Source: Cercospora beticola | Lineage: Eukaryota > Ascomycota > Dothideomycetes > Mycosphaerellales > Mycosphaerellaceae | Assembly (NCBI RefSeq): GCF_033473495.1 | Contig: NC_088939.1 | Span: 1,054,001-1,118,000 of the forward strand | Direction: 5' to 3' | DNA: 64,000 nucleotides | Part shown: positions 1 to 64,000 of the stretch, in pieces | How positions within the stretch are numbered: the first letter of the stretch is position 1 | Layout: every line of letters starts with the position of its first letter | The notes under the pieces: model-generated | Told to the model about the DNA's origin: nothing | The model's database searches: none | The model's input: only the letters and a program-made list of their open reading frames with translations | Position numbers and translations under genes: made by a program

Positions 1-561
1 CATCAAGAGCTTGGTCGAGTATAGACCGGGTATTGGAGAAGAGGTACGACAGCGGTTGGCATTTTGGCTTGAGGACGCGAGATGGGAGAGGGCAAAGGCC
101 TGCTGTTGGTGGCCAGTCCACCCTTCAGCAGCGCGACAAAATTGCAGCGCGGGAACGATGGAGCTTGGGACGCATCATGCAAAGGAACAACGGAGGGTGA
201 GCACATGCGCGACGAGAGCGCAAGTAGTCAGACCGCCGTGGGCGATTTCTATGAACATATTCTGCACCTCATCTGCGCTGCGTCGTGCTTCCTGTATGCT
301 GTCGCTATCCTGGAAATTTTTGAGAATTTTCAGGACAGCAAAGCTCGAAGCTCGAGTCAGATTTTATCTCCACCCGCACGGGACTCTCGAAATTACCGCC
401 TCAGGTTTTCTGAGAGGCAGAGGGTGGAATTGCGCTGAGCAGTATGGTTGATCAGAGTCCAAGGCCGATGCGACTTGCATCGGCGGCATCTCTGTTGCTA
501 GGTGGATCTGCATCTCTTGAGCGCACGTGTTGAGACGGTCTGGTGTGAACTCCTTGAGTTT
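1..561. other. Window edge, no firm gene
   Basis: Frame +2 is open from position 2 to 451 with no convincing start. It could be the 3' end of a gene lying to the left, beginning IKSLVEYRPGIGEEVRQ, but I recognise no family. The rest looks like 3' flank of the SDR gene that ends at 562. Confidence 0.2.
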
Positions 562-1894
562 TCAACCTGCTTTCTTGCTTCTCCGACTGCCTTCTTTTTT
601 AGTGTCCTTCTTTCCGACGTTCTCTTTATACTCGTTCATTTGCTTGACCGCTTCCTCCTCATCTTTCGCGTCCTGTTCTTCCCGCTTGACCTTCGCGCGA
701 TACTCTGCCCCTCTCTTCTCTGCCTCTTCTACCATCTTCTCACTGTACTGCCATAACTTCTTCTGCACATCCTCATCCTCCACATCTTTCCTCAAGAATG
801 TCCTCTCCTTGACCTCTTTGAGCAGTATCCCGCCTTCACTTCGCGCGAACTTCTCCTCCATGCTGGCATAGAGGAAGCTTTGTGCACCAGCGTCGGGCGA
901 TTTGAGTATCAACAGCCAGAGTGGGTATGTGATCAGATAGAGAAACAAGCCAAAGAGCGAGCCTCGCGTCATCCATCGTCTCATCCCAGGCGTCCTGCAA
1001 AACCCAGGATCTGCCAGAATGACTTTGGCATTGTTTGGAGCTCCATCCGGGCGCTTATATGCAGACAAGTGCTTCTGAAATGCCAGCGCAAAAGTCGTAA
1101 GAGCAAGCTTGCTCGTAGCGTACGCATTACCGGGGCTGAACTTGGTAGGCGGTGACGCCGACTTGTCTGATTTCTTCTTGCTGTCCTTGCTCTTGGATTC
1201 AGCACCTTGCGTTATATGCAAGAAATCTCCGCCCAGATATGAATTGCACGTCCCAAAGATCACCCTGACATCTCGATCCGGAGGCTGTGCTCTCAATGCC
1301 GGACTCAATATGCTCAACAAGTGGAAGTTGCCCAAGTAATTGATCTGCCAATTGACCTCCACGCCCTCATTTGTGCTCTGAATCTTGCTCTTTCCTGGTG
1401 TGATTGTGTTCGCGAACAGCATAATCATGTCTAGTCGTCTCGGCGGGGCATTGTCGATCCATTTCGTCGCAAACGTTCGAATGCTATGGAGCGAGGACAG
1501 GTCGACTTGTTCGGCAGTGATGAGCTGATTGTCGGTATCTTCGCGCAGGTCCTGAATAAAGTCGACGATGAAGGGATCGGACAAGGAGTGTTGCGTCAAG
1601 AGCACAATTTGCGCTCCTCGTGTTGCTAGTGATCGTACTGTAGCTTCTCCGACGCCAGACGTGCCTCCCTACTTCAGCTTAGCAAGTTTCGCGCCAAGGG
1701 TGAGAGCAAGGTCATACTGTCACAAGAATGACCTTGCCGTGCATATTCCTCTCGCTCGTGTTCTTTGCGCCCTGAAAGAAAGTTTTGAGCAGCCATAGTA
1801 GAAACAGCCACGGAGCTGTCTTGAGCAGCGGCCAGAGGTATGGCACCGAGTCGATGCCATCAAAGAGTGCCTGTGCGGCGATGTAGATGGCCAT
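562..1894 (-). CDS. Membrane-anchored short-chain dehydrogenase/reductase
   Basis: Two exons: 1894-1718 and 1668-562, joined over a 49-bp intron (donor GTATGA, acceptor TAG). The product is 427 aa. The join recreates the Rossmann motif TGGTSGVG at about residues 59-66, which neither exon encodes alone. The catalytic YATSK lies near residue 242. A hydrophobic N-terminus (WPLLKTAPWLFLLWLL) suggests a membrane anchor. The last ~80 residues are highly charged (Lys/Glu-rich), which is unusual for an SDR and may be a cytosolic tail. The family is NAD(P)H-dependent and retinol-dehydrogenase-like; the substrate cannot be told. The start ATG at 1894 was chosen because it precedes the anchor directly. 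An in-frame ATG at 1981 would add a Pro/Arg-rich leader and is less likely. Confidence 0.85.
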
Positions 1895-2622
1895 TGTGAG
1901 CGGTAGTGCCCTTCTCGGGCGAGGACGAGTTAGAGGAGCAGTGGAGGTGAACGCGAATGTGAAAGTGGTAAGCTGGACCACTCGGCAGCGAAAACACCCT
2001 GCATGAAGTTATCGCCGCTTAAGACCGATACAACAACTGAACGAGGGCAACAGCCAGTATCGATTGCAGCTTCGTAGAAACCCAGCGTGTGTGGTACGAT
2101 TGATCAGCAGAGAGTGTAGTCACAAAGATAAAACGCTGGACGCTTCAATCTTGGAAATATGTACCTTTCCTTTAAAGTACAGTCTTTCATGCTCCCAGCG
2201 CCATGCTTCTCTCATCATCCACAAGGCTCCCAGCCATATGTGCAGACGCATGTGGTCTACTGTGTCCCTGCGGTGCAGCTTTGACCGTCTCCCTCCCAGG
2301 TAGGTTCCAGCCTACCCGAGTATGCTCGCCAGAAACTTGCGCCCTCGTCAAAGCAAATGGGTATCCAGAACTCATTCCAAGTTCATTGACGCGAAGCTTC
2401 AGCCTCGCTTCATTACACGAATCTTCGTTGATTCATTCATTCATTGTCCATTGCGCCCGTGTCAGGCACTCCTCAGCCCGGCGCACTGTACGACTCTCCA
2501 ACCGACTGCGAATGAAGAGCCGCCAGCCAGTCGAGAGCTGCTTGCCAGGGTTGATGTGGTTGAGCAGCTGCGGTGAGCACAACAATGCATGTTATTTTTG
2601 ATGCGACCCACGTGAAAGGCTC
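1895..2622. other. Intergenic, nothing supported
   Basis: 5' flank of the SDR gene and 3' flank of the arrestin gene. It holds only short unconserved frames and a small ATTC repeat near 2430-2448. Confidence 0.5.
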
Positions 2623-3939
2623 TCATTCGATCAATGGTCTTCGCTGCGCGCCGACCATAGTTACACCAAGAGCCCTAAGACCTGCCGGATCATTTGCCTT
2701 GATGATGGAAGCTGCAGGCAGCATAGGGTTCTCAGGCGAGATGTGTGCTGCATCCTTCGCTGCCTGCTCGATCGCTTCCATTTCTTCCTTGCAGCCGGCG
2801 TGATCGAAGGGACATACAACTATCGGTTGTCGAAGCAAGATATCTCGGGCTGAAGACATTTTTGCCTAGAAAGCAAATCAGCAAAGTCAATGTTGTGAAC
2901 AAAAAATCAAGCCTTACCTTCACTGTGAGATAGTATTCAATCTTGTACAGCGTTCCAGTGGTCGTGAAACCGCTCACGGCGTACATTGGGAACTCTTTTC
3001 GACCTCTTGGTAACACGCCCTCGTTGTCTCTCAGCTCTCTGGCGGGAAACACGAGGCCTAAATTCGTGAAGTAACCTGCTTCGGGTAGTTTGACGCCTAC
3101 GCTCTGCTTGTGCTTTGCCAACGTCTTCGTCTTCCGTAACGGCTCGTCTCCTTCTGGGTTGTAAATGATCTCTTCGTCAATGCCCACCGTAATGTCCTGT
3201 ATCGTGACTCGTTTCGCCTTACTCGTCCAGTCAGGATTTGGTGACAGCTTGATGTACACTGAAACTGGATCCAGCGGCCCGTAACTCCATCGCGGGAGAC
3301 TGATTCCAAGTGTGACGAGGTGGTCTGAGACCTTCTCGGCGCTTTCTGGCCGGTTGTACATGCCGAATGTGCTCAATGTGTCGTAACGAGATATAGGGAC
3401 TGGGAAGGGGTACTTCCTTTGCTCTTGATGCCCTTGCTGCACAGTGACCACGATCTCGTAGTACGTCTCAGCTGTTCTCTTGTCCAATTGTAGACTCGCT
3501 GGAGGTACACGCCGCGCAATCTCCTCTCCTCCACGTCCGTATGGTATGAATATCACAAAGGGTAGATCCATGCAAAGTATCGACTCTGACTCTTTCCCTG
3601 GCGGACATCTGAATAGGAGCATCTCTTTCCCCACGATATCTGTGATCTCTTTCCGGTTCGAGGAGTTGAGGTTCCGCACGAAGGAGTCGGCATTTGGCTG
3701 AATCGATTCGCGCCGCTGTAGCGACACAGTCACTAGCGACACCTGAACTGGAGCGCTGACTCCGACACCAGGTCGAATCTCAACGCGGCCTTCTATACGA
3801 GGCTGCAGCAGAATGTCAGCACCTTCTCTTATGCCATGAAGCGCACAGCACATCCACCTACCAAAGTCGCAGATATGCCTGGATACCCCACCAAGAAGTT
3901 GCTGTTGGGCGGTCCAGAAACCCTCACGAACGCGGCCAT
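2623..3939 (-). CDS. Arrestin-like (S-antigen fold) protein
   Basis: Three exons (3939-3862, 3802-2918, 2865-2623) joined by introns of 59 and 52 bp give 401 aa. Exon 1 is only 26 codons and reads in a different frame from the long open frame of exon 2. It supplies NFLVGYPGISATL, which joins PRIEGRVEIRP, the start of the arrestin N-terminal beta-sandwich. Exon 3 supplies the C-terminal AKMSSARDILL and a His/Cys-containing tail. Fungal arrestin-like proteins of this size usually act as adaptors in trafficking or signalling; a specific partner cannot be inferred. No PPxY ubiquitin-ligase-binding motif was seen, which argues against a classical ART adaptor. The gene is divergent from the cyclophilin gene at 4747. 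Confidence 0.8.
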
Positions 3940-4746
3940 TGCTCACGAGAGGCGCGAGGAGAACTGCGTGTTCGTCTTGACCGCATATGGTTTACGCCAT
4001 GCGGCAACCTGGCCGCCTGTGGTTTGCAAATATCCTCTTCGCTCTGCGCTTCCCTCTCCCCGCCTCTGTGATATGCCAATGTCGTTGCTGCTCGACCAGT
4101 CCAACGCCGAGCCTGTGAAAGTGCCGCGAGATCGCGGGCGTGAGATACTGTGAATTTGCAGACGGGACAACGCGAGCATGCGTCGCTTGAGCTCGTGCGG
4201 GTCGCTCCTAGTTTGTAGTCCGGCGCGCGGGTTTGACGTGCATATGCCAGGCAGAGTAGCGATCAGGGAGGCGCAAGGCTGCGTGCGTGTTCAAGGTAGC
4301 GGGCGGGTCCTGCAACGCGGTGAAGGGCGACTCCAAGAGTAACGGTGACGATTCTACGCTCGAAGAAATGCCTGGTAATCGCTCTGTTGCACAACAGCAG
4401 CAGCGGCGTAGTGGTGTCGGGATCGCTGGTGTCGACCTCACCAAACATGGGCCGCTAGCTGACCCGTTCGCTCGTGCCGCCAGAGCTGATCTACCCTGAT
4501 CCCTCCCCATTCGCCGACTCGTCTGCTGCTGGCACGACAACACGTCAGGTCGTTGTACTTTTCAGCTGGCTGGCCACCGACTCTCTTCTGTCGCGATCCC
4601 CCACATCCATTCTCCGGCTGACTCTACTGTCATCCATTGTTCTGGACCGATCCAGCTGATGCTCTACGGCTCTCCTTGGCAGGACTGAGCAGGCTGCGCC
4701 GAGGTGTGACGAGCTCGCATTGCAGATTCTTGGTCATAGAGCAAAC
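3940..4746. other. Divergent promoter region
   Basis: About 800 bp between the divergent arrestin-like and cyclophilin genes. Short open frames on both strands look unconserved. A CAG-rich patch lies near 4393. No TATA box or other firm site was found. Confidence 0.4.
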
Positions 4747-5241
4747 ATGTCGGTCACACTGTTCACGACGCACGGCAACATCAAGGTCGAACTCTTCTGC
4801 CAGGCTTGCGAGAAGACGACATACAACTTTCTAGCTCTCTGCGCCAGCGGTGCTTACGATGGATCGCCGTTTCACAGATTGATTAAAGATTTCATGATCC
4901 AAGGTGGATCTCCCGCCAAGGGAAACACCAAGGAATCGACATCGATCTGGGGCGAGAACTTCGAAGACGAAATCAAGCCCAGTCTACGGCACCATCAAAG
5001 AGGAATGCTCTCAATGGCCAACAAAGGACCGGCCACTAACGGTAGCCAATTCTTCATCACTCTCGCCGCAGCTTCACATCTCGACGGCAAGAATACTGTG
5101 TTCGGCAGGGTCCTGGAGGGCTGGGACGTACTCGATAAAATGGAAGAAGTACCGGTGGACAAGAAGAGCCGGCCGCAGGAAGCGATCAGGATACAAAGTG
5201 TCCAAATACACGCCAATCCTCTAGCAGAACAACAGCGGTGA
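4747..5241 (+). CDS. cyp10: Peptidyl-prolyl cis-trans isomerase, Cyp10/PPIL3 type
   Basis: A single-exon cyclophilin of 164 aa. It starts MSVTLFTTHGNIKVELF, the usual start of the small PPIL3/Cyp10 class, so the ATG at 4747 was preferred over upstream in-frame non-ATG codons. Family signatures are FHRLIKDFMIQGG (with the catalytic Arg), NGSQFFITLA, HLDGKNTVFGRV and the C-terminal IHANPLA. The length matches the family. These enzymes isomerise X-Pro bonds. PPIL3 homologues are found in late spliceosomes, so a nuclear, splicing-linked role is likely here but is an inference. No targeting signal is seen. Confidence 0.93.
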   Translation: MSVTLFTTHGNIKVELFCQACEKTTYNFLALCASGAYDGSPFHRLIKDFMIQGGSPAKGNTKESTSIWGENFEDEIKPSLRHHQRGMLSMANKGPATNGSQFFITLAAASHLDGKNTVFGRVLEGWDVLDKMEEVPVDKKSRPQEAIRIQSVQIHANPLAEQQR

Positions 5242-5860
5242 AGCAGATACGAGCCCGGGCGTTTGCCACGAATATGCACGTTTACAAGGTGACGGTCACC
5301 ATGCGTGCGAGAAAACACGGACCGGCCTGCCACTGGTACCGTCTTGGTCCAGGCGTACAATCACGACGATATGCAACAAGAAGCCACATTGGATTCGCAG
5401 CCGCTATTGGAGCGCAATATGTGTGTGCCACACGCCGCGATGTCACAGCAGCGTGTCGCTTGTCTGCAGAAGTGACCGCAGCTCTGCACAAATGGAGGCT
5501 TTCGATGCTTGATCGAAGTTGAAACGTACCTTGCTTGGGCTGCAAGTACACTCTGAGTATTCGACGATTGGAGTCTCGAAGGAAGTTGGTGAAGTCAAGA
5601 AGGTAGGAATATCAAAACGCGCATGGGCAATGCGCGAAGTGAAGTCAGAACGCTCCTTCCCTCATCATTTCTTGACACGCGCCTTCCTCCGAAATCTGTC
5701 GTTCCCTCAACTGCCTGCACATTCAACGTCGTCTTCACTTCACTTCACCAATCTTCACCTCACACTGGAGCTTTTCCTTTGCGACTCCACCTAAAAACCG
5801 CGTTTCTCCTTCATCTCGAGTTTCTCCGCTCTCCGCGCAAAGGCGCGTCACCACGCCACC
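5242..5860. other. Intergenic, pyrimidine-rich promoter
   Basis: The last ~150 bp before the zinc-knuckle gene are C/T-rich, with repeated TTCACCT/CTTCACTT words, as is common in fungal 5' leaders. No other feature was found. Confidence 0.4.
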
Positions 5861-7343
5861 ATGACCGACCTCTGCAAGAATTGCGGTTGCTGTCACCTGG
5901 GCATGGATCCGTCGCCGTGTCAGAAGATGCTTGAGTCCTGTCACACCTGCAAGCAATGGGGACACACCACGAACTTCTGTCCTTTGGGCGTGCGCGACGC
6001 GAATGGTCAGATCGGACCATTGGTAGGAAGCGCATTTGCTCTTCGAAAAGCGATGGATTCCTGACGTTGCCTAGTATTGGATGATCTGCTCTAACTGCGA
6101 TCGCTGGCATCTTCCACAGCCATGCGAGTTACCACTCCAGCAATGCACTCAGTGCCACAACTACGGACACATCGCGCATTACTGCCCAGTCAACCCGCTG
6201 CCACTGAGACTCATGAGAAACAACGCCCAGGCTCCTCCGCGACAAGCAGCTAGTGCTGATCGCAAACGTAAGCACGAAGACGAGGAGGAGAACGACAGAC
6301 TGATGGTCAAGCTGCCGTTGGCGGTTCTCGACATCAAACACGTTCACCCATGTGAGTGCAGCTCCACAACAGCTTTGCCGTACCAATTACTGACACTCTT
6401 CAGCACTGCTTGCGCAGATTCGTAGGAGTTTAGTGAACGAGGTCACTCAGCTACTCCAGCATCATACGCGCGACGACGTCCTGGCTTTGTTCCTGCACGA
6501 TGTTCCTCTTCCACCGTCTGCCAGTCGCTTGGAGGGCGGGAATCGCCCTGTCGACCAAATGGGAGCATTCAGACCCAGCAGTCATTATGCTTCGGCGAAG
6601 ATTCCTGAGCAACAACTTGCCCTGTCGCCATCAGCACAGCAAGTAGCTCGTGTTCCGGTCACACCAATCACTGCAAAGAAGGCTAAGAAAAACACCGGAC
6701 AGAAGCCATGTGCAGATTGCAAAGCCAGACATCAGAGGTGCAGACACACCATTGCCGACGGTGAACGTCCGTCAGACACTCCCGCTTTGCCAGAGTCTGC
6801 CGATCATGCAACGCTGCAGCCAGCTCTTGATCAGCAACTCGCCTTGGATTCCGGGCTTCAGCAAAGTCAAGTCGAAGACGTGTTCACCAATCAGCCGATG
6901 CTCTCCGGCGCTGAGCAGATGGGCACAATTTCATCGGATCTTACGCTGAATGCTCCAGCTGTCGGATTTGTTCCCCAGGACACTCACCAAGAGCAGGCAT
7001 GGATGCTCAACACAACTGTCAGCGATCTCAACATGCTAGCCGAAGCTGCGCAACAGGTGAATGCTCAACTGGAGCAGACGCCATCGAACGATCACGTCGT
7101 CGTTCAAGCCGGTGTCGAGATCCACCCTTCGAGTGAGCATTTCAACGCCATGGACTTTAGCCAGCTTCTCAACAGTGACTCCGCGGCTCTTCCCACGAAC
7201 GGCGATGCCCACGATGGGCAGTTTCATGGTGTGCTTGGTATTCCATCAGAAGCCGACCAGCCGAGAAAGCGTTCCACTCGAAAGAAGAGTAAGTCACGTA
7301 CGTCCCGCTTCTACGCGCGTACTGACTGATGCCAGAGACGTAG
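5861..7343 (+). CDS. Zinc-knuckle (CCHC) protein
   Basis: Four exons (5861-6022, 6075-6351, 6404-7288, 7336-7343) with introns of 52, 52 and 47 bp give 443 aa. The last exon is only 8 bp and ends in TAG. The N-terminus has two similar cysteine modules, split exactly by intron 1. Each pairs a C-x2-C-x3-H-x(4 or 7)-C unit with a classical CCHC knuckle (CHTCKQWGHTTNFC; CTQCHNYGHIAHYC). KRKHEDEEEND follows, then a helical stretch (LLAQIRRSLVNEVTQLL) and a basic third cysteine motif, CADCKARHQRC. The rest is Gln/Ala-rich and probably disordered, ending in a Lys/Arg-rich tail. CCHC knuckles usually bind single-stranded RNA or DNA, so a nucleic-acid-binding role is inferred; no named orthologue is recognised. 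If intron 3 is retained, the frame ends at 7329. Confidence 0.75.
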
Positions 7344-8171
7344 AGATGCTGTGAGACACTGTCTCCGCACGTCAGCCCCAAATATGCTCTCTTCCACCCA
7401 CACTGCAGCGATGGCATTCTTTTATTGCTCTGTGATTACAGCATTACTTCGACCACGGTGCCATTCTTTGCGTCAAAGGCAATCATCAGCGGCCCAACAG
7501 AGCTGAGAAAAAAAGGCCGGCAATAGCTTCAGTCTGTCCGCCATGGACAGCATAATTAATTATAGACGCTGCTCGGAGTAGCGCGCAGACTTACTTGCTT
7601 CGAGATAGATGCCGCAGCAGTGAGTGTAATCTGCTTCTGATGCTCCTCCGTAAGGACGCGTATTGCATCGTGTCTGCTGTCGTCTCGGCCATGCAGACCA
7701 ATGCTCAACAGCATGAATTCTCATGGCATCGCTTTACAAATTTTCGATCGTTGTCAATTTTGCTACGAAGATGTTCCCTCAATGCGGCCTGCGTCATGCT
7801 TTCCATGTGTCCGAGTACATAACTTCACGTCAGCGTTGTCGAGCTACTTTGTGTTAACGACTCGTCGCGCATGCAATCCTTCGATTCATAGAGCATTGCA
7901 CACCCTCGTCGGGGCGATGGATGGAATATCCGCTTGATACCCAAGATGCATGAAGATTCCGCTGGAGTCTTTTCCGAAGTTGTCGGAAACAGCACGCCAT
8001 TGACGCCGTCCTCGGCAGCAGCCCCGCTCGAGCTCCTCTTCACCAACCAAGACCCCCATGGCGCAAGCATTGGGGGCTATCGAATTCAGGCGCATCTATC
8101 TCCCGACGTAGCAAATCTCAGTCATCCTGCTAGAGCAAAACCTGTCAAGATAAGCCAGCTCACCTCTCTTT
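7344..8171. other. Intergenic, nothing supported
   Basis: 3' flank of the zinc-knuckle gene and promoter of the SDR at 8172. It contains an AT palindrome (TAATTAATTA near 7553-7562). Several short frames lack family resemblance. Confidence 0.4.
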
Positions 8172-9148
8172 ATGAGTTTCTTCCAGCCCAAACACTTCCT
8201 CCGCACACTGAACAGCTTCGCGAAAGCACAATCCGCGACCTCTATCCTCACTCGAGCTACGACACGAAATATGGCTACTGCTATGGGAAAACGCCTTGAA
8301 GGCAAGACAATTGTTATCACGGGAGCTTCTTCTGGCATTGGGAAAGCCACCGCGCAAGAGTTCGCTCGCACGTCGCCGAAGAACCTCAAGATCGTCCTTA
8401 CAGCTCGCCGAGTCGATGCACTGAAGCAATTGGCAGCGGATATCAACAAGGAAGTAGGAGATGGCGTAAAAGTGCTGCCCGTCCAACTAGACGTCAGCAA
8501 GCCAGAGGAAGTGAAGCAATTCATCCCAAACCTGCCACAAGAATTCCAGGACATTGATGTCCTGGTCAACAACGCTGGACTCGTGAAGGGCGTGGACAAA
8601 GCAGGCGAGATCAAGGACGAGGACATTACTGTGCAATTTGCGACAAACGTGACAGGTCTGATCAACATGACGCAAGAAGTCCTCAAGGTCATGAAGAAGA
8701 AGGGAGAGTCCGGAGCAGGAGATATCATCAATATTGGATCGATCGCTGGTCGTGAACCATACCCCGGAGGAAGCATTTACTGCGCTACGAAAGCTGCTGT
8801 GCGATCCTTCACAGATGCTATGCGGAAAGAGTTGATCGCGACGAGGATAAGGGTTATCGAGATCGATCCTGGTCAGGTGGAGACGGAGTTCTCGGTCGTG
8901 CGATTCTATGGTGATAAGGAGAAGGCCGATGCTGTATACAAGGGTGTCACGCCTTTGACACCAGATGATATTGCTGAGACGATTGTGTTCTCCGCTGGGA
9001 GACCTGAGAATGTGGTCATCGCTGACCTGCTCGTGTTCCCTAACCACCAGGTAAGTTTTAACAAACTTTAAAACCGCTTTGGTAGCCTCAAGCATCATGC
9101 TGACTGTATGCATAGGCGGCTGCTACAGTCATGCACAGGCGATCGTAG
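8172..9148 (+). CDS. NADP-dependent SDR, YMR226C/YdfG type, with alternative last exons
   Basis: Exon 1 (8172-9050) carries 293 codons: TGASSGIG at residues 50-57, NNAG, and the catalytic YCATK with Tyr203 and Lys207. This fits the YMR226C/YdfG family, which oxidises L-allo-threonine, serine and related 3-hydroxy acids. The first ~35 residues are rich in Arg, Ser and Phe with no acidic residue, like a mitochondrial presequence; MATAMGKRL at residue 34 is an alternative start. After codon 293 a GTAAGT donor can join two acceptors in the same phase. The acceptor at 9115 gives a 10-residue end, AAATVMHRRS (stop 9146-9148). The acceptor at 9176 gives AGAGILHRKPSSKI (stop 9219-9221). Reading through the donor gives VSFNKL. 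The enzyme call is firm; isoform use is inferred. Confidence 0.9.
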
Positions 9149-9221
9149 ACGTTCTGTTTCTGACATGTGTTTATAGGCTGGTGCAGGTATACTGCACAGG
9201 AAACCATCTTCAAAGATTTAG
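9116..9221 (+). other. Two competing terminal exons of the SDR gene
   Basis: Exon 2a is 9116-9148 and exon 2b is 9177-9221. Both follow CTGAC/TGACA-like branch points and TAG acceptors, and both keep phase 0 with the donor at 9051. The encoded ends resemble each other (A-[AG]-A-[TG]-[VI]-[ML]-H-R-[RK]), so one may be a copy of the other. Exon 2b ends in SKI, a permitted variant of the peroxisomal PTS1 tripeptide. Confidence 0.6.
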
Positions 9222-9609
9222 AAGTGTATATACCTCTTTCAACCTGGAGCACTTCTCCTGATTCTCTTCCAAGTCTTGATCTGGTGCTGGTACTGGTGCT
9301 CAGTATGTTTGTGGTGCCTGAGGCCATAGCGGAAAGCTTCACTCGGCCGGACCCACTTTTTCTTCTCCTAACGTCCGTGCGCACATCGAAAAACCACCCA
9401 ACACAGCGCACGCTGCACCGCAGCCACTGAACCAAGTGCAGCACAATGACGGAATGTATCGGAAAGACAGCAGAGAACTGGGCAAGATGTATTCAGATAC
9501 CTCAAGGCCACCAAAAAGTGGGCCCGCAAGCCAAGCCTCTCCGCTATGGTAAAACATCAATTCTTGCAACATATACCATACCAAAATAAAAGACAAGGCA
9601 CTAAGGAAA
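9222..9609. other. Intergenic
   Basis: 3' flank of the SDR gene. Nothing recognised apart from the tRNA-like element that follows. Confidence 0.4.
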
Positions 9610-9693
9610 AGCTCTCCACCCGGGTCGAACGAGTGACCTTAGGATATCTTGCATTGACTGCAATCCCACGCTCTACCACTGAGCTAGAACTGT
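9610..9693 (-). tRNA. tRNA-Cys (GCA), intron-containing, acceptor stem damaged
   Basis: On the minus strand the D arm TAGCTCAGTGGTAGAGC (A box) is intact. The anticodon stem TGGGA/TCCTA closes a loop with GCA, interrupted one base 3' of the anticodon by a ~12-nt intron. The T arm is ACTCG-TTCGACC-CGGGT (B box). The 3' acceptor strand GGAGAGC is followed by T, the discriminator base expected for tRNA-Cys, and then a TTTT polymerase III terminator. The 5' strand ACAGTTC pairs poorly with GGAGAGC (about four of seven positions, one of them a wobble). It is either a tRNA pseudogene or a copy whose 5' end was replaced. Internal promoters look usable. Confidence 0.6.
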
Positions 9694-10215
9694 GGAATGT
9701 AAGCGTGTGTATGCGCAAATGATGTTTTGTTTGGGCCAACTTACGAGCACGTGATCCATGCTCCCGGAATTGATCGACCGTATATGACCGTCAATTGAGA
9801 GATATACAGCAGGCCCTGGGCATAGGATGCGTCTTGGTCTCTACTGGCAGTGAGTTCCACTGTGCGAAATGAAAGTCGGCAACAGCGTTTCGAAATTGCC
9901 GCCTTTTGGAGGAAGGAAGCACATCTCTTCGGAATAGAGTTCTGACGCTCAAACATTCCGAGGTTGTTTGAGTTCTTCTAAGCATCCCTCGGCGTCCATG
10001 AAAATTCCTGGAAATCGCGGCTACAGCAAGTGAACATAGAATGCTTTTGGTGTGCGTAATGAGCTTGTGAAAGGTGTCGAACGAGGGTTGAGCTCAGCAG
10101 TGCTGGCGCATGTATAGTTCCGGTTCATCTTGAGAGAAAATATACTGGAGAATAACTATACGCAGCCAACCTGTGAGCAAATATCCCCGAGCATTGATCA
10201 AATTGTCACGCTCCT
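9694..10215. other. Intergenic, nothing supported
   Basis: 5' flank of the tRNA-like element and 3' flank of the POLD3 gene. No open frame resembles a known protein. Confidence 0.4.
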
Positions 10216-11657
10216 CTACTTCTTTGCGAAGAAGGACATGATGTTCCCCTGTCCGGGCTTGCCACCCTTCTTTGCGGCGGGCTTGTTTGTCGAGGGGGCT
10301 GGCGCAGAGGTCTTTGGCTTCTTTGGTGCAGGCTCTTCCTCTGAGAACGACTCCCATGCAGCTTCTTCTCGGGTGACTAGAGAGTGTTAGCATAAATTCG
10401 AAATTGAATACCGAACCAGATGCAACATACCAAGATACCCCTCTTCATCCTTGACAGTCTTTTTCTTCATGACTCTACGTCTGCCTCTTCTCCTGCCATT
10501 CTCTACAGTCACCGTCTCCTTCGGCTCCTCCTTGGCAGCAGGCTTGTCAATGGCGCCCTCGTCATGCGCTTCTTCCTCTTCATCCTTCTCGGCTTCTGGC
10601 GTGGGCGCGGCGTCTTCCATCGGCTCGTCATCCATATCCATCATTGCCTCAAGATCCGCTTTGCGATCTTTCTTCGTTGGTCCACTTGGTTGTTTCGCTT
10701 CCGGCTCTTCGGCCAGACCACTTCCACCATCATCGTCATCATCCTCTGAGAACCCTGTCATATCGACATCTTCAGCTGGAGCAGGTGTGGCTGCCTTTGA
10801 GCTCTGCTGAGATTCCGACTTCTTCGCGTTGGCAGAGGCCGCTCCTTTCGCAAAGGACTTGAAGATATTCGATGTATCTTTCTTCGCTGCTGTTGTCTTG
10901 CTTGTTGTTGTCTTCGCAGGCTCTGTTGCAGCTTTCGCAGACACATTCGAGGCCGTCGAGGCTTGTTTGGTCAAAGTCGGAGGAGCAGCTGCTTTTACGG
11001 GCTCGACCTTCTTCGCCGGGACAGGTGCGGCTGGAGGAGGTCCATTTCGTCTTTCTCTCCTCTTCACGTTCGGGTTCTGTATCACGCCATACTGTTTCCA
11101 ATTTTTTAGAGGATCCTCCGATGCATAGTCCGTCATGACCTTCCGACTGCATTCGGTTAATGTCTGTATATCGCTTAAGCCGTTGGCCTGCAGACTGTAG
11201 ATGTGTATCCCTGTAATTGCATCGAACTGTGCTTTCGCCTGTTCCAAATTCTCCTCCTTCACGATCATGATAGTCTTTACCGGTGTCGAATCCCGTTCCT
11301 CCTCATCTGGTCTCTGGAAAGAGCTACTGGGCAGCGGTGGACTGCTCTGCATAACAGTGTCTTCCCCATCATTTTGGCTTTGCGTCCCGTTCGTCTGAGT
11401 GCTCGATTGTTTCGTGCCCGTGACAAGATATGTTGCGTGTACACTGCCCGGCTTCTTCGTGTTCTGCTTGCGGTGGAACTCATACAGCATCCTGGTCAAC
11501 ATCAGCTCCTTCTCCGTTTCAAGCATCTTGCTCCGATTCCATACTGCTTGGCCAGATTGCTATGCACTTTCAATGCCCGGCTCAGATTGCGATAGCTCAC
11601 CAACTGTTGCTCATTGAGCACACTGGCTGCGAGGTACTCGTTGTAGTCTTGCGCCAT
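10216..11657 (-). CDS. cdc27: DNA polymerase delta subunit 3 (Cdc27/POLD3)
   Basis: Three exons (11657-11545, 11491-10431, 10376-10216) with introns of 53 and 54 bp give 444 aa. The N-terminus MAQDYNEYLAASVLNEQQ and SRALKVHSNLAKQMLYEFH match the winged-helix region that binds the small subunit Cdc1/POLD2. Intron 1 splits codon Q38 of AKQ-MLY. The middle is low-complexity Ala/Lys/Pro/Asp. The end QGNIMSFF (residues 434-441) is a PIP box (Q-x2-I-x2-FF) for binding PCNA. The protein is a non-catalytic subunit of replicative polymerase delta. Its start is 165 bp from the divergent start of the tubulin cofactor D gene. Exon 3 is out of frame with exon 2, so the PIP box is visible only after splicing. 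Confidence 0.92.
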
Positions 11658-11822
11658 CTTTTCGGAGCTTCCAAATCGCGTGTCTAGAGAACAGACTCGA
11701 CGACGCTAAAGTGGATGGTGGTCGGTTTCGGAACTTCGGGCGCTAATGAATGTACTCCTGCTTCTCCCACGCACCTCCACGCCAAGACCTTCGACTCTGT
11801 CCATCTCCTGTACACTCTGATC

Positions 11823-14800
11823 ATGGACGGCGCTGAAGACGACGACGATCTCAAGCTCATCAAAGCATCGGCTGGGCTACTTGCAGATCTCGAATCCGAC
11901 CTACCCCAAGTGTTATGGCACAAACTCAAAACCCCATCTGCCAGAAGAAGGGCACACAAATATGTCAAGAGACGTGATCTGAATCGGCTTGTTCAACTTG
12001 TATGCCCTCTGGAAGCCAATAGAGGAGCCTCGCTCATGGCTTGGTGTAGATTGAACCATTTCAAGGCGAACCACAGCTTCTCGATGCGAAGTTGAAGACC
12101 ATCTTGCCACCATTAGTGGATGCCTATCTGGAATACCTTCGATACGGCCCTGTTCAAGCTCCTTCTCATCATGACTTCCAATCTGCTACCTGTACTCTGC
12201 TCTACACGCTCTGTAAAGTTCGCGGGTACAAGATCATCGTGGGGTTCTTGAGCAATGAACCAAAATACCTCGAACCGATCTTGGAAAAGCTCGAGCAGAC
12301 TGTAACTGCAACGAGCGAGGAAGCAAATGCTTGGCAAGTTCCATATGTGCTGCTGCTGTGGTTGTCTCACCTCCTTCTCGCTCCATTCGACTTGAGCTCT
12401 ATCTCCGCGACAGAACCTCCAGCAGATTCGACAACCTATCTACAGCTCCATCAATTGCCACGGCTAGCGAAAAGAGTTCTTCGGGTTGGACTAATTTATC
12501 TCAAGTCTCCCACAAAAGCGCAGGATGCGGCTGCTGCGATGCTCGTGAGGCTTTCTGTGCGGCCTGACATTCTCGATGCACGCCTCGGAAATGCCTTGCT
12601 AGATGCGAAGCTGCCACAATTGTCCACGGCCACCGCCAGCACGACTGACACATACGAAGTCTTGGGTGCTTTGAAGCTGCTCGCTGGCATAGCTGCAGCT
12701 GCAGAACTCAGTCATCTGGTGCCGGCCATATATCAGGGCTGTGAGGAAGCTTTCGAGGACGAGGCGAACGGTATCCTCAGCTCAAATGCTGTGGCAAAGA
12801 AGATTGCAATCAAGACTCTGCGCAACATCGCTATCTTATCACTACGCTCAGCTGGCTCAAATGGGAATTTGCTCGACTTCCTCCAATCCACGGATGTACT
12901 CGAGAACGTCATCGACTATCTCTTGCGATCGTTAGCAGACAAGGACACGCCGGTCCGGTATGCCGCCGCCAAAGCTATCAGTCTCCTCGTACTCGAGCTA
13001 GATCGTGACATGGGACACGAAGTCATCCAAGCCGTCTTGGACTCGTTCAAGGAGGACCTGCCTAGATCATTGAGTGGCATGGACTTTGCGACTGCCAATC
13101 CCTTAAGATGGCATGGACTCACCTTAGCTCTATCGCATACCCTGTTCAAGCGATCTGCTTCGCCAGAGCAGCTCCCCGACATTCTTGACGCACTGATCTC
13201 AGCCTTACAGTTTCAACAGCGTACAAGTACAGGTACCATGCTGGGCACCAACATCCGTGACGCTGCAAATTTCGGCATCTGGTCACTTGCCCGAAGATAC
13301 ACCACCGAAGAGCTGTTGTCAGTTTCTGCGAACAGCTTGTTCAAGAGCAACCGAATGGCGGAAGAAGACTCCATTATACAAACTCTGGCAAGTCAGCTCA
13401 TCCTATCCGCCTGCCTCGACCCGTCCGGCAACATTCGAAGAGGGTCTTCGGCTGCACTGCAAGAAGTGGTTGGCAGGCATCCGAACAAGGTCATTGAAGG
13501 AATCTCTCTTGTGCAGATCGTGGACTATCAGGCCGTGAGTCTGAGAAGTCGTGGCATGGTTGATGTGGCCAATAACGCTGCCGCCCTTCATCCTCGCTAC
13601 TGGCAAGCTGTCCTCGATGGGCTTCTGGGCTGGCGTGGCCTAGGATCTGCCGATGTACTCTCACGCGAGGGTACTGCGGCTTCGGTCACGAGGCTTGCTC
13701 TCAACACACCGGGATCGATTTCGACTGATGTACTGCAAGATGTCCTCAAGCTGATTGAGGCGTGTCCGGCTCAAGAGGTAGAACGACTTCATGGTCTAGC
13801 TCTCGTTGGTGCGCAAGTTACAGAGGCCCACACACCTTCAGCCATGAGGCACATGGGATCACTTCGAACTGCATTCGGAGCCCTCCAAGCAGCTGCTAAA
13901 GATTTCTCGCCGCGCGTACTGCGATCTGAATATCCCGCAGCTCTTGCGCGATACTTGACGGCATTCTGCCATGCACTTGAAATTGATGCAGGTCACAGCT
14001 CAGTTTGTGACAAGGTACTCATCGACAGCATAGACGAGACTGCCGACCGGCTTCTCAATCGTCACAATCTGGTTGTCATACCCGATCTCGTTCGCGCCAT
14101 GCTGAAGCTCAAGCGAGCAGTGCAAGCACCTCTTGGTTGCATAGAAGCTGAAACTTTGGCCCAACCTGTTGCGAAAGATGCGATGAAAAGCACATTGCAG
14201 AATGCTGGCCGAGCCATGGCGCTTGGCGCTTTGGCATCGTCTTACGCTCATACTGGGCTTATGGGCAACGAGGCAGTAGTCGCAACCACAACTCTATGTG
14301 CACTACTGGATTCTGTCAACGTGGATTGGCGCATCATGGGCGCCCAAGCACTCCATCTGGTGGTACAACGCGTGCAAGACACCGATGTGATTGACCCAAG
14401 CATTGCTCAGATGCTCTGTGCCGCGATGCATCGAGGCTTGAATGACTACACCATCGACGAGCGTGGTGACATCGGCTCGTTGGTAAGACTCCAGTGCATT
14501 AGTTGCACGTCCCAGGTCTTCGACACTCCGGCTTTCAGCTCGCACGAGCAGGCAATTCAAACTTTGGAAGCGGACATCTATCGATTGTCTTTGGAAAAGC
14601 TTGATCGAGTCCGGCTGCAAGCAGCAAAATGCTCCAGTCAGTACCTGATAAAGCAAGTGCCTGCTACAGATGTGGCCAGCGTATCATCACCGGCTTACTT
14701 CCAGCTCGTGCTTGCGCCACTTTGGCGACACGACCCTCCAGGATATGTTCAGCAAGCATTGATGCAGGGGTGCATCTCCTGCGCGGGCTCGGGTGCTGAG

Positions 14801-15313
14801 CCTTTACTCCAAGCTTCACGTCAGGTGCTAGCTAGCGGATTGCAAGCAGCAGATACAACGATACTGGAATGCTTCTTCTCGACTTTCATTACAGTTGTGA
14901 AAGAACAGCTTTCTACACCCACGACGAATTTGCAACCTGCACTCGCATTTCTGGCCTTCCTTCTAGATATGCAGCTCTCACAACGTCTTGGCTCGTCTTC
15001 AACGTTCAAGTGGCGGAACTTACTCTCCGTTGTGCAGAAGTCGCACCACAAGTCGAACGAAATCCCGAAGATTCTGGCAGCTGTTCATGTGTACACTGGG
15101 CTTGCTGATGTGCCAGCGATACGTATGGAGACGATGAAGAAGCTGCTGAGCATGCTGAAGACCAACCCTTATCCCCATGTCAGGATAGCAGTGGCAGAGG
15201 CTTTGTATGCCATCACGGCAGATGAGGCTTTGCTGAAGTGCGACTGGGCGAGACCAGCGAAGGAGAATGCACATGCTGTCGAGACTCTTGCGAGGTATGC
15301 TCAAGAGACTTGA
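11823..15313 (+). CDS. Tubulin-folding cofactor D (TBCD/Alp1/Cin1)
   Basis: Exon 1 (11823-11999) and exon 2 (12050-15313), joined over a 50-bp intron, encode 1146 aa, the usual size of fungal cofactor D. The N-terminus MDGAEDDDDLKLI leads to VQLIEPFQGEPQLLD across the splice, then LPPLVDAYLEYLRYG and TLCKVRGYKIIVGFLSNEP, which are strong family signatures. The rest is an alpha-solenoid of HEAT-like repeats (for example DKDTPVRYAAAKAISLL and PSGNIRRGSSAALQEVVG). The protein captures beta-tubulin and assembles the alpha/beta-tubulin heterodimer with cofactors C and E; it is cytosolic. The ATG at 11823 was preferred over one at 11715, which adds an unconserved leader. Confidence 0.93.
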
Positions 15314-16160
15314 GCTGCTCTAGTCGACATTATGGGATCTTCAGCTAAACGCGAAAAGTCACTACTACGAGCATGGTCTTCTGAGCCTGGCAACGAGTAA
15401 TTACGTTTCTTGAAGTGACATCTGAGGTGGGATGCAGGGCCGTCGCCTGAACTGAGACCAGGATTTAAGCTTATTAGAATGCGCGTCTTCAGATGGTTAG
15501 ACCACGACAGTTGAAGAAACATCTCGAAACATCAAGTGTCGGAAGGAAATGCCATTGAATGAACATGGTCAGCGTGACAGTGCATCACGCGCTCAAGGTG
15601 ATTCGGCAGGGGTCCATGCGCGCCTCTCGAAGCCACTTTCAACGGCAGCGCTCGAGTGCGTCCAAACAAAATTGCAACCGCCGCATCAACTTCGAGCTTG
15701 CAACTTGACATCCACTTTTGAACTACAGTGGCTTTCTAGATTCTCTTCGCCGAATGGAAATGGGCGACCGCCGCCTAGGAAAGGGGTAAATTGTGCTGGA
15801 GCGATATCTCGGAAACATGAAGACTGATATCAGGCAGGCCTCCTCTCGTGAAGCATAACCTGCCCGATCCCTTCACAACTGATGCCACGAGAAAGACCCT
15901 CGTCGAATCGAACCGACCTTCGATTTTCAGCAATGCTGGCGCATGGCGCCCGTCGCAGAATACACACGCAACGATAGCAGCGCCGCGTCCATCGCCATCG
16001 TCCAGCTTGCAGTCAGCGTTCATGAGAGACACCACGCACACCGCACCAACGTCGAGCTACTTCCTTAGAACGCTATATCTTCCCGCAATACAGTGGTCGC
16101 TGCCAGCGAGCTACATGTATCCTGACAGCAAGTACAGAGAATATCTACGACAGCGGCAGA
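15314..16160. other. Intergenic, nothing firm
   Basis: 3' flank of the cofactor D gene. A 162-codon frame from 15848 to 16336 lacks recognisable features and is read through by the F-box gene in another phase. Confidence 0.3.
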
Positions 16161-16821
16161 ATGTGCGCCTCCACATTGACCCCATTCTTGAGGCAAGTAA
16201 AACTAGAACCTCCGGCTTCAAACTATCCAGCTACACAGTGCGCTATACAAATGCTGACATTCTCTCCATCAGATCTTCCCTCGCAATACCACGCTTCCAG
16301 CCCGCACAGCAGGCTTTCTGGGAACGCGCATCCTAGTACACCTCGACATGAAGACACTCCTTCTCGCCCAACGAGTGTGCCGATACTTCAATAAGCTGAT
16401 CACTCTGTCGCCTCACCTCCAACGCCGCCTCTGGTTTCAGGGCTGCTCCGAGCAGTTCTTCCCCGACCTTCGAGAAATCGACTTACCGAATTTCCTCGAT
16501 CCTTTGATCGAGAACATTCGTGCCGAACTCGATTTGTTCTATCACTACGACCCAAAGAACATGATTCAAGTCATACTGTATGCTCCAGCGCGTGAAAAGG
16601 TCTCATTGTTCTATGCATTGGAAGCGAGCTGGCAAAAGATGTTGGTAATGAGGAGTGCTGAGAAGAGGAAATACTGGCGCGTTGTGCTCCCACCGTATGG
16701 GCATATCAATATGGGCATCTTTGATACTGCGCCGACTTTTGGACAGATCATCGACGCGATTATCGATGTCTTGACGTATGGTGGGCGCAAGTACAAGGTG
16801 ATCCTCCCGGCATGCGGGTAG
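16161..16821 (+). CDS. Small F-box-like protein
   Basis: Exon 1 (16161-16196) and exon 2 (16273-16821), joined over a 76-bp intron (GTAAAA donor, CTGAC branch, CAG acceptor), give about 194 aa. Splicing brings in frame TAGFLGTRILVHLDMKTLLLA followed by QRVCRYFNKLI, which reads as an F-box helix pair. The remainder, with RRLWFQ and SWQKMLVM, resembles the tail of many short Dothideomycete F-box proteins. F-box proteins tether substrates to SCF ubiquitin ligases via Skp1. Exon 1 is short and the true start is uncertain; the exon 2 frame from ATG 16348 is firm. Confidence 0.55.
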
Positions 16822-17227
16822 ACTGCTCTGGGTCTTCGGCAGAATGTGTGCAGGCGGAACAAATGGATAGTTGAGCTGAGGTGCTGAATTGTTGGCGCTT
16901 ACGACCACCAAAGAAAGGTGATGGAAAAGAAAGGGCAGGGCAAATGATAGAGCTTTGGCTTGGATAGAAATGCTTCGGTTGCTCATCAACACGCGCAAAG
17001 CCTCGGAGTACGTCGAGCATCCCTGTGCTAGAGGCTCAATCTGAAATCCAACGCATCGAAGACTGCAGCTCCCAAACTACATGCACTGGCCGCATCGCCT
17101 TCCCTGCGACGCGGGTCCGCCTTTCTCCAGGGACACAATGAGAAGTCTGCCATTCAACCTGGCATCGGGTACTAGCTGCGCCTCAGACACTGTGTGAACC
17201 ACGATGACTGCTTTCTCTCTCTCTCTC
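16822..17227. other. Convergent intergenic with CT microsatellite
   Basis: Lies between two convergent F-box-like genes. A (CT)n run at about 17214-17230 abuts the stop codon of the minus-strand gene. No gene seen. Confidence 0.5.
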
Positions 17228-17909
17228 TCAGCTAGCAAGAATCAAATCCACCAGAGCTCCCAACGTCACCGTCTGACTCCAGTCCATCGTCATAGGGAAC
17301 ACATCGTAAACGCACGGTGTGTCCTCGTCCTCTACTTGAACGATCAACTCTCCCACTGCCCGCTCGCTGGGCCAAAACACCAGCATATCTCTCCAACTGC
17401 CTCGTCCCAGCATCGCCAACTTGTTCTTGCACGCGAACCTGATCACATAGTCCGTGGCGTCCGAATACTCGCGCTTGACCCAAGCATTGATGGCAAGATT
17501 TGGATAATAGTAAGTGAAAAATGGGTTGAGGTATGGCCTTGGAAATCGACCTGGTTGAGTCGGTGGCTGGATCCAGAGGTTGCGTCGGGACTGGGCTGAG
17601 TTGGAAATCGTTTTCAGCCAAGTTCTGTTGACTCCAGAGCAGTGGAGGAGAGTGCGACTGTTGAGGGAGGATAGGATGTTTGCGAGGAGTTCCGAATTTT
17701 CGAGGACATTGTCGACGGCAGACCGAGGCATGCTGATGTTGACTGCGAGGGCAGAGGTTAGTGAGTTATCTGATAGCCAGTGTTACAAGGTATTTACCAC
17801 TGATCTTGGTCGAAGGTCCTGCGTCGGCTTGATTCTGGGGCTGGTATGTCGGCATTTGGGGCGTATGCTCAGTCCGCAAGCGCAGAGGCATGTTGATGGT
17901 CATGGTCAT
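17228..17909 (-). CDS. Small F-box-like protein
   Basis: Exon 1 (17909-17798) and exon 2 (17742-17228), joined over a 55-bp intron (GTAAAT donor, CTAAC branch, GCAG acceptor), give 208 aa. The F-box reads ENSELLANILSSLNSRTLL then HCSGVNRTWLKTI. The second half has SWRDMLVFWPS, matching SWQKMLVMRS in the neighbouring F-box gene, so the two are probably diverged paralogues. The start at 17909 (MTMTINMPLRL) was chosen. An upstream ATG at 18026 would read through the GA microsatellite as alternating Ser/Leu and is less likely. SCF adaptor function is inferred from the motif only. Confidence 0.65.
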
Positions 17910-17989
17910 GGTCGCGGTCGTGAGTGCGTGTTCTGGTGATGGAAGCCCGTCTTCAGCAGCATGCAAGGACTTCAGCTGCCGAGCTGAGT

Positions 17990-18011
17990 CGTGAGAGAGA
18001 GAGAGAGAGAT
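17990..18011. repeat. GA dinucleotide microsatellite
   Basis: A run of about nine GA units lies just upstream of the F-box gene, mirrored by the CT run at its other end (17214-17230). Confidence 0.8.
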
Positions 18012-18152
18012 GGCGAAGAGCAACATTCAGATGTTTCATGCTTGGTGCAGGGCTCACATCACCAAGAGTGAGTGCGGAAAAGTGGAGAGGTAGCCTGCAT
18101 TTTCATGTGAGAGCATTGTTGACTCATACGAACGGACGCTCAGTTGATTTCT

Positions 18153-19848
18153 CTACCCAACCACGTAAGGCTTTGATCCAGGTTTGAACAACAGATGTGG
18201 TTTCCTCTCTGCGAGATCCAGAATCGTTTGCGCAAAGACCGAATTCGCCCAGGCAAACCAGCTTCGGGTGTAGTCCTTGATCTTCTCCACGTTGACACTC
18301 TCGTGCACCAATCCCAATGGACTCGCCTTCTTGACCGCTTCCAAAAGCTCCGAGATCTCTTCGTCATCATCGCTAGTCATCGCCTGAATAAGCAACGACA
18401 TCGGCCAAGCATTGTGCAAACCAACATGCGGGCCTCCAATGCCCTTGAGGGCTTTACCCTGCAGAAAGTATGGATTGCCTTCTTTCGACAAGATCATCTT
18501 GCGCGTGTTCTGGTACGTTTGTTCTTCTTTCTTGACGAAGCCGAGGTATGGTAGTGCGAGCAGTGAAGGCACATTGGCGTCGTCCATTAGCAGAGAGGAG
18601 CCGTAGCCATCGACTTCGAAAGCAAAGACCGAGCCCCACTTCTTGTGCTGAACGACGCCGTGCTCCCATACACCTTTCTCAATCCTTGCGCCTCGTGCTT
18701 TAAGCTCTTCGCCAACTTTAGGCTTGCCCGAAGCGGCGATGATATCTGCTGTCTTCTTCAGCTCTACTGCCATCATTGCGTTGGCTGGAATGAAGAAGCC
18801 AAAAATCGTGGCGTCATCACTTGGTCTGAAGGCAGAGCGAATCAAACCCGTCCCGTAGTTCAACGGGTTTCCATTCCCTGCCAGGTTCAAAGTCTCAGTG
18901 CCAGTATTCGTGTTTCTCTGAAATCGGTACGTTTGCTTGACAAAGGACCCCGTCTTCGGATCGAATGTTGACTGGCTCTGCTGATCAAGCACCTTGAGCA
19001 GACTTTCCAATGCATGAAACCAGCGCTGCGTCAAAAACGCTGTGGATCCAGTATGCTCATAGAACTGATTTCCAAGTCTCAGGAAATGTGCCAAGGAGTC
19101 CAGCTCATACTTGCACTCGAAAACTTGGCTTGGCTCATATGCTGGGTGCACATTATCGCCTTGTCCATTGTCACTTGGCTTCAGCCTGCTCGGTGGAGGT
19201 GGCTGGAACGCATTGCAGTACGGAGATTCAATCACGTACTCCGCTTGGGTATTGATCGCACCCAAAATCAAGTTCTCTATCTTCTTGTTCTTCTTTGCCA
19301 GCGGTTGGTACTGTGCCAACTGGTTTGTTGAATCACGGAGCCACGACGCTTGAATATCCCCAGTCACGATGAAGCTCTGTGGTCCCTTCCAAGCATCTGT
19401 TTGCCCCAAAAACAATTGTTGCATCTTATTTGATTCCGCCTGCTTCTCTGTGCCATCCACATGCCACTGTACAGTTGTATCGATCGTATTCGGGAATGCG
19501 TTCTCGAAGATTCGCGCGAGATCGGGGTCCACTAGGGAGTGACTGAGATCTTTGATGATCTTCTCCACGAGGTCTGATTCGAAAGTTCGGCAGTGTTTCG
19601 AGGGTCGCTGAAAGGGAAGAGCCATGGGGCCATCGCTGAGAGGCTGGCTGTGCAACTGTCAGTCTACAGGCTCACATGGTCATTGTAGCTTCGCGAATCT
19701 GTGCTTACTGTGGGAAACGCGCATAATGCTCATATGCCGGGCAAGCCTCCTTGTATTTCGCTTTGGGAATACCGCTATCGCTGGTCGCTGCCACCTCGAG
19801 GAATGGACTGGTGAGGGCAGCCACTACAGCTGCTATAGTTGTCTTCAT
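18153..19848 (-). CDS. Secreted exo-alpha-1,6-mannosidase, GH125
   Basis: Exon 1 (19848-19709) and exon 2 (19647-18153), joined over a 61-bp intron, give 544 aa. A signal peptide is evident (MKTTIAAVVAALTSPFLEVA). The splice joins YARFP to HQPLSDGPMALPFQRPS, the conserved start of fungal GH125 enzymes. Family blocks include GDIQASWLRDSTNQ, YCNAFQPPPPS, FECKYELDSLAHFL, GTGLIRSAFRPSDDA and HNAWPMSLLIQAMTSD. GH125 enzymes remove non-reducing alpha-1,6-mannose by an inverting mechanism, here probably on fungal cell-wall or glycoprotein mannans. Length and motifs are complete. The end FKPGSKPYVVG is close to the family C-terminus. Confidence 0.93.
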
Positions 19849-20863
19849 GATGCCGCGCTAGCTTTAACAAAGCTTTGGAATGGTCCGAGTATCCAAAGTC
19901 AAAGGCTTCAACCAGGTAAAGAGCTGCTCGGCCAGGTTCTGACTCGCTGTTGTATCATGCCTCTGCAATGTACGCCGGTCGGAATGGACGCCGAGGAATT
20001 GGCAAGTCGCTGGCTGCGGCGCTTGATTCGGCCTCACGAGAGCAGAAATGGCATCGCCGTTATCTGGAACACACTTTGATGGCGTAAAAAAGGAAGTCGT
20101 GGCCTGTCAGGAGCAATGCCTTATCAAGGAAGGAGAGGTGAGGTCCGTTGTTGTGAAGATCGCGGCCCGCTGGCGTTCCCTGCCCTGCACTTCAACAACA
20201 CCACTGGTGAGACAACAATCTTAACATCGACGTTCAAGAACAAAAAAGAGCTACTCATGAACACGACAACTGTTAGCCTTGGGTCCATATGGTAGTCTCG
20301 ATACAAGTGCCGATTATCGCATCCCAGGAACAGCCACAAGCTTTGTATGGTACGGCCACGATAGCCATGACCAAATCTGCAAACCCAGCAATAGCCTCTT
20401 GCATAATCGCCTGCACACCGGTCTTGGTTGTGTATACGATGCTTATGTAGATAGCAAGCGACTTATCCTGTGCGAGCCTTATCTCACTCTGCTGGCGTCA
20501 AGCTCAGCTTGCAAGCTGGTCCATCTTGGCCTCAAACTTGGGCTCGTGATTGCAAAGTCTATATGGCCGCGTTCTCTGTTCGTAATGGTATTCGAAGCAG
20601 GAGCTAACCAAGCCCGAATTGGTTCTCAAGTCTTTTCGAAATCGTGGCGACTGCTTGGGATTTGTAGTCACTGTACGATGCGGTACGTCACGCAGCCAGA
20701 GGGGCGGCAAAAAAAAAAACGCGACAGAAGCAGGTCGCTGATGTTCCAAATCGTATTTCGACACGTGCCGAAAGATTTCGCCAGTGGTGGCTATGATCAG
20801 CGACAGAAGAGCGAGCTCGCATCGGAAACATGCCCCTAAGACATATCCTGCTCGGCCCCCCCT
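19849..20863. other. Intergenic, nothing firm
   Basis: A minus-strand frame ending near 20275 reads as hydrophobic peptide (QAIMQEAIAGFADLVMAIV) and might be a remnant of a small membrane protein; no start or splice sites support it. A short poly-A tract is near 20708-20719. Confidence 0.25.
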
Positions 20864-21325
20864 CTACGCTTCTGTCCAAGATCCCTCCACCGGTGGTGTA
20901 CACTTGTACTCAACTCGCTTCATAGTGAGGCCATACGTCCCAGATAAAATACACCCGGTGAGTGGCAGACCCACGCGGTTCGTTCCCAAGGCCAGGGCCA
21001 TGAGTTGTTTCCAAGCGCTCCGATAATCCTGCTCATGTCCCACCTCCACACGGCCAATCAGAACTCGAAATCGAGTCGGTATTGAACGGAGCCAGGGCAG
21101 AAAGAGGCGCTGGTTCTCGTTGGCGAAGCGGAAGACAGTATCGCGGCCGTAATACTCTTGCGAAATATGTTCTCGAGAAGAGCGGTCGAGCTGAAGGATT
21201 GCTGGAGGTCGGTAATACGAGGTTATATCGACCATGAGCTCGGGCTCGATGGCTGTGACCAACTCGTAGATGCGTGAGAAGAGTTCGGGCGGTAAGCTTT
21301 GGACTCTGCTCGTCAGGTCGTTCAT
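20864..21325 (-). CDS. Hypothetical protein of a small fungal orphan family
   Basis: A single exon of 153 aa from ATG 21325. It begins with a LPPELFSRIYELV helix, the F-box-like opening used by many short uncharacterised Dothideomycete proteins, followed by PPAILQLDRSSREHISQEYYG and FLPWLRSIP. These features suggest a compact alpha/beta protein of unknown function. No signal peptide or membrane segment is present. The codon pattern and the continuous frame support coding; the family is only recognised by style. Confidence 0.6.
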   Translation of the reverse strand: MNDLTSRVQSLPPELFSRIYELVTAIEPELMVDITSYYRPPAILQLDRSSREHISQEYYGRDTVFRFANENQRLFLPWLRSIPTRFRVLIGRVEVGHEQDYRSAWKQLMALALGTNRVGLPLTGCILSGTYGLTMKRVEYKCTPPVEGSWTEA

Positions 21326-21862
21326 CTTGCGCGAGAGGTGTGGCGTCGGTTGTTTTGTTGAGATTGCAGATCGACCTCAAGACTGTTTTTGATGTCGGTG
21401 TTGGAGGTGCGAGGAGTTGAGAGCGTGGGATTCGATTTGGTGCATGGATGAGTCAAGGTTTTCACCCGTGGTTGTCGCTTCACTTCCAGTTGTTCCAGTT
21501 GCAGCCAATCGAGCTTGTTCTCGCGCCACTCGGCTTTTCCTGCGGGAATCACGCTGCTAGTATAAGTACTAGGGAGCAAAGCTGTCATTATCATTGATAC
21601 CTGTTGGGCGAACGTACGGGCTTGCAACACTGCTCATGAAGTGTAGCTCGCGAAGTAAACGTAGCGAGGTGGGTTCTATCAAGGATATTTTTCTTCACTT
21701 CGCTAATCCACTTAGGACGATCGTAGAACAATTTCTTCCGACTAAGATGGAGACTCTCAGCTGATACATCGCATGCAGGCCATGACCCCTTAGACGCGAC
21801 CCAGATTTCAAACGCGTCACAGCGCACCTTACTGATTGCCTTCGAGCATGTGCACCACTTCT
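21326..21862. other. Intergenic, nothing supported
   Basis: Lies between two minus-strand genes. No open frame with family resemblance. Confidence 0.4.
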
Positions 21863-23671
21863 TCAGTCATCGAACGGCCAAGATCTCATCCACGCTGCCC
21901 TCTCCTCTTCACTGTGAGCGAATTGCTCAATGACTTGCTCCTTCATCTGCTGCAACGCATCTTTGGCTTCATCATACCGTTCGGATTTCACTATTCCACG
22001 CTCTGGGAACAAGTCGCCCAAAGCATCTTTGATCCCAGACATGGCCCGCATGCCCAATGTAGCTGCCTCAATATCTGACATGATCTGCTTCTTCTCCTCT
22101 GCAGAGAATGAAATGGGAAGAGTCGTGGATTGATCCTCTACTCCCGAGATAGGCGCGCCGTCCTCTAGCAGCTCAAGTGCATGAGCAAGGTACACGGCTT
22201 CTCCGTCTGTCAACAAGTTGCGTGCCGTGAGTATCAAATCGAAAGCGGTAGTCTGGCGGAACTGGAGACATTTCCAGATATCTGGAACCGTTTTGGACAC
22301 CAGTATGCGATATAACACGCAGAGAGATCGATCAAACAAGAGCTGATCGGCACGCTGCTTTTCCCCAGGCGAAAGCTCGGAGTAATAATCTGGTTTCCGC
22401 GGGCGCTCGAGACTGAGTGTGTCGTCACAATCATAATCCATCAAATAGGGCTGTCGGGCATGTATATAGAGTGGAGCGACTTCGCTTGATTGCCAGTCGA
22501 TTATACTCGTGATACGTGTTGGCTCATCCGGATCAACAAAGATGTTCTCCACGTGGAGATCGCTGTGCCAGATGCACGGTCTGTTGAGGACAGAGTCCGA
22601 CGGCGAGACAATGTGCAGGAGCTCAAAATAGCAGTCAACAGCTTTGAGTTTGGTTGCGACCTTTGGTTGGTACAGGTTCGGTCCACACAGCGTGATAGGC
22701 GATTTGGGTAGGACAGGCATCTGTCGTATACATTCCCGTTCTCGTTTGCCTACCGCTGTGAGGTAGTCAAGAGCAGAAGTCCCTGCGCACGGTCAGCACT
22801 GAATCAAATCCGCGCTCTGCATTACTCACATGGACCGCGATCGAACTCGATCAGCATTCTGCCATCATCGATCCAGTCTCGGCCTTCGCTTGGTCCAATC
22901 ACGAAGGCTGCTCCTGAAAACGACGCCTGAGACTCGCATGGTACGCTGTGAGTATCCGAGCTCAGGTCCGAATCGTAGTAGAGACTGCCGTAAGCAGGAA
23001 ACGGCGTTGACGCCCAGAGCTTTTGGTATTCAACGAGAGTCTTCATGATAGTCAGTCGGTCTGCAAGCTTCATACGCGGCCAAACAGATTCCAAAGATAC
23101 ACCATTCGCCTTCTCCATGATGATGTATTCGGCGCCAACAGGATTGCTCTCTGCTTTCGAACTCCAGCTGAGCACCTTCGGCACCGGGATTGACATGCAG
23201 CTCCGAATAAAATCCAGAGTTGCTACTTCACTGGCAGTAGTAAAATGCGGTCGCCCGGCATTCGGATTGGGCAACTTCACGACGACTTCTTTCCCATCGT
23301 CCATCGTCATCAGTAAAGCCTTGTTGTGCAGACCATCTGGAAACTTCTTGACGTGAACACAGCGAGTAGCATTCGCAGCTCGCGCAGCCAGCTTCTCCAA
23401 TTGTCGCAAGTCGAAGTCTACATGATGCTGTCTCATTTCGTATTCTTCGTTGCACACGAATCGTCCCCTGGTGAAGCGATGTAGGCTCGCATCTCCATGC
23501 TTATCTGTCGCATTGTCATGAGCATCGAGTCCGCGCAGGGCATCAGGGAATTCCGCAGTACTTACCAGATTTGAGGACGTTGTCGCCGAGGCACAGCGAG
23601 GTGTGAGGTGCTGAAAGTGCGCGAGGAAGGATCTTGGCCACCAAAGCCTTCGCCCTAGTTGACAACATCAT
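21863..23671 (-). CDS. AIM9-like phosphotransferase-fold protein
   Basis: Three exons (23671-23566, 23504-22830, 22782-21863) with introns of 61 and 47 bp give 566 aa. The N-terminus MMLSTRAKALVAKILPRAL is Arg/Lys-rich without acids, consistent with mitochondrial import as for yeast Aim9. HRFTRGRFVCNEEYEM and KLPNPNAGRPHFTTASEV are hallmark blocks, the latter with the ATP-binding region. HSDLHVENIFVD (near residue 331) is the aminoglycoside-phosphotransferase catalytic loop, and IIDWQSSE carries the metal-binding Asp. The splice at 22829/22782 joins DRGP-W-TSALDYL. The fold predicts a kinase-like phosphotransfer to a small molecule or lipid; the substrate is unknown in this family. Confidence 0.88.
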
Positions 23672-24247
23672 GTCGCGTCCAAATTGCTGCAAGCAGCGCC
23701 GAATGAATGGTGTGTTGTTGCATCGAGTTGCCGATCAAGGTAATACAAAAAGTGGATTGCATTATGGAGTGAACAGACAAGTTTCATGCACGTGTGGTGC
23801 ATGTGAATGCGAGTAGCACACCGGCGAACGTGAGCGACTAAGGCATTCCTTGGCAATGGCACGGCCCGATCAGGCACCCCCGGAACACAACTCACGGCGT
23901 GGACGTGTCGTGTGCCTTGCTCTGCACATCAGAAACTTCGCGCATACATCAACACCGCAGTGCGGATCATCATTGAAGTGAAAGAGCAGACATCATGTCT
24001 CTAGTGAATGGTGACTGGGGCCAACCACAGTCTCCCATCAGCCACCGAGTCAGCGACATGTGAATGGACTGCATGTGACAGCCTGCATCGCAAGGTGAAT
24101 GCGATGCAGCGCGTGGCACTATGGCTTGTATAAAATCATGATTGGTATTGATGCTGGCAGCGACCGACCATCACAGTCCCTCACTCTCAAGAGCATAACC
24201 GCTTCAAAACTCCAAAACTACGCAATCTCAATTGCACTCGTAACAAG
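23672..24247. other. Promoter region of the 24.2 kb gene
   Basis: No gene. Contains a TATA box at 24129-24135 (TATAAAA), about 113 bp before the ATG at 24248. Confidence 0.5.
24129..24135 (+). promoter_or_regulatory. TATA box
   Basis: TATAAAA in a suitable position upstream of the 24248 start codon. Clear TATA boxes are uncommon in this window, so the gene may be inducible. Confidence 0.5.
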
Positions 24248-24631
24248 ATGGTCAAGGCGGCAGTAGAAGCACTCCTCAACGTCAAACACTGGGTCAAGGC
24301 GGCACGCTCGCGCATTGTCCGCATGGCATCCGGCGAGGGCACTCCAGGAACTCGACTTGCGCCAATGCAATCTGGCACCAACGACACCAAAATCGGTGGT
24401 CGTCTCGATTTCGGCGACAGATTCACCAAAGCCGACGGCAAGGAGTATCGACGTCTCAAGTTTCAGCTCAACAAGAAAGCCGATAACAAGACTGTGGCAG
24501 AGCTGGCGGGTCAGGATTCTCACAAAGTCTGGGCCGAAGCAGACGTGCCCATAGGCTCTGATGCAGACGCAGACGAGGTGGTGGAGGATGTGTTCGATGC
24601 TCTGGAGACGGACCTGAAGAAGAAGCTGTGA
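24248..24631 (+). CDS. Small hypothetical protein
   Basis: A single exon of 127 aa. The N-terminal third is basic (NVKHWVKAARSRIVRMASG) and the C-terminal part acidic (DADADEVVEDVFDALETDL). There are no cysteines, signal peptide or membrane segment. No family is recognised. A well-placed TATA box upstream and an ATG in good context (ACAAGATGG) support that it is a real gene. Confidence 0.55.
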   Translation: MVKAAVEALLNVKHWVKAARSRIVRMASGEGTPGTRLAPMQSGTNDTKIGGRLDFGDRFTKADGKEYRRLKFQLNKKADNKTVAELAGQDSHKVWAEADVPIGSDADADEVVEDVFDALETDLKKKL

Positions 24632-25342
24632 GGTACGCATGGAGATGCAGCCATGTCATTCGGCTAGATGCCTTCGCGGCACTCCAGAACTAGCGGCGCC
24701 CATGTGATGGTGTTCGCCGCGCATTGATGGTCCTAGATATCACTAGGTGAGTCAGTCGAGTTCTACATGAATCGACTAGCATCTGCATAGCCAATGTAAT
24801 GGATATGCGCGACGAAATGAAAATCATTATGGAAATCACAGTCTCAAATGGTGCCAAGACATTGCCCAATCTTTGCCCCACTAGCGTGACTGCCTGAGGG
24901 CGGCCTCATAAAGCCCAGGGCGTCACTTCAGCTGGACGTTCTTCTTCATCTTTCTCGATGCAAGTAGCACTTTCGTAGGTCCAACAGGCATTTCGTGCTG
25001 CGACAGGCAGTACGCCACGCGAGACACCTCGGCGTAAGTAAGAGCGGTTCCGCTCTCAGCGAGACACGCTTGCGACGTGCAAAAGAGGCTCTGCCGGAAC
25101 TTGTCCTCCAACGTTGGAATACGGCTCATCCTCAGGCTGCTGCGCCGACCCGTTCCTTAACTGAGCTTGTCGCTACACTTTTCACTCCAGCCTTTGCAAG
25201 ATCTTTCTCCCAGTCAGCTCAGCAACTCGTCAGGAAAACCGCACAAAAGACCAGCGATCTTGAAGCTGCCTCCCGGACTGTGGCACTTCGATCGGCATCT
25301 CCATACCACATACATTCACTGCGCGCACAGAGCCCATTCACC
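24632..25342. other. Intergenic / 5' leader
   Basis: From about 24995 the frame of the E2 gene is open but has no ATG until 25343. It is probably 5' leader; an upstream coding exon cannot be excluded. Confidence 0.4.
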
Positions 25343-28300
25343 ATGGACAACGGCGACGCGCCTAGAAAGCGGCGCCGATCCTCTCGCGCTACACCTCCGA
25401 CATCTGGGCCGGGTTACAGCGCCAGCGCCAACATTATTGACTTGACAGCCGACTCTCCGCCGACCACATCGGCCACCAAGACAACTGCACCAGCCCGCAG
25501 CGCCGGCTACTCTGACTTGATCGACTTGACAGCCGACTTCCCGACGAATGCGCGGCCCACTACGACAACTGCATCACCTCACAGCGGCCTTGCAGATTTT
25601 GTCTACTCGATCTTCGAACCCGATTCCATACCTGAGGCCGACAGCATGACCAACGACGAGGCATTTGCGCGCAAGCTCCAGGCGCGTTACGATGCTGAGG
25701 TGAGCAATGATCCTTGAGGAAGGAGGCAGCTCCCGCGTCAGGAGCTCAAGGGGCCAATCTGATCAAGAATTCGCCACTTTGGTCCGGCGAGATTTGCACA
25801 CGCCTGAATTATGTGACTTGCGCTGATACATCATGACTTACTTAGGCATCTGGCTCGAATCCCTCGTCATCTACGGGCAAAGCATCGTCAAGCCGTCGTC
25901 GATCGCACAAAGTGGATGATAAGACATTTGCACGCCCACTGAAAACGCACTCGAACGGCGAGGGATCAGCACTACGACATACCTCGACATCAAAGCCTAT
26001 TGACCTTGGTTCGCCTCCGCCACCTGGATCTAGCAGATCATCTTCCACATTCCACTCGAAACGAGGCACCACAGTGCAGACCGGCGCGCGTTTGTCGCCC
26101 AAAGATATCTGCAACGGCATACGCGCGTATCACGCGAAAGTAGCAAACCACAAATGTTCTCATTGCTCAAAGACATTGCTAGGCGGACAAGCGGCTATTC
26201 TCACCGTATCTGCCGCTCTCGTGGCGCCTTCGTGGCGCGTCGAACAAGGTACGCATTGCATTTCCCATCACTGCACCGACCTATCGCCTGCGGCTGACTG
26301 TGCACGTAGCCATCCCTTGTCCAGGCTGTCGGGCTCCGAACTGGTCCGTCAGCGACAGTATCACTGTCATTTGGGTGCTCCTCTGTGGCTTTGATCACAA
26401 TTCTGAGTTCAACAATCCTGTGCAGAAGAAGTTGACCCCACCACAACGATTTCCCGGCAGGAGACATGTTCCGAACACTAGTACGGGCACTGGTTACGAC
26501 AACTCGCGTGACCTTGAGCAATATGCACAACATTTCGCTCTGAGCAACGTATACGGCTCACATTACATGCGCACGCCCTCGGCACCTGCTCTTCTCGACA
26601 AGACGGAGACAAATGCAGACGACGAGATGACACAGAGGGTGCTGGATCTCATAGCCAGTCTACTTCCAGCCGCGACGAAGTCAAACTCGTCCCCAGATCG
26701 CTTGCGGCATCTATTTTTGGGCAGCTCTATCCTGGACCGTGCTGCTGAGCTTTTCCGAAACAATGACATTGAGAATGTTACTAAGAATGCCAAGCTGTAC
26801 ATGAGTCTTGCACGCTTCACACGGGCTTTAGCACACAATCCTGCTACGGCTGCACTCGTATCGGGCGATCGAATTGTGCGTAACCCAGGAGCCAGCATCT
26901 TGCAAATCTCGCTTACCAACGGCAACCTAGCGAAGAACGCGCAGTGGGATACGTCCCAGCCCTTGGCCAACTGCATGAGAGATTTGGCTACGCAATGCAG
27001 CATGATGTTGCGCAGCTCCGGGTCAGGGGCGAATGAGGAGCACCTTAGAGTGTTCAGCGCGATCAGAGACTTAAACGCGGCCGTGAATCCCAAAGCTGGC
27101 ACAAATGGCCAGCCAGACGAGGACTCTTGGCAGAAAGACATGCTTGTATCTGAAGTGGCCGACGAAGAGATTATGTCCAAGCATCATTTTGCGGCAGCCC
27201 ACTTGGCATTCTCGCCACCAGGACGTATGACCAGAATCATGCAAGAGCTGGCTCGACTGCAGACAAGTCTGCCGAACGGTATCTTCGTCAGATACGCTTC
27301 CTCGAGACCTGATCTCATGAAAGTCCTGATCATCGGGCCTAAGGACACTCCATATGAAAATGGACTGTTCGAGTTTGACATGTTCTGCAGCGAGAAATTT
27401 CCAAACGAACCGCCAAAGATGCATTTCAGGACTACTGCCGGCGGCACAGTCAGATTCAATCCGAACCTTTATCAGGACGGCAAGTACCATTCGTCACAAA
27501 TGTTTAGTATTTCACTAGTACTAACGATCACCAGGTAAAATCTGCTTATCGCTCTTGGGGACCTGGGAAGGCGAGCCCTGGAGCACAAAGAGTACTTTGC
27601 TACAAGTACTCGTCAGCATCCAATCGATGATATTGTGTGAGAAGCCATTTTACAATGAACCTGGCTACGCCAACCAGCCACAAGCAGAGCCCCAGAGTAA
27701 GAAGTACAACGAGGCATTGTACCACCGCACCATAAAGAATGGTATGCTTGATTGGCTCGATCGACGCCGTTATTCTCCAGCCGGCGGGGTCATGGGTGGG
27801 TTCTACTCTCGTGCCCGGGACGCTGAGCAGGACACTGGCACTATTGATAAGAGCAAAGACATCTGGGACGACATCGTGAAGAAGCATTTCGCCTCGTGCG
27901 AGCAGGAGATCCTCAAAACCGTCAAGAAGTGGATGGCAGAGGTCCATCAAGCCAGCACGGAGCGCCCATCAGGTCCACGGCGACCATCGATCGCACCTTC
28001 CGCGCCTTCTCCGGTCTTCTCGAACTTCGGAGCACAAGCTCCATTCGGATACCAGTGGTCATATGACGCGGCTCCGTTGTCCGGGGCCGCTTTTCCGACA
28101 GGAACGACGCCGATGAACTATGCACCACAAGGCGCTTATCCGAGTGCAGCATATTCGCCCTCGCCTCTCAACGCGACGGAGCCTGCACCTGCACCTCCAG
28201 TGTCCCCTTCGCTTATTCCCTTCCAACCTGGTGCAGCCAATGCGCCGGCCTATTCATCAAGACCGCAGAGGGCGCCTGCTCAGAGCACGCAAGAAATGCC

Positions 28301-28403
28301 AGAGCTCAACGGGACTGACTTGGCGGCAAAGCTTCACCAGGCCGTGCGGTTTATGAAGAGCAATGTGCCGAGTTACAGGGGAATGGAAATGCATGAATGG
28401 TGA
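25343..28403 (+). CDS. BIRC6/UBE2O-like ubiquitin-conjugating enzyme with SUMO-interaction motifs
   Basis: Four exons (25343-25699, 25846-26248, 26310-27479, 27535-28403) with introns of 146, 61 and 55 bp give 932 aa. The N-terminus has a nuclear-localisation-like PRKRRRSSR and two SUMO-interaction-like motifs, IIDLTAD (residues 31-37) and LIDLTAD (59-65), then EAFARKLQARYDAE, which resembles ubiquitin-binding helices. Two CxxC pairs (KCSHC near 222 and CPGC near 257) may bind zinc. The UBC domain (about 570-720) has PNGIFVRYASSRPDLMKVLI, GPKDTPYENGLFEFDM, VRFNPNLYQDG and KICLSLLGTWEGEPW with catalytic Cys647. The third intron has a rare GC donor (GCAAGT). A Pro/Ala-rich linker follows. The family attaches ubiquitin without always needing a separate E3; SUMO-directed activity is an inference. 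Confidence 0.85.
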
Positions 28404-28742
28404 AGGTCTAATCGTCAGCTTATTCTGCGAGGTGGCGCCACTCATTCGAACATGATGGATGCACGCGTCACGCGAGGGTTGTGACAAGGACAAAAGTTTA
28501 GGAGACGAGTAGCCAAGACAACAAATTCACAGCAGATTGGAAGCGAGCGGTTGGGGTTTTTTTTAGTGAATTGAAACTGAAGTACCAACTATGGCTATCG
28601 TTCCTTGTAATGCAGACAGTCTTCCAATACTTCAGCTTTCACGATCCAATCCCTTCGAAATCCAACTGACTCAACATCGAGTCTATACCCTAGTAACGCC
28701 GTGCCTTTTCACCAATGTTCCGACTAACGACACAATCTCATC
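28404..28742. other. Convergent 3' intergenic
   Basis: Lies between the convergent E2 and secreted-protein genes. A T-run near 28557-28564 is the only visible feature. Confidence 0.4.
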
Positions 28743-29618
28743 TTAGTTTGAATCTTCCTTTGACTCATCGTCACCGAAATCGCAGAGGGGAGGGATCATG
28801 CAAAAATTGAATGGAATTGGAATGAGAGACTGGGGGATCCGTCGGAGCAAAGAGCGGGCAGGGTGAAGCCCGGAAGGCTTGGTCTCCGGTGGGATAGCAT
28901 GAATGGTCAAGTCGGTAGGATCTGAGCGGTGGAGCTCCTCTGTTGCGGAAGGCTTGCGATCGGTTTGCGAAGAGGTTGGAGTGGGAAGCACGAAAGTCGT
29001 GGGGAGTGGGCGGCAGTGGCGGCAGATGGGCTTTCTCCAGTCTGTTGGGAGGCTGGTGGGAAGGCTGGAAGATGGGGTGTCTGGCACGGGGCGGAATGGT
29101 TTGCAGCTCCTGTCTTCTGTGTTGCACTCGGCGAAGGCTTTGGCTGCCGGGGCGGTTTTCATGGGGGCTACCGGGGCGTCGAAGTCTGTTGGGATGGTGT
29201 CGATAATGTTGTCGAGGCTCAAACTCGCTGTTGGGCGAGGGTGGAGATCTTCTGGTGTGGGAGTCGGAACCCACCAGGGACATCGCTCAGGGAAGACTCC
29301 GCAAATCTCCTTGATGAAATCATCCGAATCAGGAAAATGAGGGAGGTCGTGGTTCCGTGGATCAGACTCAGGATCCTGGCGCTCGGATTTCACAGGGACA
29401 GTGTTGAGAGCGTCCGCGATGCGCGTGGCATCCGGGCGCATGAGCTCTGTCGCAAGAGGCTTGATATGAGTGTGCGAGGGACCGGTCGCGGAGAAGGCGA
29501 GCGTCACGCCTGAAGGCTTGCCTAGTCGTGGTCGGGTCACTGTGACGAAGTTGTCTTCTGCCATGGTTGTTGAAAGGGATACGGCAGTGGCCAGCACGAC
29601 GGCTGTGGTGGCCTTCAT
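28743..29618 (-). CDS. Secreted Pro/Thr/Ser-rich protein with eight cysteines
   Basis: A single exon of 291 aa from ATG 29618. The signal peptide is MKATTAVVLATAVSLSTTMA. The mature region is rich in Pro, Thr and Ser (TPTPEDLHPRPT, LPTPTSSQTD) and has eight cysteines, several in pairs (ICRHC; RC, EC, SC), that could form four disulfides. No domain is recognised. Either a cell-wall-associated protein or a small secreted effector-like protein would fit. The frame extends upstream to 29780, but the sequence there has no signal peptide, so 29618 was chosen as the start. Confidence 0.65.
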   Translation of the reverse strand: MKATTAVVLATAVSLSTTMAEDNFVTVTRPRLGKPSGVTLAFSATGPSHTHIKPLATELMRPDATRIADALNTVPVKSERQDPESDPRNHDLPHFPDSDDFIKEICGVFPERCPWWVPTPTPEDLHPRPTASLSLDNIIDTIPTDFDAPVAPMKTAPAAKAFAECNTEDRSCKPFRPVPDTPSSSLPTSLPTDWRKPICRHCRPLPTTFVLPTPTSSQTDRKPSATEELHRSDPTDLTIHAIPPETKPSGLHPARSLLRRIPQSLIPIPFNFCMIPPLCDFGDDESKEDSN

Positions 29619-30223
29619 TGCGACGATTCGCTTCTTTTGGTGAGGTTTGATGATGTGGTTGTGCGCTGAAGCGTATGTATACGAAGCTGAATGTATACGC
29701 AGATGCTGGAGCTGAGAGTAATTGAAGCTGTGGGAAGCAGTGAGGTTGGAGAGAGGAGAACTTATAGTTGCTTGCGACATGAAAAATCATCAACTTAAAC
29801 TTCGCTCTCTTACCTACTCCGCTGCACTCATTCGCTGTAGGAGAGAATTCGGAGTGCGTGGAATTTTGTGACCAGCGAACGGTAGCTTCTGTGTGAGTTC
29901 ACAAATCGGTGGTCCTTGTATCCACTGGCAGCAAATTTTGCAGGATCAACTGGCAATTGAGGCGCCCATGATACGGTGGATGCGACAAGTTCCATGGCGC
30001 AAGGAAATCTACCGTCGTTTGAGTAGGCAGAGGAGTTGATGTACAGGTAGAGGAGTAAAGCCTGAGGTGGAGGTGAGGTGGACCGAGCGCTGCTTGCTTG
30101 ACACATGCGTCAGCTTCAGCGCCGGCCACCTGACTCGTGCTCAAGATGTACTTCACTTTTGCATGCACGCGTTCTTTGCTCGAATCGCATCCTTGATTTG
30201 CCGCCGATCGCGTAAACGGCGCC
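29619..30223. other. Divergent promoter region
   Basis: Lies between the minus-strand secreted-protein gene and Prp22. Only shadow frames are seen. Confidence 0.4.
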
Positions 30224-33200
30224 ATGGACGATTTGGAGCAGTTGGAAATACTCTCGCTGGTGAGCCGAATCACCAGCGAGATCAACAACCACATGGGCGT
30301 CTCCGACAAAACGATTTCCGAGTTCGTCATGGCAGAGCACGCGAAATGTGCAAATCAGTCGGCCTTTCGAGAAAAGATGGCAGACTTCGACTTTCCCGAA
30401 TCGCTGGCCGATAGCATAGATCGCTTGATCCGGACCATGCATCCACGCTTCAAGAACGCATCGCATTCCAATGGAGGGAACGATGCGACGGAGAAGCCTG
30501 CGGACAAGATCCAAAAGTTCAAAGGTCTTGCTATCGCCGATACCGCGCCTGTCGTCGATGACTTGGACGACACATTTGCCGCTCTTGAGTCGCTCGCGGG
30601 CCCACCAAAGACAAACGGCCGAAAACGAAGCGTGTCTCCGGTACGATACGATGACGAGAAGCCTTCGAAACGCCACAGACGCTCCCGGTCACGGTCGCGA
30701 GAGAAGAAGCGCAATGACGAATACCTTTTCGAAGACGAGTTCGGCCGCACACGAGCACATCGACCAGATCGAGACGACCGAAAGAGACATCGACGAGATT
30801 CTCGAGAGCGGGGCAGGAGGAAAGAGCCGCAGCTTGACGATGAACCTGTGCTGTTCAAGATCTACGATGGAAGAGTGACAGGTGTGAAGGACTTTGGCGT
30901 TTTTGTCAATCTCTACGGCGTGAAAGGCAAGGTGGATGGCTTGGTCCATATCTCTGCTATGTCGGATCAAAAGGTCAATCACCCGAGTGACTTGGTAGAG
31001 CGTAATCAAGAGGTCAAGGTGAAGGTCATGAAGGTACAGGATAAGCGAATCAGTCTGAGCATGGCGGAGGTGGATCAGGAGACTGGAGAAGATCTCGCGC
31101 CAGGGAGGAAGGTGCAGACTGGCGCAACAGGCGCGAATTCTATGGGTCTAGGCGGAGCCACGAATTTTGACAGTCTCAAATCTGCGGTGCCGGTCATTGA
31201 GACTGGAGCAGCTGGAAAGCGACAACGAAAACGAATGACGAGCCCGGAACGATGGGAGATCCGGCAATTGATAGCTTCAGGAGTGATCAAGGCTAGTGAT
31301 TATCCGGACCTGGACGAAGACTATAACGCAGCCATGAATGGCGAACAGATAGAAGAGGAGGAAGATGTTGATATCGAGGTTCGTGAGGACGAGCCGCCTT
31401 TCTTGGCCGGCCAAACGAAGCAATCTCTAGAATTGTCTCCAATTCGTGTCATCAAAGCTCCAGACGGCAGTATGAACAGGGCTGCGATGCAGGGAGACGT
31501 GCTCGCTAAAGAGCGACGGGATATGAGACAGCAGGAAGCACAGGACAAAGCCAAAGCAGAAGCAGCGAAGACTGATCTCAATCAGGAATGGAATGATCCT
31601 ATGGTCGCGCCTGGAGAGCGTAGGTTCGCTAGCGATTTACGACAGGCTAAGACTGGTAACGGTGAAGTGCCGGAGTGGAAGAAGATCGCCACTGGTCGAG
31701 GTGCTGAGATGGGAAAGAGAACGAACATGTCCATCAAGGAGCAACGAGAATCTCTGCCTGCTTACAAAATGCGGAAGCAGTTCTTGGACGCTGTCCGGCA
31801 ATATCAGCTTATGATTGTAGTCGGAGACACTGGGTCTGGAAAGACAACTCAGCTTACGCAATACCTCGCTGAGGATGGCTTTGCACACGACGGTATGATT
31901 GGTTGCACGCAGCCTCGTCGTGTCGCAGCTATGTCTGTCGCAGCCAGAGTGGCAGACGAAGTAGGATGCAGACTTGGCGAGGAGGTTGGCTACACGATCC
32001 GATTCGAGGACAAGACCAATGAGAACACAAAGATCAAATACATGACAGACGGTATCATGCAGCGTGAGATTCTGCTGGATCCGGAACTCAATAAGTACAG
32101 CGTGATCATGCTTGATGAAGCTCACGAGCGCACTATCGCCACCGACGTGCTCTTCGGCCTCCTCAAGAAGACCTTGAAGAAGCGCCCAGACATGAAGCTC
32201 ATTGTCACTTCTGCGACACTGGACGCTGAGAAGTTCTCTACATATTTCAACGAATGCCCGATCTTGACAATTCCGGGCAGAACATTCCCAGTAGAGATCA
32301 TGTACAGTCGGGAGCCGGAGAGCGATTATCTGGATGCAGCTTTGACGACTGTGATGCAGATTCATCTCACTGAGAAGCCTGGTGACATACTGTTGTTCTT
32401 AACTGGCAAAGAAGAGATCGACACCAGTTGCGAGATCTTGTTCGAGCGCATGAAAGCACTTGGGCCTTCTGTGCCCGAGCTCGTCATCCTGCCCATCTAC
32501 GGTGCATTGCCATCTGAGATTGCTTCCAAGATCTTTGAGCCACCTCCTCCTGGTGGTAGGAAGGTGGTCATCGCCACGAACATTGCAGAGACAAGTATCA
32601 CAATCGACGGCATCTATTTCGTTATCGATCCTGGTTTTGTGAAACAGACTGCGTATGATGCGAAGCTTGGAATGGACCGTCTCCAAGTCACACCTATCTC
32701 TCAGGCCCAGGCTAAGCAGCGTGCTGGACGCGCAGGGCGTACAGGTCCTGGAAAGTGCTTCCGGCTGTACACCGAGTCTGCGTTCCAGAACGAGATGCTG
32801 CCTACGACGATACCAGAAATTCAACGACAGAACCTGTCCAACACAATTCTCATGCTCAAGGCCATGGGAATCAATGATCTGCTTGGATTCGACTTCATGG
32901 ATCCACCTCCTACGAATACCATGTTAACAGCTCTCGAAGAGTTGTACGCACTTGGGGCGCTTGATGACGAAGGCCTCTTGACTCGTCTCGGCCGTCGTAT
33001 GGCTGATTTCCCAATGGATCCAGCTCTTGGAAAAGCTTTGATCACGTCTGTTGACCTTGGCTGTTCCGACGAGATGCTTTCCATTGTCGCACTCATTTCT
33101 GCCGTTCAGACAGTTTTCCATCGACCAAAAGAAAAGCAGCAACAGGCGGACCAGAAGAAAGCGCGCTTTCACGATCCGGCAGGCGACCATCTCACCTTGC

Positions 33201-33757
33201 TTAACGTGTACAACGGATGGAAAGCAGCAGGCAAGAGTGATCCGTGGTGCTTCGAGAATTTCATTCAGCCGCGTAACATCAAACGTGCGGAGGATGTCAG
33301 AAAGCAGCTGGTTCAGATCCTGGACCGTCATCGCCTCAAGATCATATCTTGCGGTCGGGATACCACTCGTGTGAGGCAAGCACTGTGCGCCGGCTTCTTC
33401 CGCAACTCCGCACGCAAAGATCCTCAAGAAGGGTACAAGACGCTTGTCGAAGGCACTCCTGTCTATATGCATCCTGCAAGCGCTTTGTTCGGCAAGCACG
33501 CGGAGCATGTGATCTACCATTCGCTTGTGGAGACCACAAGAGAGTACATGCACAACGTGACTGCCATTGAACCCAAATGGCTCGTTGAAGCAGCTCCTAC
33601 ATTCTTCAAGGTCGCAGGAAAAGATGGTGGCGGGTTGAGCAAGCGCCAACGTGCCGAGAGGATCCAGCCATTGCATAACAAGTTTGCTGGCGAGGATGAT
33701 TGGCGGTTGAGCGCACAGAGACGACAAGGGCGAGGTGGTGGTGGCACTTGGGGCTAA
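30224..33757 (+). CDS. prp22: Pre-mRNA-splicing DEAH helicase Prp22 (DHX8)
   Basis: A single exon of 1177 aa. An N-terminal helical region is followed by an RS-like stretch (KRHRRSRSRSREKKR) and an S1 RNA-binding domain at about 205-285 (FKIYDGRVTGVKDFGVFVNL). The helicase core has motif I GDTGSGKTTQ near 535, Ia TQPRRVAAMSVAARVA, motif II DEAH near 630, motif III SAT, and motif VI QRAGRAGRTGPGKC. HA2 and OB domains follow (GFFRNSARKDPQEGYKTL). The S1 domain distinguishes Prp22 from Prp2, Prp16 and Prp43. It releases spliced mRNA from the spliceosome. The absence of introns in so long a gene is notable here but not rare. Confidence 0.96.
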   Translation: MDDLEQLEILSLVSRITSEINNHMGVSDKTISEFVMAEHAKCANQSAFREKMADFDFPESLADSIDRLIRTMHPRFKNASHSNGGNDATEKPADKIQKFKGLAIADTAPVVDDLDDTFAALESLAGPPKTNGRKRSVSPVRYDDEKPSKRHRRSRSRSREKKRNDEYLFEDEFGRTRAHRPDRDDRKRHRRDSRERGRRKEPQLDDEPVLFKIYDGRVTGVKDFGVFVNLYGVKGKVDGLVHISAMSDQKVNHPSDLVERNQEVKVKVMKVQDKRISLSMAEVDQETGEDLAPGRKVQTGATGANSMGLGGATNFDSLKSAVPVIETGAAGKRQRKRMTSPERWEIRQLIASGVIKASDYPDLDEDYNAAMNGEQIEEEEDVDIEVREDEPPFLAGQTKQSLELSPIRVIKAPDGSMNRAAMQGDVLAKERRDMRQQEAQDKAKAEAAKTDLNQEWNDPMVAPGERRFASDLRQAKTGNGEVPEWKKIATGRGAEMGKRTNMSIKEQRESLPAYKMRKQFLDAVRQYQLMIVVGDTGSGKTTQLTQYLAEDGFAHDGMIGCTQPRRVAAMSVAARVADEVGCRLGEEVGYTIRFEDKTNENTKIKYMTDGIMQREILLDPELNKYSVIMLDEAHERTIATDVLFGLLKKTLKKRPDMKLIVTSATLDAEKFSTYFNECPILTIPGRTFPVEIMYSREPESDYLDAALTTVMQIHLTEKPGDILLFLTGKEEIDTSCEILFERMKALGPSVPELVILPIYGALPSEIASKIFEPPPPGGRKVVIATNIAETSITIDGIYFVIDPGFVKQTAYDAKLGMDRLQVTPISQAQAKQRAGRAGRTGPGKCFRLYTESAFQNEMLPTTIPEIQRQNLSNTILMLKAMGINDLLGFDFMDPPPTNTMLTALEELYALGALDDEGLLTRLGRRMADFPMDPALGKALITSVDLGCSDEMLSIVALISAVQTVFHRPKEKQQQADQKKARFHDPAGDHLTLLNVYNGWKAAGKSDPWCFENFIQPRNIKRAEDVRKQLVQILDRHRLKIISCGRDTTRVRQALCAGFFRNSARKDPQEGYKTLVEGTPVYMHPASALFGKHAEHVIYHSLVETTREYMHNVTAIEPKWLVEAAPTFFKVAGKDGGGLSKRQRAERIQPLHNKFAGEDDWRLSAQRRQGRGGGGTWG

Positions 33758-34392
33758 CATGATACGCCTGGTGTCTGCATATATGATGAAACAAGTGTGC
33801 TTCGCGGCAGTAACTGAAGTACAACTCCTGTTCCGCAGAGCTACAACATTCGACGATCCCACTATATCTGCAGAGGATCGATCTTCTGAGCCGGCACAGC
33901 TGCAGCAGTGGCGGACCGGCCGCAACCGCCTATGGGTGCGGTACCTTTTTAGCTTTCACATGAATGTCCCCCCTTCAGCAAATCTGCATACCCCTCCTCG
34001 ACTGCTCATGCCAAGCTGCCAGATCATGCGTCGAAGTGATGTTCAAATGCACATGCCCAGTTGCTGCCGTGTCACATCACCCGAAAACGGCCAAGCGTCG
34101 GATGCATGCACGAGCTCCGCATCTGCTATGGGATACTGCAGAGTCTGATCTTGGAAGCGATCAACATTGAAAGACTTACACTGCAGAAAAGCTCTCTCGT
34201 ATCTGCTGTACCTCCATCTGCAACTGAGCTCGCTCGAGCGCTCCTTCTCGATCTGTATGAGATGATATAAGATCACTTTTGACGTCTGGCAAGCCGCTAC
34301 TTCTTGATTCTTCTTTCCGCAACAGACAAACACCACTCAACACACTCACCACCACCACCACCACTCATCTGAATCACAGCTTCCCTTTAATA
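33758..34392. other. Intergenic, nothing supported
   Basis: 3' flank of Prp22 and 5' leader of the amidotransferase gene. A CAC trinucleotide run lies near 34348-34362. Confidence 0.4.
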
Positions 34393-35522
34393 ATGTGTCG
34401 TTGGTTCGCCTACATTTCTCCGTCGGAGCCCACGCTCCTCGCCGATGTGCTCATCACTCCATCCAACGCCATCACCAAGCAATGCTCTGAGCACTACCTC
34501 CCATACTTGTTGCCTCATGGCGAAGAGAAAGAACTCGATGATGCTCCAGACGAGCTTCTCCGGATGCGTAACTCCCTTCTCAACATGGACGGTCTCGGTG
34601 TCGCCTGGTACACTCCTTCAGCTGCTGCCTATACAAACAAGAAATCCGGAATGAGACCGGCTTTGTACAAAAGTCAATCTCCTCCAACGAACGACTTCAA
34701 TTTTCGAAGTCTGTGTGAGAATACGGAGAGTAATTGTCTTTTTGCGCACATTCGCGCCACCAGCGGCAGCGTGGTTACGCCAGTGAATAGTCATCCGTTC
34801 ACCTTTGGACGGCATACTTTTATGCATAATGGTGAGTGATCAGCAACTTCTCGTCGTGCTTGAGATCTTAGACGCTGACGAAAAATTCCTCAGGTGTCAT
34901 CTCCGACTTCACTCGCGTCCGCCGTGACATGACGGACCTCATGGCTTATGACGCCTACGAGAATGTCCGTGGCAGCACTGACAGTGAGCATGCCGCAGCA
35001 ATGTACATGACCTTTCTTTGCGGCGGACCTGAGAAATGCACCAAGGACGCCTGGGAGAAGACTTATCCTTTGGACGCCATGCGTTCGGCCCTCCAGTCCA
35101 CAGTCATCGGCATTCTAGAACAACAAGCCAAAGAGCTCGGCGACAAGAAGACTCCCAACAGTCTCAACTTCTGCGCCACAGACGGAACGCAACTCGTCGC
35201 ATGTCGTTTCCGGAACAGCTTCTCCCAGCAGCCACCGAGTTTGTACTGGAGTGAATTTGCTGGTCGCACATTGAATCGCAAGTATCCTGGTGACCCCGAT
35301 GGGTTGAGAGAGAACACGGATCAGAAAGTAGGGGAGGAGGAGAGAATTGGAAAGCACACGATTGTGGCGAGTGAGCCTACGACGTACGATGAGAAGGAGT
35401 GGCATTTGATTGGCAGGAATTGTATTTTGCTTGTTGACGAGAAGGGTGTGGAGACGGAGGTGCCGTTGGAGTACGATGAGCAGAAGTTGAATGCGCGAGT
35501 TGGTGGAGAAAAGGTCATGTAG
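34393..35522 (+). CDS. Class II glutamine amidotransferase, Dug3-like
   Basis: Exon 1 (34393-34831) and exon 2 (34894-35522), joined over a 62-bp intron, give 355 aa. MCRWFAYISP exposes Cys2, the N-terminal nucleophile, once Met is removed. HIRATSG, NSHPF and MHNGVISDF (restored by the splice) line the glutaminase site. Yeast Dug3 works with Dug2 to cleave the gamma-glutamyl bond of glutathione in the cytosol, so glutathione turnover is the likely role. The length is in the family range. An in-frame non-ATG extension upstream of 34393 is not used, because the Cys must be at position 2. Confidence 0.9.
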
Positions 35523-38500
35523 GACTCAAGGGATAGGTTGTGATTGATTTGGTCAATGGAAATGGATTCCTCTTGCTCCTTTTGATCGAGTGCTAGTCCA
35601 ACTTCGTGAGGTTCTCAGAGGCCTGGTCTTTGAGGAGCCAATGTGTACGAACTCGCTGCTCGTGCCACATGTCAAGAGAATAATGTTGGAGTGAGCATGT
35701 CGGGAACAGGTGCTTGGGCAGGTTCTTCACATGAGCTTAGTAAGCAGCCAAGTCATTCGTCACGGACCCAACTCCGCTAGCGCGAATCTGCCGCGCCGTG
35801 TACTTAACTTCTGACGCTCTCTTCGCAGAACACTTTCTTGGTCACCGTCCCATGGCGACGTGTTTTTCTCCATCAACCTGGCGCTTGCTCCCAAATAACG
35901 ACAATGTATGCGGCTCTGGTCGACACATACGCATTGCGACGCGGACGCCTTCAATGGCAGTTCTGCAACCGCACCTTCTTCTTGCGTTACCCCGATGCCA
36001 TCTCGGTACGTAACGCGACATCGTAAAAAGTCAGCCTGTGCCGCCTTTTGAGAGTCTGTGAGAAAATGGATCACCGCCGACCATAGACTTCTTGAAAGGT
36101 CATTCTGCGCTGTCCTCGCCCATTCAAATCTCTCGATCGCTGGCCAGCAACCATCGTCACTTGGTCGGCATGAAATGCGGCAACGAGGCTAGAGTGCGAT
36201 ATCGCGCATCAAGCAGGTGAGTGTCTCACTGGAAGAGTCATGTGGCTTCTGACTGATCACAGCTAGCACTCGCATTGGCTTCTGTGCACACTATCGCTGG
36301 ATACGCTCGGCCGGACAAGCCAAATCTGCACGTCCCGTCACCACCTTTCTCTGTGTCTGGGAGCACTCGGCAATCCGATTGAGAGGTTGGCAAACTGGAA
36401 GAAGCGCTTGCAGCCAAAGGCAGTCACACACAGCGACTTCGGCAACAACTCGAGCAGAGCCGAGATACGAGAAGATTTTCGACAACCAACGAGGCGGCTC
36501 TCAAGCTTTTGCACAGACACCAGCTTCGACACTGAGACATGGCGACATCGAGCGTGCCACGACGCCTCCCTGCGACCAGCTCTGCAGCGGCCCCTTAGGC
36601 TTGAGATTCAGTCAGCACAAACTTTGCCAGTGACAACCAGTGCATCACCAGCTGCAGCGACACTAGGTTCAGCCATCTTATGTGACGATCTATCCGGTGC
36701 AGCACCAGTCAAGGCAACCCTCGCAATGAAGCTGATTGCAATTGTCACTCTGCCCATTGACCCACCGCACGAGCCCTTCTCATTCGGCGCGAAATAGCTT
36801 CCACCACCTGTCTCCAATTGGGCTATCAAGACGACACGGCAGACAACACGCTCATCGACCCTAGAAGCACTGCGCCTTAGGAATCTCTTCAGCGTTCGCT
36901 CATCCTGACAAGCGCCACCAGAGCCCGTCCAGCTATGTCGAAGGCTAAACAACAATCAGAGCTTCAGCTCTTTGGCTGGACCTCAGCCAGATGCTTTTGA
37001 TCAACGCTCTCGCGGCCAGGTTCGACGCAACTCCGAGGATGCTTCAGCAGCAGTCGATCACAGTCACGATCAACGAGTGACTTGTCTATACGTGCACGCG
37101 TAGCTGTATCCCGTCATATCCCGCGCCGTACCGCACGCGCAAGTGCATTTACAGCGAGAGACGCACAAATGTCTCCCCGAGGAAGCTGCAATATGCAGAG
37201 ATGGTGGGTTGTCACATCGCGTCTCTCCTCGTTCATCGAGGACGCGTGATTCACCTGCAATTCTCGCATGGAAAGGCAAGCTTTCACGTAGCTCAGTATC
37301 TGGCAAATGCCTCACTTCCGTTAAAAAGTGATATCAGATTGATCCGAAGACACATGGCGCGTGCCCAGCTCCTGCTATTGCCAAGCACGCCTCGATTGCG
37401 GTGAAGGTGTGACTTAACGTATCGCCAGCCGGCCCACGATATCAAATCATCCTAACGAGACGCATTATGCTGTTCCCGCTTGACATCAAGATTGGTGAAA
37501 CCAGCTCAACAGCAACAATAGTAGAGGGAATGATTTGCAAGAAATACCTTGATCGTGTCTCTTTCATTGCTTCGACCTCAAAGAGGTGCTGAGCTTCGAA
37601 TCATCACAGCAAATGTAGATTCTTCTTTTCGAGGCACAAGTAGAAACTGTCAGATGAACATCCTTGGTCGTTCCATCATCAGCCAGAATTGTAAAAGAAA
37701 ACATGTTGTCTTGGCGGTTTGTGATCCATGTTTCCACGCTATTCCGAATAGGGCCGCGCCTTCCTTGACCGCACCCCTTCCATGGTACAGCTGTCTTCTG
37801 CAAACTATCAACACATTGGAGGTGCGGCCTCAAAAGTCTTTTGTGTGAGTCTATCGGCACTTTTCACCGACGCCGGCCTCTTCTGAGGGGTCGATCGGAG
37901 ACGCAGGTATGGGAAAACATGTGTGTCGCTGATGTGGCGGCGGTGACGATGAGGACGTGGAGAGCAGATTGAGAATGAATACTGCTCGCTCAATAGATTC
38001 AACAGCCCGCGATCGACGACCTCATAGATAAGAAATGCAATTACGCTCTCACTCACGATGGCCGCCAGATATTTCTCTCTGTCAGCGGTAGAAGCCCCTC
38101 CACGGCGAGTCCAGTAGAGGGAAAGCCTTGCAGCGATGGCATTGGAATGTTGGCCCAAGCAATGAAAGAATTAGACATAGGAATTGCACTTCCGGACAGG
38201 ATACTGAAGTCCTGCCGCCTGGGCTCATCTGGGATGCCAGGCGACAGGTCATTCCTCTCGGGATTGATCATGCCACGAGTATTCGCAAGTCCATGCCCAT
38301 TATCCGCCGGTACGATCGAGAACGAAGCCGTGAGACACGCTAGACATGATACTACCTCGCAGTGTGTACGTCTTACGCCACCGTCTCTTCTGAAAGCCTA
38401 CAGATATAGCTTGTCCAATGCTGACCTTACGACTTAGGTTACGAGCTCGCCTTGACAAAGTGCCATGTCCAAGACTCGCCAACCCTGCTGTTCAGCGCTT

Positions 38501-39419
38501 GATGTGGACGCACTGCTTCGTTAATTGTCCGGAAAAGACTCTTGTTGTTCAAGCTTGCGACAAGAGTGGGTGCTGTTCGACTGTGGTCGATCTGCGCGCG
38601 CGGCAGCTTGTTTTCGCTGCAGCTGTATTGTGCTGGCAGACCGCAATACGTGTCGGCAGGGAAGCGAGTGAGCGGGAGGATTTGTGACGGTGGACGTGCA
38701 GGATACAGCTTCGGTGAGCACAGCTGAGTTCATGGTATTGTTTCGATTGAATGAAAGGATGTAGAGCGTGGTGTATTCCAGCTGTCTCTTCGTCTTTCAC
38801 CTTTCTTCGGCTCTCTTCGCGCTTCAAGGTCCTGTCAGCTGACTTGAGCACGATACAGTGTTCTATTGCCATCGTAGAACGTTCCACGCGCTACCCTTGT
38901 AGCAAAGCTGCATACAACACGCTCGGCGCAGACTGCAAAGGATGTAGATCGCCAACACGTCGGCTGTGACCATCGAACTCGAATGGTCTCGCAGCCGCGC
39001 AGTGCGAGCAATCGAATCTTGCGCAGCGCATGCAGCGTGGCGGAGCCGCTTCGGCGGAGGCTCATCAGGTATGGCGGCGTGCGGCGTGCACGAGGCGGCG
39101 GAATGTGTGGGAGCGCATCAGGATCAGGCGGTCAGGGGGGTTGGCGCACTCTTGTCGCGAGTATGACTTCTGTCACGCAGCATCTGGTCGGACTCTGGCG
39201 GCCGCAGTCGTTGTGTATTCTGCCGCACTGCGCTCGTGGTCGCGGTCGCTGGCTGCGACAGGTGATTCGCCTGCAGTACCTACGCTGCAGCCGTTGTGCT
39301 AGCGCGGTCCTTGGCAGGCGCTTTGACCCCCAGCAGTTATTCGAACATCCGCCTTCTGAACTTGCCAACCACGACACACACTCACTCTTGCTCGTACACA
39401 ACATCGTTCCACCACCGCC
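35523..39419. other. Long gene-poor region
   Basis: About 3.9 kb with no recognisable gene. Frames of 60-140 codons at 35760-36074 (-), 36387-36797 (+) and 36608-36955 (-) lack family resemblance, and the 36387 frame begins with TTG. A good intron-like segment (GTGAGT...CTGAC...CACAG) occurs at about 36218-36263 but has no coding frame on both sides, so a spliced non-coding transcript is possible. The base composition is not AT-rich, so this is not a RIP-degraded transposon block. Confidence 0.35.
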
Positions 39420-41069
39420 ATGGCGCACCTCGCACTTTTCCACGGATGCGCGACGCGCAACTGCACTCGCTGCAGCGCTCAGTTCCTTTCGATTCCTGGT
39501 GGCGGCGCTCTCTGCGACCAGTGCCTTCACTTCAACACGACCAACACACAACAGCAATCGTATCAATCGCTCGACGTCTCGGCGCAAGCGCTGCTACTGC
39601 CATTGCAGGAATGCATCTGCGGCAACTCCTTCCTCGAGTGGAAGGGCCATCTCGCACATATCGGGCTCTGTCCTGGGTGCACTCGATCCCTGGGCGACGT
39701 CGACGCGCATCAGCGAGTTGTTGCTGCCTTCGACCGGTCGTTTCCGCATTACACGCCGCCGGATCAAGAGTGGCTTGTTCTTAACGGATTCAGAGGCCAG
39801 GTCACACCAGCGGTGCTGGCGGAGTTCAAACAGAGGGCCTTTGAGTCTCGGCTAGAATTACACCCAGCTTTTCAGCGCCGGCGACATCAGCAGTCGCAGT
39901 ACACTCAAACACGACCAGTGGGACCTTCGACCCCGAGCGTCAACACTGCGCAGCAGCATTCGAGATCCCACCCCCAGATGTCACCTCCGCAGCCGAACTA
40001 CCATACCCACGTGACACCGGTCCATACTCCACCTACACACTTCCACTCACCTGCGCACGCAACTCAGACTGACGGAGCGAGACTCGGTCAGTTCCAGTCA
40101 GCCACGCGCGGGTCTCACCCGGTTGGCAGCACCCCCTTTCCATCACATTTCCGACCTGCACACCTCGGGGGAAACGCTTCACGTACGCAGTCGCAGTCGC
40201 CGTCACCTGCGACCCACGCGACCGTCAATGCTCCGCAAGGTTTGGACGGCAATGGCGCACAACTCGCAGCAGTTCGTGCTCAAAAGCGTCACGAACTTGA
40301 GCGCGCTCAACAACCTCGATTCCCCGGCAATGCGAGATCTACTCCGACCGCCGCCTCGTCCAGCGGAATAACCAAGGCCAAGCCTGGGCGACTCATCTGT
40401 TCCTTGTGCAAGAAGGACAAACCCATCATCAAGGACAGGAACGACGGAAAACTCTGTACACCTTGCTTCAAAGACTGCCGTCGAGAGGGCGACCAGCTGC
40501 GCACCCTTGCTGAACAGGAAAAGCAACAAGAACAGCAAAAGCAGCAAGCACAGCAAGAACAACAAAAGCAGCAAGTCAATCAACTGCAGACACCCAGTTC
40601 AGCAGAGCGCGCACCTGCACCTTCTACAAACCGGCCACAAACTCCGGTGCCTACTCAGAGCGTCATCGCCACGCCTAGTACCTCATCCAGTCCGAGCGCA
40701 ATCCCCTCACAATGCTCGTCCGAATATGCCAGATCGCAACCGCAAACTCCGAACCTTGCACTAAGCGTCGCCATCACCCCCAGCACGACGCCAAGCCTGA
40801 GCGAACCGGACCCGCAAGAACAGCAGAGCAGTCGATCACACACTCCGACTCCATCACAGCGCCCAACCAATATGTCGACTGACCCAGCGCAATCCTCGGG
40901 CACCACCTTTGATGTCCCGAATACTCAGACTACCATACCTGGGATACCACAAGCAACTGTCGATCTTGCGATAAAAGAGAATATGCTCGACTTGGTAATT
41001 GCGGTGCACCGAATGCGAGAGGAGGAAGCTGCAAGGGAATCGAGCGATCAAGGATACACTGTGCAGTAG
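39420..41069 (+). CDS. Cys-module and Gln-rich orphan protein
   Basis: A single exon of 549 aa with an ATG in strong context (CCACCGCCATGG). The N-terminus has CATRNCTRCSAQF and CDQC, then CICGNSFLEWKGHLAHIGLCPGC, two candidate zinc modules. A Pro/His/Ser-rich linker follows, then CSLCKKDKPIIKDRNDGKLC with TPC, which looks like a four-Cys zinc finger. A glutamine-rich coil comes next (KQQEQQKQQAQQEQQKQQ). Then a Thr/Pro/Ser region leads to a short terminal helix. This layout suggests a nuclear or RNA-granule protein, but no named family is recognised. Confidence 0.65.
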   Translation: MAHLALFHGCATRNCTRCSAQFLSIPGGGALCDQCLHFNTTNTQQQSYQSLDVSAQALLLPLQECICGNSFLEWKGHLAHIGLCPGCTRSLGDVDAHQRVVAAFDRSFPHYTPPDQEWLVLNGFRGQVTPAVLAEFKQRAFESRLELHPAFQRRRHQQSQYTQTRPVGPSTPSVNTAQQHSRSHPQMSPPQPNYHTHVTPVHTPPTHFHSPAHATQTDGARLGQFQSATRGSHPVGSTPFPSHFRPAHLGGNASRTQSQSPSPATHATVNAPQGLDGNGAQLAAVRAQKRHELERAQQPRFPGNARSTPTAASSSGITKAKPGRLICSLCKKDKPIIKDRNDGKLCTPCFKDCRREGDQLRTLAEQEKQQEQQKQQAQQEQQKQQVNQLQTPSSAERAPAPSTNRPQTPVPTQSVIATPSTSSSPSAIPSQCSSEYARSQPQTPNLALSVAITPSTTPSLSEPDPQEQQSSRSHTPTPSQRPTNMSTDPAQSSGTTFDVPNTQTTIPGIPQATVDLAIKENMLDLVIAVHRMREEEAARESSDQGYTVQ

Positions 41070-41771
41070 ATCGGTGCAGCGGCGTGCATCGTCAGACATT
41101 GGATAAAACCTGGTCCAGGGTCTTATCTTGGGCGTTTTATTGACGACCCAAATACCATATCGAAGGTGAGTGCACATTCATGACTATACGATCCCGCTGC
41201 ACTCCACGAGATTGCACAATCCAGTATGAGAAGGCTGACATCTTCTCTCAAGCTAGGGGAGGTCCCTCGGAGGAGTCGCTCCGAAGCCATAGCTGTAAAG
41301 CAAAAATTTCAGAGCAACCTGGGTCATTCAGCAGCTCCATCAAGGAGTTCCATGCCTCAACAAAAATGGCGCCTCTTGCCCCCAATTGTTGCTGCGCTGT
41401 CCCATAGGAGACAGCCCTAAGGAAAATGCCTTTGTTTCTTTTCCCAGGCACGGGGCTATTCACCATGGGTAGAGTGGAATATGGCGCATTAACGAGCTGA
41501 TATCAACAACACCTTTGTGCAATCACTCAAATAGTACGTTTCACTCGCTTGTACAGTATCATAGGAATTTCACTAGTCGAGCCACTGCCTTCTCGAGCCC
41601 AACTTATGCTACATCAATCATACCTTTGACTTTTCCAACAATTTCCAAACAAGTACGAATAGAACAGAAGTGGAGAGACTCCAAGCAACACTACACAGAG
41701 ATCTCGACTCGAATCGTCTAGGACATTGATCTGAATCAAACACAGGTCGCAGACTCGATTCGCCTCAGACC
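41070..41771. other. Intergenic, nothing supported
   Basis: Promoter region of the 41.8 kb gene. No gene seen. Confidence 0.4.
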
Positions 41772-43115
41772 ATGACAATGGCGAACACACGTGGCTTCCA
41801 AGACATGGAGGACATGCAAGACATACTAGGCATCAACAACATAAATGAAATGCCCGATGTCACTGCAGACTGGACAGACAAAGATTGGACCGATTTCCAC
41901 AGCGCGTTCGAAAACACCACGGAACACGACCTCGAACAACTCACCAATCCCATGCGAACCGACAAGACACCTCCCTATCAGCCCTCTGGAAACAACAATT
42001 TTCCACAGCATGTGCCATCAGACCAGCTGCCGGAATATTTCCATGGCCTTCCGAATGAGTTCGATCTCTACCAGACACCACAGAATGGGGTAGAGATAGC
42101 ACATGAAGCACTTCAGAATGCTGTCTACGAGCAGTATCCCTACACAACAGCCGATGCACAAGCATACTGGCCAGTTGCAACAGCATACACCACTCAAACC
42201 TTTGGCCCAGGCATCAAGCAGGAGTCTTTCGATAACTCAGATTATGCTGCCATCCCTCCGCTCGGCAACAACGTCCAAACACCTCTCCCTAAATCGACAG
42301 CATACCGAGGATTCTGCGCTGACATCGCCGCCGCCCACACTCTCCTCGCCGAAACAGATGCAATGATCCCACTCGGCGTCCAAAACGACGACTGGCAAAT
42401 CGTCAAAGCTTCAGGAGTACACTACTACGGTGCCCGCCTCTTCGACGCACTCTCAATCCCCGCCACCGAAGTCCCCAAACCAATCGAAAACGATTTCCTC
42501 AAGGACTATTGGCGTTCCCATCAAGCCAAACAACTCATCGACATCCAAAACACTATTTTCACGCAACCAGCCAAAGCAGAAGCACAAGTTCTCATCCTCA
42601 TCGACGAAGTCCTGAAACTTCATGAGTTTGGCGTTCCGGCTTCTGTCGCGGCTTACAAGTCTCTGAAAGAAGGCTACCGACTCGAGGCGAATTTGATAGC
42701 TTCTGATCGTTTGGAACTCATCATTGCGAATGCTGCGGCAGACAAGTATATTGCTTGGGACGTTTTGAATGGGAATAATGTTCTCGCTCTGATTCGTTCT
42801 CCTGCGATGTATTTGAGTCGGAAGATTAGCAATAGCAAGGTTAATGGGAAGAAGGCGTTGGATAAGACGAATGCTGATCGAGCGATGGGTACGACGCCAG
42901 CGACTTCAAAGGCAGGATCGAAGAAGAAGGGAGGAAAGAAGGCACAGGCTGCTGCTGAGAATGCAGCATATCCCACTCCGGATGCGGATTCGCCTGCCAC
43001 TCAGAGCGTCTTTGGCGGGCCGGCCCCTCGTTTCTCGCTGGGTGGTCGTGGTGAAGGCACGAGAGATTACTCGGCGAGCCAGAATGGGTTTGGCAACGTT
43101 TTCGGATATGAGTAG
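41772..43115 (+). CDS. Orphan-family protein, member C
   Basis: A single exon of 447 aa. The N-terminal third is disordered (Asn/Gln/Pro-rich). The C-terminal half has a helical domain. Its core (AQVLILIDEVLKLHEFGVP, then RLEANLIASDRLELIIANA and KYIAWDVLNGNNVLALI) lines up with the two related genes at 50.3 and 54.8 kb, for example with DILKKYKWVGKDVLNNNNILLIV. A Lys-rich stretch (SKKKGGKKAQAA) follows. The shared W-[DV]-x-DVL-x-N-N-[IV] block is the best family marker. Function unknown. A second ATG lies two codons downstream. Confidence 0.7.
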   Translation: MTMANTRGFQDMEDMQDILGINNINEMPDVTADWTDKDWTDFHSAFENTTEHDLEQLTNPMRTDKTPPYQPSGNNNFPQHVPSDQLPEYFHGLPNEFDLYQTPQNGVEIAHEALQNAVYEQYPYTTADAQAYWPVATAYTTQTFGPGIKQESFDNSDYAAIPPLGNNVQTPLPKSTAYRGFCADIAAAHTLLAETDAMIPLGVQNDDWQIVKASGVHYYGARLFDALSIPATEVPKPIENDFLKDYWRSHQAKQLIDIQNTIFTQPAKAEAQVLILIDEVLKLHEFGVPASVAAYKSLKEGYRLEANLIASDRLELIIANAAADKYIAWDVLNGNNVLALIRSPAMYLSRKISNSKVNGKKALDKTNADRAMGTTPATSKAGSKKKGGKKAQAAAENAAYPTPDADSPATQSVFGGPAPRFSLGGRGEGTRDYSASQNGFGNVFGYE

Positions 43116-43472
43116 GCGGGTGAGCGGACTGATCGATCTGATTGACAGACAGAATGGCGTTTGGATTGTTGGGCTTATGGGAACGCAGCGGTTGGGCTGC
43201 AGGCTGTACATTATGGATTGAGTTTGTCTAGCAGAACTGGCGGGAATCTCCAGTCGCGTGTGCATTGCAGTGCATTGCAGCGCATAGCAAGACTGCAATT
43301 GGATAGAGACCTGCATGATTTGTCTCTGAGCTATGGGAAATCTCTGACCCATGTATAGCATCACTGAATGTGACAATGGTCTTTCATCATATCTTCCACT
43401 CTCCCTCCTCATTGATCCAACTGTCTTCATGCGAAATATGCGTGGCAATAGACACTTCTGCTCCCTGCTGTG
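43116..43472. other. Convergent 3' intergenic
   Basis: Contains an imperfect tandem repeat of TGCATTGCAG at about 43260-43281. No gene seen. Confidence 0.45.
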
Positions 43473-44456
43473 TCATGCAAGAGCTGGTACGAAAGTCCTT
43501 AGATTGTCATAGAATGCAGCGATTTGGTGACCCCAAGCTTCCTCTTTTTCGACCCCAGTACCCAAGCTCGCCCACGGACTGATGTGATTATGCCCAGGCA
43601 TGAAATCTGTAGCTAGTGACTGCCTTGCAAGTTTCGAATCGGCAGCGAGCCATTGCTTGATGAAGTCGTCCCGTGGTATCAGGATCTCGTCTTCAGGATC
43701 CAAGTCTCCGTTGAGTACGAGCGTACGAACTCCAGCTTCGATGAAATCGATCTGACCTTCACTCTGCCTTGTTCTCAGCAGTCCCAGCGGAGAATGCGTA
43801 TCGACCTCGTCACCATAATATGCCTTGTTCACCCCAGCTCTACTCTCGTGTGCGAGTTGGAAATGGAACGGTACGGATAAGAAGACAACACCTCTCAGTC
43901 GCAGTATGTCGTCCGAGAGTACTGCTTTCCTCGTGATCGCGAAACTCTCATGTAGCAAGAAAGTAGAAAGATGAACACCGCCGGCCGAATTTCCCATGAT
44001 GAGCAGATTCAGAGGTTCCGGTCCAAGGTTTGCGGCATTGTCACGTGTCCATTGCACGGCGAGACAAACATCTTCGCCTCCAGATGGGAACTTGGCGTCG
44101 TGTGTTCCGACCAGTCTGTAATCTGGAATGACGACTGTGTAGCCATGTTTGAGTGCGAAGAACGAGGCAATGTTGGCATGGCAGAGCTGGTCGGCTACAC
44201 CTGGTAGAGTTTTGTGGCCCATCGTCAGACCGCCGCCATAGAGGAACATGAGAACTGGTCTTCGGCCATTCTTGATGCTCGCTTTTGGGGCTCTGTAGAC
44301 ATCTAGCTGCTGTCGTTCATGAGAACCATACGAGAATGTTTCGCAAGGCACGGAGCGGATCAATTCGGCGTTCTGGAGCAGGAGTGGTTCGTAGAGCTTG
44401 ATTGTTGGCTTTACAATGTCGCGAATCGCTGTGCCGAGTGCTGGCAAGTGCTCCAT
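43473..44456 (-). CDS. Alpha/beta-hydrolase esterase (HSL type)
   Basis: A single exon of 327 aa starting MEHLPALGTAI at 44456. The frame continues upstream only from a GTG, so this ATG was chosen. It has the oxyanion-hole block FLYGGGLTMG, the nucleophile elbow GNSAGG, an acid in LNGDLDPEDE and a catalytic His in GHNHISP, all expected for hormone-sensitive-lipase-like carboxylesterases. No signal peptide, so probably cytosolic. It is divergent from the quercetinase-like gene across 677 bp. The flavonol-cleaving dioxygenase reaction leaves a depside ester, which an esterase of this sort could hydrolyse; that link is inferred. Confidence 0.85.
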   Translation of the reverse strand: MEHLPALGTAIRDIVKPTIKLYEPLLLQNAELIRSVPCETFSYGSHERQQLDVYRAPKASIKNGRRPVLMFLYGGGLTMGHKTLPGVADQLCHANIASFFALKHGYTVVIPDYRLVGTHDAKFPSGGEDVCLAVQWTRDNAANLGPEPLNLLIMGNSAGGVHLSTFLLHESFAITRKAVLSDDILRLRGVVFLSVPFHFQLAHESRAGVNKAYYGDEVDTHSPLGLLRTRQSEGQIDFIEAGVRTLVLNGDLDPEDEILIPRDDFIKQWLAADSKLARQSLATDFMPGHNHISPWASLGTGVEKEEAWGHQIAAFYDNLRTFVPALA

Positions 44457-45133
44457 CTCGGGACTGAGAGGTGGGTATATTGTGCTATTGCGGGAGGGGA
44501 CGATGTGTGCGATCAAAGACGTGATAGATGGAGAAGGAGAGGCGAGACGCCATACTGATGTCTCGGAAGAGCCAACACTGGCGTGAATTCCAGCTGCCAC
44601 ATCCCGAAACCTCGGAGGAAGCAGCTGTTTGGCCTGCGCCTGTGTCTAGTGTGTGCATCAGAGCCGGCAAGACTGATCGGGAGGTGGCATCGTCATTCTT
44701 TTCAGCTTCGATGGTGGACCTGCCCTTCATTAGCTCCCATGGACGTTGGGCGAATCTAGCTTCTAGGTCAGTCGACCAAACAAATCCGGACTTCGTACGA
44801 CATTTCTATCGATGTAGCAGGGTCGGGACTTCGGTCAAATAGAGGTCCCGAACAGCATGGGTCAAACCTTCTCCGCTCACTAGAGCAGACTTAGGGCTTC
44901 GGCCGAGGTGCCGGCCTTCTGTGCCGGCGGAGAGTGTGGAGTGTCCACATCACCCGTGCCCTCCATTAGGACTGCTGTAGCGATAGATCAAGATCACCAA
45001 GGCACATACTAAAGACACAAGCTTAAGCTCCCCTAGCTCTTCACCTTCCTCGCGTCTGTCTGCTTTCTCTTTCTTCATTATTCTTGCAATTCATCAACAA
45101 TATAACTACAGAACATATTTACCTCCACTCAGT
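44457..45133. other. Divergent promoter between esterase and dioxygenase
   Basis: No gene. It carries a cluster of CGG/CCG-containing repeats described separately. Confidence 0.5.
44823..44928. promoter_or_regulatory. Cluster of CGG-type inverted and direct repeats
   Basis: TCGGGAC (44823-44829) and its exact reverse complement GTCCCGA (44845-44851) flank a 15-bp spacer. TCGGCCGA (44899-44906) is palindromic. TGCCGGC occurs twice in direct order (44909-44915, 44922-44928). Paired CGG/CCG triplets are the usual target of fungal Zn2Cys6 activators. Their place in the middle of a divergent promoter suggests shared control of both flanking genes; no factor is proven. Confidence 0.35.
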
Positions 45134-46290
45134 ATGGGAGACACCAATACTGCTCCTCATGTGAACGGCAAAAACAGCAATACATTGACCACAATAGACT
45201 TGCCACCCAGCGTCCCGGGTCGACCATACGTTATTTCTTCCCAAGAAGGAGAGATCATTTACATTCCACTTTCGAAATCCGCAACACGACTTCTTGTGAC
45301 AGGCAAGGAAACCGATAATGCATTCGCTGTCGTTGGCAGCAGTGGGAGTCAAAGTGATCCCATAGGCTTCCATTACCATCGACATACCCATGACGTCTTC
45401 TTATGTCTCAAGGGTAAAGTCAATGTCTGGGCGAACGACCAAGCACGTACCATGGAAGCAGGGGATTTCGCCAGTGTACCCCCGGTATGTTTCCGAGCCT
45501 CGAATGTATATTTGTAGGATACAGCAGCTGAATGATTCCGCAGGGTACGATTCACCAATACCAGATCCTGGGAGACCATTCTGAAATGGTCGGGTTGATC
45601 GTTCCAGGAGGCTGGGAGGAGTTCTTCCGATTCATCGGCGAACCTTACGATGGACCAACATGGCCACTGGACGACCAGAGGAATGTTTTCGAGGTACTGA
45701 TACCGAAGTTGAAAGCCGCTTCCGAACGATTCGATATGATTCCATGCCCTCAGAATAAGCAGTTTGGACCTTCGCCATGGCAAGATGATGAAAACCAATT
45801 ACCGGGAAAGCTGGAGCCATATTTTCTAAAGAATGCCACCGGTCCAGCATATCTTGCAGGTGGCACTGTTTGTCGACCTCTTATCACTACTGCGGAGTCC
45901 GATGGAAAGTTTGTGATTGGTAGTATCGAAGGCTCGAAGCAACATCGACAGGAAGATATAATCGGTGACAGCCGCCGACTGAAGTTTGCGGATACTCATC
46001 ATGCTTTCCAGGTTGTTGAGGGCGCGATCGACTTCCATATATCTTCGTCTCAGACCACATCATTACATGCAGGGGAGATCATATATGTTCCGCGAGGGAC
46101 AGCTTTCAGCTACCACTTTCGCTCCAGATATGCGAAGATGTACTGCTTCGCCAGTGGGAAGGGTGTCGTCGAGCTGTTGTGCAAGATTGGCGAAGCATAT
46201 GCGGCACCAGTGCCTCCGGAAAAGGCGGCGAATTTGAAGGTAGCAGAGGTACAATCTGTTGCGATCGAGTGCTCGGGCGAGTTCTGCTGA
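45134..46290 (+). CDS. Quercetin 2,3-dioxygenase-like bicupin
   Basis: Exon 1 (45134-45484) and exon 2 (45544-46290), joined over a 59-bp intron, give 365 aa. The N-terminal cupin has HYHRHTHDVFLCLKG, with His80 and His82 as metal ligands and Asp87 in place of the Glu found in classical Aspergillus quercetinase, and the last His in GTIHQYQ (His121), which is formed across the splice. A second cupin follows (HAFQVVEGAIDFHI, GEIIYVPRGTAFSYHF). The family opens the flavonol C-ring with O2, releasing CO. There is no signal peptide, unlike secreted quercetinases, so action would be intracellular. The exact substrate is uncertain, since the fold is shared with other cupin dioxygenases. Confidence 0.8.
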
Positions 46291-46557
46291 TTAGCGTTAG
46301 CAAGCACAGAGCAATAATCATAGTAGAATCGAGTTGGCTCAATGTCGTGATACGAGCCTTTCCTGCCATTTTTGTTGTGTTGCCGCTGTAAATCAAATGT
46401 ACAGGATGAGAATAGGGACAAGCAACAGTAGTCCTAATCCCAGCTTCGAGATAGTCTCCAAGCTGGCCGGAATCGCACTTTCTGGTAGATCAAAGACGAT
46501 CGGAGCGCTCAAAGCAGTAGCGCACGCTGTCAAAAGCACCATGGTCAAGAACAGTGC

Positions 46558-47415
46558 TCACCTGGTCAAGCCTCTCGAGGCTAATTTCTTGAAGTGATTT
46601 TCCATGTCTTTTGCATCATTGAGTCTAGGAAATGGGACATCTGGTATAGTTTTGTCCAAAGCCTAACGAAGCACATTATCAGCCTGCTGGGCGCTGTAAC
46701 ATTTTTGCCCGCACAGGTACTTACTTTGCAAAGTGGCTCCCAACCCTCTTTGACATCGAAAAAGAAGAGCTGACCTTCCGGTACAGTCTTCTTCAGCTGC
46801 TCAATGTGTTTATTCCAGGTTGTAATGAAGGTTTCTCGGTCTTCCATCTCCACGCCGAATTTTGTGTAGAACAAATGGGTCATATGCTCAGCAAGCTTCG
46901 GCAGCCAGCGCACACTTGGTACCCACCAGAAGATGAAAGTCGCCAGCTTGGGCTGAGAAAGCTTGATAACCTCCGCTATAGACCTCATCCACGGCTCTTG
47001 GTCTCGAACTGTTACGATGACCTTGGCATCCGGACAGAGTTTGAGGAGCTCTGGGTAGAGCACGGAGAGCGGAGGATCTGCCACTGCAACATAGCCATCG
47101 AGTGTCTCGTGAAGTGTTTTTGCGACGGATGGCCATGTTGATGAGTTGTAGGGATATTCGGCCGATGCTTTCATCATGGCTTTGATGTGCTTCTCATCGC
47201 CGGCACCTTCTGCAGCATATTGGACGCCAGAATGATAGCAAGGCCCATCGAGAAGGATTTCAAGTGCAGCGCAGAATGAGTTCGTGCCTGTCCGTGGCAA
47301 GCCTGTCTTAAGTCAAAATGTGTCCCAACAACGACTGCATTCAGTGATGCGAACCGGCTCCAATGACCTGAAGCTTTGCGCCTGGCTTGGGCCCCTTGAA
47401 ACGGATTGTAGACAT
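46558..47415 (-). CDS. Sulfotransferase-like P-loop protein (Sulfotransfer_4 family)
   Basis: Three exons (47415-47355, 47302-46725, 46662-46558) with introns of 52 and 62 bp give 247 aa. Exon 1 (MSTIRFKGPKPGAKLQVIGA) joins exon 2 to build the P-loop GAGLPRTGTNSF, the sulfate-donor (PAPS) phosphate-binding motif. KVIVTVRDQEPWMRS matches the 3'-phosphate-binding block. The C-terminal exon supplies IPDVPFPRLNDA. Fungal members are often mis-annotated as epimerases; the acceptor is unknown. The gene converges on the dioxygenase gene (267 bp between stops), so membership in the same pathway is possible but unproven. Confidence 0.85.
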
Positions 47416-48342
47416 GCTGAGAGCAAGTGTTATCCTTTGTTGTCAGCCTAGGTAACCACCTCAGAACTTGTGCCAAAGTTAACATCGAAGGAAGTCTTTC
47501 ATAAGAAGCTGAAAACCTACAGTTCGGAAGTACGCAGATCGAAGGATCAGCCACAATGCTTAGGGGGGAAGATCTGTCTGAATCAATTCTGCTTCAAAGG
47601 GGCTGCTAAAGCTAGCCATGTGATAAACATGCTGACTGTATTAGGCGGTGATCCTCCTAGCTAGCATAATTGCTGCGCTCCAGATGGCAAACATTATTGA
47701 GACTGCCAAAGTAAGACTTTCCGCCAGCTCTGCCAATTGGCAGAGCATTGTGTATCCTGTAATTAGTGCTCACCAGGACTCACTCAGTGACCTCGGGCCA
47801 GATTCGTATCAACCACGGGCAGGATAGTGGTCAACACTGAACAGTGAGGACGGCGGCCGCGCTGGCCGTTGCCCCTGTGCCCTAAACCGGACATGCTTGT
47901 GCGTGAGCCCTTTTGCACACAGAGCCTGGCAGGAAGTGAATGAGGCGATATTCGTACCAGTTCGCATCGTTCAATAACGGAACAGATGGCTGTGCATGCT
48001 GAAAGATGTGAAGAGGTGCGGTCTGAGAGAAAACTTCGATCGGTACAAGGGGATGCATGTTTTTGGTACTTTCTACGCTGTCGCCCGCCGTATTCTCAGT
48101 CTCCACTTGCCTCTTGCCTCATTGTCTCGGCGCAGCTGCGCCACGCAATGCCTACGCAGCAGGAGCGTTTTGCATATTCCAATGTCTATTTCCTCCAACA
48201 TCCATCGTGCGAATGTCAACAACCAAAGAGTCTCATGGTCAGCGCACAGAGTTCATAATTCCAAGGTCGGATCCCGGAATCCCTCGTGCTCGTGGTTCGC
48301 AGACTGGCCAATCTGTGCCAAGAGCCCCTGCAGAAAGACAAC
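47416..48342. other. Intergenic, nothing supported
   Basis: No coding frame resembles a protein family. Confidence 0.4.
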
Positions 48343-49306
48343 ATGGCATCCCGACTTCAATCCTCGTACAGGCAGACGACATCTCCTACATATGTTGAGC
48401 GACTGAGCGGTTCCTGGATCCTTCCGACTTCAGCGCTCGCAGCAATACGGGCATTCATAAGCCTCTACGTCTTTGTAGTCCAATTCTTTATCATTGGCTA
48501 CAGATGCTCCACTGGTAGATGCGATACTGCTGGAAGATCATTCAGCTATTTCACTGGCCTGGGATACTGGGGTCTAGGATTCTACTACGCTTTTGCGGCT
48601 GCTCACACCTTTAGCTATTCCTTTCGTGGAAAGCCTTGGCTCAGCAGCTGGCCCGCTTGGCTGAGGTGGCTGCACAGTGTGCTTTATGCCAGCATTACTA
48701 TTTTCCCATTCATCGTGACAGGTGAGCATAGAAGTTATCTTGCTACATATCATAAATCACTAATATCTGGACCAGCTGTGTACTGGGCTGGTCTGAACGA
48801 CAAATCTTTCACGACACCATTCCGATCGTGGTCAAACATCTCACAGCACGCTCTAAACTCCGTCTTCGCATTCTCGGAAATTGTACTACCGCGATCTGAT
48901 CCACATCCTTGGATAAATGTGTTACCGCTGGTGTTCCTAGGCTGCTGCTACATAGGCCTGGCATACCTGACTCATGCTACGCAAGGCTTCTATGTGTACG
49001 ACTTTTTAGATCCGTAAGTCTACTTCATCAATTACTTCCACTATGTTGCTGACCGATACAAGTAACGAGAACGGGTCCGGATCAGTTGTTGGCTACTGCA
49101 TTGGTATCCTGGCCGCTTGCGTGATCCTGTTCGTGGTGGTTCGATATGCCCAATGGGCCCGCCGATGGCTCACGGAAGTCAAGTTTGGTCGTGCTGGCCC
49201 TCAAACGCATCACGACACCACGCCTCGCCATTTGAAGAAGTCTTCCAGTCTTGAGCATGAGTTAGATCAAGCTGCGTTGTCAGACACAAGGCGCCATGAT
49301 TTTTAA
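48343..49306 (+). CDS. FAR-17a/AIG1-like polytopic membrane protein
   Basis: Three exons (48343-48721, 48776-49013, 49063-49306) with introns of 54 and 49 bp give 286 aa. There are about six hydrophobic segments. Family blocks are YFTGLGYWGLGFYYAFAAAHT, FPFIVTAVYWAGLND (made by the first splice), WSNISQHALNSVFAFSEI and YLTHATQGFYVYDFLDP. Mammalian AIG1/ADTRP relatives hydrolyse fatty-acid esters of hydroxy fatty acids at the membrane, so lipid-ester hydrolysis is a fair guess. The first intron is a multiple of three without a stop, so its retention would insert 18 residues in a loop. The cytosolic tail is charged. Confidence 0.85.
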
Positions 49307-50133
49307 ACCAGGTGCACCGGAATTTCGCTGCGCACAGCATGGAGCCAGGCACTTGGACCATTTGCTTGTTCCTCTCGTTTGACACGCGAAGAGACAACGA
49401 GGACATCATCAACATGGAGGGCACTGTGACAAGAAAGCGAACCAAACTGTGTTTATCACGTAGCCGGTGGTCTTCCATAAAGGTGCGCTGCTCACCTTCA
49501 CCATCTCAAACAGCTGCGAGCCTGCCGGCCGGCTTCCTGTTGGCATTCTGCGATTGAGATCGATCAAGTATCCGAAGCGCCCGCAGCTATATGTTCAAGT
49601 CACAAGCTATATCTGCATGTGGCAAACCCCATGCTTTGCCTTCAGCATCGACATCAGCCCTATCTTCCGCGGACTCGAAGGCTCCAATCAGGCTGACTAC
49701 TGAGGCACGACTTCACGATTCACCTACAACCTGGAATTCCAAATCAATGCCCCACACGAATTGCTGCGCCTGTGAGTGAAGACGCGAGTCCGCACTTGTC
49801 CCCCGCAACCCGCCTCACCGCAGTCCTCGTGCACCGACCAGAACAACAATACACACAAGGGTCAATGCGCGTGAAGTTGGAGCATGGCCAATCAGATCGT
49901 CCAGGTCGAGGTGAACAACATCTTCCGAAGTCCGTGTCTATCCATTTTGGGCAGGAAGAGGCCATGATTTCGCATGTGTAAGGTGTGCATGTGCATCGCA
50001 ATGGAAGGCTTCGCGCATAGGATTTGAACTTCAATCTCTGCGAGCAACTTCTTCTTCTTTGCCAACATCCGCCACCTCTTGGGCATACTAGATACTGGAC
50101 ACAACTCCCTGAAGTCGGTGGTAAACAGTATCG
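49307..50133. other. Intergenic, nothing supported
   Basis: Promoter side of family member A. A minus-strand frame of ~149 codons (49744-50193) shows no family resemblance. Confidence 0.35.
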
Positions 50134-50297
50134 ATGGCCGCCTCTGATCAGCTGCCCGAGCGCGATACATACAATGCTCGTAGCGCACCTCACCCGGAGC
50201 CTCCTGCATTTGCAGGCAAGTTTGTCCCTTACAAGTACTTTTGACCACAGCTAAGACCATAACAGACACGGCTCCGCACGGGCAACTCCCGACAAGC

Positions 50298-52049
50298 ATG
50301 CAAAACCATGCACCTGCGACGCCATACTTCTATACGCAGTCAGCCACACCTTCACACAGCTTCCATACGCCAGTCAGCCAAGACTACGGGCAGAATTTCC
50401 AGTATCGAACATTCGTGGGCCCAGATGTGCCATTTCAGTGGTACACAGAGAGTGTCGGGATGAATCAAAGTGCATGGCAGGCACAAGGACCTGAATGCAC
50501 AACGACTCCCTTCGATTTCTCTGCTCCGATCGCGCCTGCAGCAGCTGGAGTGAGCGACACATACTCTTACAGAACCACGGCCGAGCAGCTACGTGGAAAC
50601 CGTCCTGGCACTTTTGACCGAATGGCTTTCGCTCAAGTGCCTGGTGAGCTCGACCAAAATCCTGCAGCGCCTGGGCAGCACATAGGTCATCCTCTCGCTG
50701 CTGGTCCGAGCCAATACGACGCTTGGCCCTCCCAACCTATGTGGCCGTCCACTCCCTCAACACCGCAGAATCATATGGACACCTCTGTCCCCGGCTCATC
50801 CCACACGCGTCCGGGCACCTCCGGGCGGCGCAAAACGAGGCAACCTGTCGCACGCCCGGCGCCGCTTGTTACACCCAGTCCACTTCGCTCCAAACGCTCT
50901 CAGGCAAGCCAAGACAGCATGGTTAGGAGAGTGGCTCCCAAGTCACGATTGCGGGGAGCTAAGAACATGAGCAAGCTAGTCACTCATCTGGGCTCTGCAG
51001 ATGCGCATGCCCTGATCGATGCCAAGAAGTCGATCGCAATCGCTGCCGATAAGCGATACGTGGACCAGTTCCAGAGCAAGCAAGAGGCTTTGGATCATCT
51101 GAGCCGAATCACTGGTAACCTCCAGTATCACCAGCTTTCCGCTCAAGTTCAGATCAAGACAGGCGATATAGATTCCCAGAGCCGCCGTGCGATTCGACAA
51201 TACTTCCTCGACGCCATTCGCGAGGCGCCAGATCGCAATGAGCTCCCTCATTATTTCGCGGACGAACATGAGAAACAGAATTACGTGCGCAAAAACCATG
51301 AGCAATATCAGCAATGTCTACAAAAACTGGAGAATCTCACAGACAGCAGCGCCTGTGTCTTTCTGCTCTTGCAGGTGCTCATTGACGTCTACGACGAAGA
51401 TAAAGGCATTCCCAAAAGCGATCTCGACTCGGGTTTGCGAACTTCTCGTGGAAATCACAAACTGGAGATAGACATAACCTTCTACCAGAAAGTTGCCTTG
51501 ATTGGTGACATTCTCAAGAAGTACAAGTGGGTAGGCAAGGATGTGTTGAACAACAACAACATCCTTCTCATTGTGGTTGCCACAGAGACTTTTCTCAGAA
51601 CTAAACTCAACAATTGCGACAGCAATGCCACCCGCCAAGATTGGAAGGACGAGGAGATGGAGAGCAAGGGCGTGACTAAGCCGAAGCTGAAGGCGAAGAC
51701 TGTCAGACCTTCTGGTTCACACAACCCCAACGCGACTCTGCCCGTATCGCAAGATGGTCCTGCCTCTGGTCTGAGCACCATACCCAGTGTCTAGGAAGCA
51801 TCTGGTCGCCCGGATGCTCAGACTACATCAGGCGCTTCCAATCTGCATTCTGACACACGAGCAACCACGGCTTCCGCCTTGCAGCCTCTCATGAACGACC
51901 TCTCTTACAACCACAGCCATTCAAGCGAGGCGACTGTACCTCAACCATTGAACGAAGGCAGCGTCCACTCGAACGCGTCGCACCTTGCAGACGGTTACCT
52001 CTGCATGAACTGCTTCGATCTAGGCTGCCAGTTATGCGGTGCCTTCTGA
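50298..52049 (+). CDS. Orphan-family protein, member A, with Cys-rich tail beyond an in-frame TAG
   Basis: The frame from ATG 50298 to TAG 51792-51794 encodes 498 aa: a disordered Pro/Ser/Thr N-terminus, basic RRKTRQPVARPAP, then the family domain (DSSACVFLLLQVLIDVYDED, KYKWVGKDVLNNNNILLIV, TKPKLKAK). The same frame then stays open for 84 more codons to TGA at 52047-52049, ending CMNCFDLGCQLCGAF. A decayed copy of this tail at 53.98 kb keeps all four cysteines with mostly synonymous changes around them, so the tail is probably translated. A 51-bp, phase-0 intron (51744-51794; donor GTATCG, acceptor CTAG) would remove the TAG and give 566 aa; readthrough is the alternative. An upstream ATG at 50134 could join via a 35-bp GC-AG intron, shorter than usual. 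Confidence 0.6.
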
Positions 52050-52105
52050 TCGTCAACAAGTCAGCACCGAAGAGCGAAAGGAACATCGGCAGGCCATTCT
52101 GATAC
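51987..52105. repeat. Duplicated 3' segment, copy 1
   Basis: Matches 53983-54101 over about 119 bp covering the Cys-rich tail and the start of the 3' flank. A second short match (GAGGCAAAGCAGG at 52243 and 54196) shows that the duplication extends further downstream. Confidence 0.7.
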
Positions 52106-52639
52106 TTTCAGAATTTTCGCCACGCTCAACCACGCCCGCCGCGCTGTTGGTACGACCCGACTCGACACACTCACAATCTCATCGAGATAGACCTTAGCGA
52201 TAGAGAAAATTTTCTAAAGGTTCCCGAGAATGAATCATAATTGAGGCAAAGCAGGCAGCAAACATACATCATACAAGGAGCGATACATCAAAGCTTCCTG
52301 GTGAGGACTTTCGTTTGAGCGGCTATGAATTCGATTGCGTTTTTAAAAATTGGCACCATGTACAAATAATTGCCTTTTGCGCTTGCTGACTTCCACTTAC
52401 AAAAGGCTCCGAACGAACGCACACGCATCAGACACGACCGAGTACTCATGCGACTTCCATCTAACCTATATCTCAAGACTCCTCTGGAACGTATAATGCG
52501 CCAACATCACTGAGGTCCACAGCCTCCTTTATAGCATATCCATACCATCGATCCGGCCTTCTATTCGGCCACAGAATCCTTTGCGCCACAGATTTCGTGG
52601 CATACCTTGCACCAGATTTTGTGCAATACCAATTATCCC
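52106..52639. other. Intergenic, 3' flank of member A
   Basis: No gene seen. Includes the GAGGCAAAGCAGGCAGC word shared with the flank of the decayed copy. Confidence 0.4.
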
Positions 52640-52915
52640 AACGCAGCATTCAGCATCCAACCGGCTGCCAACGCGTCGACTGGAGTTTCATCAGACCCAG
52701 ATTCGACAACGCCACCAAGAGTCACCAAACGCAAGAAGGGTGGCGAGAGAGCCGCGAGAAATCCAGCGCCGCCATGAAAGGCCAAAGGCAAGAAGGACTT
52801 CTATGTCTTGACCAGCCACACATGGGCGAGGCACAAGCAACAAACATGATCGAGGGCCGTTCATGAGAACGACAGAACTTGCTTCTTAGAACTTCAAGTA
52901 CAACGAGAACTTCCA
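52640..52915 (+). pseudogene. Fragment related to family member B
   Basis: Reads SDPDSTTPPRVTKRKKGGERA then ARNPAPP, stop, KAKGKKDF. This lines up with SDQDSPQSPQGGKRKMGGKRV, ARNPARPRKVKGKQDF in member B (about 55555-55665). A TGA replaces the Arg codon, and no family domain follows. It is a short decayed copy, recognised by this basic block only. Confidence 0.5.
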
Positions 52916-52944
52916 AGGCACAACTTTGGACGTTGCAACAAAGA

Positions 52945-54050
52945 TGTCTCGACACGGCCACCCGCCTCGACCCTCGATGGGCACAACAGACACTGACGAC
53001 TCTTTCGAGTCTGCGTCAGCAGAGAATTTTGCTGCTGCCGCGATCATGATGTTTCAACGACCAACGCCTTCCGCTCCTGCGCCCAGGGCGTCTGATCAAT
53101 ATCCAACAACCAATCTAGGCCACACTTACGTGCCTCACACGCAGTGCAACAGACAGTACACCACGCAAAATCCTCTCGCCAGCTTTTACGTGGTTTTCAC
53201 CTGTTGATTGCAAATGTTGTTTCGCTTACATTCTAAAGTCCTCTTCTTACAGCAGCAACGTGTCGCAGCCTCTCAACACCTTCGATCCTTTCCATACGGC
53301 CACGACATCATCAGGAATTCTGCCACACACAGTCCACCAAGGACAAAGTCAGTCGCTGAGATGGGACCAGACAGCGCAAGGAGACTTCCAAGGACAGCAT
53401 GTGCTGGAGCGCATGCAAGCACAGCCGGCTAGTTCGCAACAGCCAAGCCTAGCTTCAATCGTCCACACTTATGCTCGGGTGCCTGGTGGTGGTTATCCCA
53501 ACCCTGCCTATGCTCAGCAACTACCCGAAAGGCAAACTTATACTGCCAATTACTGTCAGCAGTTCCGAGAGCCTTCTAACCCAGCCGATCAAAGCTGGCT
53601 CACACCTCAGACATTTGACAATACCATACCGACTCGTTCGACACTCAACACGACGATTCGTCCCCGCAACTGCCGACTCGGCGGTCTACACGTACCTCCA
53701 ACAGCATCAAGCACACACAATTTTCGCCACTGGCGCAAGCATTTATGCCAACCAAAGTGGTAAAGCGCAGAACCAACGAGGATCGCGTTACAAGGAAGCC
53801 AGTGCCTCCTCGCAAGTGCAAAATCGTGAAGGATGTGAACTCTCTGGCCAGTTTCGTGGATGACCGAGACGTGTTGGCTCTCATCCAGCGTTCCGCAGCA
53901 CAGCGGAGCCAAATGAGAGGTGGACGCTCCTGCAGCTCGATCGTTCACTGGAATTTGCATCCAATTAAACGGTACCCAACCTGCAGACAGTTAATTCTGC
54001 ACGGACTGCTTTGATTTGGGGTGCCAGTCATGCGGTGCCTTCTGACTGCA
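52945..54050 (+). pseudogene. Decayed family copy D with internal deletion
   Basis: Begins MSRHGHPPRPSMGTTDTDD and continues, with frame changes, into Gln/Pro-rich sequence (from 53257). A basic block, VKRRTNEDRVTRKPVPPRK, then resembles the one before the family domain in member A. The domain itself (DSSACV...KWV-KDVL) is missing. The copy ends in FCTDCFDLGCQSCGAF with a TAA just before it. Apparent exon joins do not keep frame, so I call it a pseudogene; unrecognised splicing could rescue part of it. Confidence 0.5.
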
Positions 54051-54101
54051 CACAGATCAGTGCCCAGGAGCGAGAGTGGGGTTGGTAGGCCGTTCTATTA
54101 C
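53983..54101. repeat. Duplicated 3' segment, copy 2
   Basis: The partner of 51987-52105. Within the coding part, differences are largely third-base or conservative and the Cys codons are unchanged. The match weakens in the flank. Confidence 0.7.
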
Positions 54102-54838
54102 AACTCGGAGTTTCTGGCACGACCAAGCAGGTCCACTGCAGCTGGTTCAAGACGCCGATGGCGCAATCGAGAGGGACTCTAGCAATGCCTAGCATGAGGC
54201 AAAGCAGGAAGCAAGCGTGAGCAATATAAAGAATTGCTACATACATATGCCGTGAAGAGTAGTATCAGATTAGCGGCGACAAAATCCACCGCATGCTCAT
54301 ATAGACTTGAACACATTCTGCGCTCGCTGACGACTAGATATAATAGACTAGCACCAGCACACGATCAAGAGCCGTGGCCAAGAATTCGATTGGCAGTGAG
54401 CAATATCCCAGGATCTGGACCTACGTATAATTTGACAGCATTAATGACCCGAGCAATACTTCACAAGATTCTTCAAGCCTGTCAGTGAAGGAGCGAGAAG
54501 ATGCTCGTTCACCACACTTCACGCGCGCGTCCGTGTCCTGGGATCTGGCCCATCAGAGCACTCAATCGAGTGAACGGTTTTCAAAGTTTGCGCTTGTCCT
54601 GTTCAGGTCAGGTCGAGTGAATACGCCGCTGCACGGACTTGACAAACAAGCCTTGGTCAGAGGTCTTCGACTGCAACTTCTTACTCAATTGTCTCAATAC
54701 CAGCAAACCAAGTCGACAGATAAAGGTGGTACCAGGCCTTGCGCAGTCGACCAACAACTTTTCCCTTCATCACAGAACGACGGTACCGGGCTTCGTGTTA
54801 TCAACCAACATCTTCCTCATTCGCCACAAAACAGCACA
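54102..54838. other. Intergenic, 5' leader of member B
   Basis: The frame of member B is open upstream from 54485 but starts with GTG. No other gene seen. Confidence 0.4.
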
Positions 54839-56843
54839 ATGTCCGCGAACTCGAGTCGCGGGCTCTCGCGCTCGCCACATCGTCAACGAGGGTCACGCGA
54901 ATATGACCCGACGGCTCAGTCTTTCGTGCCTGCGACGCCGCAACAGGCACATGCCCAACGCTATCAAGCACCACATGGGTTTCACAACTCGCTGTCAGCA
55001 CCTCTTCACCCACACGCCCACTTCCCTGCCCCCGGAAATTATGCCTCGAGCTTTCAGCCGGTAATTATCTCTGCCACCTGTCTCTGTAACCTGCTCAACT
55101 GACAAATGGTAGATGAATGGCTATCACCACTTGCAAGCAGGTGGAGGCGCTTTTTTTCCAAGTTATGCAACTCTCATACCCTTGAATGCCTATCAGCCCT
55201 TCAATCAACCTTTTTCCATGGCAAGCGTGCCCGCCCCGCCATCGCGCATGCAGACACTGCAGCAGGACTACCGGCAATTACGCTAGGCAGACCCGCGTCG
55301 TCAACGAGAGATGTTAGGTCACGGCAGCGCCTCAATGGAATCTAGCACCTTTCAGCGAACGTTCCCAGCCCACAATGAGACATACGGTCCAAGACTACAA
55401 ATACGTCGAGGCATAGCTCCAGCACCGATAAGTTTCACTGGCAGAAATCAGGCTTCGCAAGGTCCAGGGACTAGAGCCGAAGCCAGTGCTCCGAAGACGC
55501 CCAACTCGGTCCAACGGGGAGCCAGTTCTTCGCATGGTACCGCTACATCTCCATCTGATCAAGATAGTCCACAGTCACCTCAGGGTGGCAAGCGCAAGAT
55601 GGGCGGCAAGCGAGTCGCACGAAATCCAGCGCGACCACGCAAGGTTAAAGGCAAGCAGGATTTCGATGCCATGACGGAGCACATGACGGATGAAGACTCT
55701 ACCAATTTGATTGGCCTTCGTTCTGGTGTCCAGCCTCATGGGGCTCCGCTTTACCAGGATACCTTCAGGGGCAAACAAGCTGCCATTGATCACTTGCTGC
55801 GTACCGGCACCACGATCGAGTACTGGTGTCTACCACAGCGCCTACTCATCAAAGAGGCTGACCTCCCTGCTGCCGCACGTCTGACACTACAGCAACTCAC
55901 TCTGGAGGCGGCATCAGAGGCACCGCGGGTGGACCTTGTTCCTGCATTCGCAGTGAGTGCGAAAGACAAGCAGAGCTTCATTGACAAAAACCAGTACCAA
56001 TACGACATCGTGCGCAAGCAGCTCAGCGACGCGCGGGATAGCAGTGCTTGCGTTTGTATCCTGATTGCAACCATATTCGATCTTCATGATGAGGACAAAG
56101 GCATTCCTATCAACGATCTGGATCTGTCTGACCAATTGCAATCGGACATTGACGCCAAAACGCTGGTATCTGCCAACTTGACCACCAAGAAAGGCAAATA
56201 CCCTCTGGAGCTCGATCTCACCTTGCTGCAGCGCACAACATTGATCATCGACATTGTGAAGAAGTTCAAATGGGTCGCCAAGGATGTCCTACAGAACACC
56301 AACATTCTCGATCTCGTGGTAGCTCCGCGCCACTATCTAGCAACGAAGCTGCACAATGTCAACACTGCGAAGACGCGCCAGGAACGCTGGAATGAGGATC
56401 AAGTGCGTCGCGGCACCAAGAAGCCGAAGAAGAATGGCAACACGCAACCGGACGCTGGCAGAAATCTACCTAGCCCATCGCCACAAGCACCATAGGACGG
56501 GCTTGTGAATGCCGGGCGACAGCAGATGATGCCACTTGCTACGATGAATCAAAACGCACAAACCACGCAACCTACCAACGATGGCCGTTCCGGCTTCCTT
56601 GATCTACCCACGCAAGGCACTGGCGGTGCTCCTCCCAACATTCTTTCTCCTATCACGCAAAGCAACGACGATGGCCTTTTCAACTTCCCCGGCCTTCCCA
56701 TGGAAAGAACTCACGATAACTTCTCCGGCATCCCACTAGATGGCGTGACTGACCCGTGGCCCACCTACGAGACTGGCGAGTTCCTTCAGTCCGAACAGTC
56801 GTCCGACCCAAGCCTGTTTCCAAACGGCTCGTTCTTTTCTTAG
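54839..56843 (+). CDS. Orphan-family protein, member B, interrupted by two in-frame TAG codons
   Basis: Exon 1 (54839-55060, MSANSSRGLSRSPHRQRGS) joins 55113 over a canonical 52-bp intron. The frame then meets TAG at 55284-55286, stays in phase through ATG 55311 and a 394-codon block with the family domain (DSSACVCILIATIFDLHDED, KKFKWVAKDVLQNTNILDLV), meets TAG at 56493-56495, and stays open for 115 more codons to TAG 56841-56843 (repeated DGxxxFxxLP-like motifs). Only the 55311-56495 block is certain. Short phase-0 introns (55227-55286 with donor GTGCCC; a 93-bp one ending at 56495) could remove both TAGs but have weak signals. Readthrough, or recent CAG-to-TAG mutation, are alternatives. 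Confidence 0.55.
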
Positions 56844-58046
56844 ACTGCGTGCGAGACTCTATCTGCATCAAAGCTGGTGTTCTTAGCCAGGCTGATGGAG
56901 GCATTGAAGTTTCGTTGATTATGAGTGGCGATTTGAGTATGATATTGAAGCCTGAAAACCAACCAAAAAAAAATCCCATACCGTATGGGGTGAGCAACGC
57001 AGCAAAGCGAAGATTGAAAGTCGAGCACAGGCTGCTCAGATTTCTGCACCAGCGAGGTAGCCCCAGGCCTCGAGTTTGCGAGAAGTCTCTGCGTTGTCGT
57101 TATCCTTCGCAGAATAGCTAGTTCCACGCATTAATGACACAAGATTGCTCTTGCTTTGGTACCACAGTTTCAAGATAATCTCGCACTATAGCAATCAGGT
57201 CAGAACATTTGCTAACCCATGTTTAGCGCAGGTATGTGATCCCGTTTGAACTGTTTGCTCGTGCGAATCTCGGTAGTCGTTCAACGCAGCTGCGAGATCG
57301 TAACTGTGATGCCCTTCATATGACACATCTGAGATACACGATTGCCTGGATGTCAGTACAGCGAGTATATCACAATGTGGGCTGTGCACAGTGTCAGTTA
57401 AACGCTAGGATGATCCTCTGGCTGTTGGTCATGGAGATAAATTAAGTGTCTCTCTGCTTACAGCAGGAATCCTCCAACGGCAGTCGGCCTGTCTAAGACA
57501 TCAGCTTACCATCTCATTTCTTTGTCTCTATTTATCGATGATGTCCAGCCTCGGAGCAGCCACCGCGAGTCAGCAATCGCATGGCAAAGAAGTGGATCGG
57601 CTTCGGCTGCAGCGTCGCCGAATTGCGCTTCTTGGAAATGGTGCCACAATAAGCTAGAAGGCTCGTCATCGCACAAACAATCCCAGACTTCACCTTCGTA
57701 CAGACAAACGTCCCTTTGTGCAAACCAACCAGCAAATTCTCCCCCCACAAAGGCAAACGCGCGCCATCGAAGATGTCATTGCCGACGGATCAGCGCAGCC
57801 GTAACACTTGGCAAGTCTTGGTATGCAGCAAAAGAAGGCGCGCCAGGAGCCGCTGCACTGAGCGACGCGCGGTAGGTGGCGGCGAGTCGTACAGCCATTT
57901 GCTCTCATAATAATCATCGACCTCTTTTCATTGACACTTAACTTCTGCATCTCGACGCCACTCCAGGTTTCGTCGAGTGTCCGCATTTCTTTTCGTATTT
58001 CTTCGGAGGCTCCGTTGAGCGTTGTTGTTTGGGATCGTCCTTGGCC
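56844..58046. other. Intergenic, nothing supported
   Basis: About 1.2 kb with only shadow or unconserved frames. A poly-A tract is near 56966-56974. Confidence 0.4.
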
Positions 58047-59643
58047 ATGAAATTCTCCACAGCAACCGCGGCCGGATTGGCGGCCGGGACATTGGGAGTG
58101 GAAGCGCTGCAGTTTGCGCAACGTTCGGGAACAGGGGCGCGCGTGGTACACCAGCAGATTCGAAGAAAACATGTCGAAGACCCAGTGGCCAGAGACCGGA
58201 GACGATGGCTCGCGAAACGACAATCTGGCACGCTCAATGTTCCGCTCACGAATCAAGTCCTGCTTTATTACATGAACATCACAGTCGGGAACAACGAACA
58301 GCAATTCGAAGTTCACCTGGACACCGGCAGCTCGGATCTATGGCTCAACACGGGCGAGAGTCGATATTGCTCGTCTGTCCAGAATCCATGTGTTACAGGA
58401 ACATACGATGCGAATAGTTCCTCGACCTACTCTTATGTCAACTCCGAGTTCGAAATCGGATACGTGGATGGAACTGGGTCGCAGGGAGACTACGTCACTG
58501 ACACAGTGCGTTTTGCTGGCGCGGAACTGGAGGACCAGCAATTCGGCATTGGATATCTTTCATCTACGCCAGATGGTATCATGGGAATTGGCTATGGAAG
58601 GAATGTCGCCTCAGCGACTGCTCGTGGAGGTGTTTACAGCAATGTCCCGCAAAGCTTAGTGAATTCTGGTCGGATCAGCACGTTGGCGTACAGCATGTGG
58701 CTGAACGATCTCGATGCCGCTGAAGGGGATCTGCTGTTTGGAGGCGTCAACACAGAGAAGTAAGTATTGCTGGTCATGCTTCGCTGAGCGCAAACTGACC
58801 AAGTGTCGTTTATCAGGTACCAAGGAGAGCTTGAGACTATCCCAATCGTCCCGTACGAAGATGGCTCGTATCGACAGGTCACCATTCCTCTCCGAGGAGT
58901 CGGCAGGAACGGCGAAGATGCGTCTATTCAAAGTCTGGACAACCTGGAAGTGCATCTCGACTCTGGCGCAAGCTTGACATACCTACCCGATACTCTTGTT
59001 AGGAGGATCTACAATGCCGTTGGCGCGCAATACAGCAGTGTCGAGGGAGTTCCTTTCATCGACTGCGACCGCGCGGACGATCGTGAGACGCTGGACTTCA
59101 AATTCACCGACCAAAAGACAATCCAAGTTCCCATGAACGAGATGGTGATAAGATATCCACGAAACGTTTGTGTCTTCGGTATCCTTCCGTCTGGTGACTC
59201 ATCGTTCGAGGAATCTTACTACATCTTGGGAGATACATTTCTTCGCTCAGCATACGTGGTGTACGACCTGGCAAGGAACGAAATCAGTCTCGCGCAGACA
59301 GTTTTCAACTCGACGGACGACAATATTGTCGAGCTTACGAACAACACCGAGGTGCCATCCGAGGCTGGCAACGGGGGAGAGACTATTGCAGCGACTGCAG
59401 TCGGCGCCTCGAATACCGGCAGCCCAGGTGAGTGATTGCGTTGATGTGTTTTGCTGGTGCGTTTTGTTCGACTTTGCTTACCACGGTCCACTAGGACCGT
59501 TGCTGAGCTCCACGACACGACCAAGCGCTAACCCATCTCCCACAGGAGGAGACAATGAGTCGTCTGCCGTGAGCACAGCAGCTCTGAGCGGCTCGATGTT
59601 GGCATTGCTTGCTGGCACTGTCGGCGGCATATTGCTTGTTTAG
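58047..59643 (+). CDS. GPI-anchored aspartic protease (yapsin/candidapepsin-like)
   Basis: Three exons (58047-58759, 58817-59427, 59546-59643) with introns of 57 and 118 bp give 473 aa. A signal peptide (MKFSTATAAGLAAGTLGVEA) and a basic propeptide ending RRRWLAKR, a Kex2-like site, precede the mature enzyme. The two active sites are DTGSS (Asp92) and DSGAS (Asp286). The flap region is Y-VDGTGSQGDY. The C-terminus after a Ser/Thr/Gly linker is hydrophobic (SGSMLALLAGTVGGILLV), a GPI-attachment signal present only after the last splice. It probably acts at the plasma membrane or cell wall on surface proteins. Confidence 0.92.
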
Positions 59644-60003
59644 ATGACTGTCTCGTAGTCTTACGCGAAATGAAAACCGCTTGAAAGCAACATGCTTCGA
59701 CTTCTCATGTACGCCCTTGCTCGCAAGGAATTGAAGTGATCGCTGCTAGGCATTGAGACAATACATCAATCCCTGCTGCGTGGTTTCCAGGACATCGAGC
59801 TTTACTAACTTTCAGCATTTTGACGCTTCCTGGGCTGTAGTACCATGCTTCTGAGCGACGAAGTGTGCAGTAAGCAGAAGACGTGAAGTCGAAATACCCA
59901 TGCCTTGTCAAAGTCCAAGCTCGAAGATGCTGGTCTATCTCTATCGACACCATTTTTCCGTTTTAACCGCAAAGCCGGAGTGCACTCCGCGACGCGCCAA
60001 GTC
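59644..60003. other. Convergent 3' intergenic
   Basis: Lies between the protease and MFS genes. Nothing recognised. Confidence 0.4.
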
Positions 60004-61767
60004 TCACTTCCGCTCCTCCTTCCACTTCTTGCCCTCCTCTTTCAACTGTTTATCATCAGGTCTATCAAGTTCAACTTGCGGCATCAACACGAAGCACAAG
60101 ACAAAAGCGAGCGCCGCTAATGATGCGCCGATCAAGAAAATGATGCGAAAGCCTTGCCTGTAGGCTGGAATGATGACTTCGCGAACCCGATTCGCGTCCA
60201 AATGTTGGCGATCATTCAGATACGCCTGCGGGCTTTTCAACAATGCCGTGGTATCTTGCTCGTCAAGGTTGAGAGAGCGCACGCCTGATGCGACCAGGTT
60301 GTTCAAGATTGTGCCTGCGACTGCCAGTCCGATTGTTCCACCAAAATTCCTGGCAAAGTTGCGGAAAGATGTCACAATGGCCATATCTTTGCGGGACACG
60401 CCGGCTTGGACTGCAATCAATGCTGGCTGTAGAGTGTTGCCACAACCAATACCTGTCAGGATGGCGTAGCCGATCTGCTTTCCCAGACCATCATTCTCAT
60501 CAAGCGTGGAGTAGAGACCTAGCCCGACAGCCCAACACGCCCAACCGAAGAGAATGGCTTCCCGGTAACGGCCTGTCCAATGCACAACTAGACCTGACAC
60601 GGTACTAGCTGCTGTCTGAAACAGTGTGATCGGCAGCAGGAGCGATGCAGAACGCACTGCGGAATAGTTGTAGACCAGCTGATAGAAAGACGGAATGTAG
60701 TACATTTGGACCAGGAAGTTCCATCCGTTGATGGCCATGGTGAGGCAGGCGCCATTCACAATCCGGCGCTTGAAGACATGAAGCGGCACCAGAGGGTAGC
60801 GTGGACCTTTCCATTGCCAGAGCACAAAAGCAGCCGATGTGCAGAATCCCACGACCAGAGGAGCGATCACGGCTGCAGAATTCCAGGCGTACTGAGAGCC
60901 GGCCCATGTCAAGCCCAGGACTAGCACCACGGTGCCACCGAGTGCGAGGAAAGCTCCGAAGAAATCGATGGCTTTGAGCTTCAATCTCCAATCGCCTTCC
61001 ACTTTCTTGAGCGGCATCAAGAACATGGCACACAGTGTCGTGATGGCAGTCAACGGAAGGTTGAGTCTGAAAATCCATCGCCATCCTTGTCTGCCGGTTT
61101 CTGCCAAAGCTCCGCCGACGATTGGACCTATTCCGTGGGCCAAAGCAACGACGGATCCGAGGATGCCTTGGTACTTGCCTCTTTCTCTCAACGGCACGAC
61201 ATCAGAGACGATCATCTGAGCGACTGTCATCATTCCGCCACCAGCAATACCGGTCAATGCACGGAATACGATCAGCTGAATCGAAGTCTGTGCCAGAGAT
61301 GCGCCGAGAGATCCAATGAAGAAGATGAAGAGGCCGATATACAATATGACCTTCCTTGACCAGATGTCTGAGAGTCTTCCATAGAGGAGCTGGAAGCATG
61401 TTGATGTCCTGGAACAATGTCAGCGTTGCATTCGAGGAGCGCTGTCCCTGAGAAGTACTGACACAAAGTAGGCTCCTGCTATCCACGCCTGCTCGTCGCC
61501 GGCGTTCAATGCATTGCTCACAATGGTCAAACTGGCTGCGAGCGTTGTTTGATCCATAAGAGCCAGGAAATCTACGCTTGCTGCTGCCAGAAATATTGTG
61601 ATGATGGTGCTGACCGGGACATAGTGAGTCTGTTCGTTGAATTCATGCTTCGCGTTTTTCGGCTTCTCGTCTGTACTGTCGATATCGCTGGTGGATGCTG
61701 ATTTTGAATCTACCACCTGAGCTGTCTGAGCTTCTGGTCCTGCTTCTACTCGCACATCTTTGTCCAT
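60004..61767 (-). CDS. MFS drug:H+ antiporter-2 family transporter
   Basis: Exon 1 (61767-61463) and exon 2 (61408-60004), joined over a 54-bp intron, give 569 aa. A hydrophilic N-tail precedes the first membrane segment (VDFLALMDQTTLAASLTIV). The splice restores YFVTSTCFQLLYGRLSDIWSR, which holds the loop motif A (G-R-L-S-D-x-x-x-R). GSVVALAHGIGPIVGGAL resembles antiporter motif C. About 14 membrane segments are predicted by eye. DHA2 transporters export toxic compounds, siderophores or metabolites using the proton gradient; the cargo is unknown. It is divergent from the cysteine-synthase-like gene. Confidence 0.9.
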
Positions 61768-62748
61768 GTCTGGGATGTTCCTGGTTGTCGAGCCACGTGG
61801 AGTTCTCGAGGTTATGTGAGGGACAACGAACCATGAGTGGGATGGCAGAAGGTTAGAAACGGATATTCTGACAACTCAAAATGAGGCAATGCCTCCCACG
61901 CTGACTAGGAAATAGTCTCTTTCTACTAGTGGCATGGCACGGCGAAAGCCTCGCTCGTCGATGAATGCAGATCACCGCCACTTTTACCCTCGGTCAAGAC
62001 CGGCCACACTTGTCGTAAACGCGCACATGCGGAACCACGAACGACGTCTCACGATGACCCACTTACGTCTACCTTTGGACCCCACGCTGTTATATGGCGT
62101 GCCTGGCTAGAGGAGAAATGCGAGGGTTCGTCCCCCCATGCAGGGTAAAGCCGCTGATCACATACCACTTATGGCGCTAGTTTCAGCGCATACTTGCTCA
62201 TCAAGGTCTTACAGCCCAGCTTCGCCAATGCGCAGTCGAACATCACACCTTGCTGAACTGTGCAATTTATTGACACAACGCCGAAGCCGCTTGCGTTTGC
62301 CAATGCTCCAGCCGCATGTTCATGCACCTATCGCACGCGACTCCATTGTTGTAGGAAGGTGCCATGATGATCATTGAAAAAAGTCCAGCTTGACAGGTTG
62401 TTATTACTGAACGGCAATACCTTGATGATCGAACCGTTCGGCGACAGAAACAACGATGCGCCAACTCGCTCGCCAATCCTAGGCGTACCTGCGACGGTGT
62501 CGCCACTAGATGGTAGTATCTGTTACTGGCAGCTGTCATGTGGGAGGACATCTCCCACATGTTTAGGCTACGACAAGCTTAGGCTTGCCGGACTTGGAAG
62601 GTAGGTGCCCCCATCCTTTTCTCGCGTATTACTGTTCCTGTGCTGCCAAGCAGGGCCTTTATAATATCTCAGCCACCAGCCATTGCTCCGAAGGCATTCG
62701 CATTCTCTCTCACTCGATCTTTGCCGTGCCACTGCACTGTCGTCTATC
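61768..62748. other. Divergent promoter region
   Basis: No gene in about 980 bp. A TATAATA-like element is at 62660-62666 and a perfect inverted repeat at 62537-62561 (listed separately). Confidence 0.4.
62537..62561. promoter_or_regulatory. Perfect 10-bp inverted repeat
   Basis: CATGTGGGAG and CTCCCACATG are exact reverse complements separated by GACAT, about 190 bp before the ATG of the PLP enzyme. Each arm includes an E-box-like CANNTG core (CATGTG/CACATG). It could be a dimer-binding site for a bHLH regulator, or simply a hairpin. Confidence 0.4.
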
Positions 62749-64000
62749 ATGGCCACGGACAATATCACGAATGTCTACACTGGACCAGACTCACTGAAAC
62801 ACTACTTCGACCCGGATCATGCTCCACCACTTCCTCTCGTCGAGCTCCCAGCACATCTCAACCCGTACTACGGAGATGGTGTCCGGATATACGCCAAGAT
62901 GATGTCTTGTCATCCAGCCAACAACGTCAAATGCATGCCAGGTGAGCATCGTAGCACCTAGTCAAACAGCTTCTACTGACGCAGTCAGCAATGAACCTTC
63001 TGTCAAAAGAAGTCGTGCCAAACAAAACCAAGACGATCGTCGAATACAGCAGTGGCTCCACAGTCATTTCGATGTCAATGGTAGCACGAGTCTTCCACAA
63101 TATCAACGACACCCACGCCTATCTCAGCAACAAGACGAGTGAAGCGAAGCTGCGACTGATGCAGTTCTTCGGTTTGAAGCTGACACTCTTCGGCGGACCG
63201 TCACAGCCTGAGCCGACAGACGAACGAGGCGGGATTCAGAGCGCACGGATGCAGTCGCAGCAGTCGGAGTCGATCATCAACCCCAATCAGTATGAGAATG
63301 ATGGTAACTGGCAATCACACGTACGATGGACAGGACCACAAATCCTTCGACAACTTCCGGAAATAACCCTCATTTGTGCTGGTATGGGGACTTCGGGCAC
63401 GATGACTGGTCTGGGGACGTACTTCAAGCAAGCGAAGCCCTCTGTCTTCCGCCTCGGCGTTGTGACTGCGGCTGGCGATCGTGTTCCTGGACCTCGATCA
63501 TATGCACTTCTGGCACCAGTCGAATTCCCTTGGAAAGAAGCCATTGATCACGTCGAGCATGTCGGTTCGCACGATTCATTCGCTCTGTCGCTTGAGCTCT
63601 GCAGAAATGGATTACTCTGTGGCCCATCATCTGGTTTCAACCTCAAAGGCCTTTTCAATCTCCTCGAAAAGCGTAAAGCGGATGGCACGTTGAGCGACCT
63701 ACGAGCGGAAGACGGCCTCGTACACAGCGTCTTCCTCTGCTGCGATCTTCCATACCAATACATGCAAGAATACTTCGACAAACTCGGTCCACAGAGTTTT
63801 CCGCCCATCACAAACGAAGTAAGTCCCACCTCTTCCCTACCTATCCCATCCCAAAAAGAACCCCAACTAACCACCCTCCCTCCCAGCACCTCACAAAAGT
63901 CGACCTCTACCGCTACGACGAAGCCTGGGAACTCCCCCCCACCACAGCCCTAATAACTCCCCTCTCAAACCCCTCCACCCTAATAATCGACTTCCGCCGC
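62749..64000 (+). CDS. Cysteine-synthase-like PLP enzyme, possible rhodanese fusion (3' partial)
   Basis: Exons 62749-62941, 62989-63818 and 63887-64000 (running off the window) with introns of 47 and 68 bp. The first 352 codons have PPLPLVELP, a likely PLP-lysine region (ANNVK), the substrate loop YSSGSTVISM and the phosphate-binding GMGTSGTMTGLG, all in the order seen in O-acetylserine sulfhydrylases and cystathionine synthases. The third exon ends TALITPLSNPSTLIIDFR, which resembles the start of a rhodanese domain. The intron 1 splice creates the A-MNLLSKE join. It may make cysteine or handle thiols; the exact reaction is unclear. The 3' end is missing. Confidence 0.8.

Follow-up and report, generated by a model that had tools for sequence, protein, structure and literature searches.

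A tandem pair of last exons may let splicing add a peroxisomal targeting signal to a short-chain dehydrogenase in Cercospora beticola and related fungi

We found that the gene for a short-chain dehydrogenase (SDR) in Cercospora beticola (8172-9221, + strand, of the window, the 64,000-nucleotide stretch of DNA analyzed) offers two predicted in-phase splice outcomes from a single donor, one of which ends in a tripeptide resembling the peroxisomal targeting signal PTS1. We consider it highly probable that tandem last exons, competing 3′ splice sites, and two starts share this enzyme among mitochondria, cytosol, and peroxisomes. In the proposed mechanism, use of the near acceptor (9115) would give a tail without a peroxisomal signal, and use of the far acceptor (9176) would place SKI at the C terminus, as a PTS1 to be read by Pex5. 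Independently of splicing, the upstream start would add a presequence that the internal ATG at 8271 would omit, and the choices of start and splice site could together place the same enzyme in all three compartments. A likely use would be the oxidation or reduction of small 3-hydroxy acids in the peroxisome, by which NADP(H) equivalents would be exchanged with the cytosol. What we infer is RNA-level use of both acceptors, import directed by SKI, a presequence function for the N-terminal extension, and this redox-shuttle role, the last from the NADP-dependent yeast and Escherichia coli members of the enzyme's family. Many relatives appear to keep both exons, so splicing probably sends the enzyme to different compartments. 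The initial annotation had raised splicing as a compartment switch for this metabolic enzyme, and the idea was upheld computationally, at the level of sequence. Coordinates are collected in Table 1.

Table 1. Predicted features of the C. beticola SDR gene (window coordinates)
Feature	Position	Strand	Remarks
Main coding exon, common to both isoforms	8172..9050	+	Inside ORF 8154-9071; YMR226C/YdfG-like SDR
N-terminal extension, 33 residues, mitochondrial-presequence-like	8172..8270	+	5 K/R, no D/E
Internal start Met (MATAMGKRLEGK), form without extension	8271..8273	+	Start of C. beticola record P0003 (274 aa)
5′ splice donor GTAAGT, serves both splice forms	9051..9056	+	Sequence
Branch-point motif CTGAC for acceptor A	9100..9104	+	Starts 16 nt before acceptor end
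3′ splice acceptor A (CATAG)	9114..9115	+	End annotated in C. kikuchii P0002
Exon A, AAATVMHRRS then stop, without PTS1	9116..9148	+	Phase 0; A-type exon fits 62/62 unspliced relatives
Branch-point motif CTGAC for acceptor B	9160..9164	+	Starts 17 nt before acceptor end
3′ splice acceptor B (TATAG), 61 nt past acceptor A	9175..9176	+	End used in C. beticola P0001, P0003
Exon B, AGAGILHRKPSSKI then stop	9177..9221	+	Phase 0; second exon fits relatives
PTS1-like tripeptide SKI, directly before stop codon	9210..9218	+	Relatives' second exons: SKL, SKM, SKI, AKI, AKL, TKM among others

The top solved-structure match of the encoded protein was yeast YMR226C (3rku; E 9.1e-84), and the top NCBIfam model was YdfG, at 195.8 bits and thus below the curated cutoff of 411. 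The protein contains TGASSGIG, which we take to be the Rossmann motif TGxxxGIG, and N159, S190, Y203, and K207, presumably the N-S-Y-K catalytic residues. By homology, we assign the gene to the NADP-dependent 3-hydroxy-acid dehydrogenases that include yeast YMR226C and E. coli YdfG. Both of these enzymes are described as NADP-dependent, with serine and other 3-hydroxy acids among their substrates (Fujisawa et al. 2003, as cited in passages of PMC11213811 and PMC10881976), an activity that the C. beticola enzyme may, as a homolog, share. A search of the 36-Mb assembly (10 contigs) for paralogs returned no close peroxisomal one; besides the gene itself, the sole genome match at E 1e-20 was only 33% identical, and we rejected a separate peroxisomal paralog on that account. 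Among prokaryote contigs 8 bacterial homologs were matched and left out of the comparisons below, among viral contigs none was found, and a tRNA looked for at 9300-9900 was likewise not found.

The initial annotation had proposed that one GTAAGT donor (9051) can pair with either of two acceptors and that only the second end carries SKI. Both points were confirmed: each acceptor continues in phase 0 and is preceded by CTGAC, and exon A ends in RRS and exon B in SKI. The 210 bases between 9051 and 9260 contain 14 AG sites, of which, by eye, only these two yield a family-like C terminus. Over their first nine residues, the two exons align with a BLOSUM62 score of 26, which was reached by 6e-5 of 100,000 permutations. 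This likeness beyond permutation, on a short stretch, supports a tandem duplication of the last exon as the origin of the pair, much as had been suspected. A passage in PMC12316961 describes SKI as the working PTS1 of Hansenula polymorpha catalase, with an affinity for Pex5 8-fold lower than that of SKL, and eGFP-SKL is reported in Zymoseptoria tritici peroxisomes in a passage of PMC5536155.

Retention of the intron would produce a further end, ...VSFNKL, to which the initial annotation had also drawn attention. The end exists in the translated window, but it is not conserved among the relatives seen: in 63 retained frames we found no counterpart, and the three that stop soon after the donor (P0055, P0107, and P0153) end in SFS, LLL, and CRV. 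We therefore rejected NKL as a signal; it looks like a product of chance and is best dropped.

Relatives were compared through protein records comprising the best 120 of 7999 matches, all 78 of 78, and the best 120 of 739, which gave 265 distinct records and do not amount to a survey. An N-terminal extension of the C. beticola kind was seen in 121 of the 265 (114 short records and 30 without the anchor motif were left out); some of these extended records are ORF calls, whose first residue need not be the true start. K/R outnumber D/E in all 121, 102 have no acidic residue at all, and in every one a Met lies no more than nine residues ahead of the KRLEGK-type anchor. In the predicted structure, most of the core is confident, and confidence is low at residues 1-34 and 288-298 (pLDDT <50 for 288-298); a tail of this sort would suit an accessible PTS1, and residues 1-34 likewise would suit a removable signal. 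Judged by its composition, the extension would be a mitochondrial-type presequence. The mitochondrial-like N terminus of the initial annotation was upheld computationally as a basic, acid-poor, and conserved extension with an internal Met.

We then decoded relatives that are represented by unspliced frames. These were 60 long ORFs that run through the intron and are apparently metagenomic, plus 2 Diplodia records, 62 in all; for each, we considered the codons able to give the wrong-frame protein and asked whether the true frame fits. Exon A fitted 62 of 62 decoded records, a fit made without a shuffle control. For exon B we required a YAG acceptor, a core of the conserved type, and [SAT]K[LMI] directly before the stop; such an exon fitted 54 of the 57 records in which 100 nt or more follow exon A (the five shorter ones, P0006, P0019, P0149, P0171, and P0173, were set aside), compared with 5 of 1140 residue shuffles. 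The three records that an exon B with PTS1 did not fit were P0034, P0035, and P0057. When nine other tripeptide classes were placed at the end of exon B, between 4 and 27 of the 57 fitted, with the control classes [LMI]K[SAT] and [VPG]K[LMI] at 27/57 and 20/57.

The decoding rule was tuned over three rounds after the data had been seen. Under the first rule, with a narrow exon A, exon A fitted 43/60 and exon B 25/43 (shuffles, 10/430), and exon B was sometimes taken for exon A; an end-only version fitted 26, with shuffles at 41/430. The second rule fitted exon A in 62/62 and exon B in 50/62 (shuffles, 22/1240, 3 of which scored at least as high as the real frame). In the final rule, the position after the H/Y-R/K core was freed, shorter linkers were allowed, and the H/Y position and the search span were narrowed. 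Because decoding through degenerate codons is permissive, fits to single ORFs are overstated; the evidential weight lies in the contrast with the shuffles and the other tripeptides, both of which were run under the final rule.

A fitting exon B was present in at least one member of all 19 body clusters at 90% identity and of all 37 at 97%, the two acceptors lie 50-70 nt apart in the 54 decoded relatives, and a CTRAY branch point can be accommodated upstream of exon B in 54/54 of them vs. 857/2700 shuffles. In a comparison with 32 hand-picked named records (a list that runs to P0160), the nearest named relatives of the decoded ORFs included Cladosporium, the largest group, Cercospora, Pseudocercospora, Zymoseptoria, Hortaea, Salinomyces, Vermiconidia, and Acidomyces, which places the ORFs closest to Cladosporium, Mycosphaerellaceae, and Teratosphaeriaceae. 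The initial annotation had staked its case on the second exon and its SKI-type end not being absent from all close relatives; in the protein records, they are not absent, and relatives that fall closest to Cercospora, Zymoseptoria, Cladosporium, and Teratosphaeriaceae genera can be fitted with a second exon that has a PTS1 end. A putative PTS1-bearing alternative end is, in these translations, conserved in relatives.

Annotated proteins show both ends. The two C. beticola records, P0001 (307 aa) and P0003 (274 aa), both end in SKI, P0001 being 100% identical to the spliced B-form protein, and C. kikuchii P0002 has end A (RRS) on a body 97.6% identical. A passage in PMC8496228 states that the C. 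kikuchii gene models were made by BRAKER2 with protein hints, and annotated ends are for this reason weak evidence of use. Opposite ends also occur on near-identical bodies: in Macrophomina, P0165 (B, NKM) and P0265 (A) are 100% identical over 260 residues; in Friedmanniomyces endolithicus, P0068 and P0089 are 99.6% identical; and in Friedmanniomyces simplex, P0079 (B) and P0069 (A) are 98.5% identical. The F. endolithicus tails, GAATVMHRRT and GAATVMHRKPVAQSSKM, make the proposed tandem duplication of the last exon clearer. A/B pairs were found as well in Meristemomyces (P0081/P0113; 93% identical) and Elasticomyces (P0178/P0084), the latter not one gene, given 74% identity. In Diplodia seriata (P0171) and D. 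intermedia (P0173), the models retain the intron and end in TKM and TKV; each has an exon-A-compatible stretch in a shifted frame and then exon B in frame, which suggests that both exons may lie within one gene.

Among the matches listed, 16 of 197 short spliced-type tails end in [SAT][KR][LMI], and 181 of 197 have no PTS1-like end. The 16 come from C. beticola (2), Zymoseptoria, Recurvomyces, Friedmanniomyces (2), Meristemomyces, Teratosphaeriaceae sp., Diplodia (2), Lasiodiplodia, Elasticomyces (2), Lepraria, Xylographa, and 1 unnamed source. B-type tails without PTS1 include those of Elsinoe (PKI), Macrophomina (NKM), Lophiotrema (KKL), and Botryotinia (KKS), others ending in LKK or EKL, and many in KKPS, KKS, or similar; the Botryosphaeriaceae records have the near-PTS1 ends TKM or NKM. 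The families named here for the genera of the records, including Botryosphaeriaceae and Teratosphaeriaceae, are those to which we presume they belong. Two observations came from other classes. In Hyaloscypha (Leotiomycetes), P0181 and P0111, which come from two species and are 96.5% identical in body, have one an A tail and the other a B-like tail. In Cladonia (Lecanoromycetes), the tail of P0193, AAAT+AGTGGAMYKRPS, looks as if the beginning of an A exon had been spliced to a B core, without PTS1. Both are hints, from which the exon pair may predate the PTS1 signal.

Tails of this kind bear on an alternative in which both splice forms are made and the exchange of tails serves a role other than import, such as tetramer contacts or stability, the PTS1-like end being weak or incidental. 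We regard this as improbable. B-type cores without PTS1 (AGTGGAMYKK...) do occur in many records that we take to be from Leotiomycetes and lichen-formers, and the Hyaloscypha bodies indicate that an exon pair may exist without the signal, but the preference of the decoded frames for [SAT]K[LMI] over the nine other tripeptide classes is what would be expected of a PTS1 and not of a generic tail. Still less likely, in our judgment, is that exon A alone is used, exon B being a leftover or a product of noisy splicing. Exon A does come first, and there are many short tails lacking a PTS1-like end, mostly from species that may or may not have an exon B; a relic, however, would hardly have preserved all of its features (acceptor, branch point, reading phase, core, and PTS1) in 19 body clusters, and the B end was the one chosen in two C. 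beticola records.

As a control for chance, we located 105 CTRAY-plus-YAG sites in the window, counting both strands; 40 of these lead into a stop-terminated frame of 4-25 codons. One of these 40 candidate exons ends in [SA]K[LMI] before the stop, and two, the same one included, end in [SAC][KRH][LMI]; since exon B meets the strict pattern, the single strict match should be exon B, which leaves none among the other 39. That the arrangement is an accident of one genome or an artifact of gene prediction is scarcely credible: the stretch is short and AG is common in it, which would favor chance, but just one of the comparable window exons ends in this way and the fit in relatives is far above that of shuffles.

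We therefore favor the sharing of the enzyme among compartments through splice and start choice. A broader form of this reading holds that the two last exons go back to an ancient tandem duplication reaching beyond Dothideomycetes, that the second of them gained its PTS1 afterward, and that, with the two starts, four forms in three compartments make this an NADP(H) shuttle enzyme in a whole fungal class. We offer that version tentatively and judge its chances to be somewhat short of even.

The initial annotation knew of no report for this enzyme family, and we found none connecting a YMR226C/YdfG-type enzyme with peroxisomal splicing in the passages returned from the open-licence PMC literature searched. 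A genome-wide study of splicing in two isolates of Cladosporium fulvum reports 41 and 48 SDR-domain genes with alternative splicing, and "peroxisom-" occurs in it twice, both times in references (PMC11694984). Elsewhere in the C. beticola genome, the PGK gene (L012, G000:C1, minus strand; stop codon at L012 1462-1464) reads ...SALSAKS, TGA, then IQGSRL in frame and a stop, and a readthrough PTS1 (SRL) is possible there; simple readthrough of GAPDH ends in RPQ, with no PTS1.

If the proposed sharing is true, a non-glycolytic, NADP-linked enzyme joins the short list of fungal proteins targeted to peroxisomes by splicing, and its conservation makes the case testable in ordinary laboratory fungi. 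Gene models with one end per gene can hide the PTS1 form, as in the C. kikuchii record. The case would also bear on NADP(H) exchange between peroxisomes and other parts of the cell, and on last-exon duplication as a route to an optional targeting signal.

Several known systems resemble this one in part. Saccharomyces cerevisiae YMR226C (Ora1) and E. coli YdfG belong to the same enzyme family, and we know of no splicing or PTS1 for the yeast enzyme. In the NADP-isocitrate dehydrogenase of Aspergillus nidulans, the PTS1 is constant. There, as proposed for the C. beticola SDR, one gene serves three compartments with an NADP-linked enzyme, but it does so through alternative transcription starts, whereas splicing would make the PTS1 optional in C. 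beticola (Szewczyk et al. 2001, as cited in a passage of PMC3798809). Yarrowia lipolytica likewise makes isoforms of malate dehydrogenase, one of them with a PTS1, from a single gene by splice choice; the alternative introns are four nucleotides different in length (Kabran et al. 2012, as cited in a passage of PMC3798809), whereas the C. beticola acceptors are 61 nt apart and each leads to its own exon and stop.

The precedent invoked by the initial annotation, in which splicing exposes a PTS1 in fungi, is borne out by passages of PMC3798809 that list peroxisomal forms of GAPDH, PGK, and MDH made by alternative splicing. Cryptic PTS1 signals arise in this way in Ustilago maydis GAPDH and A. 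nidulans PGK (Freitag et al. 2012, as cited in passages of PMC3798809 and PMC12316961). Like these, the C. beticola gene would use splicing to add to an otherwise cytosolic enzyme a PTS1 that the default gene model hides. It differs from them in enzyme family, being of the YMR226C/YdfG type. Its alternative end lies on a second last exon similar to the first one, and it has a presequence-like N terminus with an internal start. Within the known kind of splicing-made PTS1, this would be a case with a tandem-exon design and wide conservation.
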